DNA from: Allomyces arbusculus
Taxonomy: Eukaryota; Blastocladiomycota; Blastocladiomycetes; Blastocladiales; Blastocladiaceae
Assembly (NCBI GenBank): GCA_027604705.1
Contig: JADHYV010000019.1
Coordinates: 310,376 to 374,375 of the forward strand
Length of the DNA stretch: 64,000 bases
Direction of reading: 5' to 3'
Shown here piece by piece: positions 1-64,000 of the stretch. How positions within the stretch are numbered: the first letter of the stretch is position 1; every line of letters starts with the position of its first letter. Under the pieces are notes generated by a model. The model did not search any database. It had not been told where the DNA came from and was given only the letters and a program-made list of their open reading frames with translations. The position numbers and the translations under genes are program-made.

Positions 1-1764
1 TCCACAAAGACGACAGCGCGTGTGATCGTGATGGGCGCGAGAGGCCGGTCCTGGTCGTTGGTGGCCAGAGATTCCATTTTGGTCAGCACGTCGAGACCGC
101 CGACAAGCCGGCCGAAAATGGTGTGTTTTCCGTCAAGGTGTGTGCAGGGGGCGTAGGTAATGAAGCTACACGGAGTGAGAAACGCGGGTTAGAGGAGTAA
201 GCGGGTGGAGAGGATTGCGGGCGAGAAATAGCACGTACAACTGCGACGTGTTGGTGTCCTTGCCGCGGTTGGCCATGCACAACAGACCGCGCGCATTGTG
301 CGAGAGGTTGGGCCGGATCTCGTCCTTGAACTCGCCCCCCCAGCAGCTCTTGCCGCCCTTGCCGGATCCGGTTGGGTCGCCACCTTGAATCTAAACGAGT
401 GGGAGTTGCGTCGAGTTGGACAATCAGATCAGCGACCGGGAAAATTGACGAAGCAACCAACGAACGCACCATGAAGCCGGGAATGCTCCTGTGGAACGAG
501 ACGCCGTCGTAGTACCCGGATGAGCACAAGGACAGGAAGTTGTGGCACGTTTGCGGGGCCTGGAAGAAAGAGCGCAACGTGAGCCCGAGGAAACGCAATG
601 ACTAGCGGCCCAGCACAGCGACACAGCGTACCTGCGCGCAATACAGCTCGAGATTCAAATCGCCGATATTCGTCTTGAGCTGCACGTAGCCGTGGCCCTG
701 GTCGACTTTGCCACCCTTCTTCCCCTTGGGCGGGTTCTTGCGCGCCTCGGCCACCTCCTTGGCAAACTCGCGGTACATGAACTCATCGTCCTTGAGTTCC
801 ACGCGCTCCGAGTCAGTCTGCACGTCCATGGCCGTCGACGTGAACGCGGCCGCGAGCCGGCCCGTCGATGCAGCCGTATTCGCCTTGAACTCGGACGCGT
901 TCCCCTTGGCAGCCTTGGCCGCCGCCGCCGCCTGCACCTGCGCCGTGGTCACGACGCCGCGCACGGGCTCCACCTTGGTCGAGGCCATTTCCCGCAAGAC
1001 CTTGGTCGCGAGTCCCGACAAGTTCATCGACTGTTGCGCCGAGTTGGGCCGCTCAAACTCGGCGCGGTGCTTGAGGAACCAAAAATCTTCAAAGTTGCGC
1101 TTCGACAGGTCTTGCGGGTCCTGGATGACGATAATATCGCGGCGCGTAAACGGGGTCGCATTGTCATCGAGCAAGTCCTTCCAGTGCTTGGCGTCGATGT
1201 TGAGTTGCTTGACGGCCTCGTACGAGTAGACGTTGCCCGTCGTGGCAATGGCGACAATATGCGACGCGTCGGTGAATTCCTTGCGCGTGATCGGGCAGTG
1301 GTAGACGTCGTCTTGATTCTTGTGAAAGTGCAGCGTGATCAGGTCGGACTGGTTTAGCGGCGCGCCGGTGACGGGGTTGATCGACTTGTTTTCCTTGAGC
1401 CAGTGGAGAATGTTTCTGATGGGGTGGTAATCGCGAATTCGGTCAGCATCTGGTTGCTGAGCGTGTTGTTGCGAGATGACCGGACGGTGGAGGGTGGTCG
1501 TGATGATTGCGCCCACAACCGTCCTTTCCGACGCACAAATTGTGCTCGACGGGAAACATACTCGCGGTCAAATACAACGCCATCGCGCGTGCAGACCGGG
1601 TCGCTGAAGGACTGCAGCGTGAGCGCACAGGCGTGAAATGGTAGTTTCTTGAAGGTCGATTTTGATTTCTTGCCGCTGGCGCCGCCAAAGTTGAGGCCGC
1701 CCTCCGAGTGGGCGTTGCTCCATTCCGAGTGCGTGATGTAGAGCTTGTCGGTCCACTTGCCCAT
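1..1764 (-). CDS. PPIL2: Peptidyl-prolyl isomerase-like 2 (U-box cyclophilin), C-terminus cut by the window edge
   Basis: Spliceosome-associated cyclophilin with an N-terminal U-box, a putative nuclear E3 ubiquitin ligase/prolyl isomerase. Start [15 protein letters not shown] at 1764. Exons read as 1562-1764, 632-1415, 470-559, 239-390 and 1-165, with GT-AG introns in matching phase. The U-box half reads [11 protein letters not shown], then [20 protein letters not shown] across the first junction. The [10 protein letters not shown] and [16 protein letters not shown] blocks are typical of PPIL2. The cyclophilin domain follows: [74 protein letters not shown]. The frame stays open to base 1, and only the short C-terminal tail should be missing. 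It is divergent from the gene at 2167. Assignment is firm; exon ends were placed by eye. Confidence 0.93.
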
Positions 1765-2166
1765 AGTGATTGTCGAATTGATTAATTGGAACAACGCCAG
1801 GATGCTGCGACAGCTGCAACGTCGGCCTGGTCGCTGGATGCGGTGGACTTGCTCTTCATTCCGCACGCGCGGCTGCAAGCGGAGAAGGCGATGGCCGTGG
1901 CAGCCTCTTCTACCGCACAATCCACCTCTCCACCGCAACTGCCAACAACCGCCTCGACCGCCGGCAACCGTCGGCCAGTGGCAACCACGACCACCTACCA
2001 CCAGCAATCCGGATAATTTGGACCGGCCCGTGAGTGCGCAACTTGACGGCAAGACTCACTGCGTTCTGCTGCACGTTCCCACCTGGCCCGACCTCGGCTC
2101 GGGCCCCGTCGACGCCGTCCACGGCCCGCACCAAGTGAGTCAGTCACCAGCTCGCGACCAATCGCC
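1765..2166. promoter_or_regulatory. 402-bp divergent intergenic region, PPIL2 / RTC4-like gene
   Basis: Lies between two start codons that point away from each other, so it should hold both promoters. I see no clear TATA box and no coding potential beyond shadow frames. Confidence 0.5.
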
Positions 2167-4420
2167 ATGTCGGGCCGCCGTGCCTCACCACCACCCAAGC
2201 GTGCCAAGATCCAGTCGCAGCTCAGCACCTTCTTTGACGTCAAGACGCGCAAGCCCACGCCCAAGCTGCAGGCGCCCATCGACGCCTTTTTCCGGCCTGA
2301 ACCTGCGGCAACGCCAAGCAAGCGCAAGGCTGCCAAACGGACGCCGAAAAAGGACGCACCAAGCTGGTCGCGCACACCGCAACCGATGCCGCGCGCCGTC
2401 GTCGACCTGCTTTCGAGCGATGACGACGATGATGAGGCCGCTGCGCGCCGCAAAATGTCGCCACGACCCGTGCGCCCAGGGTCGTCGGCGAGCAGCTCGG
2501 GACCTGGTCAAGACCCCGCGCGCGCTGCGTCGCGGACCAAGTCTGGCTCCAGTGATTTGTGTGCGCGGCTCACGCAGACGCCCAAGCGGCCCGTGATCGT
2601 CCTGGATCGTATGTTGACCATGCGCGCCCGAGAGCGTTGTTGTGATCCGACTGCTGCAGCTCACCATTCCGCTCTGTTGGCGCGGCGCAGACACGCCCAG
2701 TCCCGCGCAACCCATTGTCATCTCCGATACGCCGAGTCCCGCGCCGCCCATTGTCCTGGTCAATTCGGAGTCGTCGTCTGGCATCGAAGTCGGCAGCATT
2801 TCGTCGCCTGTTCCCTCGCGGCCCGTCTCGCCTACGCTTCCGCACGCGCCGCCCACCCCCGACCCGATTCCGGCGCTCCCTACGCTCGACGCACCGTCCA
2901 CGCCGTGCAAGCAGCCTGCCGCGTCCACGAACGAGTCGAACGACCTGGCCCAGCTGCTGTTTGCCACGCCGCCGCGCAAGGTGCACGTGGACAGCGTGCC
3001 AACTCCGGCTCCCACGAGCCCCGTGCACGTGAAACTCGAATCGCAGCGCCGCGACGACGACGGCGACGACGACCACATGGTCGTTGATCCGCCGTCCGTA
3101 CTGGATAGCCCCGTAGCGTTGCGCGGTCCCGTCAAGACTGAGCTCGATGATTTACCTTTCTCGGGCCCTGACGCTGTTCATGTGCCGCATGGTTCGTATT
3201 GGCTCCTTCTCGCGACATTTTGCATCTGCACGACCACTCACAAGACTCGTGTTGCTAGAGCGTCGATCGCGTTTAACCTCGACCAAGCGCGCACTTTCGC
3301 TGTCTCCGTGCTCGCCCTCCTCGTCCACGTCGGTCACGCCCACGGCGCCGCGCAGGAAGGCCGTGGCGATGATCGAGGAGGAGAGCGAGGACGAAGCACT
3401 GCCGTCCCCGACGATGCCGCACTTTCCGCTCCTCGCCAATGATTCCGACAGCGACGCAAGCGACGACGAGAGGCCTCGATGTAAGTGATTTCTGCCCCCA
3501 CCGTCTGCCCCGTTTTTTCTTTTCTTTTGCCCACACGCACTCATTTACTCCTTGTACTAGCCGCCGCTAACGACCCGGATGTGGCCACGTGCCCGTTCTG
3601 CGAAGAGAACTACCCGATCACCTGGGGCGACTTGACCAGGAAGGCCTTCGACCACGTCACGTCGTACATGGCGCCAACGGCCAAGCGCGAGGCGCACCGG
3701 AACCACACGTCGCCACGGGCCATGGCGCGGTTTCTCAAGATGAACCGGTTCCACCGGTCCATGTTCCAGTGCGTCGAGGAGCGCGTCGACGCGCAGTTTG
3801 CGCAGTGCCAGGAACACCGAAAGCGCAAGGCCGTCATGGACGCAAAGGCACAGGGTACCTACTTGCGTTTCGTATTGGGTCTTGCGAAACCGTAATTTCG
3901 GTTCGCTGACCCCTGATTGTCAATAGGTTGGCCGACCGCCGGCGAAATTGACCACGCCGCGCTTCCTGCACGCATCACCGCCCTGACCCACATCCTCGAC
4001 GACGTGATCCTCGGCACCCCGCGGCCGGAAACCCACTTCTACGACGCCCTGATCGCCGAATTCCAGGCGGCCGGGTCTGCGGGCCTGTTCCGCAGTAAGA
4101 ACCGGCTCGCCGCGCGCCTTCGCCGATTGCGCCCGGGTTGGTACGGCAAGCAGGGTGCAGCGATTCTCGCCGCGCGGCTGTTCGACCTGTACGTGCACGA
4201 TCCAGAGAACGCGTTGGGGCCCGCGGAATTGGGACCGTTCCAGGATTCGGAAATGGTGCTGCAGGTGTTGGTGCCGACGGCCGCGGCGTTGTTGATCCAG
4301 GAGGATTGGAGGGCGCGCCGGGGGCGCGAGGTGCCGTGGGACGAGGCGGTGATGCTGATGCAGGCGTCTGCAGATTATGGCGATTTTGTGTTTACGCATC
4401 ATGCGGCGAGTGGGATGTGA
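2167..4420 (+). CDS. RTC4: RTC4-domain protein with tandem PIP boxes and SIM-like motifs
   Basis: Five exons: 2167-2608, 2691-3191, 3259-3480, 3561-3854 and 3927-4420 (650 aa). The N-terminus carries two PCNA-interaction (PIP) boxes, QSQLSTFF (residues 16-23) and QAPIDAFF (35-42). A long disordered, Pro/Ser-rich middle follows, with hydrophobic-then-acidic stretches that resemble SUMO-interaction motifs (VVDLLSSDDDDDE, PVIVLD, PIVISDT, PIVLVNSES) and two sumoylation-type sites (VKLE, VKTE). The C-terminal third has CPFCEENYP and then the RTC4-family core: GWYGKQGAAIL, QVLVPTAAALLIQEDW, ASADYGDFVF. Yeast Rtc4 is linked to telomere capping. The PIP/SIM arrangement suggests binding to SUMO-modified PCNA, which is inference. 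The third-exon junction uses a GTTCGT donor and is the least certain. Confidence 0.8.
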
Positions 4421-5112
4421 GCGTGCGTGGGGTGGGAGTGGTGGTGGCTGTTGCCGGTTTGGTGCCGGTCAAGACGAGCAATACAGAGAGATTGATGAAT
4501 GTTCGCTCGGTTCACACACAGCACCGCGATCAGTACTCGTCGAACGCGTCCAAGCCAACGCTGCCAAACTCGACAACCGAAAACAGCTCGTCGTCTTCGT
4601 CCTCCACCGCCGCATCCACGACCGTATGCGCCGCGTACTAAACGTCCTCCACCCGGTTTGACCCCATCCCGGCGGCCGGCACGTGCGTTATCTGGTGAGT
4701 TCTTCGTCGACGTGCCGCGAGCCGAATAGGAAACTCGTCAGTTGCAGTGCGCGGCCGACGAGCAGCAGCCATGTTCGGGTGACGACAAGTGGCCAGACGG
4801 CGGTCGTGGCGGCGTGTGCGACCAGCGGCGACACGATTTGGGAAGATGATCAGGTCAATGGCTACGTCGGCCAGAGACCGTAAATTATTTAGTTCATTCG
4901 TCGAGCGCTCACACAGTTGATGGAGAGGAGAGCATTTATTAATAATTGACTACGAACTTCACGCAAGGTTGCACCCGCCACTGCAGTGGATCGCAATTAA
5001 ACTGGAAGCAAAAAAATAGGGGATCAAACGAACAAACACAGCCCACCTGTGCCCTGGGACCGCCGCCACGGGTAGCCGTGCGTCAAATAATGCCCGTGAG
5101 CCCCTTCACAGT
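4421..5112. other. Gene-free interval (692 bp) between convergent genes
   Basis: Holds the 3' flanks of the RTC4-like gene and of array unit A, which converge here. The second half is AT-richer. No convincing ORF, RNA gene or repeat seen. Confidence 0.5.
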
Positions 5113-6344
5113 TTACTCTTCGTCCTCCTCCTCCGTGGTCCCATCAGCAACTGAAAAGTTGCTGGCCTCATTGGAATCGGCAATGCCAACCATGGACCCA
5201 CCCATCCACTCAGGCGCATTGATGTACGTGCCATCGAGGACACTAAATCCCGTGCCATCGTCCCACATGTCGTCGCCAAACGCGTCCTCGTCGAGCGAGA
5301 AGTCGCCGCCGTCGTAGGCGTCGTCGTTGAACGCGTCGTAATCGTACGCGTCCTCGACCGAATAGGCCGTGCCACGCAGGGGCGTCAACGGCTTGTAGCT
5401 CGGAACGTCGCGCGGGAGCGAATCGTCGTCTTCGTGGAAGACGACCTTGAAGTTCTTGACTTCGAGGTACGACCGGTCGAGACACTTGGTCGTCGACGCG
5501 TGATCGTGCGCGGCGCGAATCACGATCGGCGCCAGACCTTTCCGGCGCAGGATGCTCGCGGGCACCGTGATCGACAGCGACTCGTAGACGCCCGCGGGCA
5601 TCCCCGTCTGGCCGCGCGGCACCTCAATGCGGCGGAGCGGCTGAGCACCGTGCAGGAGTGTGATCGACTTGGTGTGTGGGCGGCAGACGGGCGACGTGGC
5701 CGACGGCGCCATGGCGTCGACGCGCACTTGTGCGAGGATCGTGACATAGTCGGCGCCCGTCGGGATCACGATCGGCAGCCGCGTCTGGAACCCGTACAGG
5801 TGCACGGCGCCGGACCCTTGCGTGATGCCGTCACGTGTCACTCGGCACGAGACGCGGTCCTGGTTGCAGGACACGCCCATCCGAACGTCTTGCTCGCCAA
5901 ACGGCATCAACATGAGGTTGGCGGGGGGAGGCGACGCGACCGACATGACTATGCAAGGAGAAAGGGAACGTCGGCATAAATGAGCAAAAGAGCGCGACAA
6001 GGACCGGGTTCCGAGGAAAAAGTGGATCACGCACGCTTCTGCGTCTTGGTCTGCTTGACGGTGGCAAGACGGCACTCGTACATGCGGCGCAGTGGGCTGC
6101 CAGCGGGAAGCGACCGAATCTTGGCCTTCAGCTGGGGAACCGTCATCTTAGTCGCACGGCGGAACGCGGGCGTGTGCATGGTCGTGGGCAGGTGCCGGCA
6201 CTTGATGTTCTTCTTCTCGTGCATCATCGACGGCTTGCCAGCCACGATGGGCGACAGATTGGTGGGCGACGCATCGGCAGCGGTCACGCCAGAGACGGCC
6301 GCGAGCGACGCGACAACGGCGGCAACAACGGTCGAGAACTTCAT
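5113..6344 (-). CDS. Array unit A: secreted two-exon protein of an unrecognised tandem family
   Basis: Exon 1 is 6035-6344 and exon 2 is 5113-5948, with an 86-nt phase-1 intron (donor GTGCGT, acceptor TAG); 381 aa. Residues 1-23 form a signal peptide (MKFSTVVAAVVASLAAVSG). A basic stretch ends in the family motif LKAKIRSLPAGSPLRRMYE (about residues 71-90). Exon 2 opens with an in-frame ATG (MSVASPP). It continues with a domain of alternating hydrophobic strands that includes YGFQT, the AAHDHAST.KC.D.S block and FKVVFHE, and ends in an acidic tail (DAYDGGDFSLDEDAFGDDMW). Two cysteines, in PVCRPH and TKCLDR, are shared with unit B and could form a disulfide. I know no family with this architecture. 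Likely secreted or cell-surface; function unknown. The tail is the most diverged of the intact copies. Confidence 0.8.
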
Positions 6345-7944
6345 TTTGGACGAGCAGAAGGTTGGAATAGGCGCCGTGGCCAGCAGGGCGCGATGGGAGC
6401 ACGAGTAAGCAAGAACGAATGAGCACTGCAAGATCGTTGAACGCCGGCGCTCGCCAGCTATTTATACGATTGCGCAGCGTGCTGGACGCGTGCGCGCGCA
6501 CGCTGGTCGTGGTTTCTGGCCGTTCTCTCTGGTCGTACTCGTGCTCTCTTGCTCGAACTGCCAGATCGACCACTCCGCCGCCCTGACGGGGGACCCAAGA
6601 TCAAACGGCGTTTCCCACGAGCGCGTGGGAAGTTGGCCACTGCACCGCTGCCGCCGCAACATCTCGAGCCGTCCCTCTGTGACCATTGCCTGTACGGACT
6701 GCCGCGCTTCGTCTCCCAAGACATGCGGTCACGATGACCTGCCCCACACGACGAGTCGGACTGCGTCGTCCTTGCCCATCACAACGACTGGTCGACCCCC
6801 TGGCACGGAACTGTCCGCGCGACGCGTCTCGAAATGTCGGGTGATTTGCAGCAAGTTGTGGCTCGGATCGTGGGCTCTTGATCAAGTTGGTGGGAGCTCC
6901 GGCGCCGCTTGCAACTCATGCATGACCGTTTGGTCGTTGCCCAAATGGTCTTCTGCTGACGGAAAGAACATTTTCTAAAACAACATTGTGTGCCTCCCAT
7001 TCCTCGCAACCTCGTGGTCGTACTCAATTCGACAGAATGCTGCACTTGTGCCCGCCCACTTTGGTCCTAATCCGTCCCAGCGTCTACGTTGTTTGGCCGG
7101 AGTGAGCCTTGGCCAACTGCTGCCTATGCTGCGCCGTGTCAACATTGTTTACGATCAATCAAGCCCGTCAGACGGCCAGAAACGGGTGGATAAATTAAGT
7201 ATTAAGTCAAAAAGTATCAGCGGACAGGCCGGAAGTGAAATTGGTTGAGTAAGAGGATCAACAAGCCTTGTCGCTGGGTGTCACTGCCACAGGCTGCTGA
7301 ACAAAGTAGGTCGTGCTTGACAGGCCAATTCTCACATAGGTGGCGCCAATAGCTGACAAACAGAGTCAAATAATGGAAATTATCAACGGTCAAGACAAGA
7401 AGGAAATTGAACGTGGACGGAGGGTGGGTATGGCTAGCAATCGCTGTTACTCCGATAGGTGAAAACAATTCGAGCCACACTCGAAGATGGGCGGAGAGAG
7501 TCAAGCATGGCAAAATCACTTTCTTCAAGTCTTTTTTCTTCATGAAGTGCGCGAGATCAACGGGTCGACTTGGAGGGCGCGCAGGTTGACAGGAATGCAA
7601 AGACTAACGTCATGAGCTGCACCACCAGCATCGATTCGGTCGATTCGATAGTGGCACGAACGTGCATGTGGTTCGCTCACACCTCTCTGCATGCAAGCAA
7701 TGGAGACGGAAATGCGGTCCAAGCACGATCACGGACTGAAGAACGTGACCATCAAATCGACGAGCTCACTAAATCATGTATAGCAGTTCCAAATCAATGA
7801 ACAGCAGCAACGACCCGTCCCATCAAAACGGCTCCGATTGCTCGACCAGCAAGCATTCACGGTCACGGGCGAAAACAAGAAAACGACACTCTCTCGTCAC
7901 TATCCACCACGACTTCGTCGCCTCACGATCAATACGCGCGCGTC
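6345..7944. other. Spacer between array units A and B (1.6 kb)
   Basis: Contains the unit A promoter and the 3' flank of unit B. The longest ORFs are under 165 codons and show no family features, so I support no gene. Nearly the same length as the spacer between units B and C. Confidence 0.5.
6459..6466 (-). promoter_or_regulatory. TATA box of array unit A
   Basis: TATAAATA on the minus strand, about 115 bp upstream of the unit A start codon. Units B, C and D have TATA-like elements at comparable distances. Confidence 0.6.
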
Positions 7945-9628
7945 TTAGTACTCGTCGTCGGCGGCATCCTCATCGTACGAATCCTCAACCGAGTAATCAC
8001 CACCGTCGTACTCGTCATCGGCAGCATCCTCATCGTACGAGTCCTCAACCGAGAAATCGCCACCGTCGTAGGCGTCCTCGGCCTCGTCGTCGACATCGTC
8101 GGCCGGACCGGCCTCGTCAGCGACCGCGAAATCGCCGTCGTAGTTGTCCTCCCACATGTCGTCACCCTCGTACGCCGCGTCCTCCGAGACCGAGAAGCCC
8201 TCGTCGTAGTTGTCCTCCCACATGTCGTCACCCTCGTACGCAGCGTCCTCGGAAACGGAGAAATCGCCATCGTAGTTGTCCTCCCACATGTCATCGTACG
8301 ACTCGTCCCACGAGTCGTCAAACGACGCGTAGTCGTAGCCGGACTCGGACACCGAGAACTTTGCCTTGGCACCGGCAGCGGCCGTCTTGGGCTTGCGCAC
8401 GGGCAGCGTGTCATGGAACTGCACCTTGAACCCCTTGATCTGCAGGATCGAGTGGTCCATGCACTTGGACGTCGACGCGTGGTCGTGCGCGGCCTGCAGC
8501 GTGATCGGCGCCGACGTATGCGACAGCTTGGAAACAGGCACACGCAGACGCAGCGTCTCGTACTTGTTGCTGCCGTGCGACCCCTTGGGGAACCGCAGCC
8601 CGCCGAGGGGCTTGCCGCCGTGGAAGACGGTAATGGCCGTGTCGGACTTGTGGCACACGGGCGCCGAGCCCGGGCGTGACGGGGTCTTGCCGACCATTTT
8701 CGTGTTGCGCTGCACGGGCTTCTTGGCCTGCGCCTTGATCTTGGCCAGGAACGTCACGTACTTGGTCCCGGCCGGGATCGCGAGCGGCTTGGCAGTCTGG
8801 AAACCGTACTTGTGGATCACGCCGTGACCGGCCGTCAGACCCTTGCGCACGAGACGGACCGACCCGTCGGCGCCGTGCTGGATCGCGGCGGGGAAGGGCG
8901 GGTCGACAAACGGCACGAGCCCGGCGGGCGACGAGTGCGCGTGCGTCTTGTGCGCGCCAGGGGCCGCGGCCGTCGACATGACTAGCAGTGTAGAGAGCGG
9001 CGCGTCAGTTTCATGGTCCCGCATCAAATTGCGCTTTCCATACGGAAGCAAAAAAGCACGTACGCGTCGCCGTCTTGGGCTTGGTCTTGGCGGCAAGCAG
9101 TCGCTCGTACATGGAGCGCAGCGGCGAGCCGGCGGGCAGCGCGCTAATCTTGGCTTGCAGCTGCGCGACCGTCATCTTCGAGCGGCGCGTCGCCGCGTTC
9201 CGAATGCCGCCCGCGACCTTGCGCACCGGTTTCTTGCCGCCGGCCTTGAGGGGCTTGCCGCCGCGAATCGCCGACGCGATCTTGACCCCCTTGGCCTTGG
9301 ACTTGCGCACGGCCGCGTGCTTGTTGGCGGCCATCTTGGCGCGGCGCGCGCGCAGCTTAGCCTGCAGCTTCGCCTTCTGCTCGGCCGTCAAGTGCTGCGT
9401 GTTGCGCTTGATGTTGCGGCGCTTGATGTGCTTGGTCGGCTTCTTGAGCGCAGCGGCGACCGTCAGGTGCGGCGCCGTCGCCACGGGCGCCGGCGCGCCG
9501 TCCGTCGACGCGGCCACGTCCTCGATGATCGCGTCCTCGGACGACGAGAAGAGCGGCTTGATCGGGTTCGGCTCGGCAGCGACGAGCGCGGTCACGGCCG
9601 CGAGCAGGAACAGCGCCTGGACCTTCAT
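7945..9628 (-). CDS. Array unit B: secreted two-exon protein with basic exon 1 and acidic repeat tail
   Basis: Exon 1 is 9064-9628 and exon 2 is 7945-8981, with an 82-nt phase-1 intron at the same place as in unit A; 533 aa. The signal peptide is MKVQALFLLAAVTALVAA. Exon 1 is very rich in Lys/Arg (KHIKRRNIKRN, KAKLRARRAKMAANK) and ends in the motif LQAKISALPAGSPLRSMYE. Exon 2 starts MSTAAAP and has the full middle domain (YGFQT, PVCHKSDTAITVFHGG, AAHDHASTSKCMDHS, FKVQFHD). It ends in an acidic tail built from about 22-residue repeats of the type DDMWEDNYDGDFSVSEDAAY and finishes DEDAADDEY. This is the most complete family member and the best reference for it. Predicted secreted and strongly bipolar in charge. 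Function unknown. Confidence 0.8.
8051..8267 (-). repeat. 217-bp segment nearly identical to 11344-11560 (units B and C)
   Basis: Lies in the acidic-tail coding region of unit B. Read side by side, the two segments have the same length and differ at only about two bases (in the codons around the GP of EAGPADD/EAGPAGD). The flanking sequence is clearly diverged. The segment contains the 66-nt repeat units. Confidence 0.75.
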
Positions 9629-11231
9629 GGTGGTGAGTGGTCGGGAAGTCGAGAGAGTCGGGCAGTTGCTCGGACGGCCAGCGGCGAGCAAGTGAGGTCG
9701 AGGAGTCGAGGTGAAGTGTCGAAGAGCCTGGAGAATCGAATCGGGGCGGGCGGTGCGCGGTATTTGTAGGCTCGGCCGGAGCGGTCTTGCAGGCGCGCGC
9801 GTACGCGCGCGGGCGTGGAAGGGCATCGCGGCTCGGTGTCGCGGGCATTTCGCGCACGCACTTCGAGGTACCAACCGGCGAGAACGTCGGGGCAGGTGGG
9901 AACCGGCCGGTCGGTGGGAACAGATCACAGTTGGGTTGCACGCGCACTTTCACCACCAAGGCGCGAGACGCGCCCCGCCGCCTCTTGCGGGTGCCGCCCT
10001 GCGAGGAAGGCACGCTTACACAAGGCACGCGCCCGTGGGTAACCGCGGAGAACGTCCGTGCGCGCGCGTGCCCTGCCAGCCCGAGCCGGTCGAGGAGAGG
10101 ACGTGCAGTGAACTGGTGATTGGCAGGCCGTGAACAGGTGGGTTCGAAGGGACCGGCACGCCAACAGCGCACCGGATCACGGCTTCGCCATTGCGGTCCT
10201 GGGAACCGCGTGAGAGCCCACCTCGGCTGCCCAACCACTGTTTCCCAGATCCGCATCGTGTCCCCCACCGAGAACCAAGGGCGGTCAGGCGTGTCTGCGG
10301 CTCTCTTGCTTGATCGCGCGAGGCTGGCCCATGTCGCGCCGTCAGGCGGTCAGGTTGTCCCTGGACCGGGGAAGCGCGTGGAGATCATTTCGTTTGCGGG
10401 CAGTGTGCGTGATGGCGGTGTCCGCGCTGGCGGGATCGGGATGCGGGTAGCGAAGCCAAGGACAGGGCCAAGGTTGCGGTCCTCAGGGCGAGACGGGCGA
10501 CCAACCGATGTGTGACACACGCATGCCGTGATCACTGTCTCGCTCCGATTTCCCGTCGTCCTCAGGCCGCAGCGTCGATGCCAAAGCTGTCGCCGTCTTG
10601 GCGCGCGGGTCGCGTCGACCCTGGAAGTGCTTGTGCTTAGGGTACTTTGGTGATTTGGAGGCGGGCATTGAAGTCATCCTGCCGCCCACTCACTTGTGCC
10701 AGGTCTGTCCATGCTGGCGCAACAAAATTATTATCGGGTGGAGAACGTCAGATGAAGCGTTATGGATCTGCTTTTTTCGTAGCTGTCCGTGGTGACGACG
10801 CGCTGCTGCAAAACAATAGCGCCCGTCATACGGCGCGACTTCAGCTCCAACATCGCCATCTCGTCGCCTCTCAACCATGACAAGGAGAAGGGAAGGAGAG
10901 CCAAATAACGCTCCTCACAGAGAGGCGGTGCAGGGGAATTACTGACAAGGCGTTGCATGATGACCATATCGAGAAGAGAAATGCAACGACGTACTTTTGG
11001 GATTTCGCATGCAGCTCTACATGATACGACAAACCTACTCATAATCCCCTCGACTAAAACGACCACTGCTGCTCGACCAGCAAGCACACTAACCCTTGGG
11101 GACCGAAAAGCAAAAAAAAAAAAAAAAACACAATCCAAAGCTCGGGCGAGAGGGACGGTGCCGACAATCGTCCGCCCGCCCGCCCGACGCGGTCCACAAC
11201 GACAACCTCCTGGCGCGTCGCTTCACGCGAC
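9629..11231. other. Spacer between array units B and C (1.6 kb)
   Basis: Contains the unit B promoter and the 3' flank of unit C, including a run of 16 or 17 A near 11106-11122. No ORF here shows family features or a plausible domain. Confidence 0.5.
9761..9768 (-). promoter_or_regulatory. TATA-like element of array unit B
   Basis: TACAAATA on the minus strand, about 135 bp upstream of the unit B start codon. Position and context match the TATA-like elements of the other units. Confidence 0.4.
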
Positions 11232-13315
11232 TTAGTACTCGTCATCGGCCGCATCCTCCGTGAACGTGTCCTCGACCGAATAGCCCTCGCCGTCGTACGC
11301 ATCGTCCCACATGTCGTCGCCGCCGTACGCGTCCTCAGACACCGAGAAATCGCCACCGTCGTAGGCGTCCTCGGCCTCGTCGTCGACATCGCCGGCTGGA
11401 CCGGCCTCGTCAGCGACCGCGAAATCGCCGTCGTAGTTGTCCTCCCACATGTCGTCACCCTCGTACGCCGCGTCCTCCGAGACCGAGAAGCCCTCGTCGT
11501 AGTTGTCCTCCCACATGTCGTCACCCTCGTACGCAGCGTCCTCGGAAACGGAGAAATCGCTGCCGTCGTACTCGTCATCGGCCGCGTCCTCGCCGTACGC
11601 ATCCTCGACCGAGAAATCACCGCCGTCGTACGCGTCGTCCCACATGTCGTCGTACGACTCGCCCCACGCATCGTCAAGCGACGCGTAGTCGTACCCCGAG
11701 CCGGCGAGAGACATGACTAGACACGAGAGGGGCGCGTCAGCTCACCGCCGCAACGTCACCCACCCGCGATCACCGACCGACGAGGCGACGAGGAAGACTA
11801 CGCACGCGGTGTAGTCGTGGTCGCGACCTTGGGCTTCTGCCCTGCCGCGCCACCAGACTTGGCCGCCTGCAGCCGTGCGAGCCGGCGCTCATACGTGACG
11901 CGCAGCGGCGATCCGACAGGCAGCGCATTGATCCGGTCGCGCAGCAGCTCGGCCGTGGTCTTGCGCTTGCGTGGCGCGCCACCGGTCTTTTTCACGACGA
12001 CGAACGTCTTGCGCACCGTCTTGGGCTTGCGCACGATCGTACCTGGTTTGCGAATCCTGGGGATCCCTGCCGACCACGTCTTGGGCTTCTGCCCTGCCGC
12101 GCCGCCAGACTTGGCCGCCTGCAGCCGTGCGAGCCGGCGCTCATACGTGACGCGCAGCGGCGACCCGACGGGCAGCGCATTAATCCGGTCTCGCAGTAGC
12201 TCGGCCGTGGTCTTGCGCTTACGCGGCATGCCAGGCTTGTTCACGAAGATGGTCTGGCGCACGGTCGTGCCCTTGCGCACAGGTTTCGTCCCGGCCGTCC
12301 GCGTCTTGGCCTTCTGGCCCGTCCCGGGCTTCCCGTGAATCCGCGGCTGCCGGATGATTCCGCGCGTGATCGTGAAGGGCCCCGACGCGGTCATGACCGG
12401 CGCTGACGCGCTCGTGATCGGCGCCGTCCGCATCGACCCCGGAGCCGATTTGGGCACAATACCCGCCGCCTTCAGCCGGTCAGCATGGAGGAGCCGCGTG
12501 CACCGCGCGCGCAGCTGGTCCCGCTTCGCCGGGTCAGTCGGGAGCGACACCTTGCCCTGACTCAGCTTGGGCGAGACCACCGCTGAATTGGGCGCGTTCG
12601 GGAACGGCAGCTTGACCTGCCCGAGGAACGGCTTGTGCGGCGCGACCGGGGCCGAGTAGACCGGCGGTGCGCGCGGGGCCGGCGGCGGGGGCGGCGCGTA
12701 GACCGGCACGCGTGGTGCGGGGGGCGGCGGCGGGAACTTGTACGGGATCGGCTGCCACGCGACTTTGGGCGTCCACGGCGCCGGCTGCGGGGCGCGCGGC
12801 GGGGCGCGCGGAGCCGGCCGTCGCGCCATGGCCTCGCGGAGTCGCACCTGCATCTGCTCCATTTCCTCCATCGGGCTCAGCCGCCGACTGGCCTGCGCTC
12901 CCGCGCCCGCGCGCGCCGACAACAAGCTGGCGCGCCCGTCTTCTTTGGCGAGCTGTACACACTGCGCGCGCAGCCGGCGCTCCTGTCGCTGCTTCCGCTT
13001 TTGCTGTTTCTGTTGCTGCTGCTCCTGCCGCTGCTTCTGCTGCTGCCGCTGCTGCCGAATCCACTGCGCCGTCGCCTGCCGCTGCAACGGCGACATTTTC
13101 GCCAGGAGGGCCATCGTCTCACGGCCAAATTCGGCGTACGTGATCGGGCCGTCGTTGCGCATGACCGCGGGGCGCGTCGCCGTCATGACAGGCGCGGCCA
13201 CGGTCGATGCCGAGACGTCGTCGTAAAACGCGTCCTCAGACGCCGGCGCCTTGTTGGCTGTGACGAGCCCGGACGCGGCCGCAGCAGCGACAACGAACAG
13301 CGCGGTGAGTTTCAT
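11232..13315 (-). CDS. Array unit C: secreted protein with expanded exon 1 and no middle domain
   Basis: Exon 1 is 11806-13315 and exon 2 is 11232-11716, with an 89-nt phase-1 intron; 664 aa. The signal peptide is MKLTALFVVAAAAASGLVTA. Exon 1 has grown to about 500 codons. It holds a Gln/Arg-rich segment (about residues 75-115, runs of QQQ and KQRQE), a Pro-rich segment (PPPPPAPRVPVYAPPPPP) and two near-identical copies of a block containing RDRINALPVGSPLRVTYE. Exon 2 starts MSLAGSGYDYAS and goes straight into the acidic DDMW/NYD tail, so the roughly 200-residue middle domain of units A and B is missing. The tail ends TEDAADDEY. Reading frame and splice sites are intact, so it is probably functional but remodelled. 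Function unknown. Confidence 0.78.
11344..11560 (-). repeat. 217-bp segment nearly identical to 8051-8267 (units B and C)
   Basis: Partner of the segment in the unit B tail. High identity confined to this block suggests gene conversion or recent exchange between paralogues. Confidence 0.75.
11828..12226 (-). repeat. Tandem duplication inside unit C exon 1 (SPLR motif block)
   Basis: Two copies, beginning near 11828 and 12080 (offset about 252 bp). Each encodes KTTAELLRDRINALPVGSPL followed by RVTYERRLARLQAAKSGG. They differ by a few mostly silent bases over about 140 bp. They lie in the last third of exon 1. Confidence 0.8.
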
Positions 13316-13979
13316 GGTGACAGCTTGGCGGGTCGCGTCGTGGGCGAAAGGGCGGGAAGACGGGCTGGGACTTGGTCGGTCGGGGTCCTGCTTGCGTGCG
13401 TGCGTGCTCGACAACCGGCAGCTGGTACGGCGAGCGGCGGACGTCGTCGGTTGGCCTGGAGAGAGCATGGCGGCGGGTCGGGCGCCCGGTCTTTATGGGC
13501 TCGCCGGTAACCCGCGCCGACCGGGCCGGCAGCAGGCGCGCGTCGGTGGTCGTTTCTGCAAGCGGGCATTGAGAAGAGCGCGGGTGTGCCGTGGGAGGTG
13601 CTTGGGCGCTGGTTCTGCCGCGCACCCAACGCGGCGGGCGGTGCGAGACGTGACGGTACCAGTAAAAGTGAAGTGTGAGGCATGGCCGCAGGCCACCGCA
13701 CGCACCGAAAAAGATATCCATTTTCATCTTATTCTCGCATGCGACACAAAACGAATGGGTGGAGGCCATCAAATGCTCAAATACGCGACGTCCGTGCTGG
13801 AAGAGTGGAAAGAGCCACAACGAGGAGAACGACACTTGCTTCTAGGTGCAAGCCTCGTCGACGATGGAGGCTCAGGTTGCCCGACAAGCAACCAAGAACG
13901 AAAGACAGGTCATACCTGCAAAGCCCGATTCACAAACCCAAGACTTGTCGGCCAGCTCGGATGCGCGCGGTCGCACTAA
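13316..13979. other. Spacer between unit C and pseudogene unit D (664 bp)
   Basis: Contains the unit C promoter. No additional gene seen. Much shorter than the A-B and B-C spacers. Confidence 0.5.
13491..13499 (-). promoter_or_regulatory. TATA-like element of array unit C
   Basis: CCCATAAAG on the minus strand, about 180 bp upstream of the unit C start. The surrounding 60 bp resembles the unit D promoter at 15250-15320. Confidence 0.45.
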
Positions 13980-15103
13980 CTAGTACTCGTCGTGGACTGC
14001 GTCCTCATTGAACGTTTCCTCGACGGAAAAATCACCGCCGTAGTCACCCGCCCCCTTGATCGAGAGGCCTTCGCCCATATCGTCGTACGAGTCGTCCCAC
14101 AAGTCGTCAAACGGCGCGTAGTCGTAGCCCGACCCGGCGAGCGACAAGACTAGATCCACTAAACAAAAAATCACATGCCGAGGGCGTTAGATCACCGTAC
14201 CCCCCGCAATCGGCCAGCCAAATGCAACAAATGTACTCTTCGCCGGCTTAGGCTCGTTCAATCGCGCGAGCCGGCGCTCATACACGACGCGCAACGGCTA
14301 CCTGACGGGCAACGCATTGATCTTCTCCTGCAACAGATCGGCCGTCCACTTGCACGGGCACGAGCACCATGGACCCGTCGAGGACCGCGACGGCCTGATC
14401 GCGCCTGCGGCCGCCGCCGCTGCCGCGCGATCGGCCTTGGCGAGCCGCTCGCACTTCGAACGCAACTGGTTTCGCAAGACCGGGTCCTTCGGGGTCCGCA
14501 CGTGCCCTGGGGCCGGAAGCGGCTTGGGCGTTCCGCCGGAGCCGCGCCCCCGCTCCGACACCAAGGGCGGACGCACGAACGCGCGCGCCCGCTCTTGTTC
14601 GGCCACGAACGGCGCGAGTACCGGTGGTGGCCCGGGGGCGACCAGCGGTCCCGATGCGGGCGCGGGCGGGCCCTGCCTGGCGCGCCGCGCCGCGGCCTCC
14701 TTAGCAATGCGTTCCATGTCGATCATTCGGCTTCGCGACGACCTCCCGTCGCGGTCGGCGGCGGCGGGCGGCTCTGCCTGGCACCCTGCGCCGACGTGCG
14801 ACTCGCGACAGCGTACGCACGCGTGCGCCGCAGCAGCGACCGGTCTTCCTTGGCGAGTTGCGCGCACTGCGCGCGCAAACGCTGTGCCATCAACGCCCGG
14901 ATCTCCTTGGACGTCAGCGGCGGGACATTGCGGGTCGTCGTGGTCGTCCGGGGCGGCCAGTCGCGCATCGCTGGCGCTACGCCCATCGATGCGGCCACGT
15001 CGGCGTCGTGGAACGCGTCCTCGGACGCGGGGGACGTCGCGTCGGCCGTGACGAGGCCGGAGGCGGTCGCGGCGGCGACGGCAAAGAGTGTGATGAGCTT
15101 CAT
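13980..15103 (-). pseudogene. Array unit D: decayed copy of the secreted family (closest to unit C)
   Basis: Starts with an intact signal peptide (MKLITLFAVAAATASGLVTA) at 15103 and the C-like block RLRAQCAQLAKEDRSLL, then loses frame near 14723-14760. The second frame continues with DMERIAKEAAARRARQGPP and reaches LLQEKINALPVR followed by an in-frame TAG (plus-strand cta, about 14315). The stop replaces the Ser of the GSPLR motif, and PLRVVYERRLARL continues after it. Exon 2 (13980-14149) keeps the TAG acceptor and a short acidic tail (GSGYDYAPFDDLWDDSYDD), but its conserved ATG has become TTG. With at least one frameshift and one nonsense codon it should not make a full protein. Confidence 0.8.
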
Positions 15104-15287
15104 GATGGCGGTTGTCGGATCGGGGCGAGGGGAGAGGGAGAGCGCGTTGGGACTCGGTCGCGGTCGGTCAGATCACGGTCGTGGTGCGTGCTCGACGATC
15201 AGCGGCGAGCAGAACGAGGGACGGCGAGCGGCGGCGGGGTCATCGATTGGCGTGGAGAGGGCATGACGGCGGGTCGGACACGTGGGC

Positions 15288-15293
15288 TTTATA
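15288..15293 (-). promoter_or_regulatory. TATA box retained upstream of pseudogene unit D
   Basis: TATAAA on the minus strand about 185 bp upstream of the former start codon. The promoter seems better preserved than the coding region. Confidence 0.5.
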
Positions 15294-15882
15294 GGCGCGC
15301 CGGTCGCTCGCGCAGGCCGGACCGGTAACGCGCGGCGGTGGGAGCGCGTCGTCGGTGGTGCGAGCGCGCTCCGAGAACGGGTGTGAGCGTCGGTATGTGG
15401 GAGGGAGCTTTGCTGCTGGTAGCTCGCGCGCCCACGTCAGGTCGGCGGCAGGCTGGCTTGGCGGGGGACGCGTCGGCACCCCCATCGTGAAGCTGCAGGA
15501 CGAGGCACAGCTGCGCACCACGGCCGGCAGCACTGGTGCCGACGTCGCGCCCTTGCCGCTGGTTCGTGTCCTCGGAGGCTTGCACAACGGAGTCAATTTG
15601 CTGTGGATCCCGATCTGGCTGGCCACTTTGTTCGGTCCAGCACCGGCCGCCACGACGGCGCGCCGGAATGGTTCGTTTGCTCCCAATGCGCGCGTGCTGG
15701 CGTGCTGTGGACGGGCAGGTCGAAGACTGACCATGATAATCGCGGGCAGCACAACTCTGCGGCACTGAATGCTTGCCTGGCGAGGAGCGACGAAGAAGAC
15801 AGATGCGCAGCTCAGCGCACCAACTCATTTTTTACGGAGGTATCAATCGAAGCAAACCCGCCAACGACAACTGCCAACCTGC

Positions 15883-15912
15883 GAGCACGCTAGAGCACGC
15901 TAGAGCACGCTA
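15883..15912 (+). repeat. Three tandem copies of the 10-mer GAGCACGCTA
   Basis: Perfect triplicate followed by a partial fourth copy (GAGCA). Lies in the spacer downstream of pseudogene unit E's position in the array. Role unknown, probably slippage. Confidence 0.85.
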
Positions 15913-16040
15913 GAGCATTGTTGGGTGCAGGCCAAAGAAGAGAGTGGGCCAAAAATGATTCGATCACCGACTAATCAAAGATTGCACAACTTGGCAGTCC
16001 CGCTGCCCTCACAGCTCTGGTGCGCGTGATCCCGCGCGCC

Positions 16041-17539
16041 CTAGTACGGATTGTCAGCCGCCTCGTCCTCGTCGCACATTTCTTTGACGGAGAAAAATTG
16101 CCTCCGTCTTACTCGTCATCGTACGCGTCCTCAAGCGAGAAGCCCTCGCCGTCGTACGACATGTCATCGGAGACGGAGAAATCGCCGCCGCATTACTCGT
16201 CGTCGTCAGCTGCGTCCTCGTCACACTCGTCCTCGGCCGAGAAATCGCCCTCGTCGTACCCACCGTCCCACGCGTCGTCGTTCGCCGAGTAGTCGTACGC
16301 CTCGTCGGCGACAGAATACTTGCCGCGGCGCCTGGGCGGGTGCGCCGGCATGGCCGGCATCCTGCCGTGGAACTCGACCTTGAGCCCGCGGAACTGCGCC
16401 CACGACCGGTCCGTGCACGGCTTTAACATGGCGTGTTACTGCGTGACCTGCAGCGTGATGGGCGGCGGCACGGGCAACAGGACGGCCACGGGCATGATCA
16501 CTTCCAGGCGCGTCTCGGGGCGTTGCCGTAGGTGCCTGGGTCAATGTTGTCGTGCCGGCCACCTTGCTGCCGTGGAAGACCGTCACGGTCTTTTGCCGCG
16601 TCGCACACGTCGGGTAGTTGGGCTGTGGCCCGCCGGGGATGCGACCGGGTATTTGGGATACAGTCGCGTACCAGACGCGGATCGTCGCGACCTTGGCACC
16701 CGGCGAGACCACCAGCGACCTCGTCGTGCGGAACTCGTACTTGTGCTGAATGCCCATGCCGGCGGTCGTCACGCCGTCCTGCACAATGCGCGACGCGCCG
16801 GCCGCGTCACCTCCACCCGGTCGGGGAATGGCGAGTCGACAAACGGCATCTGACCGGCGGGCGACCCAAACTCGGCGGGCGTCTCGGCGATCGACATGAT
16901 TGGTGAAAGGGCGAAGGCAGTGCCAGCCGAGGAAAATCATCCGTCACCACCGCTCGTCCAAAAATCAAACACAAGACGAGGCGCCATGTTCATGAGCTTC
17001 TTCATGCGCGCGAGCTTGCGCTCGTATTAGATGCGCAGCGGCGACCCCAAGGGCAACGAGTTGATCTTCTTCTGCAGCCGCGTTGCGAGCGGCACCGTAG
17101 ACTTGCCCGTGCCTGTCGGCTTGCGCGACGCCTTGGGCCAGCGCGTCATGTCACCGGGCTTCCCGTGAACCTGTGACCGCTGGGCACTGGTCGGGATGAC
17201 CGGCTTGAACGGCGTGTTCTTGCGCTTCCTGGCTTGCTCAGCACGCATCGCGCGCACCCAAGCTTGCTGCTTCACCCGCTCCTCGGGCGTCGCCCACCGC
17301 CACTTGATCATCGGCTAGCCCCCGCGGCGCTTGGTCGTCTTCTTCGGCTTCTTGAGCGCAGCCGCGACCGCCAAGTGCGGGTTTAGCTGCGTGATCGGCG
17401 CGGGCGCGCCGACGGTGGACGCGCCGATGTCGTCAATGAACGCGTCCTAGGACACGGCGCGCTCTGGTGAGAGCGGGTTCGCGTCGGCAGCGACAAATGC
17501 GGCCGTGGCCGCAAGCACGAACAGCGCCTGCAATTTCAT
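16041..17539 (-). pseudogene. Array unit E: heavily decayed copy of the secreted family (closest to unit B)
   Basis: Exon 1 begins with a B-like signal peptide (MKLQALFVLAATAAFVAA) at 17539, then has stops within ERAVS*DAFIDD and KRRGG*PMIKW. The SPLR motif survives as KKINSLPLGSPLRI followed by a stop. At the expected start of exon 2 (MSIAETP, ATG at 16895-16897) the acceptor AG is AA. The middle domain is still readable in pieces (HKYEFRTTRS, CATRQKTVTVFHGSKV, GLKVEFHG) in more than one frame. The acidic tail is interrupted by stops and ends DNPY with a stop at 16041. Clearly a pseudogene with promoter, coding and splice lesions. Confidence 0.85.
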
Positions 17540-18315
17540 GGTGTGGTCGTAATCGGGGGGGGGGGGGGGTGGGGGGCTGGTAGCGGAACGAGGTCGGGCG
17601 GACGCGCGCGGGTGCTCGACAGCCAGCGACGAGCAGACGGGCGGGCAGACGGGTGCGTGGATAAGTCATGGCGGCGACGGGCGGGCGCGGAACTTATCAT
17701 CTCAGCGGCGGGGCGCGTTGCTCGGCCGTGAGCGGGCACGTCGTGGGAGGTTGCCTGGCTGTTGGTTGTTTGTGCCAACGTCGGTGGCAGGCGCGAGACG
17801 CGTCGCCGCCGCTCCTGCGTGGCACCCTCGCCGCTTGTTCGTGGCCTCGCAGGCGCGGAGTGAAGCGGCCAGTGTGCAGGGTGGGCACGGCGCGGCGTCC
17901 ATTTGCTGGATCCCGCGACAGTGGCGGGATACTGCGCAGGTGTTCGCGCGCGCCGTTTGAGCTGTTGCTGGTGTTGCTCACGGTTGTCAACTTGTCAAGG
18001 GTTTCGCGCCGTGCATGGACTGGGGATCGAACCGTTGCCAGAAATCGAGATCGTGTGCTGATGGCGCTCTCCACCGCACTTGGCGGGCGCTTCGGCACCG
18101 CCAAGTCCTTGAACGCCTGTCGCCACGCTGTCGACGACAACCTCCATCACCTCCCGCAGCTGCAGCTGCTCGTCGACCTCGGCCTCACGCGCCCGCTGCA
18201 GCTCGACGACCGCTGCACCCTCGCGCAACCAGCTTGCTCGCCGTGTCCAACCGCACCCTGCCTCGGCCCCCTGCAGCAACCTTCGAAGCGCGCCCTGCGC
18301 GCACTCTCCTCCACC
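17540..18315. promoter_or_regulatory. Divergent interval (776 bp): unit E remnant promoter / OSBP-like gene promoter
   Basis: Opens with a G-rich tract (about 14 consecutive G near 17557-17570). The stretch around 17650-17700 resembles the C/D promoters but has CTTATC where those have CTTTAT, so the TATA element looks degraded. Upstream in-frame ATGs for the next gene exist (for example 18061), so its 5' end is not certain. Confidence 0.45.
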
Positions 18316-21300
18316 ATGCAGGAAATCGAGGTCCCGCCGCGCGACTGCTTCAAGTACTATGTGCAGGTCACGCACGCGCCCAAGACCATCATGTGGAACT
18401 TCACGACCAAGCGCAAGAACATTGGGTTTGGCCTCTTCTACCAGCACGACGCGACCGACGTGCGGTCGCGTACGTGGTGCTGCTGCTCTAGTCTGCCTGC
18501 TGCTCGCCGTGCCGCGTGCTGACCCCCGTCCGGCGACGACTGCAGAGTCCACCGCCGAGTCCGACACCACAGCCACCTCGCCCGCCGCACGCCGCCGCAA
18601 CCTCAACCTGAACCCGTTTTCCGGGAAACGGTCGGCCAACGGGTCCGCTGGCGACCACCACGCGCCCTCCTCCAACAACGGGTCGCCCAAGGGGTCTGCC
18701 GACGCATTGGATGTCGCGCCCGACGACGCGTCGATCCACCCGGCCGATGCGAGCGCGCCACGCGCGCGCACATCGAGTAAAGCCGCGCGCGAGCCGGCGC
18801 TTGAGGAGATCTTGCCCGTGCAGCGGTACGAGTCGTCCAAGACGACGATCAAGGGCCAGAAATCGGTGGATCGCGCAGGGACTTACGTGCTGTATTTTGG
18901 TACGGTGGCGGTGACTTTGCGTTGCAGCGGCGCTGTGGTTCTCCTGACTGACTTGTGGATGTGCACGCTCTAGATAACACCTTTTCACGCAATACGTCCA
19001 AGAAGATGACGTTTTTCGTGGCGATGCGCGAGGGCGGTATGTCCTGCCCCTCCTTGTCCTGCCGGATCTGCACCGCTGGTTCGCAACATGTGGCGCTCAC
19101 CAACCGCACTCTCGATCCACAGAGGCCGTCGAGGACGAAGCCAAGCCGGAACTCGCTGGGTGGCTGCTTAAAAAGAAACGCAAGCGCATGCAAGGGTGGG
19201 CCAAGCGGTACTTTGTCTGCGACCGCGGCCACCTCGCCTACTTCAAGTTCCCCGCGGGTTTTTGCCGCGGATCGATCCCGATCGCGCTGTCGGCCATTTC
19301 CGTCGACCTCGACCACCGCATCATCAATATCGATTCGGGCACATCGCTCTGGCACTTGCGCGCGCTGACGCGCGACGATTACGATAAGTGGTTGGCGGTC
19401 ATCAAGCGGTACAAGGCCGTGCAGGCCGCGGATTTGGCGTTGCGCACGAGGCAGCCGTCTCTCGCCGGGTCGGCGGCAGCGGAAGAGGAGGCGAATGAGG
19501 CCATGGCGAAAGAGGCCAAGGAGGCGACGGCTGCGGCGGAAGCGTCGTTGCTGACGTTCTTGGAAAAGGTCGAGGAGCGGGTGCGGGGGCTGATGGCGGC
19601 CGTCGAGGGCGAGGATGCAGACGCGGTGCCGGCACCCGTGGCCGATGCTGCGCGCGCGTTGGCCGACCTGATGGCGGCCGAAAAGCAGGACTTGCTCGAC
19701 CAGCTTGAGTGCGAGTGGGCCAAAGCCAAGTCTCTGCAACTCGCCTACCAGGAAATCCTGCGCGAGAGCGCGGATCTCAAGATGCGGCTCGAGACGACGG
19801 TCGCGGCCGGCACGCCGCCGATGCCGGGCACGCCCACGCTCCCCGTCGGGTCGCGCCCGTTCTCGCTGATTTCGCAGCACCGACGCACCAATTCGATTGC
19901 GTCGACGGCCTCGGACATGTGGTTTGATGCCGAGGAAATCGTGATTGCGAATGGCGGTGGCGAGTCGTCCGACGAGGACGACGAGGACGGTGCACGTGCG
20001 GGCAAGGCGGCAAGCACGCACGAAATGGTGATTTACGAGGAGCATAACGAGGACGAGGACGAGGACGATGACGACGACTCGGATTACTCGTACTCGCATA
20101 CCGACGCCGAGTCGATTGCGCCGTCCATGTCCCAGCGGCACGCGGCATCGGCAAGTACCAGCGGGACGGGGTTCAGCGGGCCAACCGTCACGTCGGCGCT
20201 GGCGTCGCCGCCACTGACCATGGTCGAGCGGCGCCGGTTCCTGCCGTCGCCCGTGACTGGGGACGACGTGTCGATCATGTCGATTTTGCGCCGTAATATC
20301 GGCAAGGATTTGAGCACCGTGACCATGCCCATTTCGCTCAACGAGCCGATCAACCTGTTGCAGCGACTCGCCGAGGAACTCGAGTACTCGGACCTGCTCG
20401 ACCGCGCGGCCCGCGCGACCGACTCGCTTGACCGGCTCAAGTATGTGGCCGCCTTTGCCGTCTCCGGGTACGCATCGACAGCGCACCGCGCGTCGCGCAA
20501 GCCCTTCAACCCGTTGCACGGCGAGACCTACGAACTGGTGCGGCCAGACCGCGGGTTTAAGTACATTGCCGAAAAGGTGAGTCATTACCCGCCGATCATG
20601 GCATGCCATGCCGAGGGCGATGCCGGATGGACGTTTTTCCAGGACTCGAAGATTGCGTCCAAGTTCTATGGCCGGTCAATGGAGTTTTACCATTCGGGCA
20701 CGGTGCACGTCGTCTTTCCCGCGACTGGCGACCATTTCACCTGGGCGAAAGTCACGACCTGCATGCGCAACTTGATTGGCGGCGGGACGCGGTCGCTCGA
20801 CCATTACGGGAAAATGATCGTGCGCAACCATACGACGGGCGAGCGCGCGGAAATGACGTTCAAGGAGAATGGCGGTGGCGGGTGGTTGGGCGGCGGGTCG
20901 GTCACCAAGAACGAGGTGGTCGGGAACGTGATTGGCGCCAAGGGGAACAAGGTCGCGACCGTCCAAGGGCGCTGGAACGAGTCGCTGTTCTGGACGGGGC
21001 CCGATAACTTGTCGGTGTCGATTTGGAAGGCAAACCCGGCATTGCCGAATGTCGACCAGATGTACGGGTTCACGCAGTTTACGATCGAGCTCAACGTAAG
21101 TCTGTTCTCTTTACCGTCGAGGTGCTATGCGCTGGGACTTTCGACTGACGACATTCTCTCTCTCCATGACGTTAGGAAATCACCGACGACATTGCGGACT
21201 ACCTCCCGCCAACCGACACGCGATTCCGGCCCGACCAGCGGCTCTTCGAAGAGGGCCACACGGCCGAAGCCGAGGCAGAAAAGGTCCGCGTCGAGGAAAA

Positions 21301-21490
21301 GCAACGCGCGTTCCGGCGCGAGCTCGAGGCACAAGGGCGGAAATGGGAGCCGCGGTGGTTTGCGGCCCACCCGGCCGAGTACTCGGCCGACCCGTCGGGC
21401 GCGGGCAACGACGAGTGGGTCTATGCGGGCGGGTACTGGGAGGCGCGCGAGGCAAAGGCGTGGCCGCCGACGGATTTGCAGCTGTGGTGA
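18316..21490 (+). CDS. Oxysterol-binding protein homologue, Osh3-like (GOLD-PH-FFAT-ORD)
   Basis: Lipid-transfer protein expected at ER contact sites, exchanging sterol or PI4P. Exons: 18316-18469, 18546-18899, 18974-19036, 19123-21095 and 21176-21490 (952 aa). The N-terminus is a GOLD-type domain (KYYVQVTHAPKTIMWNFTTK, then DNTFSRNTSKKMTFFV). A PH domain starts near residue 200 (ELAGWLLKKKRKRMQGWAKR). A FFAT-like motif, DMWFDAEE, lies near residue 457 and would bind VAP in the ER. The ORD has FNPLHGETYE, a signature reading EKVSHYPP (near residue 677) where EQVSHHPP is usual, and the C-terminal PPTDTRFRPDQRLFEEG block. The start at 18316 fits the Kozak context CCACCATGC; a longer form from 18061 is possible. 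Confidence 0.9.
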
Positions 21491-21590
21491 AAGCAGTGTG
21501 ATGTTTGTGTTTGTTGATTGGGCGGTATGGCCCCGGGCGACCGACGCGGATGGCTGGTTTTGCGTACCGGCGTGGTTCAAATGTTTTCCC

Positions 21591-21604
21591 CCCCCCCCCC
21601 CCCC
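21591..21604 (+). repeat. Poly-C tract (about 14 C)
   Basis: Long C homopolymer in the convergent intergenic region. Similar G/C runs occur near 17557, 32988 and 39791-39860, all outside coding exons. Confidence 0.8.
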
Positions 21605-21773
21605 AGAGAAGAATACTGCGAAGGGTCGACAAAAAAAAAACGCGATCACATGGAAGTCTCACAGCGTACATCAGCAGTGCGAGACGCGACGATACCCGTT
21701 ACTTCGCTCCGGCCGTCATGATCTGGCCAGGGCGTAATCCCACTATGCAAGGAAGGGAGTACTCTTTGATCAT

Positions 21774-22600
21774 TTAAGGCTGCCATATCCGCGGTCGGGC
21801 CTCAGCTCCACCCGCGCTCGTCCCAGCCATAGATCCACGGCCCATAGCAATCGACCGCCGTGAACTCTGCGGTTCGATTGGCGTGGTCGGCGACGACGCG
21901 GTCGCGGCTGAGAGAAGTGATTTCCTTGGCGAAGACGGTGTAGTAACGGCACTAGAAACAGGCCTGGCGTCAGGTCGCCGGTTTTTGAGAAGAACGTTGC
22001 GCGAGATGACGACGCACCTGCTCTCCGCCGCAGGCGCCGTGGTGGGACTCGCCGATCTGTCCGAGCACCACGGGATCACAGGTTTGCTGGCGTCGCGCTG
22101 GCCAATCGGGAAGAGCGTGCCGCGCGCCCACGAATCAATCTCGACGGGTGCCGGCTCTGTGGCAGAGGAGGAAGTGCCGTGAGTAAGCGCTCAACCGGCC
22201 AAAGTCCCGCGCGATTGCGAGCAGTGCCTACCCTCGTCGGGCTTCCACATGGGATCATTGACGTCGACGCGGTCCTCGTCAAAGAAGGCCCACTACGCGT
22301 GAGCCCGTCAGTTTCTCGCCAAGTTCTGCGAGCGAGCTGAGTCGAGAGTTGTCGCACCATGGCCATGCGCAGGAACGTTTCTTTGGCAAACTGTACGGCA
22401 TACGGCACGACTTGGGAACTGATGTGCTTTTCAAACAGGATATCTTGTGATTTCTGCAATATGTCCTCGACGAGGTCGGCGACAATGGCTTCGGCCTCGT
22501 CTTCGTCGAGGCACGCTAAATGCGCGCGTGCCGCGAGCGGATCGAACATGGTGATGGGTGGCGGGCCCGCAGATGCTGGTGCAGATTTGTCGACAGTCAT
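21774..22600 (-). CDS. Probable C2orf81-like (DUF4639) cilium-associated protein
   Basis: Exons 22358-22600, 22232-22292 and 21774-22156 (about 228 aa). The N-terminal half has an acidic helix and then an amphipathic run (EDEAEAIVADLVEDILQKSQ, HISSQVVPYAVQFAKETFLR). A short exon encodes WAFFDEDRVDVNDPMWKPDE, spliced to EPAPVEIDSWARGTLFP. The order 'helix, QxxPYxVxxAKE, DPxW...DEEP...DSWARGxxP' matches what I recall of the animal C2orf81 family, which is found mainly in ciliated organisms; this rests on pattern memory, not a search. The C-terminal 80 residues are Ser/Arg-rich and unremarkable. It shares a 175-bp divergent promoter with the PIH1 gene, which fits a flagellar role. Confidence 0.55.
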
Positions 22601-22775
22601 GATGAAGATGCTTGATGTTGCGGGGAGAGTGGACGTGAGAGCGCGCTAGCGCGTCAGAACAACTTGTCTGCAAGCAATCGTCGTCGAACTCATCGCTGTG
22701 CACGGCCCAAGAATTGACCAACACCACCATCAACCTGCTGCAATCATTCTGTGCGATCCGACCAGTCATCCCACC
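22601..22775. promoter_or_regulatory. 175-bp divergent promoter between two probable flagellar genes
   Basis: Separates the start codons of the C2orf81-like and PIH1 genes. I looked for an RFX X-box (GTNRCC-RGYAAC) and a TATA box and saw neither. The region may drive both genes together. Confidence 0.5.
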
Positions 22776-24292
22776 ATGAACGCGGCCCAGTTCCCGACAG
22801 GCCTCCTCAAGAATGCGGACGGTACCTGGCATCATTCTCGAGCGCTGGAAGCTCTCCTGCAACACGTCGCTGACGCTCTACACCGGCTGTGTCGCTGTTC
22901 CCGCCGCGACAGAGGACACCAAGCGTCGCGCGCTCGAATTTTGGAACCAGCTCAACACGCTTGCCGCCAAGGACCCGGCCGCGTACCGCAAGACGCTCGC
23001 CGATACCATGGCTGCGGCCCAGGGGGCCGAGATGGAAACGCCTGTGCCGCTTCTGACGCACGCGCAGACGCTCAAGGTCAAGGATCCGCGCTCGACAGCG
23101 TACGGCTACGTGAACGTGCTCGCGAGCGACCGGATCCGGCCCATGGTCGGGACCGAGATCCCGATGATGATTAGCCGTGTACGGATTCTCGAGGATGGTG
23201 CGTTCTTCGGGACGATTTGGTTGTTGCTAGGCGTGGGGCTCATTGAGCTCCCTCCCCTAACCGCAGAGTCGGCCAAACCGTTTGTCATTGACGCTGTCGT
23301 GCACCCGGATGTGGTGGAGAAAGCTGCCAAGGAGGACAAGTTTCGTACGGACTTGCGCGCGCTCATTTGGGACTCGATTCGGAGCACGCAGTCGTCGATC
23401 CCCATTGCAACCCCGAGTGCGTTCATTTGGCGTCAGCTTCTTCTCGGCGAGCAGTTTGTTCACTATTTCGACCCCGCACTCGTCTAGAATGGGCCAAGAT
23501 CAACGCATACAAGGGCCCTTGGCTCTGGAACAACGACGGCACGCAAAAGACCGACCTCGAGCTGAGCGATGCGGCTGACGCGGCGGGGCTCACGCCGTTG
23601 TCGGTCCTCGGCAAGCTCGGGCACGCGCACGTCGGTGCTGCAACCGACGAGACCGAGACCGAATCCAAATTTCAGCTGCAGCTGCCGACTAGCGCGTCGA
23701 CCGGCAAGCACCCACCGGGCTCCAAGGCGACGCTGATCCAGGAGCTCACGCCGGCAGGAAAGGAGCCCCGTGGCCAAGGTCAAGTAAATCTGGATCGTGC
23801 ACCTGCGCCGGCCGCACCATGTCAACCCGCACCTGTATCGTCAAAGTCCGTTGAGCCCGCACGAGTCGACGACAAGGTTGCGCTGTTTCTCGCGTCCGCG
23901 CCATCACGCGCCCGCCGGACAGCATACCAGCGCTCGGGGTCGATGCGCGTCCTGATCTTCCCGCTGGCCGAAGTGGTGCGTATCACACGCTTCCTGCTCA
24001 TGCCAAAGCCGTTCGAGCTGCGACTGATGTTCACCCTTCGCGACTTTAGATTTCCGAATGGAAATACGCCGCCGAACTTCTTCCCGATGCGCGCGTGCTG
24101 CACTTCGTCCCGCAGCTCCCCACCCTCCCCATCCTCTCGGTCCGGCTCTTCCCCGAGGGAGGGCAACTTTTGGTCGGACCCAAGGTCGCGCATGCGCAGA
24201 AGGACTGGCAGGGAATTGTCGACTTTCCAACCGATTTCGCGATTGGGTTTTCGAAGAAGAGCAAGACGCTGTCGGTGACTTTGAAATCGTGA
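22776..24292 (+). CDS. PIH1-domain protein (R2TP/dynein-arm assembly co-chaperone type)
   Basis: PIH1 proteins work with HSP90 in assembling axonemal dyneins or R2TP clients. Exons: 22776-22821, 22913-23197, 23267-23416, 23488-23975 and 24050-24292. The N-terminal helices read LEFWNQLNTLAAKDPAAYRK. The PIH1 core reads GTEIPMMISRVRILEDE, joined to SAKPFVIDAVVHPDVVEKAA and FRTDLRALIWDSI. A variable linker is followed by a CS-like C-terminus (VLHFVPQLPTLPILSVRLFP, DFAIGFSKKSKTLSVTLKS). I cannot say which paralogue it is (PIH1D1/D2/D3 or Kintoun); the two-part PIH1+CS layout fits PIH1D2 or PIH1D1. Its 3' end is 66 bp from the convergent CEP19-like gene. The exon 4 to 5 linker region is the least certain part. 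Confidence 0.65.
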
Positions 24293-24358
24293 ACGAGGAA
24301 GATGAACGGATCTTATTTTTGCCATTTGGAAAGAAGAGAGTGCGAAGCGCCACAGTCG

Positions 24359-27140
24359 TCAAAAGTCGCTCGCCGCGTCCGAATCGTACCCTTCAATCTC
24401 CAACGGAATGTCCTCGTCCTCGTCCTCGCTCAGACTCACGCCCGCGAGCGCGCGCGCCGTCAGCGGGAGCGCGGGGACTCGGGTCAGTGACGTCGCCGCC
24501 GGCGTGAGCGCGGTCAGCGGAGATGCGATCGCCTGTGCCGCCGCTGGGGTGGATCCAGCGGACAGCGGCGGCAGCGCACGCGCGGCGGCAGCTGCGGGTC
24601 CCGCCGGCGCCGTGGTGCTCTTCTCGCCCTTCTCCTCTTCATCTTCCGACTCCGGCGCGTCCGACCGCGTTGACGCCGTATGCCCCGCACTAAACGACGC
24701 ATCGCTCGCGTCATCGGTCGCGTGCGAGCTCGTGCGCGTCGTGTCGGCCTCGGACGCCGTCTCGCCTGCACCGAAATCGTCCGAGTACATGTCCGAAGGC
24801 GCCGGCGAAGTCGACCGCGGTGGCGACGCGGTGATCTGCGGCTTGGCCATGGACGCGTCGGGCGAGATCGCAGATAGGTCTGATTTGGCCATGGATACGT
24901 CAGGCGACCGGTCCGACTTGGCCATGGATGTGTCGGGCAAAATTGCCGACAGATCCAAATTGGCCATGGACACGTCGGGCGACTGGGCCGGCTTGGCCAT
25001 TGACGCGTCGAGCGAGGCCGGCCGGTGAGAGAACTTGGACGTGTCCGGCGACTCTTGCTCGCTGAAATCCTCGTCGATACTCTCGGAAACGAAGCTCTTG
25101 TCAAAACCGCCCTTGTCGAGACCGCTCTTGTCGAGGTCGCTGTCGTCGGCAATCGCGTCAATGCGGGGTCCCGTCGTCGGAATCACGGACGGGGCCGAAT
25201 CAAGGGTCGACAGTCGAGCAGCAAGAGCGGCGGCACTTGCGGTGATGGGGGCAGAGGTCACTGCGATCTCCGCGCCACTCGACGGCTCGGCAGGCGGCGG
25301 TGGCGAGGTAAAGAGTGTTGCGGTTAGCGACGTAGCTTTGTCGGCCGGCAAGTTGGAATCGTCTTTGCCGATCGTATCGCTCCGCACCGGCCCAGCAAGC
25401 GGGTCAAGCCCAGGATGCTTGATTGGCCGGAGCGCCCCGCCGGCTAACGACGCGACCGGAGCGAGCGGCGGCAGGCCGAGCGCGGAAAGACCCAATGCGG
25501 GTGCCGGTGCGAGTGCAGGTACGGGTGCAGTATTGGCTAGAGCAGATGGGAGACCTTGAGCAGCGGGTACGGGTGCGGGAGCAAGTTCCGCTGGAACCGC
25601 TCGTGCAGAATCGAGCGCCGGCGTCGGCGACTCACGCTCGATTTCCGTGCCATTCGGACGACCCACCGAGCTCAACTCCTCGTCATCGCCATCATCGAGC
25701 AAATCGTCAATGTCGATACTGGACAGCGACGGTGAGCGAACCGGCGCGGCCGCGCCGTCCGGCTCCTTGCGCAGCGCCGTCCACGGCTCGACGGACTCGG
25801 CCAGATGCGCTGACGGCGGCGTTGGTACGAACGGCGACAGTGCCGACGATACGAGCGCAGCGACGTCGTTCTTTTCCACCTCGACCGGTACGTCCTGCGG
25901 CACACGCGGTTCCGCGGGTACAGGCCCCAGGGGAGCAGACACGGCTGCGCCAGCGGCAAGGTGCCCCCACGCGCGGCGCGACCCGCTGCTTTTGGATGCC
26001 GACGACAGGGATTTGTCGAGCTCCGAGGTTTCGGGCAGGCACTCTTCGACAATGTCCTCGTCGACGATGACGCTCTCGTCCGGCTTGGGCGACGTGCTGT
26101 GGACCGGCGAGGAGGGCTTGGACGCGTTCAGCTGGTCGATGCTGTCGTCCCAGTCGTTGGAGGCGTCGGCGTCCTTGGAGAACTCGACCTATAAACAACG
26201 ATGGGTCAGCGTTGATCAAGCTGAAGTGTGCAGGGAACTGAGATGCATACGCGCTTGTCGTACTCGAACTGCGCGTCGCCCGGCTTGATGCGAATTTGCT
26301 CAAACTCGGCGTTCATTTGCGCCTTGATCAGCGCGACCTGCTCCTCGCTACGCGTCGCGTCAGCAGTGAGTAATAACGTCGCTCAATTCTAACAGGGTCG
26401 CCAACGTACTCGAGCTTGTTAAGGTCCACATCGCTCCCGACCAGCTGAATTTGCCGCATGGTCTTGACAGCGGGAGTCGTGACCCCATCATGCACAGCCG
26501 CGGCTGGCACGGTCGAGAGCGCGACAGGCGCAATGGAGAGAGGAGCCACGCGCGCAGATTGCGGCATCAACGGCGCCATGACCGGAGGCGACGCCGTACG
26601 CATAGCGGGCATCGTCGGCGACCCCTCCCCCGACTCGGCACGCTTCCCCACCGTCTCCCCCTGTTCACCGCGCGACTCGAGCGCGCCACCCCGCAATGAC
26701 ATGGACGACGACGCCGACAACGGCATCGCCTGTGCCGTTGCCGTCGCGACCCCCAGCGCGCGCGCAATCGCGGCCGTCTTGTTGATTCGGTCAAGCCGCG
26801 CTAGCAAATCGCGCACGGCCGGTTCGCCGATACTGCGGAACACGTCGCCGTGCCGGTCCATCAGCTGCGCGGCGGCCTCGGCAATGGATCGCGCGGCCTT
26901 GGCGCGGCGCCATGCGCGGATCGGGATTCGTCGCCGTCGTCGACGATGGTGCGGCGCATTGCCGGCCGTATTGGGCTTGCCGGTCCCGGGCGATGGCGGG
27001 GCCGCGAGCACGTCGTAGTCGACAAAGAGGACGGGCTCGGTCGGGTGGAAGTAGACGGTGCGCGCGACGAGCTGGTGCGGGTGCGGCAGCGGACTCGCGG
27101 AGGCCAACCGCGCCGTGCACGGTAAGGTCATGTCGGGCAT
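24359..27140 (-). CDS. CEP19: CEP19-like centrosome/basal body protein with a long disordered C-terminal extension
   Basis: CEP19 acts at the mother centriole and basal body in starting cilium assembly. Exons 26410-27140, 26251-26347 and 24359-26188 (885 aa). The N-terminus has TVYFHPTEPVLFVDYDV, a basic linker (RRRRRRIPIR) and AEAAAQLMDRHGDVF, then a helix (EPAVRDLLARLDRI). The conserved C-terminal core is assembled across two introns: DVDLNKLDEEQVALIKAQMN, EQIRIKPGDAQFEYDKR and VEFSKDADASNDWDDS, which is a characteristic CEP19 pattern. Animal CEP19 ends there at about 165 residues, but here about 590 further low-complexity residues follow. That extension includes repeats of the type SMAKSD.SPDV. 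The core match is strong and the tail is unexplained. Confidence 0.78.
24841..25010 (-). repeat. Imperfect SMAK repeats in the CEP19-like C-terminal tail
   Basis: Five spaced copies of an SMAK/SMAN-type motif with intervening acidic or Pro residues. They are visible in DNA as repeated TTGGCCATGGA on the plus strand, the last copy degenerate. Probably a degenerate short tandem repeat. Confidence 0.7.
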
Positions 27141-27515
27141 CTTGGCGTCGCTTGAGGTGCAGGAAGGATGTAGGAGAGGATATTGCAGCAAGTATTGCGA
27201 CGGTCAACCTCCGGAAAACCCCCGTCGTCGCGATGTCGACAACATTGACGTCGATCAAGTCGAATGCCGTGGTTCGGGCACCTGACAGACCTCTGCTGGC
27301 CATGTCGCTGTGCATGGAGCGATCAAACGTCTGCACGACGCGCAAAATGCTCAGAGTTCGATCCCCACTGCAACCACTCTCAACGAAAAGGGCTGAATAA
27401 CGATTTCTACTGATAAACCCGAAAGAACTGAACGACGAAGCACAACCAAACGAGAAACACGACCCAACCAAACCAACGCTCACGCGCAGCTAGCCAAAAA
27501 GAAGCATCAAATAAT
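27141..27515. other. Intergenic interval (375 bp): CEP19-like promoter / SAM synthetase 3' flank
   Basis: Both neighbours are on the minus strand. No ORF or clear promoter motif seen. Confidence 0.45.
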
Positions 27516-29116
27516 TTACAGGTTCACGTCGAGCTTCTTGGGCTGCTCCCACGGGAACTCGGACCGGCCAAAGTGACCGTAGCACGCGGTCTTGGAGTAC
27601 ATGGGCTTGAAGAGGTTGAGCTCCTTGACGATCTTACCCGGGCGCAGGTCAAAGTTCTTCTTGATGATGGCGAGGATCTCGGCATCCGACTTGCGGCCGG
27701 TACCGTACGTCTCAATGTGCAGCGAGACGGGCTCGGCAACACCGATCGCGTACGAAGTCTGGACGAGGCAGCGACGAGCGAGACCAGCGGCAACCACCGA
27801 CTTGGCAATCCACCGGGCAGCGTAAGCGGCCGAGCGGTCGACCTTGGACCAGTCCTTGCCCGAGAAGGCGCCGCCACCGTGCGCGCCCCAGCCGCCGTAC
27901 GTGTCGACAATGATCTTGCGGCCCGTGACACCGGCGTCACCCTGCGGCCCACCAATCACGAAGCGGCCGGACGGCTGCAGGTGGTACTTGGTGTTGGCGT
28001 CAAGGTACTTGGCGGGGATCACGGCGTTAATGACCTTGTCGCGCAGGTCAGCGCGCAGCTTCTCGTTGGTAACGTCCTCGGAGTGCTGCGTCGAAATGAC
28101 AATGGCGTCGACGCGAATCGGGATCGGCTGGCCGTTGTCGAGCTTGTACTCGACGGTCACCTGCGTCTTGGTGTCGGGGCGAAGGTAGGGCATGGACCCG
28201 TTACGCCGGCACTCGCCGAGCTTCTCGTTGAGCTTGTGCGCGAGCATGATGGTCAGCGGCATCAGCTCGGGAGTCTCCTCGGTCGCGTAACCGAACATGA
28301 TGCCTTGGTCACCAGCGCCAATCTTCTCCACGTCAAACCCGTCCTGCACGAGACCCTGCGCGATATCGGGCGACTGCTGCTCGATCGCGACGAGGACATT
28401 GCACGTCTTGTAGTCGAAGCCCTTCTCGGACGAGTCGTAGCCAATCTTCTTGATCGTGTTGCGAATGATCTTTTGGTAGTCGAGCGTCGCCTTGGTCGTG
28501 ATCTCGCCGAGCACCATGATCATGCCAGTCTTGGCCGCCGTCTCGCATGCAACCTTCGACAGCGGGTCCTGCTCGAGGCTGTAAGATGAAACAGAAGAAC
28601 AGAACACGCAGCGTCAGTCTTCGCTGGTCGTACGGTTGGGGGTGCGGGGCATCCGCGACCCGTGCGCGCGGGTTCGTGAGAGAAGAGGGGGCGCAGGTTC
28701 TGGTCTCGCACGGGTCGGCTCGCGTGCCCGACTGGCAAAATCGAACGTGGCAAACTGGACTGCCTTCGAGATTATCGAGCTGTACCAGCTCCTGCCGCTC
28801 GCCGCGCCGTCCGTCGAAACGAACTGCATGAGGAGCGAGCTCTCGTCGTTCTTTTGCACAACCAGCAAGCAAGCCTTCCGAGCGAGCTTTCCGACGAACG
28901 AACGGGCGAGCGAGGGCAGGCCAATAACGCAGGCGCCCCCCCTTCTCTTGCTCCCGCCTGCACGCGGAGGGTTCGTGTCGTGGAACAAGTGACGGAAACG
29001 CACCAGGCATCGAGGATAGCGTCCGAGACCTGGTCGCAAATCTTGTCGGGGTGGCCCTCACCGACCGACTCGGACGTGAACAGGAAGGTATCGTTGGAGA
29101 TCTTGTCGGCAGCCAT
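27516..29116 (-). CDS. SAM1: S-adenosylmethionine synthetase (methionine adenosyltransferase)
   Basis: Makes S-adenosylmethionine from ATP and methionine in the cytosol. Exon 1 is 29004-29116 and exon 2 is 27516-28578, giving 391 aa, the usual length. Exon 1 encodes [20 protein letters not shown] (ATP-binding His in GHPDK). Exon 2 has the ATP-binding motif [12 protein letters not shown] and the P-loop-like GGGAFSGKD. Splicing joins DAILDAC to [13 protein letters not shown] in phase 2, as expected. The 425-nt intron is far longer than the other introns here. Start chosen at MAADKISND, since the upstream in-frame Met gives an implausible Arg/Cys-rich extension. A TATA-like AATAAATA lies about 170 bp upstream (29283-29292). 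Confidence 0.97.
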
Positions 29117-30147
29117 GGCGAAAAACTTGGGGTTGGGTTGGGAGGGAGAGGAGGAGCGGTCCTTGCAGCAGCAGCAAAAGTGCACAAGTGGCCGGGAACG
29201 ACGACGACGAGACAACGACGTGGAAGGGTGCGTGCAACCGTAGAGGAGGAGAACGAGCTGGCCGAAGGTACGGGGCCGTGCCAGTATTTATTGGGTCCCA
29301 GCCGGTCTCGTCAGCGAGCTGTGCTGGCACACAGCTCAAGGAAAATGAACCAAGGCTTCTCTTCCTTGGAGCAGCGCGCGGCCTTGATCACGACAGCGAA
29401 AGCGGGAAAAAGTCTCGCACCCAAGGACTTGACTGAGAAACACTTCATTTCCGCCCGGCCCAGCCATCGCAGCCCTGACACGGAAAATAGCGGTCTGTCA
29501 TCTTCATCGTGGCAAGCCACGCCAGCTTGCCAATCATAGCAGGCCGTGAGCGAGCACGCCATCGCCATGGGCTTTTCCCGAAGGTCCGAGACGCGATGGC
29601 GCCATTCCACGTGACGCTTACCGCACCAACCCCCACGTCGAGTGGGCCGACGCAAGCAACTGCGCCCCGTCAGCATTTGCTTTGGGCCGTGGCGTGTTGT
29701 CGCGACTCGGATTTTTGTTCGATTTTCTGAGCTCAGCACCCGCACCGCATCTGATCGGGAACGGAGCCGAGAACGTGGTCGACGATCACAGTGCAAGCCG
29801 CGCTGGGATGCTGGCGCGGTTCGTGTCGAAAATGATGTGCTCGTAGTTCGCGTTGACGCACACTTAAACGGGGACCGGCTCGGCGTGGTGGAAATGGGGA
29901 TGGGCGGGGGCCGGATGGGGACGCGCTGGGGATGGAATGATGTGGAGCGAGCACTGAGGTTTGCAGGTTTTGTCGTCCAGTTGGCGTTGGGATGGCGGAG
30001 GCATGTCCGGCCATCAATGAAGAAAAGATGATATCCACGTGATGTCTCGCACTTCATTTCGCTGACTGATTGGCTGCCGAAGCACGCCGTGTCGCTTGGT
30101 CAGGCCCGGTCGCTCCTCGGTGCATTCTGTTCTCTTCACGACCTCAA
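29117..30147. other. Divergent intergenic interval (1.03 kb), SAM synthetase / sulfiredoxin
   Basis: Should contain both promoters and 5' UTRs. Several ORFs of 60-250 codons cross it, but none shows domain features. Confidence 0.5.
29283..29292 (-). promoter_or_regulatory. TATA-like element upstream of SAM synthetase
   Basis: AATAAATACT on the minus strand about 170 bp upstream of the start codon. Similar in spacing to the TATA elements of the tandem array. Confidence 0.4.
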
Positions 30148-30831
30148 ATGCTCCTGCACCGGCGCCTCGTAACAGCTACTCGACTCTCCACCACCCGCTC
30201 CGTTGCCGCGACCGCGCGCTCCGCTCTCCACCCTGCCACATTCGCGCTGTTCCCTCGCACCATCGCCGCCATGTCGTCCACCAGCTCTGCCCCCGTCGAT
30301 GCGGCATCTGCATCGTCCACCGCACCACACGACGCACCGGCACCACCAGCACCTGTCACCGCGACCACGACCGTGCCCGCGCCGTCGTCAGCCGACGCGA
30401 CGGCCACCGCCGACCCCGACGAAGACCTGAGCAACTCCATGTTCACGTCCTCGACCGACGTCTACGAGATCCCTATCTCCGTGATCGCGCGGCCCATCCC
30501 ATCGGTCCTCGACCCGGCCAAGGTCGACCGGTTCTGTACTTTGCTCGAGGTGCACTCCTTCCTCTGCACCCTCCCCCTCCCGACCCACCACTCACCCTCC
30601 ACCCGCTTGCAGGACGGCACCGACATGACCCCTATCGAAGTGATGCACCTCGAAAAGACGCACCCGGTCACGGGCGAATCGCTGAACTACTACTTTGCGA
30701 TGGGTGGGTGTCATCGGTGGGCCGCGCATACGCGGTTGGGGAGGGACACGATTCGTGCGCGAATTATCCCCGTCACGGAAGATACGGTGCGCGGGTACCT
30801 TGGTGCGTCGCTCAAGCTCAAGTTGGAATAA
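30148..30831 (+). CDS. SRX1: Sulfiredoxin
   Basis: Reduces cysteine sulfinic acid in hyperoxidised 2-Cys peroxiredoxins using ATP. Exon 1 is 30148-30549 and exon 2 is 30613-30831, with a 63-nt intron that is a multiple of three and lacks a stop. The domain reads VYEIPISVIARPIPSVLDPA in exon 1. Exon 2 has GTDMTPIEVMHLEKT, the catalytic-Cys motif MGGCHRWAAHTRLGRDTIRA and the terminal VRGYLGASL. The first ATG gives an Arg/Ser/Thr-rich, acid-poor leader (MLLHRRLVTATRLSTTRSVA) typical of mitochondrial import. A second ATG at 30271 (MSSTSS, good Kozak context) would give a shorter cytosolic form. Its 3' end is 32 bp from the convergent neighbour. Confidence 0.93.
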   Translation: MLLHRRLVTATRLSTTRSVAATARSALHPATFALFPRTIAAMSSTSSAPVDAASASSTAPHDAPAPPAPVTATTTVPAPSSADATATADPDEDLSNSMFTSSTDVYEIPISVIARPIPSVLDPAKVDRFCTLLEVHSFLCTLPLPTHHSPSTRLQDGTDMTPIEVMHLEKTHPVTGESLNYYFAMGGCHRWAAHTRLGRDTIRARIIPVTEDTVRGYLGASLKLKLE

Positions 30832-30863
30832 AGAACTGTCTATTAAGGTGAAGTGCCGAAAGT

Positions 30864-32350
30864 TCACGTCGTCGACGACGGCATGTACCCGTCAAACTGA
30901 ATGTCAAAGACCATGCGTCCGAGAAACGCGCCGAGGTTGACGACTACAACGCTGGGTGAGCAGGAGCAGGAGCGGCACCGGGTGGAGAGTGCAGAGAACG
31001 AGCGTACTGAACGCGCCCAGCGCCTTTTTCAGTGTCGCAAGGTCGCCGGCCTCGTTGGCGTAGATGAACGAGAGCAGAAACAGGTAGAACGCGGCAACGT
31101 GCAGAATCTACAGGCTCTCCACTCCCATCAGTAAGAACCACGCTTGACACACGACACGAGCGACGACACGCGTACCTGAATACTCATGAGCCACGGGCGC
31201 AATACCGACACGCGCAGGTAGACGAGCAGCGACACGTAATCCGTGACGACAAACGCGATTAGGAGCACGCCGAAAATCAACGACAGCTGCGCGTAAATCT
31301 CCTTTTTCCGCACGACGAGCGATTTCTAACCCCATCCATCCCCATCCCCAGACGTCAGTGCTCACCTGCTCCTCACTTCACCAGACACAGCTCGCAGCAT
31401 ACCTGGTCGGTGCTCGGCAACTGCGTAAACAACTGCACATGCGACCCGAAATTCGGCGGCAACTTGAACGACAGGAATCCCTTCTCCTCGCCGTTCCCAC
31501 CCCCACCACCGGCCAAGTCCGCGCCCGAGCTATTCGCGGAACTGCGCGACAGTCCACCCGACGTGCTCGCCACCTCCCCGCCACCACCGGCGGGCGCCAT
31601 TATCGCATTCAGTTTCCGAATGCCGAGCGGGACATAGACATTGTTGAAGAAAAAACTCGCGCGGCGGTCGGACGGCGCGCCCACCAGGTTTACACGCGTG
31701 TCGGGCGCCGAAGGTAAGGGCGCGAGGAGGGCCGTGGCGGACGCGGTCGCGGATCCGGGTCCGCCGGTGGGTGATTGTTGTGCAAGCAGCGTGGCCAAGA
31801 TGCGCGCGTGCGAGGTCGCGTCGGTAGCGTCCTCGACGTCGACGATGGGGACCGGAGCGGTGGGGGAGTACCCGTCAGCGGCGTGCGGCCGCGAGGCTGC
31901 CGGTACTGCCGTCGCCGTGGCCGTGGCCGTGGCAGTGGGGACCGACACGACCGACCCGGCACGACGCGCCGGCTGCTGCTGCTGCTGCTGCCCACCACCC
32001 GCTGTCCCTGTCGTGGTCCCACCGATCCCGCCCGACGCGAACCGCGCCGGTACGTCCGCGCGGACATGGAATGCCCCGAGCGAGCCGAGGCCCGGCGCGA
32101 TCCGGCCTGCTGCGAGTGGTGGAGGTGGGAGTGGGGCAGACGGTGCCGGGCGGGTCAAACGGGCCCCGCTGCCCGCGCTGCCTGCAGATGCGGGCCGGTC
32201 CGTGGAGAGCGGGTCCGGGATCGGCGGGGTGCCGCCGCCGTTGGCATTGGTGTGCGTGATCCCGGGCGGGAGTGGGTGCACGCGCATCGAGCCGCGAACG
32301 GATGCGGGGGTTGGCGTGGAGCTGGAGGGCGCTGGTGGTGGTGGCGGCAT
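30864..32350 (-). CDS. Hypothetical membrane protein, disordered N-terminus and C-terminal hydrophobic segments
   Basis: Exons 31403-32350, 31176-31325, 31008-31107 and 30864-30943 (425 aa). I do not recognise the family. The first 230 residues are Pro/Ala/Thr-rich with a Gln run. Two possibly conserved segments follow, SFFFNNVYVPLGIRKLNAI and GFLSFKLPPNFGSHVQLF. The C-terminal 110 residues contain three to four hydrophobic stretches (LIFGVLLIAFVVTDYVSLLV, ILHVAAFYLFLLSFIYA, FSIVNLGAFLGRMVF), each near its own exon boundary. All junctions keep frame, which supports the model. Start taken at MPPPPPAPSS (32350); the open frame extends upstream only from a TTG. Confidence 0.6.
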
Positions 32351-32702
32351 GCTTGGGGGCTGGATTCTGGTCGGTAGTTGATGGGTCGCGCGCGTGGCGG
32401 AAATGCAGCGAGTCGTGGAGCTTGGGATGCGCGGTTGTGGCCTGTCGATCAATGTCGACGTCGTCCGCGACGATGTGGGCTTGTCGATGGTGTCGTGTTA
32501 ACGACGTCCTGAAGCTCGCTCAGGCCACAGATCCCTCCGGAAAACAAATGAAATCCAGGCTCTCTCTTTCGTGTTGTGGCAAACCACCCAACACCTATTT
32601 CAACACAAAATCTGGCCGGCCGGGCAACCGCGGCCGATCGCCCAGGCCGCGTCCATCTCCATGCGCGCGCGCCCAAAGCGCTTGGTCCCTCGCGTGCAAC
32701 GT
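32351..32702. other. Intergenic interval (352 bp)
   Basis: Upstream of the membrane-protein gene and downstream of thioredoxin, both on the minus strand. No feature seen. Confidence 0.45.
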
Positions 32703-33144
32703 TCACTTGGCGTTCGCCTCGACCGCGTCGCGCAACGCCTTGGCGTCGGCGCCGACCACCTCAGCAATCTTTTCGCCACCCTTGTAGAGATGGAACGTGG
32801 GCATGGCCGAGATCGCGCACTTGGACGCCACATCGGGCACTTCGTCAACGTCGACTTTGATGAACACGGCGCCCGGAAACTCGTCAGCGAGGTCGCGGAA
32901 CTTGGGCGCGATCATGCGGCACGGGCCGCACCACGTCGCGAAAAACTAACACAGAACGGCAGGCACGAGTGAGTCGAGGAGCCGGTGGGGGGGGGGGGGG
33001 GGTGGGATGGGACGCGCGATGCGGCTGCCTGCAGTTGCGTGGTGAGACGTGGCGAGGGCGAGGGCGTACGTCGACAACAACGAGCCGGTCGCCCGCAATC
33101 AATTCGTCGAATGAAGACGCCGACTTGATTTCAATGATCGGCAT
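32703..33144 (-). CDS. TRX1: Thioredoxin
   Basis: Cytosolic disulfide reductase. Exon 1 is 33070-33144 and exon 2 is 32703-32945; 105 aa, a normal length. The redox site is WCGPC (Cys31 and Cys34), preceded by VVVDFFAT formed across the splice junction. The cis-Pro loop is SAMPTFHLYKGG. No leader peptide. The 124-nt intron contains a run of 15 or 16 G on the plus strand near 32986-33002. Confidence 0.97.
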
Positions 33145-33709
33145 GGTCCTGGTCGTGGTGGTGGTGATGGTGGTGGTGTTGTGGGTCGCGGGTTGGGTCG
33201 TGTCGTTGACGTTGACGCGGTCGACTGGAGCGAGCACCGCGGGGAGGAGGGGACCGCGCACGAGGACCGACCGGGCGCGCAGTGGCGTCCACCGCTGTCA
33301 GCGCGTCGTCGCGGATCGCGATCGGTGACGCGGTCCCGCCGTCGTGTGAAGCGCTCCGGCGTCGGCGGCGCGCTGAGACATCGGCGACGCGTCTCTCACG
33401 GTCTCACATGCGCGTCTCGCGCGCCGCGCATCGAGTTCCAAAGCGCCAGCGATTCGTCTTGCTCGCGCACGTCGACGACGACGGGACGAGTCGTCGGCAG
33501 CGACCGACCAGCCCAGCAGCTTGCTTCATTGCGGCCCGTGCGTAGGGATAACGATAAATTATGTGGACGCGTGGACTGGACTGGACTGGACTGGACAAAG
33601 GGCAAAACTGAGCAGGTCCAACGGCGAAACAAAACCAAAAAACAACAAAACAACTAGGGCGGAACTGCCCCAACCTAAAAACGCTCCATCCTGGCCGCCA
33701 CGACTCTTC
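33145..33709. other. Intergenic interval (565 bp)
   Basis: Contains the thioredoxin promoter. Holds a pentanucleotide repeat (TGGAC, five copies, 33572-33596). No gene seen. Confidence 0.5.
33572..33596 (+). repeat. (TGGAC)5 microsatellite
   Basis: Five perfect tandem copies of TGGAC in non-coding sequence. Confidence 0.9.
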
Positions 33710-35935
33710 TCACGCGGCGGTCGCGTCTGCTGTCGCCGATGCGTCGCCCCGCACCATCTCTACGGCGTTCGCGGGCACGCCCGCGGGGGAGGCCCCCTCC
33801 AGCGCGCCAGCGGCATCGGCGCCGTCACCCCGTGCGCGCTTGACCGCCGGCGCGAGCTCGCCCGCATCGCCCGAGTCGTCGAGCAACCGCTTGAGCGCCG
33901 ACGTGGTTACGGGCTCGGCGGCAGCGGCGGGCTCGGCAACAGTTTCCGTCGTGGGTGCAGGAGCAGTCGCAGCCGGAACCGCGGTATCCACGTCCATGGG
34001 CGCAGCCGGTGCGAGGTCCGGTGCGGGCGCCGCGACGGGCGTTGCAGTTGACGGAAGTGGGACGACCTCGGCGGCAGCCACTTGCGGCACCGACACATCG
34101 TTCGCGGCAGGCATCGGGACAATCCCATTCGCGGGCACGGACACCATCCCCTGCACCGGCACCATCCCTGGCGGCGGCGGCACCCCCGCGGCGGCCGCCG
34201 CTGCGGCTGCTGCTGCCGCAATGGCCGCGGTCATACTGGGCACCATCCCGACGCCTGCAGGCCCCGTCCCGGGGACCGGCACGTGCGGCGCGCCCCCCGG
34301 CCCAGGCATCCCGGCTGGCGCCATCAAATCGCCAGCGTTCTCCTTGTAGAACCGCCACTTGGTGACGCCCGGCATCCACTGGCCGTCAATGTAGGGCTCG
34401 AGGTGAATTCCGGCATCCAGCAACTTCTGCAGCGCGGCAATCGTGTTCTGGATCAGTTCCGCCTGCGCAGCATCCGCTGCGGCGCCAAGCGCGGGGGACC
34501 CATGCGCGGACAGTGGCGGAGTGTTCCGCCCGTACAGCAACGGCGGCGGGACTGGGCCCGAGAAGGGCGTGGGCGTCCCGCCATTCCCGCCAGCCGACGG
34601 CGTGTTGGGCCACCTCGGGTGCTGCAGCGGCTCGTGCGCGTACCCGGCGGCGAACGGGGACCCGGCCGCCGAACTTGCACTGGAGCCGTACATGTCGAGC
34701 GATGTCGCGGATGCGTCGGTCAGGGCGCGGTACCGGCGCGCGGCGGCGACGGAGGCCGCATTCGACGGCCCGCCCGACCGGGACCCGCGACGCACACGAG
34801 AGGGAGTCGCGCGCACCGACGCGCCGTCAGCACCGTCACCTGCTTCGCCCGCCAACGCGGCGGCCGCGGCAGCAGCGGCAGCCGCTTCTTCGCTGGCGGC
34901 GATCGTTGTCGAGAGCATGCCGGCCACCATCCCGACGGGATGCTGATGACTGATTTCGTCGTCGTCGTCGTGCCCTGCACCGGGCCGGTGCATCGCGTGC
35001 GCGCCGACGCGCCCCTGCGCGAGAAGCCGGTCCCAGGTCTCCTTGACTTCCTTGGACGTGACCTGCATCGGCGCGGTCTTGGCGCACACTGCCATCCACA
35101 GTTCCTGCCGGTCGCGGCGCGAGTGCGCGAGCGACTTGATTGTCGCGCAGACGCGCTGCTTGATGGGCAGCGGCACGGGGCGTCCTTCGAGCGCGGCATG
35201 CCCCGTCAGGGCCTCCAAATCCCGAATGACGGCGGCCGAATCGACGACGCGGTAGACTTGCGCGCGCGAAATCTTGAACTTCACGCGGAAAAACTCTTCG
35301 AGCGACATGCCGCGCGCCTTGTAGAGCTTTTCGGCCACGATGTCGTTCACGCCATAGACCGTGTCGCGGAACAAGGTGCGCAGCCGGTCGTAGTCTTGCA
35401 CTTGTGCGTTGGATGCGAGTGCCGCCAAGTCGATCGAGGCCTCGAGTCGCGTGAGACGCGCCGTCGCCGACTCGGACGCACCCGCGGCCGCGGCCATTGC
35501 GCGCGCGGCCGCGGCAGCAGCCGGGTCCTCGGGACTCCCGCCGTACTGCTGCAGAGCGTGCGCGACGTGCGCGGGCGTCGCAAGGCCGTGGTGGTGCGCA
35601 ACGTCGGGCGTGCCGGGCGCAGGCGTGCCCGTAGCTGCGGCCGCGGCGGGAGCAGGTGCCGGAGTGCCGTTCGGGTGCGCGAGGGCCGCGGCCTGTGCAG
35701 CAGCAGCTTGTGCGGCGGCGGCGGTCGTGGCGGCGGCGTGGTGGTGGATCATGGCGGCAAGCGAGGCCGCGGCGTGCGCGGCTTGCAGGTCGGTGCCGAC
35801 CAGGTCGACGGCCGACGTGGGGGCGGGCGCGGGGGCCGCGGGCATGGGGACGGTGGGCACGGCATTGGGGGCGGGGGGGGTGGGCGCGACGCTGGGCGAG
35901 TTGGCCGCGGCAGCAGGGGTCGCGGGCGGGTCCAT
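33710..35935 (-). CDS. Ala/Pro-rich protein with a bacterial/phage-type helix-turn-helix segment
   Basis: Intronless, 741 aa from MDPPATPAAA at 35935. About residues 1-170 and 320-720 are low-complexity Ala/Pro/Gly. The structured part (about 180-300) reads DYDRLRTLFRDTVYGVNDIV, LEEFFRVKFKISRAQVYRVV, DSAAVIRDLE, then LPIKQRVCATIKSLAH and RRDRQELWMAVCAKTAPMQV. The order 'F..Y/F...R..ISRAQVYR.VD.A.V...L....LP......' resembles DNA-binding regions of bacterial and phage replication or regulatory proteins. A second conserved-looking block is DGQWMPGVTKWRFYKENAGD, and a basic LKRLLDDS...AVKRARGD near the C-terminus could be a nuclear signal. Probably a nuclear DNA-binding protein; exact family unknown. 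Confidence 0.65.
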   Translation of the reverse strand: MDPPATPAAAANSPSVAPTPPAPNAVPTVPMPAAPAPAPTSAVDLVGTDLQAAHAAASLAAMIHHHAAATTAAAAQAAAAQAAALAHPNGTPAPAPAAAAATGTPAPGTPDVAHHHGLATPAHVAHALQQYGGSPEDPAAAAAARAMAAAAGASESATARLTRLEASIDLAALASNAQVQDYDRLRTLFRDTVYGVNDIVAEKLYKARGMSLEEFFRVKFKISRAQVYRVVDSAAVIRDLEALTGHAALEGRPVPLPIKQRVCATIKSLAHSRRDRQELWMAVCAKTAPMQVTSKEVKETWDRLLAQGRVGAHAMHRPGAGHDDDDEISHQHPVGMVAGMLSTTIAASEEAAAAAAAAAALAGEAGDGADGASVRATPSRVRRGSRSGGPSNAASVAAARRYRALTDASATSLDMYGSSASSAAGSPFAAGYAHEPLQHPRWPNTPSAGGNGGTPTPFSGPVPPPLLYGRNTPPLSAHGSPALGAAADAAQAELIQNTIAALQKLLDAGIHLEPYIDGQWMPGVTKWRFYKENAGDLMAPAGMPGPGGAPHVPVPGTGPAGVGMVPSMTAAIAAAAAAAAAAAGVPPPPGMVPVQGMVSVPANGIVPMPAANDVSVPQVAAAEVVPLPSTATPVAAPAPDLAPAAPMDVDTAVPAATAPAPTTETVAEPAAAAEPVTTSALKRLLDDSGDAGELAPAVKRARGDGADAAGALEGASPAGVPANAVEMVRGDASATADATAA

Positions 35936-36819
35936 GGTGCGTGTGTTGTGGCTGGCTTGTGCGGGCGGGCGTGGAACACAGCGGTGAGTGATCAGTTGCT
36001 GCGTCAGAGTCGCAGCCGGGCAACGCTGGGCCACGCAACACGAGGCCGAGCATCGATGGGGTAGCCAACGCGGTATGCCTTCGCGGGCGCCGGCGCCAGC
36101 GCCCGCCATCATCCCCGGCGGTTGGCGGCGCCGACGACGGCCACCGAGCAAGAGCGGCCGCTCGGCAGCACTGGCGCAGCGTCCCGCCGCCCGCAGGCCG
36201 TTCGGAGGCAAGCGGGGGCCGCGAGCAGGCGCGGCGGAGGCCGGCGACATGGCCGGCCAAGAGCGAACAAGACCAACGTACGCTACTGGTGGCGCGGCGT
36301 CGCAGGCGGGCGCTGCGGGCAGTTGCGCGCGATTGAGCGGGGCACGGACGGGGCGAGCGTGCGGGGGGTGTGGGACGTGCGTGTGGACGAGGATGCGGGA
36401 CGAGGGACGTGAACCGAGCCGCGACGGTGCCCTGCGCTGCGAAAACCTGCCCGACGACCGACCACGTGCTGCCGCGTGCAATCCGCGTGGCGCACGCACC
36501 GGGACAAGGCACGCAGCGGCACGCCGCCGCCCTTGGAAACGGCAACCACCTGCGCACACGCGAACCTTGCGCACCGCTTCGCTGTCGCTTCCGCGCTCGA
36601 CCTGGCGAGAGCTCGCTCGCACTCGTCCTCTTCACCAACGCCGACACCCGCACCTCGCTTCGACACGGCGCTCGGCACGCTCAGTAGATGCACAGCAGCT
36701 CTTCCGCACGCCGGCCGCAACCCTCTCCACCCGGCGCCATGCCCGTGCGACCGCTCGTTCGCAAAGACCCGCTCGCTCCACGTCCTGCGCCTCGCCGCCG
36801 AGCAGCTCCCACAATTACC
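35936..36819. promoter_or_regulatory. GC-rich divergent intergenic interval (884 bp)
   Basis: Lies between two divergent start codons. Long ORFs cross it in several frames only because GC content is high and stops are rare; they lack domain features. Confidence 0.45.
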
Positions 36820-38463
36820 ATGAGGCGCGCTGTCACGCTTGCCGTCGCCGTCGCCATTGCCGCGCTGGCCCTGGCCACCGTCGTCGCGCCCGCTGCGCGC
36901 GCACAGGCTGTCGGCACGCCCGTCGCCGGCCCAGGCACGGCCGCTCCTGCACCTGCTTCGCCAGCACCAGCCGCCAGTCCTGCACCGACTGCCGCACCAA
37001 GACCCGCCTCATCTGCAGCACCTTCGCCGGCACCCTCATCCGCGGCATCGTCGGCACCGCCAGCGGCGTCTTCCTCGGGTGCAGCGAGCACGTCCCCCGC
37101 GCCCGCGAGCACAAGTCCATTACCCACCGGTTCCACGGCGGTTCCGTCGCCGCGCAGATCCTCGGTCCCGAACCCAACCGCCACGGGCACCGACTTGTCG
37201 CCGACGCCAACGCCGACCGACCCGTGCGCGTTGGGCGTTTGTGATGTGGGCCAAGGTCGGGGGACGTGCCTGCTCATGGAAAAGACCTACTCGTGTCAAG
37301 GATTCCAGGGATACCACTTGCCAACCGACCTGCGCGCCTACTTTGATGCGCGGTTCCCCTTGAAGAAGCCCGAGCACATCCCGATCCTCGCCAACAGCAC
37401 GACGTTCGATAACTTATTCGGGTCCGCGTCCTACTCGTACCTCGGCCTCTACATCAACCAGTACATGTTGAAGGCCGCGGCGTGTAACGTGCCGAACCAG
37501 CGGTGGTACCGCACCTGGATCTGCCTCGACCTGCTGAAATTTTTCCACGCCAAGGGCGACCCATGCTCGGCCGGCGCGCACCCGGCCGTTTGCGGCTCCA
37601 CACTCGACCAGCGCGCCGATTCCATCCTGACAGACGTCTCCAACAAGACCGAGTGCGGCCAGCTGCAAGGCGTCGAGGAAATCGGCATGGCGCACGTCGA
37701 TTCCGTACGCCATTTCGAATGGCGCTCCCCACTCGCTGCCGACTCAACTTGCCTCTCGGCCGCGGCCAATGAACCGGACCAGTCAGCCATGACGTGCGGA
37801 TACTCCGAGTACGCCGTCTGCGCGAAATCGTCGCTGTGCCCGTCGCACCAAGTGTCGAATTGCAAAGCGATGCTCCGCGCGGCCTCGTCGGCCGCCAAGT
37901 CGCAGCTCGTGACGACAACGACCGACCCGAACGACCGCGCGCGCACGTCAGTCGGGCTCTACTTGCTCGCGAGTATCGGCGGACTCGCTCTGCTCGCTCT
38001 TTTCGTCGCGCTCTACTCGCTCAGTAAAGTGCGCACGCGGTCTGGTGCCGCCGCAGCTGCCGCGCACGCCGCACCAACGAAACCCGTAACTCCTGGCGCG
38101 GTCACGACTGCGCTCCGGATTCCACCACCAACAGTCCCGGCGCCCGCGACCGCCGCGGCCAACCACCCGCTCCTGGCCGCGTCGGTGCAGCCGATTGCCG
38201 CCATGGCGCCCGCAGCACTCATGGCGCCCCCGCCCGCGAACCCGCCCGTCATGCAGGCGCAGGTCACGGCACTGTTCAATGCGACGAGGCCCGATGAATT
38301 GTCGCTGGTGCCTGGTCAGTGGGTGTCGCTGCTTGCGACATACGATGACGGGTGGGCTCAGGCACGGGTCGAGCCGAATGGGTTGGTCGGGTTCATTCCG
38401 CTCGCGTGTGTTGGAATTGGTGGGAATGCGACGGGAGGGCGGTATGCGTCGCTCGGACGGTAG
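36820..38463 (+). CDS. Secreted/type I single-pass membrane protein with a cytoplasmic SH3 domain
   Basis: Intronless, 547 aa from MRRAVTLAVAVAIAALALAT at 36820, a clear signal peptide. A mucin-like Pro/Ala/Ser/Thr stretch runs to about residue 130. A Cys-rich ectodomain follows (DPCALGVCDVGQG, GTCLLMEKTYSCQGF, RTWICLDLLKFF, GDPCSAGAHPAVCGSTLDQR), with about 15 Cys likely paired. The membrane segment is at about 378-402 (VGLYLLASIGGLALLALFVA). The C-terminus carries an SH3 domain at about 476-535: VTALFNATRPDELSLVPGQ, YDDGWAQARV, GLVGFIPLACV. The layout suggests a surface sensor or adhesion protein that recruits proline-rich partners, which is inference. The frame is open further upstream to 36718, but the signal peptide fixes the start. 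Confidence 0.78.
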   Translation: MRRAVTLAVAVAIAALALATVVAPAARAQAVGTPVAGPGTAAPAPASPAPAASPAPTAAPRPASSAAPSPAPSSAASSAPPAASSSGAASTSPAPASTSPLPTGSTAVPSPRRSSVPNPTATGTDLSPTPTPTDPCALGVCDVGQGRGTCLLMEKTYSCQGFQGYHLPTDLRAYFDARFPLKKPEHIPILANSTTFDNLFGSASYSYLGLYINQYMLKAAACNVPNQRWYRTWICLDLLKFFHAKGDPCSAGAHPAVCGSTLDQRADSILTDVSNKTECGQLQGVEEIGMAHVDSVRHFEWRSPLAADSTCLSAAANEPDQSAMTCGYSEYAVCAKSSLCPSHQVSNCKAMLRAASSAAKSQLVTTTTDPNDRARTSVGLYLLASIGGLALLALFVALYSLSKVRTRSGAAAAAAHAAPTKPVTPGAVTTALRIPPPTVPAPATAAANHPLLAASVQPIAAMAPAALMAPPPANPPVMQAQVTALFNATRPDELSLVPGQWVSLLATYDDGWAQARVEPNGLVGFIPLACVGIGGNATGGRYASLGR

Positions 38464-39494
38464 GGTGGGGTTGGTGGGTTGGTTGGTGCCTTGGTCTTTC
38501 ATCAGGCCAAGGCGGCGTGATCAAGTTGTGTTCATCGTGCTGGACTCTGTCGTAGGTTCCATAGTCCGCCTTTTTTTTTGTCGCCCAATTTTTTTTTTTT
38601 CCTTTCGATCCGTTGGTTTGCTTCTCTTGAGCCCCGCTCGCGCGTACCCGTCTTTTTTTGTGTTGTGTGCTGCCGTTTCAGCTCCCCGTTTATTAGCTCC
38701 GTTTCTTCGCGTGTTCATGTCGCACCGCTTGCTTGCATGTTTGCTTGTCTGTGCTCTGGCCCACACAATATACATATCACGGCCGTGTCCCCCTTGCTTC
38801 TTCTTTTGCGATTCAATTGGTACTCATCAATGAAATGCGAGAGTTGAGCACACCCCCGTCCACCCTGACAGGTTGGGTCCGCTCGCCTGGATCGGGATTG
38901 CAGGACTGGGCGAGTTGCGTTGTTTGGATGGTTACAGCGCAGCTGGAATGGTAGCGGTGGGAACTTGCAGGTTTAGCGACTCGGGGGCAAGCCGATGTGA
39001 CCAAGCTCTGTTCAAAAATTGTGATCCGCACAAGTGGGGCTTGGCCCACGACTCGTCTTTTTACAAATTTGCCGTCATTGACGATACCATGGAGGGTGGG
39101 CGAATGTGGTTGGTCGGCGCCTTGGTGGACGGTCGGCGCCTTGGTCTTTCGCAGGGCAAATGTGCTCTGATCAGTTTCGAGCCATGCACGTCCGATGTAA
39201 GGGCTCGACAACCCGCAGGTTGGCTGTGGTCGCTGTTTGCATCATTTCTGGGGTGTACACATTTTGGCCTCTTTATCCCGCCCTCGTATTTACTCGCTCT
39301 ACCAATACTATTAAGGCGCTCGGATCCTGGTAAGTGGCGGCCCCTCGTGCTTGGCGCTTGCTTGCTTGCTGGTGGTGCTGGATCTCATCATCGATGGCAC
39401 GACCGTGGTCACAGCGCTTTTCCTCCATCCAGCTCAAAACTCAATCGTGTTCAAAACAAAATGATCTGAAACACAGAGCGCGACCATGTCCACC
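38464..39494. other. Gene-free interval (1.03 kb) between convergent genes
   Basis: Contains T-rich runs near 38570-38605 and a diffuse similarity between 38471-38525 and 39106-39180 (both hold CCTTGGTCTTTC). The ORF at 38873-39469 has no recognisable feature. I see no gene. Confidence 0.5.
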
Positions 39495-40902
39495 CTACTC
39501 TGCTTTCCTTGGAGCGGTTCCGCTTCGTCCCGGCTCCGCTGCAGTCGGTGCGGGCCCTGCGGCGTTGGCAATCTTGCGCACGACGGGCACCTGAGCAATC
39601 ACGGCATTGCACACGGCCGTGACCGCGCCGAAAATCGGAAGTCGCCCAAGACTCGGCGGCTCCGATCCGACCGCATCGGTCGCGCTCCTCGCGCGGGCGC
39701 CCGGCTCCGGTGGGTCGGTGAGCGTGGCAAGAATGATAAACTACACGTTCCCCACACGCGGCATCAGCCATTGCTCCCCTCATCAAACCCCGGGGGGGGG
39801 GGGGGGGGGGGGGCCCCCCCCCCCGCCCCCCCCCCCCCCCCCCCCGCCGCCCCCCCCCCCCGCGCACCCCGCGCCCCCCCGCCCGCCCGCGCGCGNNNNN
39901 NNNNNACCTACCTGATCCGCCCACCCCGCATCCCCCATTCCGCCCCACAACCACCCCCGCCCCCGACCTAGCGCCCCCCCCCCCCCTTCCCCCGCCGACC
40001 GAACGTACCACCGGAAACAGCACCGCAAACGTGCCGCCACCCACGACCGGACTCGCGAAAAACGACGCAAGCGTCACGGGCGTGCCAAACCCGAGATGGT
40101 AGGCCCACGCCGACTCGACGCGGGCCAAGCGCGCGGCCAAGAGCACGCCGCGCGCCGTCCACGGGTACTCGAAACTGTAGAGCGCATGTAGCCAGCAGGT
40201 CATGGCAAACGACAGCGCGCGCGACACGAGGTGGATTGGGATCGACGAAATGCCGAGAACCGTGGGGCCGACATCAAGTGCCGACGCGAGCGTCAGGAAC
40301 ACGACGCAGAGGAGCGGGCGGTAGAGGGCCGCGGCAAAGTCGGCGCCGAGCGAGGTCAGGGAAGCGCGCGGTCGGGTAGTCGAAGGTGCCGGGGTAGATG
40401 CGGTGCCAGTGGGATTACATCCGGACCGCGCACGCTTGGCGTCGTGCCGGTCGCGAATCAGCAGCGCTCGGTCGGCGATTTCCTGGCACCAGACGGTATT
40501 GAGCGCGAAACTGAGCGCGTAAACGGGGTAGATCCACAGAACGTAGTAGAGCGCCGTGAGGACATTGTGCAGCGCGGACTGGAACGAGACGAGAAGACCG
40601 ACTTCGGCGGCCACATTGGGCGGCGGAGCACTAGGGTCGGGCGTGACGAGGACGGCCGCAAGGGCCCACCCAAACAATTGTTGCAGGAGGGCGAGCACGA
40701 CGTAGCGAAACACGACAATCGAGCCGAGCAGCACGACGCCGTTGAGGATGAGGCACTTGAGCGCAGCGACTTGGATCGTGCGCGACGAGTAGATGATGAG
40801 CAGCGCCTTGGGCAGCTGCAGGGCCGCGGTTAGGCCCGTCGTGTATTGTCGCGCGGCCTCGGCGAGGCAGGCGCGCACGTAATCGACGCGGCCAGGAGGC
40901 AT
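39495..40902 (-). CDS. EI24: EI24 / etoposide-induced protein 2.4 homologue
   Basis: Multi-pass ER membrane protein of the EI24/CysZ-like fold, linked to autophagy and ER functions in animals. Exon 1 is 40009-40902 and exon 2 is 39495-39740 (379 aa). Diagnostic segments are IYPVYALSFALNTVWCQEIA, FAMTCWLHALYSFEYPW, ESAWAYHLGFGTPVTLASFF and GGTFAVLFPVV joined to FIILATLTDPP. The C-terminus has LPIFGAVTAVCNAVIAQVPV. At least four long hydrophobic segments are present. The intron (39741-40008) contains G/C homopolymers and the assembly gap. Start MPPGRVDYVRAC at 40902. Confidence 0.85.
39791..39980. other. Assembly gap (N, 39896-39905) flanked by G and C homopolymers
   Basis: Poly-G followed by poly-C and then ten N, all inside the EI24 intron. 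The true length of this region is not known from the sequence. Confidence 0.95.
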
Positions 40903-41347
40903 GGTTGGGCCGAATTCGTGGCAGTTGTTGTGGTCGAGTCAGGTCGAGCGAGCCGAGCTGATACTGTTGCTGCTGCTGTTGTTGGCCTCGATGTGCTGGC
41001 GCGAGAGGTGCCGGCGCGATTGCGGGGAGCCTCTCTACCGAAGAGCGATCCGGGCCGCGCTGCCGTGAGTGCCCTGGCGTTGACGTTGTCGATAGCCGCG
41101 AGCAGCGCGAGCGCCGTGTCGTCAGCGCCCTGCAGCGGTAGCGCCTGTGGGCTGCCCGTTCGCGTTTGCGGTGGGAGCGGTGGGGTGCGGTGGGGTGCGG
41201 TGGTTGTGCACGGGATTCACGCGGTCGTGTGACGGTGACGCGGACGCGGCACGCCTGCCCACCGCACGACCTTGAACTGACTGCGCTCGACAATCGGCCG
41301 TGATCAAAAGCGTGGCCATCGAGACGACGGCCAGAAGCACCGGCACC
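40903..41347. promoter_or_regulatory. Divergent interval (445 bp), EI24 / SET-MYND gene
   Basis: Contains a short GGTGCGGTGGGGTGCGGTGG repeat near 41184-41205 and GCTGCTGCTGTTGTT near 40968-40983. No TATA box evident. Confidence 0.45.
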
Positions 41348-43287
41348 ATGGCCGACGCTGCGACGACAGCAGCCGCGGCACCGCCCGCAACGACGGCACC
41401 AGCACCACTCTTTACCAAGCGCAAAGTGAACAAGGGCCACCTGCGCAAGAAAGCTAGCGACCTCGAGACCACCGTCGACGATGTGGATCAGGCCAAGACC
41501 GCGGTTCAATCCCCGCAAGCACCGGAAACGGCAGCTGTTCGCTCGACAGCAGCTGCGTTGAACACTCTATCCATCAACGATGCGCCCAGCCCCGACGCCA
41601 AGCTGTCACAACCCGTCACTGCGCCTGCTGCTCCCTCAAGCGACGCCAACACCAAGGATGCCCGCATCATCGACGGCCCCGTTTCGCCCGAATTCGTCGC
41701 CTACTTCCAGTCGTGCCTGCCTTCCACGACCAAGGCGACCGACCTGACCATTGAGCTCGTCCCCAACAAGCGTCGCGGTATCATTGCGCATCGCGCCTAC
41801 GCTGTCGGCGATCTGCTCTGGCGCGAAAATCCCGTTGTTGCGCTGCCGTTCGTCGAAGAGGCCGACCGCGAATGCGCCTGGTGCTTTGGCAGTGCCGCGC
41901 CGAATGGCAAGCTGTTGCGGTGCACGGCGTGCGTCGCTGTGATGTACTGCTCAAGGGTACGCTTTGTCGAATGGGTGGGCGCTGAGCTGAAGAAACTGAA
42001 GCTGATTTTGTCTCTGATCCACACAGGATTGTCAGCGCCGCGACTGGCCGCTGCACAAGCACGAGTGCCCGCACCTCAAGACCAAAAGGGACTACCCCGT
42101 CGCCGTGCGCTTCTTTGCGCGCATGATGCGCTTGCGCGAGGCTAAGGCGACCACACCCACCGGCCACGACTGGTGGTCGCTCGTCGAGGAGTTGCACTGG
42201 GGTACGTTTTCGAGCGACGATTTGGAGCGGAAGGATGGCTTGCCTGACCAACCGATCATCGCAACAGCTCCGCTCGAGCACGCCGAGGCCGAAAACATGG
42301 CGCGTGCCATCTTCGCAGCGGCCAAAATCGTCTCGCGCGACACGCTCCCGTCGCCGTCGGCCGCGATGCAATTCATGTCGATCGTACGCCCTCGACTTCC
42401 CCTCCACCGTATTCCATGATGCAAAATTACCCACTCTCCTCCCATTTTAGCTCCAAACCAACGGCCTCACCACTCACCACACGTCCGACCTCGCGCGGAA
42501 AGCTGACGGGCTCTACGTGGCGACTTCCATGGCCAACCACGCATGCGACCCAAACGCGATCTGCGTCTTTTCCGGCCGTTCCGTCGCCGTCCGGTGCTTG
42601 CGCCCGATTGCCGAGGGCGATGAAGTCACAATCAATTACGTCGACGTGTGCCAGCCGGAACCCGATCGGCAAAAGGACCTCAAGCACTTTCACTTCACGT
42701 GCGAGTGCGCGCTATGCGTCCGCGAGCGTGCGGATGCGGTGGGGAAGACTGTCAAGAGAAAAGTTGACATTCGGACGCTGGCCGGTACATCGCATTTCGG
42801 CCGCAGCTCCACGCTGGCCATTCGCTCACTTAGCGATTCGATGAACATAGACCACGACCGCGCCGTCGCCGACACGACCATCGACCCGCGTCTCCTTCAA
42901 GAACCGCGCCGGTACTTAATCTCGCAACTCATGGCCCGACCCGATACCGCCGACTACGCCGCGGTCGCGCGGCTCGCGACGGCGCTCATGGAGACCTACG
43001 CGCAGTACCTCGGCCCGATTCATCCGGTCACGCTGTTTCACGTCCCGCCGGCACTCAAGGCACAGGTGCATTTGCTCGATGAGCGACCCAGTTCGTTGGC
43101 CGCGGCGCATGCGCAGATTCGGTCGGCGCAGGCATTGCTCGCCGGGTTCTGGCAGTGGCAGCGGGACGTGAAAGTGTGGGGGTACTCCGAGGAAGAGGTC
43201 AGGGCGATGGATGTGGACGCGGCGGTGCAGGCGTTGCAGCAGTTTGTCGGGATGTTGGAGATGGGGATGCGCAGTCGTGCGTTTTGA
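41348..43287 (+). CDS. SET and MYND domain protein (SMYD/Set5-like lysine methyltransferase)
   Basis: Predicted protein-lysine methyltransferase using SAM. Exons 41348-41956, 42027-42383 and 42451-43287 (600 aa). The split SET domain begins KRRGIIAHRAYAVGDLLWRE. The MYND zinc finger lies across the first intron: CAWCFGSAAPNGKLLRCTAC, VMYCSRDCQRRDWPLHKHEC. The SAM/substrate core in exon 3 is SMANHACDPNAICVFSGRSV with AEGDEVTINYVD, and the post-SET Cys cluster is FTCECALCVRE. A TPR-like C-terminus follows (LMETYAQYLGPIHPVTLFHV). About 120 disordered residues precede the SET domain. Start at 41348 has an ideal CACCATGG context. Confidence 0.92.
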
Positions 43288-43362
43288 TTATTGGCGCGGA
43301 GGAGCATGTACAGGTGTGAATGAAAACAAAAGAATATAGTGCATTTGTCCCGATTTAGTCCG

Positions 43363-44697
43363 TCACTCCTGCTCCCCACCGTCCTCGTCTTCACCACCGT
43401 CTTCGTCCGCGGCGGCTTCCCGCGCGGCCGCGGCCTCGGCCGTCGCCATGGCCCGGCGCTGCGCCTGCATTTCTTCCCTTGCGCGCTCGTTGCTGACGCG
43501 CACTTGCTCGCTCTCCTCGCGCTCGTCGACGGTGATGGCTTCCTTGTCGAGCACTTGCAGCGACGGCAGTCGGTAGATGATGTTTTGCCGGTAGTTGTCG
43601 AGCTCGGAGATCGGGTTTTCTGGAGTGTGCGAGGGAGAAAGACAAGGTGGCGTGAGAAGCGTTGAGGAAGATTGGAAGGTGGAGATGAGCGACGCACCGC
43701 GCAAGACGAGTTTTGTGAGCGACTTGAGCGACTTCAGGTGGTCGATCTCGTCGAAGTCGGCAATCTTGTTATTCCTGGGTGACCAAGCGTGAGCACTAGA
43801 GGGTTGAGAGGGCGGGAATCGGGCACACATACCGCAGATTCAAGTAGGTCAATTTGGCCAAACTACAGTCGTGCAGGTCGGCCAATGATGCGATCGTGTT
43901 GTCACGCAGGTGGATCAGCTCGAGCTGTGACTTGTCCTTGAGAAACGCGACGGAACTGATCTGGTTCCCGGCCTGGATTTTGGTCACATCGCGGGACGTC
44001 AGCGCAGTGCGATGGTCTGATGGAGACGAGCATTCATGGGCGTATGTACCAAATAGACTTTCTGCAACTTTGGTGCATTGTCCACGGCCACATCGAGTAT
44101 CAAATTGGACCGCGCCTCGAGCGTCAGGAGGCCCGGCGCGTCGACAATGCGGAGCGCCGACAACTGGTTCTCTACGTCGTATGCGCGAGATCAGCTCGAC
44201 GCCGTCGACCTCGTCTCCACCATGGACTTTCTACCACGCACTGTTCAAGTTGAGCGTCGCGAGCTTGGGCCACCGCGTTGTCTCGCACTCGACAATCTCG
44301 TTGCCCGACAAGTCGAGGTAGAGCAAGAACTCTTTGCTCCCAAACACGGCGTCCTCGACTTTGGCCAATTTGTTGCGCGCAGCCGTCAATGACAACAGGT
44401 ACTTTTGCGGCGCTAGGCCGCGTGCGAGCGTCAGCAACGAGTTGCCGGACACGTCCTGCGTGCGAGCCGAACAGGATCAGCGACATGCGTGCGAGCATTG
44501 TGTCATGGTTCAGCGCGCAAACCACCGTGGCGCCTTGCGATGCATACAATGTAGCGTAGGTGCGGGAACCCGCTCAATGGTTCGGCCGAGCCAAGGCCTT
44601 TGCCGGGTGCGTCGAGCCGGATAAAGGCATAGTGGAGGCCGTCGGGCGTGCGGTCGATTTGCGAGACGCTGCTGGAAATGATTTCAAGGTCGGCCAT
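43363..44697 (-). CDS. LRRC23: LRRC23-like leucine-rich repeat protein (axonemal/radial-spoke type)
   Basis: Leucine-rich repeat protein of the LRRC23 type, a radial-spoke component in ciliated cells. Six exons: 44548-44697, 44242-44455, 44050-44171, 43833-43972, 43698-43774 and 43363-43619 (319 aa; LRRC23 is about 340). Spliced LRRs read FPHLRYIDVSGNSLLTLARG, LLYLDLSGNEIVECE, LATLNLNKNQLSAL, LQKVYLAGNQISSVAFL, LELIHLRDNTIASLADL and LTYLNLRNNKIADFDEIDHL. The LRR cap is LVLRENPISELDNYRQNIIY, followed by LPSLQVLDKEAITVDEREE and an acidic coiled-coil tail. LRR periodicity across every junction confirms the introns. LRRC23 rather than another LRR protein is a judgement from overall layout. Confidence 0.75.
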
Positions 44698-44948
44698 GGC
44701 AGATTTGCAGCGAGTCTGATTGCGTCGTGAGTTGTGCTTGGCTCCAAAAACGAGTGCAATATGGTTTCTGGCGCGACTTGAAATGAGAGATCAGCAAGGG
44801 CGAGACGCGGAGCGCTGTGAAAACCTAACCTAACAGCGAGTGATCGGGGGTGATGGCAGACCGGTCGGATTTGCCTTCGCTCTCTCTCTCCCGGCTCTCC
44901 TCCTCTCTCCCTCGCACCAACTGTCACCGCCAACCTTGAACCAGCGCC
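44698..44948. promoter_or_regulatory. Divergent interval (251 bp), LRRC23-like / GTPase
   Basis: Short shared 5' region. Contains CCTAACCTAAC at about 44825, too short to be telomeric. Confidence 0.4.
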
Positions 44949-46695
44949 ATGGCCAGCACCGCGCCGAGCACCAGCACCACGTCCACCCCAAGCAGCAGCA
45001 GCGGCGGGAGTGGCCGGTCGCGCTTCGTGATCGGCATCGTCGGCAAGCCCTCGGCCGGCAAATCTTCGTTCCTCAACGCCATCACCGACGCATCGGCCAA
45101 AACCGGCGCCTTCCCCTTCACGACCATTGCGCCCAACCACGGCGTCGCCTACTACCGCTTACCGTGCCCGTGCGCGCGGTTCGGCCTGCAAGCGCAGTGC
45201 CGCCCGCGGTACGGCTCCTGCCAGAACGGCATGCGCCACGTGCCCGTTGAGATTCTGGATGTCGCGGGACTGGTGCCAGGCGCGAGCGCCGGACTTGGTT
45301 TGGGGAACCAGTTTTTGGATGATTTGCGTACGGCCGATGCGTTGGTGCATGTGGTCGACGTGTCGGGGACGACGGATGCCGCGGGGAAGGCGACGGTCGG
45401 GTACGACCCGGTGAACGATATCGATTGGCTCACGAGCGAAGTGCACGCGTGGGTGTTCAATAACTTGACCAAGAATTGGGGCGGGTTGGTGCGCCGGCAC
45501 ACGATGCTGAGTGCGCGATCGCTGTTGTTTTTGGACTGCGTTGCGGCGCGCGAAGACCGACCTGTGGAATGTTGGTAGAGGCGTCGCCAATCGAGACGTT
45601 GCACAAGCAGCTCAGCGGGTACGGGTGCCCGCAGAGCATGGTCGCGAAAGCGTTTGACGCGTGCCCAAAGTCCTTGCGCGACAAGCCCTTGGAGACGTGG
45701 GACCAGGAGACGGATGTTCAGGACTTTGTCTCGGTGTTTTTGAAGACGCGGTTCCCGACGGTCGTGGTGCGTAAGCTGTTGCCTTGGATTTGGATCTGCA
45801 CGAAAATACACTATGCTTTTGCATTCTTGATGTTCTGACTGGTCAGAATGGCCCCGCCCTTTGGGTACCGTAGGCGCTCAACAAGGTCCGCCTTGTCCAC
45901 CCAAAATCCGCACGATCCGTCATCATTTTCTAATCCGTGCCGCCAATTCCCCAGATCGACCTGCCCGACGCCGACACCAACATCGAGAAACTCGACCGCA
46001 AATACGGCCAATCGCAGGAGCTCGTCCTCTGTTCCGCGCTCGCCGAGTCCTTCCTGCGCAAACTCGCCAAGCAAGGGTTCATTCGGTACACCGAGGACTC
46101 GGACGAGGTCGTCACGCACGACAACGACGCGACACTGAAACCCATGGACGACAAGACCGCCGCGTACGTCTGCCCTTGTCCGCTCGATCGGCAACGCGAT
46201 ACGCGAACTGATTTTCGTGGATGTGGGTGTGTAGGCGGCTCGAAAAAGTGCGCGACCTGGTTCTGTTCCGGTACGGCACGACGGGCGTGCACCAAGTGCT
46301 CGCGCGCGCGGTCGAGGTGCTCGGGCTCGTGCCCGTGTTCCCAGTCAAGAATATCCATAATTTTACGACGGGCGCTGCGTACGTGTTCTCCTCGACCTGG
46401 TCCGTATCAGCGCGCCGCGGCTGACGACATGCCGACAGGAAAGCCGTGTTCCGCGACTGTCTGCTGGTTCCGCCGCACACGCGCGTGCGCGCATTTGCTG
46501 CGATGGTGCACCCGGAACTCGATCGGAATTACCAGTATGCCGAGACGGTGGGCGGGCGCATGGTATATTCGTTCAGATGCGCGATAGCTGCTGGTTGTGA
46601 AGGGGCTGACACGAGAGAGCGCCGTGTAGATGGGCGAGGCCGACGAGATCACGCTCGACAACAACATCATTTCCATCAAGACGTCCGAGTCGTAG
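44949..46695 (+). CDS. YchF/OLA1-related GTPase (Ygr210c type) with a 12-nt microexon
   Basis: Cytosolic Obg-family GTPase/ATPase. Exons 44949-45510, 45579-45766, 45874-45885, 45955-46163, 46235-46378, 46439-46562 and 46630-46695 (434 aa; yeast Ygr210c is about 410). G1 is [18 protein letters not shown], the switch region is [17 protein letters not shown]3 is [14 protein letters not shown], and G4 (ALNKID) is completed by a 12-nt exon encoding ALNK. The long [20 protein letters not shown] insertion is typical of the archaeal/Ygr210c branch. The C-terminus has [20 protein letters not shown] and a TGS-like domain ([29 protein letters not shown]). The last exon ([12 protein letters not shown]) is short but in frame. 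Confidence 0.9.
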
Positions 46696-47004
46696 CGCGC
46701 CGCGCAAAGGGCGGCCACAGTTTTGCCACGTGTAGAGACAATTGTATACAGCGCAGTTTGGTGTCCAGGGGATGTCAAGGGAATCCAATCTTACGAGGAC
46801 ACTAAAAACGAAACCAGCAAGCGAAGTGAAAACAGGTGGAGAAAAAGTAGCACTAAAAAAGACACCGCAAAAAGCTCACCAAACAGGAGCACAAATAAGC
46901 CAGGTGGAGCAAACGGGAACGAGACACGGCAACAGGAACCGCGCGGCGGGAATAAATGGGGTCGTGCAACACCCACCCTCCGCCGCGCAAACACCAATCA
47001 AACT
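46696..47004. other. A-rich interval (309 bp) between convergent genes
   Basis: Noticeably A-rich on the plus strand compared with the rest of the window. 3' flanks only; no gene. Confidence 0.5.
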
Positions 47005-50000
47005 CTAGTAATCCAACGGGTACCGCCACAGGTACTCGTCACGGTACTCGTCGGCCTGCGTCGGCTGGCCCGACGCGACAAACCACGCGCATTTTGCCAG
47101 CACTTCCCGACGACACCCGCGCGCGCGCTTCAAGTACTCGCGCGCTGCCTCCAAGTCTGCGGCCGCTCCACCTTGACCAAGGATATGCAATTCGGCCAGC
47201 CGCGCGTGCGCTTTACGGCACCCGGGCGGCGTGAGCCCACCGGAGCCACCTGTCGCGGCGGCGGCGGCGGCCATGGCCGCCAGGACCGACGGATCGTCCC
47301 CGTCGGTCCCGCGGGACGCGCAGTCATCAATGTCGGGCGAGCACGGCAGAGCGCCGCCGGGTCCCGGGTCGAGCCGGACCGCGTCGAGGTACGCGTCGCG
47401 CGCGGCCGCGTACTCTTCCGCATCAAAGTGACAGTCCCCGAGCCCTGCGGCGGCGCGCGCGCGGGTACGTGGTGTCACGAGCGGATGGTCGGCCGGGTCG
47501 GTCGATTCGAGTGCGGCGAGGGAGGCCAGCGGTTCGGCCAGTGCGGCACGATAGTGCTCGGCCGCGGCGGCGACGTCGCGCGACCCACCAAAACCAAAGT
47601 ACGCACAGTCGCCGAGCCCGACGTGTGCGATCGAGACGCCGTTCTCGAGCGCGCGGGCGTAGTAGGCGGCCGCCTGGTGCGTGTCTTGCCGCAAATTCGA
47701 TGTCTTGGACCCGTAGTAGAGCGCTTCGGCCATGTAGAAGAGTGCCGCGGGCACGGCGTGTGCGACTTGTGCGAACAGCGCGAAGGCGGCGGAGATGTCG
47801 CCTTGGCCTTGTCGGTAGAAGGAGAGAGCGCGTTCCCATGTCTCGGCAACGGCTTCGGGGCTGAGGTCCGGGACGGGCGCGTGCGGATCTAACGAAAAGA
47901 ATCATGGAATCAGTTCACACCTGCTCAACCAAGGGACAGTGGGGCGATGGCGCACCCAGAGACGACGCCGCCGTGCGAACCACGGACGCGAGCGACGTCA
48001 GCGACGCGCGCCGCTGGTGAGAGAGCTTACCATTCAACCCGCTCGGTCCGGGCATCACCGACGTATAACTTGCCGATGCCGCGGCTGCTGCGGCCGACCC
48101 GAACCCGGGCGTCATTGACGAGATGCTGCCCGACCGACCGGTAATCCCCATCGCCGCTGCGGCACGTACAGGCGACGGTGTCCGTGCCGGTGGTGTCGGC
48201 GGTGCGCCATTGCCCACATGCGGCGTGAGCGCTGCGACTGCCGTCCCGTGCGCGGACCGCGACGACATGGACGAGGCCATGCGCGGCACGGGCATTTGGA
48301 ACGCCGTGAGTGTCTGCGAGGCCGCCTGGAAAAACAGTTCGGGCCGCGCGCAGTTGGTCGGGTCGCGCGCGAGCCGGTCGAGTTCGGCGGCGAGCGGTGC
48401 GAGAACAGGGGCCGGGAGAAGCAATGCGCGAAGGAATTGCGCGACACCCGGCACGTCAGCGACGGCAGCGGCGGCCGTGACGGTGGTCGCGCGCCGATCG
48501 CCCATGTTGGCCGAGTACGCAATGATATCAGCAAGCGGCAGTTTCGGAACACCCTGCACAGCAACGAGCCGCAGCGACCGCGTTCCGCCGCCGCGTGGCC
48601 AGCACTGCACGGGGATCCCGGCCGACGCGAGCATCCAGAGCGCCGAGAACAGCCCGCGCGAAAGAACGAGTCGGTCATCGTCGGCCACACCGCACAACAA
48701 ATCAACTCCACCCGGGATCCGTGCGGCATTGGGCGACGGCACATCGTCGTCGTCGCCACCCAGCGACTCGCCCGCCTCGGTCACAAATGACCAATGCCCC
48801 TGCAGGACCGTGATCCCGTAAATCAGCTGCACGTGCGGGTGCGAACCCGCCGACATGGCGCGTGCCGCCGTATCGATCAGCGCCGGGTCGAGCGCGAGCG
48901 ACGTGGCTGGGGAAAACGCTGTCGTGTCAACGGGCTGCTGCAACCACCGGTACCCGGCAAGTCCGGTCGCGCCATGAATTGTGCGCTGCACGGTGAGCGG
49001 ATTGATAAAGAACCGGCCCGCCAAGAACCGCGCCGATTCGGAAACGCGCGCGAGCAACGGGCCCAAATCGGTTGGTGGTGCTGGGGACCCACCGACTCTA
49101 TCTGCGCTCGCGAGCGCGGCCTGTACTTCCATGGGCAGCGAAATCGAATGTGCCATGGCCCACTGCCGCACGGCGCGCAAGATCGAGTCGTAAACACGGC
49201 GCCAGGCAACGGCGTCGGCGTCCTGCAAGTAGGGTTTAGCGAGAATATCGGCAATCTGGGCGTGCAGCGTGTTCAGGAACGTGATGACCTGGTGGAACCG
49301 CGACGCAAACAGCGGGTACGGCCGGTGCAGCATTTTCAGCGACAGTTGCGCGAGCCGCGCGTGCACTTCGCGCGTGTACCCGTACTTGGCGCGCAACTGG
49401 TTCATGGCCGCCTGGACGACGGCAATCGGCCGCGCGTGCTCCATGAGCGGCAACTGCTTGCGCATCGCATACAGGTGATTTTCCGTTTCGAGCGCCAGGT
49501 AGAGCCATCCGAGCAGCCGCCACACGATCCAGTCGCCAATCGACGTGTCGTAGAGCGAGTCGACGGGCAAGACTTGTGCGAGGTCGGCGGGCGTCAGCTG
49601 CTGTGTGCCGTCCAAGTGGCCCAAATCCTCCGAGAGCCACGGCAGTGCCGCTTGCGAGAGGTGCGCACCGCCCTGGTAGTTGACGTGATCGGACGACATG
49701 CAAAACTTGTTCCACAGGTCACGCGCGAGCGGGTCGCCGCGCAGGTACTCAGCCAGCGCGCCGGCCACGACCGAAAACGGCTGCAGTGCCGGGAACCGAT
49801 TATGGTTCCACCAAAAATCGATGATCGCGGCATGCGGGTGCGGCAGTTGCAAGAAGTCGGGCAATCCCTGGAAATCCACGGGGATCACGCGCCGTGGCGG
49901 TTGCGGATTGTGCGCAAAGAACCCGAGGTAGTTAATGAGCGTGGGGTTGGCCACCTTGATTTGCGTCGTGGCCGAGCGCAGGGCCGCAATCAGCGTCGAC

Positions 50001-50659
50001 CAGTCGGACGCTTGCAACGCTGGTTGGCCCGCCGCATCGAGCAAGACGCGCACCGTCGGGTGTGCGCGCGACCCAGGCGGCGGGTTCGGGTTCGACAACG
50101 GGCCCGTAAAGAAATCCATTTCGAGCGCTTCAGCGAGCAGCTGGACCTGCGCGACAATGTGCTCGGTCGACTCGTGGGATGACGTGTAGGGGGTCGTGGG
50201 CGCGCTCATGGTAAAGTCGGGCGAGTGGCGCGCGGCCGCGGGCGTGCCGTTTGGGTCAGCGGCCTTGGCCGAGGCTGCGCGCAGCGTCATGAGCAGGCGG
50301 CGCGCGAGTTCTTCACGGGCCGGGGCCAAGAAGGCGGGCGGGTCGGCGAGCGAGGCGACGCCCGCGGATGCGCCGGGCAGCGATGGGTCGCCGTAGAGCG
50401 CGACCTGGTAAATCGACCCAACTGAGTCGCGGTGCGCGGCGCGGCGTGCGGCAGCAGCGTGCACTTCCCAGAGGGCGACAAACGCGACGGTGGCCTGGGT
50501 CAGTGCATACTCGGCGGCATAGGCGCGTGCTTGGTGGACGCCGTACGCGACTTTCCAGGCGCGAATGGCGATCACGGCGTCGGCGAGCAGACGGATGGCG
50601 CGGACATGGCCGCCAGCGCGCCGTGCGGCCTCCTCGAGCGGGTGAGCCAGCAGTGGCAT
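47005..50659 (-). CDS. Large unrecognised protein with C-terminal Sel1/TPR-like repeats
   Basis: Exon 1 is 48031-50659 and exon 2 is 47005-47888 (1170 aa; intron with GTAAGC donor and TAG acceptor). The C-terminal 290 residues show Sel1-like repeats: AALFYMAEALYYGSKTSN, AAAYYARALENGVSIAHVG, GDCAYFGFGGSRDVAAAAEH and ARLAELHILGQGG. These resemble the ER-associated Hrd3/Sel1 or Chs4-type adaptors. The first 875 residues are helical-looking, with no signal peptide or clear membrane segment and no domain I recognise (for example FWWNHNRFPALQPFSVVAGA, DTSIGDWIVWRLLGWLYLAL). It could be a scaffold protein; function not assigned. Ser/Pro-rich linker before the splice site. Confidence 0.7.
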
Positions 50660-51524
50660 GGTGTGGTCGGGGTTGCCAGACCGCGGCAACGAGAGGATAG
50701 AAGGGATGCGCGGTTGGCGGTAAAGTTGTGCGCCTCGATGTCGGGTCCTTGTCCTTGTCGTGCTTGTGCTGCACCAGACTGGAAAGTCCTGTCGCACCAA
50801 GAGAGGAGAAGCGATCAGTCAAAGACGAGCAAGAAAGGAACAGGATCACGGCATTCGTAGCCGGCCGTGCAGGCGGCGTCGACCGTTGCCCAGGTTGTCG
50901 AACATGGAGAAGGCGGACAAAAAAGCAACACGAACCGACGAGCCGACGAGAATGCGCGCGCGCGACGCCGCTTCAGGTGTATGCGCCCGTCCAATGGGCG
51001 GGACGGGATACGCGGCCTGCCAATTGGCGCGTGCAGGCACTGACGCGTGGTGGCCGCGCGCAGGAGCGCCCCTGCCGCGTGCCGCGTGGCTCTTGGGGTG
51101 CGCCGGGGCGACGACGGAGCGGCCGCAGGCGAGGCGATCTGCGGGGAGACCGTGGTCCGGGAGTTGCTGAAGCGTGCTTGGCGAGACTGCAGCAAGTGTG
51201 GGCGACCGCGGAGCAGCGTGGGGTGGGGTCGTCAAGACCAAGTGGTATGCCGTGGAGGTGGTTGCGTGCACGTCGCGACCAACATGCGCGGGCTCGCCGC
51301 GCAGCGGTGGAGGTGGCGCGCAACCTAGGTTTTGCAGATCATGCCACATCCATCAGTGCTCACGTGCTGCTTCCCACCGCACAGACCAACGTTGCTGCTT
51401 GCGCTGCTCGGCTGGCTGGCCAGCGGGGGTGGGCACGCCAGTCCATCCGTTCTCGAACTGTTTCTTTCTCTCTTTCGAGTCGCTCGTTTTTCGTCGTTTC
51501 GAACTCAACTCTACGAAAATCAAC
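50660..51524. promoter_or_regulatory. Divergent interval (865 bp), Sel1-like gene / ribosomal protein S12
   Basis: GC-rich first part and pyrimidine-rich stretch (TTTCTTTCTCTCTTTCGAG, 51461-51479) just upstream of the S12 start, as often seen in ribosomal protein gene leaders. No other gene seen. Confidence 0.5.
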
Positions 51525-52129
51525 ATGGCTGACACTGTCGAGGTCGCTGCCGCTGAGGTCGCTGTTGCGTCGACCATGACCGTGGAGGAAGCCCTCCAGG
51601 ACGTTCTCCGCCGCTCGCTCATCCACGACGGTCTGGCCCGCGGTCTCCGCGAGTCGGTCAAGGCTCTGGACCGGTGAGTACCCGCTCGATTTTCGCCTAC
51701 GTGCCGAAATTCCACAAACATGACCGAAAAAACTCATCGATTTCGACCGTTTACCGATGAAATATTAGCCGCGAGGCCCACCTCTGCGTCCTCGCGCAGT
51801 CGTGCGACGAGAAGGAATACGTCCGTCTCATCGAGGCCCTTTGCGCCGAGCACAACATCCACCTCATCAAGGTCGAGGATGCCAAGAAGCTTGGCGAGTG
51901 GGCCGGTCTTTGCAAGGTCGACCGTGAGGGCAACGCCCGCAAGGTTGTCGGCGCGTCGTCGGTCGTCATCAAGGTGCGCTTGATTAATTTCGTTTTGCCG
52001 TCGAGCGCTGTTTGCTCGCTGTGATCATGATTGCTCACGTTTTTCCTGCTCTTCCGACTCGTTTAGAACTGGGGTGAGGAGTCGGAGGCGATGAACATCA
52101 TCCTGGAGTACTTCAACAAGTCGCAGTAA
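51525..52129 (+). CDS. RPS12: 40S ribosomal protein S12 (eS12)
   Basis: Small-subunit ribosomal protein. Exons 51525-51673, 51769-51973 and 52067-52129 (138 aa, normal length). The core reads [80 protein letters not shown] and [20 protein letters not shown]. Donors are GTGAGT and GTGCGC, acceptors TAG. Codon usage is more uniform than its neighbours, as expected of a highly expressed gene. Confidence 0.97.
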
Positions 52130-52865
52130 AAAGCCGACGATGCGCTTTGGCTGCTCCCCGTTTGCCAAACCTTGAAGGCTTCGGTGGTTTGCGCGCGCTC
52201 GCCGTTTTTTATGGTGCAAATTCTTGTCGGTGTCGTTTTGGCTCGCTGCTTCAGCTTGTCAGTTTGCGATGTTCTGGTCAGGTTGCCTCCATTCTCTTGT
52301 TCGGCGTTGCGAAACCGCACGATCCAGGCCCGCTCCCACATCTCCGAAATCGTTGCGTTCAGCGAACTTGCAGCTGCAACTAGAGGTAAATGGCAGTTGA
52401 CGCTGTCGGCGATTCAGGCCAGTTTGCACACGATGGACGATTCTGTTGCATCCAGCCACTCGTGATGTGCCGACCTGATTCCAACCAGTGGTCACCGTGA
52501 GCACTAGCGATCGAAGCGGAACAACACTGCGAATGAAATTTCATCAGGACCGCAGCGGCGGCGGCGGATCTGTCATGGTCGGTCCCCTGCAACTTGACGT
52601 GTGTTGGTGTGATCGCTTGTTGCTGTTCGAAGGTCAGATAAATCCACCTCTTCTGCGCTGCTCCAACCATCTTGGGCGCGCCAATACCGGGCGCAAATCA
52701 TTCTCCACGCATTCAGCATTAGCGCGTCGCTGCAGCGCAGCTCGTCAGCGCGTTTTATCCGGTCGGACCCGCCCGCATCTTGGCTCTCCGCGACACGACT
52801 CGACCTGTCCTGGCCTGTATCAACAAAACCATATCATCAATCAGGTTTTCGTACGACTCGAGGCC
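52130..52865. other. Intergenic interval (736 bp)
   Basis: 3' flank of RPS12 and promoter of the CDP-DAG synthase gene. The frame upstream of 52866 is open but gives no family sequence. No gene seen. Confidence 0.5.
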
Positions 52866-54918
52866 ATGTCCGACTACATTACCTCGCGCGCGCCTGTTGA
52901 GCACGACGACAACGATAACGGCACGATCCCGGCGCCATTCCGTGCGGCCGCACGGGAATCGATGGCATCGAGCACCAACGGCGGCGCCAGCACGGGCCAT
53001 GGCGCAGGGTATCAAAGTGACAACGACGACGACTACGACTCGCAGCCACCGCCGGCAGTGCCAAATGCGGGCGGGTCGGCATCACCCCGCGCCAACGGGT
53101 ATGCGCACGATGTCAACGAGGGTCCCTTTCTGCGCCGGCGCGTGATGCCGGCGCGCGACGCCGTCTCGCGCAAGCAGCGTGAGGCTCTGCTCGCTGCCGA
53201 TCGTGTATCGACCTTGACGACCGATACGTCGGCGGCCGAAACCGAGACGGACACGGCTGCGCCGTCGGTCGCGGCGCCCGTGGAGCTGCTCGCCGCGAGC
53301 CCGGCCGAAAAGAAGTGGCGCAACTGGTGGACGCGGACTCTCTGGACGCTGGTCATGGTCGCTGCATTTTTCGGCATCCTTTTCGCGGGCCCGTTGTGGG
53401 TGATTATGCTCGTGCTGGTCCTGCAGCTCGCCGTCTTCCGCGAAGTGATTCAGATCGCGCACGTCCCGTCCAAGGAAAAGAAGCTGCCGTGGTTCCGCGT
53501 GATCAACTGGTATTTCCTGGCCGCGACGAATTACTATCTCTATGGCGAGTCGGTGCTGCACCACTTCGGGCTGTATCGGCACATTCCACCCTTGCTCGTA
53601 CCGCTGGCCACGCACCACCGCTTCATTTCGTTTTCGCTCTACATGATCGGGCTTGTCATGTTTGTGCTGAACCTGAAGCGCGGGTACTACAAGTTTCAGT
53701 TTTCGCAGTTTGCCTGGACGCACATGGCGCTGTTGCTCGTCGTCCTCCAGTCGCACGCGATCATCAATAACGTGCTCGAGGGCCTGTACGTTGCGGTGTT
53801 CCTCTCCACCCTATTGGTATCGTTTATTGTGCTTCTCACTGATGTTTGGTTTCCGCGATGTTTAGGATCTGGTTCTTCTTGCCCGTCGCGCTCGTCATTG
53901 TCAATGATGTGTTCGCCTACGTCTTTGGCTTCTTTTTCGGCAAGACGCCCCTCATCAAGCTGTCGCCGAAAAAGACGTGGGAAGGGTTCCTTGGTGGGGC
54001 CGCATCAACACTCGTGTTTGGGTTCATCGTGCGTACTCACTCTCTTGTCGTTTCCGAAAAGTGCTGGACCCTGACACCCACGTATCGATTCGTACAGGTA
54101 TCGTCGTTGCTCATCAAGGTGCCCTACTTCGTCTGTCCGCTCAAGGATCTGACGACAAGCTTGTGGACGCCGGTGTCGTGCCCCGTCAACCCGGTTTTTG
54201 TCCCGCAAGAGTATGCCGTGCCGCCCGTCTTGGTACACTCCACGCTCTCCACCCGAGGTTAGCAGCATCACTCTAACTGACACGGCCCGTCCGCACCCAC
54301 TAGCCCTTCCTGGTCGGCAAAACCGTGCACATCGCGCCGCTCCAGTTCCACGCGCTCGTCATGTCGCTGTTTGCGTCGTCGATTGCGCCGTTTGGTGGGT
54401 TCTTTGCGTCGGGCGTGAAGCGCGCGTTCAAGGTACGGTGCCATTTCTCCTCCATTCGCTGAGCACGCTCGTCGTGCTCGTACGTACCTCTCTCCTCCAG
54501 CCCACCGACTCACCATCACACATCAATTTTCAGATCAAGGACTTTGGCACGAGCATTCCGGGCCACGGCGGCGTCACCGACCGGTTCGACTGCCAGTTCA
54601 TCAGTACGCCCTTCCCTCCTCCTTTCTCCACCCTCTCCCCGCTCCTCGCACTCACTTCCACCCCCTCTCTGCACAGTGGGCACCTTCTCATACCTCTACG
54701 TGACGACCTTCGGCCGCCCCGCGCTCCCAATCGGCGGCGCGCCTGGGGACATTCTGCAAAAGGTGTTGCAATTGTCGGCCGGGCAGCAGCTGGTCGTCTA
54801 CCGGCAACTCGCGCGCATGCTCATGGACGCGGGTGTGCCCGAAGGCGACTTGACGCCCGCGACCGCGGCGATGGCGGTCGTCGAAGGGGCCGCGGGGACG
54901 GCCGTCGAGGGGGTGTAA
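52866..54918 (+). CDS. CDS1: CDP-diacylglycerol synthase (phosphatidate cytidylyltransferase)
   Basis: ER enzyme making CDP-DAG from phosphatidate and CTP for phosphatidylinositol and related lipids. Exons 52866-53785, 53866-54028, 54098-54232, 54304-54432, 54534-54603 and 54677-54918 (552 aa). About 125 disordered N-terminal residues precede the first membrane segments ([20 protein letters not shown]). Core segments are [40 protein letters not shown] and LNPVF-type [12 protein letters not shown]. The family signature, split by one intron, reads SGVKRAFK plus [19 protein letters not shown], with all signature residues present. Start [13 protein letters not shown]. Confidence 0.96.
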
Positions 54919-55239
54919 ACCGGAAACGGGAAACTTGGATATTCGTTTTTTTTTAGTTTCTGAGTTGGGTCGAGTTTTGTTTTTGCCACCTCCAAACCAT
55001 TCCTTGACGCGACCCATGTCGTGCGTAGTCTGCGCGACCGAGCGCGCGCAGGACGTAGCTGGCGCGCGCGCGAGCCACTGAAACGAGAGGAGCACGTTTG
55101 TGCCGGAATGAAGAAACGAAGACGATTTTTTTCGCGGCTTCGAGACCAGCAACCAAATCAAGACTTGTATGTACATAAAACTGCGTCGTGATGTTGGTAC
55201 TTAGTGCAATCCCGGCCCACCGGAAGGATACACGCACGG
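54919..55239. other. Interval (321 bp) between convergent genes
   Basis: 3' flanks of CDS1 and ATE1. T-rich run near 54946-54956. No gene. Confidence 0.45.
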
Positions 55240-56851
55240 TCAGCGCGGCGTAAACACCGTGTGCGCCGCCGTCTCGGCGTCCATAAACGCCGCGCACTCA
55301 ACGACGAACGGGCGCGTTTCTTGGTCGTCAAATTCCTAGGCATCCGAAGCCGCTGTCATTTCTCCACCTGCGCATGCATGGCCGAAATCAAGAGCGCACG
55401 TACCTTGAGCGGCACGACATACCCGTCCTCATAAATCCACAAGCGATCCGCCTCCTCCTCCTCGACGACCCTCTCCCCCAGCCCTTTCGGTGCCGTCATC
55501 CTCGACACCCTCGGCTCGACCAACGTCGTGAACCCGTCCTCCGCGGCATCCAACACCCCCAGCGCCTCCTCGTACGGCACCCACACGTACCTCGCCGGAT
55601 CCAACAAGAACGACGGCCGAAACTGCGCTTTGTAGACCATTTTCTGGCACTTGTGCAGGTAATACCCCATATAGTACCACCTCATCCGGTCCGGTTCGCG
55701 GTCCACGACCCGGTTGGGCAGCGCGCGCCGCTCGTCCCTCGCCAATTGCATTTCGACCATCGCCGAGACTTTCCCCAGCGACAGGAACGAGAAGTCCGGG
55801 TCGTAGAAGAAATACACGGCCGAGACGCACAACGGCAGCAGGTCGATGACCGATACGGCGATGAGTTGTGTGTCGAGGTAGTAGCACAGGTGGAACGATC
55901 CGAAGCGCGGTTGCGCGACCGGCGTGGCGGAACCGATCAGGGGGGAAGTGGTGGACGAGGACCGCGCGACTTTGCCGGGGCTCGAGAGCGGCGAGTCGAT
56001 TAGGAACCGTTCGAATCCGCGCGGGGTCACTTTTGCGGGCGGGTCGTGGTGGATCGCGATCTGGTACTTCTTGTAGAGGGCGAATTTGGCGTCGGTGAAG
56101 GAGGCCGGTTCGAGGGTCGTCTGCGGGTTGGAAGGATGGTGAGTAGAGGGCCAGCGCCTTGGGTGAGAAGGACAAGGCGGGAATGTACCCGGAACGAGTG
56201 CTTGCGGCGGTCCTTGCCAACGAGGTCCGCAATGGCCTGGTCGAGATCAAATGGCGTGTTTTTCGGTGGTTTCGGCGGTTTCGGTTGCGCATCCTTGGTC
56301 GTCGCGGCGTGCTTCTTTCCTGCTCGCGATGGCGCGTGCGGTGGGGTCCGCTGCTGCTCGACGGCCGCGGTTGCAGCGACGGCGGGCGGCGCCTGCTGGT
56401 CGGCCAGGTCAGTTCGTCGCTTCTTGGTCACGACCACAGCCGCTTTATCCTCGGCCACCGGCGCGACCGCCGGCACGTCCGCATCGTGTCCCGGTGCTGG
56501 CCCATCATTTCCATGCGCATCGCCCAACACCCGATCCGCCGCGGCCGGTACCCACTCCCCATCCAAGAACCGGCGCAACTTGTTCAGCACTTGACGGTGC
56601 TGCTTGCTCGGCCTAAACGCGAGCGCGTCAAGTTTGATCGTGTACTGCGGGCAGCACGTCTTGTGCATGAGCGGCTTGTAGAGGTACTTGCCCGACCGGC
56701 GCCAACCACGGTCGATCAAGGCCTGGTAGTCGTCGCAGGTCAGGTTGTGCGCCCAAGCGCCGTAAGAAATGGACGTGTCGCGTCCGGACTTGCAGTAGCC
56801 GCACTCGTGCGGGTCGGCGCCGAGCGGGGACAAGATCGAGGGCTGGGTCAT
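55240..56851 (-). CDS. ATE1: Arginyl-tRNA--protein transferase (N-degron pathway)
   Basis: Adds Arg to N-terminal Asp/Glu of proteins, marking them for the N-degron pathway. Exons 56189-56851, 55404-56120 and 55240-55335 (491 aa; yeast Ate1 is 503). The N-terminal Cys motif is HECGYCKSGRDTSISYGAWA, with MHKTCCPQYTIKLDALAFRP after it. The catalytic half reads FALYKKYQIAIHHDPPAKVT, GSFHLCYYLDTQLIAVSVID, SAVYFFYDPDFSFLSLGKVS and YYMGYYLHKCQKMVYKAQFR. A disordered Lys/Pro-rich linker joins the halves. The last exon (EFDDQETRPFVVECAAFMDA) follows a GTACGT donor. Confidence 0.96.
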
Positions 56852-57396
56852 GGTGAGGGGCGCAGAGGCTGGCTGGTAGGCGGTGGAGAAGGAGCGCGCG
56901 GCGCGGCACGGTCGGGCTCGTGCGGGTGGTCGGTCGTGGCGGCCACGGCGATGTGGTGCTCGTCGTGCTGGTGATCGTCGTCTGCGTTGTCGGTTGTCGC
57001 CGCGGCGGACGCGACGCGATGGCGACCAGCGCCATATTGGCGCGTGTGACTTGGCACCGGTTTGCGGTGGATTTTGGCCAGCGCGGTCACGCCCTTTTAT
57101 GACAGTTGTGGCAGGCAGCGGCGGTGGGTCTGATCAGCACGTGAGCAAATCAACAAATTTTGGTTTTCTCGTTTCGATCGCTCCTCGCTGCCAAACCGAT
57201 CGAATCTCGGTCGCGAGCTTGCCGTCGACGACGAGGACGACGACAACGACCGTTCGCTGCCGAGTGCCGTGCTGACCGACGCTGTCCCGTGTGCAGCGAG
57301 TGCCTGCAGTGGTTGCGCCGCCCGCCGCTCGACTCCTGGCCTTGCAAGTTTCGAGCCGCACTTGCCCCGCTTGCTCGACTCGACCCCCCGCACGCC
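56852..57396. promoter_or_regulatory. Divergent interval (545 bp), ATE1 / mitochondrial EF-G1
   Basis: Contains both promoters. No clear core-promoter motif or additional gene. Confidence 0.45.
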
Positions 57397-59783
57397 ATGC
57401 TGCGCTCCGCCTGGTCCGCGTTCGCGCGGTCCGTGACCGCGGGCGCGCGCGTGGCCGCGGCCGCCGAGCCTGCGCCGCTGGCCGGCATCAAGTCGACCAC
57501 GATTTTCGGCAACCCCGTCCGCCACCTAGCCACGGAAACCGATCCGGACGCGCACCGGCTCGCGCACCTTCGCAACATTGGTATCTCGGCGCACATTGAC
57601 TCGGGCAAGACCACCTTGACCGAACGCATTCTCTACTACACGGGCCGTATCAAGGACATTCACGAGGTGCGCGGCAAGGACAATGTGGGCGCCAAGATGG
57701 ACTCGATGGAACTCGAGCGCGAAAAGGGGATCACGATCCAGTCGGCCGCGACCTACACGACCTGGAAGGACTACAATGTGAACATTATTGATACGCCCGG
57801 GCATATTGATTTCACGATCGAGGTGGAGCGCGCGCTGCGTGTTCTCGACGGCGCGATTTTGGTGCTCTGTGCGGTCTCGGGCGTGCAGTCGCAGACGATC
57901 ACGGTTGACCGGCAAATGAAGCGGTACTCGGTGCCGCGCATCGCGTTTGTGAACAAGATGGACCGGTACGGCGTTCTTTCCGCTGGCCTCTCTCCGCTCC
58001 TCTTGCGCCGCGCAAACTGACCTCTCGTCACCACAATAGCGCTGGCGCCAACCCCTGGCGTGTCGTCGACCAGATCCGCACCAAGCTGCGCCAGCCGGCC
58101 GCGGCCGTGCAGGTGCCGATCGGCGCCGAAGACTCGTTCCAGGGCGTCGTCGACTTGATTCGCAACCAGGCCTACTACAACGATGGCGCCAAGGGCGAGA
58201 CTGTGCGCGTCGAGCCCGTTCCCGCCGACCTGCAGGAGTTCGTGACCGAAAAGCGCCAGGAGCTCATTGAGCACTTGGCCGACGTGGACGAGGAAATCGC
58301 CGACCTGTTTCTGGCCGAGGAACAGCCGACCAACGACCAACTGATTGCTGCCGTGCGTCGTGCAACCGTCGCGCGTAAGTTTGTGCCTGTGTTTATCGGG
58401 TCCGCGTACAAGAACACGGGTGTGCAGCCGATGCTCGACGGCATGGCCGACTACTTGCCGGCGCCGTCGGAGGTGGAAAACATCGCGCTCGATACGAAGA
58501 ACAAGGACGCACCCGTGACTCTCTCGTCGTCGTCGTCGGCGCCGTTTGTTGGGTTGGCGTTCAAGCTCGAAGAGGGCCGTTTCGGGCAATTGACTTACGT
58601 GCGCGTCTACCAGGGCACGCTCGCCAAGGGCATGACCATTTTCAACACGCGCACGGGCAAGAAGGTCAAGGTCCCGCGCGTCGTGCGCATGCACTCGAAC
58701 GAAATGGAGGACGTCGAGGGCGTTGGCGCCGGTGAGATTTGCGCGCTGTTCGGTGTCGAGTGCTCGTCGGGCGACTCGTTCACGGACGGAACCACCATGG
58801 TCGCGATGACCTCGATTCACGTTCCGGAACCCGTTGTCTCGCTGTCGCTGAAGCCCAAGGGCAAGGATACGGCCAACTTCTCCAAGGCGCTGAACCGGTT
58901 CCAGCGCGAGGACCCGACGTTCCGCGTCGCTGTCGATGCCGAGTCCAAGGAAACGATTATTTCGGGCATGGGCGAACTGCATCTCGAAATTTACGTGGAG
59001 CGGCTGCGCCGCGAGTATAATGTCGACTGTGTCACGGGCAAGCCGCAGGTGGCCTTCCGCGAGACGGTCACCGTCAAGGCGCCGTTCTACTACACGCATA
59101 AGAAGCAGTCGGGCGGGTCCGGCCAGTTTGCGCGCGTCATCGGGTACCTGGAACCGTCGTCGGAGCCGTTGGCCGGTGCCTCCGCCGAAGAGGCCGAGGC
59201 CGCTGCGGCCGCCAAGACTGAGGATGGCCTCGTCAAGGAGAACCAGTTCATCAACCACGTCGTCGGCGGGTCGATTCCGACCAACTTCATTCCGGCGTGT
59301 GAGAAGGGTTTCGTCGAGGCGTGCCAGAAGGGCCCGCTCACGGGGAACCCGATCATGGGCGCGCGGATGGTCTTGCAGGACGGTCTGGCGCATTCGGTTG
59401 ATTCCAACGAATTGGCGTTCCGGACCGCCACGCTCATGGCGTTCCGCGAGGCCATGGCCAAGGCGAATGCGATTGTGCTCGAGCCCATCATGTCGGTGAA
59501 TGTCACGGCGCCCGCCAAGTTCCAGGGTCCCGTCATGGCCGGGATCAACAAGCGCAAGGGCACGATCACGGATTCGGAGGTCCAGGACGAGTATGTCGTG
59601 ATTGATGCGCTCGTGCCGCTCAACAACATGTTTGGGTACTCGTCGGACTTGCGCGCCGTCACGCAGGGGATGGGCGAGTTTACCATGGAGTACCTGCGCC
59701 ACGAACCTGTCTTGCCCAACGTGCAGGCCGAGCTGATCAAGGCGTACCAGGAGCAGCGCAAGCTCGAGCAGCAGCAGAAGTAG
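57397..59783 (+). CDS. MEF1: Mitochondrial elongation factor G1
   Basis: GTPase that translocates the mitochondrial ribosome. Exon 1 is 57397-57965 and exon 2 is 58040-59783 (770 aa, normal length). An Arg/Ala-rich mitochondrial presequence ([20 protein letters not shown]) precedes G1 ([20 protein letters not shown]). G2 is [12 protein letters not shown]3 is DTPGHIDFT and G4 is FVNKMDR at the splice junction. Domain IV has the GVIDV-type region and [20 protein letters not shown]. The C-terminus reads [20 protein letters not shown]. The intron is 74 nt. Confidence 0.97.
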
Positions 59784-60132
59784 GAGCGAGGGAGGCAGAG
59801 CGTGTATTGTGCTTTAGATAGCGTATTTCTTAGTGTGTTTCTTGTTTATTTTGGGGGTTTGAAATGAAGTTGGACTGTTGCTTGCTTTTCTTTGCCGTCG
59901 TTGATTTCCACAGATTGGATGAGCTTGGATAAGGCCGAAAAATGGCGGAAAGAGCAGCAGACGACGATTTGGGAACAACAAACGTGCAGGGTGGGGAGCA
60001 GAAGGAGCGAACGCGAATGATGCGGAAGAGAACAAAAACCAACGTCTATTGATCACAACACGATTTCAAAGTGACTGCCAACTAGAAACGGCAAGAATAA
60101 GATATACAAGGAACGCACGCCAGCGCGCTTTT
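59784..60132. other. Interval (349 bp) between convergent genes
   Basis: AT-richer 3' flanking DNA with T-rich runs (59850-59890). No gene seen. Confidence 0.45.
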
Positions 60133-61594
60133 TTACGACAACAAGTCGGGTTGCGGTTCTGGCGCGCGCTTCGACTTTTTCCGGAACAGCGTACTAAAGA
60201 ACCCCTTCTTTTTTTTCTTGGGCGACGCGGACGCACCGGGCCGGCCACCCGTCAAGAAACCTGGCGGAGCGTACGCGTCCATCGGTGCGTACGCGGCCGC
60301 GCGGGCAGCAGCTTCGGCAGCGGCCGCAGTGGCCTCAGCGTCGGATTGTTCTTGCAGAGCGAGCGCGATGGCGAAACTGCGATTCCACGATACGGGTTCG
60401 AGTCAGTTTACTGCTGCGATCCAAGTTTAGCGGGAGAATAACTGAGCGTACTCCTTGTCGATCTGTTCCTGATCCGCCGCGCCCGCGCCCTCATCCACCA
60501 CCACCATCCCCGGCTCGTTCCCCGGCCGCGCACGGACGTACCGAAACGTCTCGTCACGGAAAGCGCGGTCCGGCGTCGCCGCCGCCGCCGCCGTCTCCAA
60601 CACCGTCGCAGCTGCTGCGGGTTCCGGATCGGCAAACGGGTCGACCGACGGGTACGTCCCCGCCGGGTACTTCCCCTTGGCCACGGCCGACTGCGGCAGC
60701 GGAATCGCGGGGCGTACCTCGGCCGGCTGCATCGCGAGTGGTTCGAGGTCCTCGTAGAGAATCGTGCCGTGCGCGTCAATGGGCTTGACGTGCACGAGCA
60801 GGAGCAGGTCGGCGTTACGCGCGACCAAGTGCCAAGTGGCCGTGAGCGGATTGTAGAGGAGCGAGTAGGGGTGGTACGGCATCGATGCGAGCGCGAGGAG
60901 GAAAGGTGGGGTAATGGTCGCGGGTCGCGCGGCGAGGGTCGTCAGGAAAGTGGAGAGGGTCGGAGCTGGCAGAGATGGCGGCGGCAGGTTAGGTGAGCGG
61001 GTGGAGAAGATGCAGAATGAGCAGAACGTACAGGCGCGCGCGTGGTGCATGCGCAGGAGATTGTCCCAGGTGCGACACCGGTCGAGTTCCGAGTAAGTCT
61101 GGAAGGCCTCGGCTGGGTCGGCGAGAACCGCGTGGACGAGCGGGATGTCGAGGTACTGGAGAAAGTAGAGTACAGGCGCTGGGTCGAATTGCGAGGGACT
61201 GTTGACGTGCGGGTTGAGGACGCATTCTGGTATTTCGTCGACGATTGCTCCCCGCTTGGTCAGAAAGTACTCAACCGAATTGGCAGCAGCAGGACATCGT
61301 ACGCGACTGCGACTCGTCTTCAAGGAACGTGAGCGCGTCGGACCGCGTGTAGACGGAGCTCGGCAGGCGCGGCGTGTAGTCGAGCAGGAAATCTTGGAGC
61401 AGGGCCGGGATCTGGGCGCGATTGAGGTTGGCCGAGGCGGGCAGCCGGTACTGGCCGCGCAAGACGAGTAGGTTGACAATGGCAGCGAAAAGTGATTCGT
61501 CTTGGATGAGGGCGCCGCGTGAGCCAATGGACCGCAGCGCGACCGTTTCGGGCGGGCCTAGGTCGATGAGCAGGCCCGTGGACGTCGACGCCAT
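60133..61594 (-). CDS. MINDY-family deubiquitinase homologue, predicted inactive (catalytic Cys replaced by Ser)
   Basis: Exons 61303-61594, 61032-61226, 60452-60965 and 60133-60376 (414 aa), all in phase. The N-terminal catalytic block reads ALIQDESLFAAIVNLLVLRG. Family members have NGPCPLLAIVN at this point, so Ser34 sits where the nucleophilic Cys belongs. The second exon gives PSQFDPAPVLYFLQYLDIPL and VHAVLADPAEA, matching the MINDY 'LFDLLGIPLYHGWLVDP' region. The last splice joins DKD to FAIALALQEQSDAEA, a MIU/UIM-like ubiquitin-binding motif typical of the MINDY C-terminus. The end is Lys-rich (PKKKKKGFF...LFRKKSKR). Probably binds but does not cleave ubiquitin; yeast has a comparable inactive paralogue. 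Confidence 0.68.
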
Positions 61595-62144
61595 CGTGAT
61601 GTTGGTGCAAAGGAGAGAGTGCAAGTCGTTGCGCGGTTGCGGGTGAGTCTCCCGGTTGTTGAGCTGAGTGGCAGCGTGGGGATCCCGAGCGACAGCGCGC
61701 GGCCGGATGCTGTCGTGGGTCGCGGTGCTTGGTCGTCGTTGTGGACGAAGGCGAGGGCGACCGGCAAGATGGTGTGCAAGATTCGGAGCGATTTGGCCAA
61801 GTCGCGCTTGCCGCCTGCTGGCGCCTTGGCGTGTTGGCGCTCAGCAGGCACCCTCTGCTTGCCTGGACAGGCAACAACTGCCTGGCACGGTCCGGCGGAA
61901 GCAGGCTGGGCTTGGACGCAGCCCGTCCACGTGACGCGTTTCCATGCTGGCGCGGCGCTGGTCGCCACGCCCATCGTTCCACCACAGCTGCGACCACGAA
62001 GACGACGACGACGACGGCGCGATCAGGCCACCAGCACAGCAGCCGATCACGGCCGTTTCCAGCGCAGTAACTTGCTGCTCTTTGCGCGACCCCGCACCCG
62101 GACCCGCCTGCGCGCCCGTCGACCACGTCCCAGCTGCACGCATC
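61595..62144. promoter_or_regulatory. Divergent interval (550 bp), MINDY-like / NUP93
   Basis: Contains both promoters. The crossing ORFs are shadows with no domain features. Confidence 0.45.
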
Positions 62145-64000
62145 ATGGCCGTCCCACGCCTGCAGGACCTGCTGCAGCAGTCGCAGCAGCTCGACGGCGC
62201 GCTCTTTGCCGACCGCGTCCCGGACCTGCACCGCAACCTCGACCAAGTCGCCGTGCGCTCGCTGCGCCTCATCGAACGCAATGCGACCGATCTCTCGCTG
62301 CGTGGTGGCCACCATGCCGCGCAGCTCGACGCTTCAGCCCAGTCTTTGCTCGCCTCGGTCGGGTTCAACGCCGAAGCGCTCAAGCAGGATGTCGACATGC
62401 TCGACCTCACGCGTGCGAGCGACGCGGGGCGGCCGATCACCGCGAGCGACACGGACGTCGCGGTATTTATGCTTCAGTTCGAGCGCCACCTGCGTTGGAG
62501 CCGTTCTCGAGACTGAACATGTACGAGCTCCGCTCCAGGGATTCCTCAATGCCGAGCACGACCAGCTCGTCATGTCGACCATAGAAACGGCCACGGCCAA
62601 GGTACGCTCAGATGCGCGTGTTGTTCCCACCACTTGCCCCACGTCCTGATCCGCTTGCTCGACCTCTCTAGACGTCATGGGACGCCGAATGCCTCGTCGA
62701 GCAGGCCCTGAACGCCGAGTGGGAAGTGATGCGCCGCGAAATCATGACGCAGGTCGGCCCTGACCCGGCATTCGCCGCCAGTTCCGCGCCCACGCTCGCG
62801 CTCCCGCTGATGCGGTCGACGTTCGGCTCCCCCACCACGCGCGCTCTCCCGGCGCCGCTCGTGGCCAAGGCGCACGGGTACTTGGCCGTCTTGAAACGGC
62901 TGCACGACGCGCCCAGCGACCAGCACAACGCGCTTGACCTGCTCGCGCAAGTCACGGCGGGTACGACATTGACCCCGACCGATGACACGGCCGAGGCGTG
63001 GCACCTGCTCTCGCGCATGCTGCGTCCGCAGACGGTCGGCCCGCTCGCGTACGCTGGGGCGTGCCTCGACACGTCGGACAACGCGGCCGCGCGGCGCGAG
63101 GAGTTGGTTACGGGCTGGCTCGCTGGCGCGCGCGCGTACTTGGAACAGGCGTTTGCGGCGTTCCTTGACCAGACGATCAAGCAGCAGCCCAAGGCGGCCA
63201 TGATGGGCGGCGACCCGACCGTGACGCGGCGCGTCGAGGCCTTTGTGCGGTTCCGGTTCCGGCGGTGGGACCAGTGGGAACTGACGAACCCGGAACTCGA
63301 TCCAGAGACCGACATGCCCGTGTGGGTGGTCCTGTTTTTCATGATGCGGGCCGGTCACCGCGAGGCCGCGCGCGCCTACATGACGAAGATGCCACTGCGT
63401 GCGGGCGAGGACAACTTCCGCGTGTTTTTCGGCGCGTGGCTGAACAATGAAATGACGCCCGTGCTCGAGGACCAGTTGGGGGCCTACTATGCGAGTATCG
63501 CGCTAACACCCGAGACGGCGGCGACCGCGGACCCGTACAAGCTCGCGGTGCTCAAGATTGTGGGCCGGTGCGACCTGGACAACAAGAAGCTCGATTCGAT
63601 TGTCGCCTCGACCGAGGACTGGCTGTGGCTGAGGCTCGTGCTGCTCGGGCAAGGGTACACGGTCGCCGACTTTCAGGACGAGATTCTGCGGCTCGACGCG
63701 CACATGGGCAAGCAGAGCGCGCTCGCGCACTTCCGCATCCTGCTCACGGCGGGTCTCTTTGAAAAGGCCATCACGTTCCTCTACCGGCACGCCGCGCACC
63801 AAGTCGACGCGCTGCACGTGGCCCTCGCGCTGCACTACTATGGGTGCCTGCGCGTCCCCGCCGACCCAAACGATGTGCGCACGATGCAGCCGGATTTCGG
63901 GCCGAACCCGCAGACCGTGCCGTTGCAGACGATGCTCGTGCTCTATGCGTCGCAGCTCGACCACACCGACCGGCTGCAGTACATTTTGCGGCTCGCGCAC
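62145..64000 (+). CDS. NUP93: Nucleoporin NUP93/Nic96, truncated by the right edge
   Basis: Scaffold nucleoporin of the inner ring of the nuclear pore. Exons 62145-62462, 62539-62601 and 62672 to beyond 64000. The N-terminal helix reads MAVPRLQDLLQQSQQLDGAL. Exon 2 supplies GFLNAEHDQLVMSTIETATA. The alpha-helical solenoid includes SWDAECLVEQALNAEWEVMR, DTAEAWHLLSRMLRPQ, VWVVLFFMMRAGHREAARAY and ALHVALALHYYGCLRVPAD. About 575 residues are present of roughly 800 expected. Confidence 0.9.

What the first reader, a model, noticed from the sequence alone, without database searches (positions are those of the whole stretch)
5113..17539. Five-copy tandem array of an apparently undescribed secreted protein family
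Units A-E are all on the minus strand, each with a signal peptide exon, one phase-1 intron at the same place (…C|TC ATG TC) and an acidic second exon. I cannot match the middle domain (YGFQT … AAHDHAST.KC.D.S … FKV.FH) or the SPLR motif to a known family. Clustering, copy-number change and secretion suggest a fast-evolving surface, wall or host-interaction gene family. The last point is inference.
Basis: partly seen in the sequence, partly recalled or inferred. Interest (0 to 1): 0.85.

Follow-up and report, generated by a model that had tools for sequence, protein, structure and literature searches.

The report
Charge-balanced secreted fungal protein family
A zoosporic fungus carries a two-locus family of apparently secreted proteins whose strongly basic front part and strongly acidic tail nearly cancel in charge from copy to copy, suggesting proteins built to condense outside the cell or to keep a cationic part neutral until release; no known relatives were found in the databases searched.

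Summary
The array is real, but 'five equal copies' is not. Units A, B and C are intact two-exon genes: signal-like N-terminus, basic exon 1 with an LPxGSPLR motif, 82-89 nt phase-1 intron (C|TC ATG TC), acidic exon 2. D and E are decayed. The middle domain is in A, B and decayed E only. A second, larger cluster of relatives lies on contig C4; searches of this genome found members nowhere else. One gene elsewhere is a rhodopsin-cyclase fusion, which fits a zoosporic fungus.

The middle domain has no significant match in Pfam, PDB sequences, PHROGs, phages, viral contigs or prokaryote genomes. AlphaFold2 gives a beta jelly-roll (pTM 0.69 and 0.75) that resembles many jelly-rolls weakly.

New here: the basic part (+22 to +70) and the acidic tail (-28 to -62) co-vary, leaving six intact proteins at -8 to +8 (r 0.97; 4 of 720 re-pairings as balanced). 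Exon 2 also moves between paralogues as a cassette: about 99% identical in two C4 genes whose first exons are nearly unrelated.

Best guess (0.35): self-associating, charge-balanced extracellular matrix or adhesive proteins. Main rival: charge-neutralised precursors of cationic effector peptides. Function is inferred only.

The parts
6035..6344 (-). unit A exon 1: signal-like N-terminus, basic region, SPLR motif
5113..5948 (-). unit A exon 2 (middle domain about 5434-5904, acidic tail to stop)
9064..9628 (-). unit B exon 1: signal-like N-terminus, K/R-rich region, SPLR motif
8982..9063 (-). unit B intron, 82 nt, phase 1
7945..8981 (-). unit B exon 2 (middle domain about 8413-8913, acidic aromatic repeat tail to stop)
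11806..13315 (-). unit C exon 1: signal-like N-terminus, Q-, P- and K/R-rich regions, two SPLR motifs
11232..11716 (-). unit C exon 2: acidic tail only, no middle domain
14230..15103 (-). unit D exon 1, decayed (lower end approximate)
13980..14149 (-). unit D exon 2 remnant: acidic tail only
16985..17539 (-). unit E exon 1, decayed, three stops (lower end approximate)
16112..16897 (-). unit E exon 2, decayed, middle domain and tail pieces in two frames, no acceptor AG

Best explanation
A zoosporic-fungus family of secreted, charge-balanced block polyampholytes. Each protein has a basic N-terminal part (K/R-rich, mostly low-complexity, with a short LPxGSPLR element), usually a beta jelly-roll domain that may bind a glycan, and a disordered-looking acidic tail rich in Tyr, Trp and Phe. 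Proposed mechanism: the basic part of one molecule pairs with the acidic tail of others, so the secreted protein condenses at neutral total charge into a coacervate-like coat, glue or matrix (for instance at zoospore encystment), with the jelly-roll anchoring it to a polysaccharide. Shown: gene structure, paralogy, decay of D and E, charge balance, cassette movement of exon 2. Predicted: the jelly-roll. Inferred: secretion, condensation, glycan binding, place and time of action.
For: Signal-like N-termini in A, B, C and C4 relatives. N part plus domain pI 8.7-12.0 and tail pI 4.1 in the five proteins computed. With the split fixed at the domain end (C: at the exon junction), basic part and tail are +22/-28, +51/-55, +70/-62, +64/-57, +37/-39, +35/-43 in A, B, C, C4_150, C4_209, C4_218: totals -8 to +8, r 0.97; 4 of 720 re-pairings are as balanced; dropping C4_150 gives 2 of 120, dropping B 4 of 120. 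With C4_153 and C4_155 added, r 0.98, a fraction 0.0002 of 40320 re-pairings. Tails carry 12-17% aromatic residues and 60-66 nt repeats. Jelly-roll model in two runs, mean pLDDT 74.4 and 77.3. Coacervation of polybasic with polyacidic proteins in sandcastle worm cement, including a zwitterionic one, is described in PMC11277488 (passages seen).
Against: No transcript, proteome or assay. Charge balance rests on six to eight related genes; B and C4_150 share exon 2 by recent exchange, and lengths of the two parts also correlate (0.48). C4_155 is not balanced (-17). Even aromatic spacing in the tails beats shuffles only in C (0.01) and not clearly in A (0.10) or B (0.09). Fold matches are weak and mixed (TM at most 0.45 in the 50 rows shown each), so glycan binding is weak.
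Confidence: 0.35

Rival explanations
1. Charge-neutralised precursors: the acidic tail shields a cationic exon-1 product during secretion, and proteolysis releases cationic, perhaps antimicrobial, peptides, as proposed for alpha-defensins and cathelicidins.
For: The same kind of charge correlation is reported for defensin and cathelicidin propieces (PMC4571063, passages seen). Exon 1 evolves fast (pairwise dN/dS 0.47-1.48) and has several KR/RR sites in each of six proteins. Copy number varies.
Against: The acidic tail has no KR/RR site in 5 of 6 proteins (one in C4_209), so release of the tail by a Kex2-type protease is not seen. The jelly-roll between the two parts has no place in this scheme. 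Basic parts are long (95-483 residues without the domain in five proteins).
Confidence: 0.2
2. Fast-evolving surface or recognition proteins (of self, prey or host), with variation created by cassette exchange of exon 2 between two clusters; charge is incidental.
For: Two clusters, decayed copies, exon-2 exchange: C4_150 vs C4_216 95-100% per 60-column block through the domain beside mostly 41-65% in exon 1 and intron (dS 0.02 vs 1.11).
Against: The most recently exchanged part, the domain, is under constraint (dN/dS 0.17-0.24 among B, C4_150, C4_216), and exchange homogenises it rather than diversifying it. Charge balance would be unexplained. No membrane or GPI anchor was tested.
Confidence: 0.2
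3. Acidic, aromatic tails bind calcium or other cations and the proteins act in cation storage or mineral deposition.
For: Tails have 29-39% Asp+Glu.
Against: Does not explain the matched basic part; no known calcium-binding motif was tested or found.
Confidence: 0.07

Closest known systems
Charge-neutralised defensin and cathelicidin precursors (charge balance hypothesis; PMC4571063, passages seen)
   Same: Secreted, multigene, variable copy number; anionic and cationic parts whose charges co-vary
   Different: Different order (basic first, acidic tail last), ten times larger charges, a jelly-roll between, no six-cysteine or cathelin domain, no dibasic site that would free the tail in 5 of 6 proteins
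Sandcastle worm cement proteins (polybasic, polyacidic and zwitterionic; PMC11277488, passages seen)
   Same: Secreted polyelectrolytes with strong basic and acidic parts; zwitterionic member
   Different: Animal proteins, charges mostly on separate proteins; no relation by sequence was tested; phosphorylation and DOPA unknown here
Carbohydrate-binding modules with jelly-roll fold (CBM4, 6, 16, 28)
   Same: Predicted beta jelly-roll of about 160 residues among the better Foldseek matches
   Different: TM-scores at or under 0.44 in PDB rows shown, 5-16% identity, equally good matches to Eph receptor domains and virus capsids; no Pfam CBM hit

Membership tests
Known protein family in Pfam | score over the curated cut-off | tested here: not met
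   Best sub-threshold hits: DUF5123 E 1.5, Selenoprotein_S E 2.5, LAG-3 E 0.035 (unit C); 9 of 9 domain sequences without a hit at E 10
Carbohydrate-binding module, jelly-roll type | beta jelly-roll fold | tested here: inconclusive
   All-beta models with pLDDT 74.4 and 77.3, but Foldseek TM at most 0.44
Carbohydrate-binding module, jelly-roll type | sequence similarity to a CBM family | tested here: not met
   No Pfam or PDB-sequence hit
Carbohydrate-binding module, jelly-roll type | binds a glycan | not testable with these tools
   needs protein
Defensin/cathelicidin-like charge-neutralised precursor | charges of two parts co-vary | tested here: met
   r 0.97, 4 of 720 re-pairings as balanced
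Defensin/cathelicidin-like charge-neutralised precursor | protease site that separates the anionic part | tested here: inconclusive
   KR/RR in tail in 1 of 6 proteins; other proteases not considered
Defensin or cathelicidin by sequence | Pfam defensin or cathelin domain | tested here: not met
   none reported for A, B parts or C
Coacervating adhesive protein | condenses under secretion conditions | not testable with these tools
   needs protein

The most novel reading that the evidence does not exclude
A previously unknown class of single-chain, secreted, charge-balanced polyampholytes in zoosporic fungi, in which selection keeps total charge near zero while exon 1 drifts and exon 2 is swapped as a cassette through the intron, giving a self-condensing underwater coat or glue.
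Probability: 0.25. Interest if true: 0.8.

Novelty: new variant of a known kind. Interest (0 to 1): 0.5.

Why it matters
If the charge balance is selected, it is a direct, easily tested design rule: a protein family that evolves freely in sequence but holds its two blocks at equal and opposite charge. That would give a genetic handle on how wall-less fungal zoospores build a coat or stick under water, or else a fungal parallel to charge-neutralised host-defence precursors. If it is chance in eight related genes, what remains is an ordinary lineage-restricted tandem family with decayed copies and exon exchange.

Tried and rejected
Considered and rejected: (1) five intact copies of one architecture, because D and E are broken and C and D lack the middle domain. 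(2) Spurious GC-rich frames, because exon-2 substitutions between B and C4_150 concentrate at codon position 3. (3) Allelic or assembly duplicates, because the C4 genes share only parts with the window units and sit among other genes; an assembly error as cause of single breaks in D or E is not excluded. (4) A viral or bacterial origin: no hit in viral contigs, prokaryote contigs or phages; the viral fold search gave 32 of 1420 matches at E 0.001 or less, all weak by TM in the 50 shown. (5) A known RNA in the window: no Rfam match. (6) Regular aromatic spacing as a general feature: clear only in C. One comparison, labelled x, used wrong coordinates (1 codon) and is discarded; the C4_150 vs C4_216 row there includes badly aligned tail. 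Led nowhere: literature searches for such a family in Blastocladiomycota (two unrelated papers listed), for fungal secreted coacervating polyampholytes (one unrelated paper listed), for Blastocladiella encystment adhesion (listing only) and for a Blastocladiella assembly (listing only).

Full report
What was given. The finding describes five tandem units (5113-17539, minus strand) of an undescribed secreted family. The window is bases 310376-374375 of contig C19 in a genome of 25.9 Mb in 197 contigs, about 56-72% G+C in 2-kb steps.

Organism. The genome has two rhodopsin loci (2 of 2 candidates over the Pfam cut-off, 0 of 14 control genomes). One reading frame holds both Bac_rhodopsin (E 1.1e-26) and Guanylate_cyc (E 5.4e-21); the other showed only the rhodopsin in the frame examined. 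Rhodopsin-guanylyl cyclase fusions are described from zoospores of Blastocladiella emersonii (Blastocladiomycota) and from Chytridiomycota (PMC12264004, passages seen). A zoosporic fungus is therefore likely; Blastocladiomycota fits the high G+C content (recalled, not tested).

The units. A, B and C are intact: ATG at 6344, 9628, 13315; introns of 86, 82 and 89 nt in phase 1; products of 381, 533 and 664 residues. D and E are decayed (see observation check). Exon 2 of A and B carries the middle domain and an acidic tail; C and D have the tail only. B and C tails are 87.9% identical over 354 nt. The SPLR element aligns among A, B, C (two copies), D and E and is recognisable in C4_209; C4_218, C4_150 and C4_216 have looser versions.

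Extent of the family. The middle domain of B found 12 matches in the genome, all on C19 or C4; two belong to E, so they are 11 loci, of which E, C4_166 and, by a stop before its frame, C4_152 look broken. The SPLR region found 8 of 8 and the acidic tail 14 of 14 matches on the same two contigs, and the divergent C4_152 domain 10 of 10. These counts are lower bounds by the tool's own warning. A scan for acidic frames listed 12 in the window and 19 in C4:142001-232000; I picked 5 and 12 of these by eye as family tails. Three C4 members (151.7-155.9 kb) are divergent; 153 and 155 read from a signal-like start straight into the domain in one exon, so the domain can do without the SPLR exon.

Cassette movement. 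C4_150 and C4_216, 66 kb apart in opposite orientation, are 95-100% identical in 60-column blocks from just after the start of exon 2 through the domain and into the tail, but mostly 41-65% (79% in one block near the signal region) upstream. Domain dS is 0.02 and exon-1 dS 1.11. blastn gives 93.1% over 956 columns because the tails differ at the end. B shares the cassette with both at dS 0.14-0.16, about 90-91% over roughly 1 kb. The simplest reading is recent copying or gene conversion with one breakpoint at the 3' end of the intron. The C4_216 join itself is unclear and I give no model for it.

Constraint. In the domain, dN/dS is 0.17-0.24 among B, C4_150 and C4_216, but 0.44-1.15 for the more distant pairs, where dS is 0.4-1.5 (Nei-Gojobori, no correction for base composition). 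For exon 1 it is 0.47-1.48. Exon 1 thus evolves fast or is weakly constrained in sequence.

Middle domain. Nine sequences align with two cysteines kept in all nine. phmmer gave two chance-level PDB hits (E 0.55 and 6) and the profile none. PHROGs gave four hits, best E 0.12. AlphaFold2 with two and three sequences gave all-beta models (pLDDT 74.4, pTM 0.69; pLDDT 77.3, pTM 0.75). Foldseek against PDB gave 3 of 785 and 6 of 1410 matches at E 0.001 or less: Eph receptor, mannanase with its binding module, Cry toxin; then circovirus capsids, a Bdellovibrio protein and an astacin-MAM protein. CBM4, CBM6, CBM16 and CBM28 appear lower. TM-scores of the listed rows do not exceed 0.44. I conclude 'jelly-roll, probably' and nothing finer.

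Charge balance. Net charge here is K+R minus D+E after an assumed signal cut (18-24 residues for the six two-exon genes, 29 for C4_153 and C4_155). With the split fixed at the domain end, the six intact two-exon proteins have basic parts of +22 to +70 and tails of -28 to -62, totals -6, -4, +8, +7, -2, -8 (A, B, C, C4_150, C4_209, C4_218). Mean absolute total is 5.8 against 17.2 for re-paired parts; 4 of 720 re-pairings do as well. With the split chosen to maximise contrast it is 2 of 720. Adding C4_153 (-6) and C4_155 (-17) gives r 0.98. Left out for want of an intact or full model: D, E, C4_152, C4_166, C4_168, C4_206, C4_211, C4_213, C4_216. The genes are related, so permutation overstates independence. 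Still, the two parts lie on different exons, one of which moves as a cassette.

Reading. A protein that is near neutral overall but split into strong opposite blocks, with aromatic-rich acidic tail and lysine-rich partner, is what one would design for head-to-tail association and condensation; I put 0.35 on an extracellular coat, matrix or glue. The same charge pattern is the hallmark proposed for defensin and cathelicidin precursors (PMC4571063, passages seen), the chief rival at 0.2. Recognition proteins diversified by exchange come third.

Noticed in passing
G000:C4:187121-191931 (L020): A second tandem set of three related stretches (about 69-79% identical), unrelated to this family as far as seen; not identified.
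   Followed up: no
G000:C4:206350-215150 (L022, L023): Three units (206, 211, 213) with a signal-like start MKFSNTLLL and the same acidic tail but a different middle with several possible introns: the tail seems to be shared by different heads.
   Followed up: partly
G000:C4:151751-155862 (L016, L017): Three divergent tandem members (72-73% DNA identity to each other); C4_152 has a stop between signal and domain.
   Followed up: partly
window 24839-25013: Internal repeat (79% over 100 nt) in a long open frame 24362-26188 on the minus strand that has no Pfam hit.
   Followed up: no
window 18978-21734: Oxysterol-binding protein with PH domain (Pfam E 1.2e-96) next to the array; with an Rtf2 gene at 605-1567 it gives ordinary housekeeping surroundings.
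   Followed up: partly
window 15883-15917: Short perfect tandem repeat, period 10, 3.5 copies, between units D and E.
   Followed up: no
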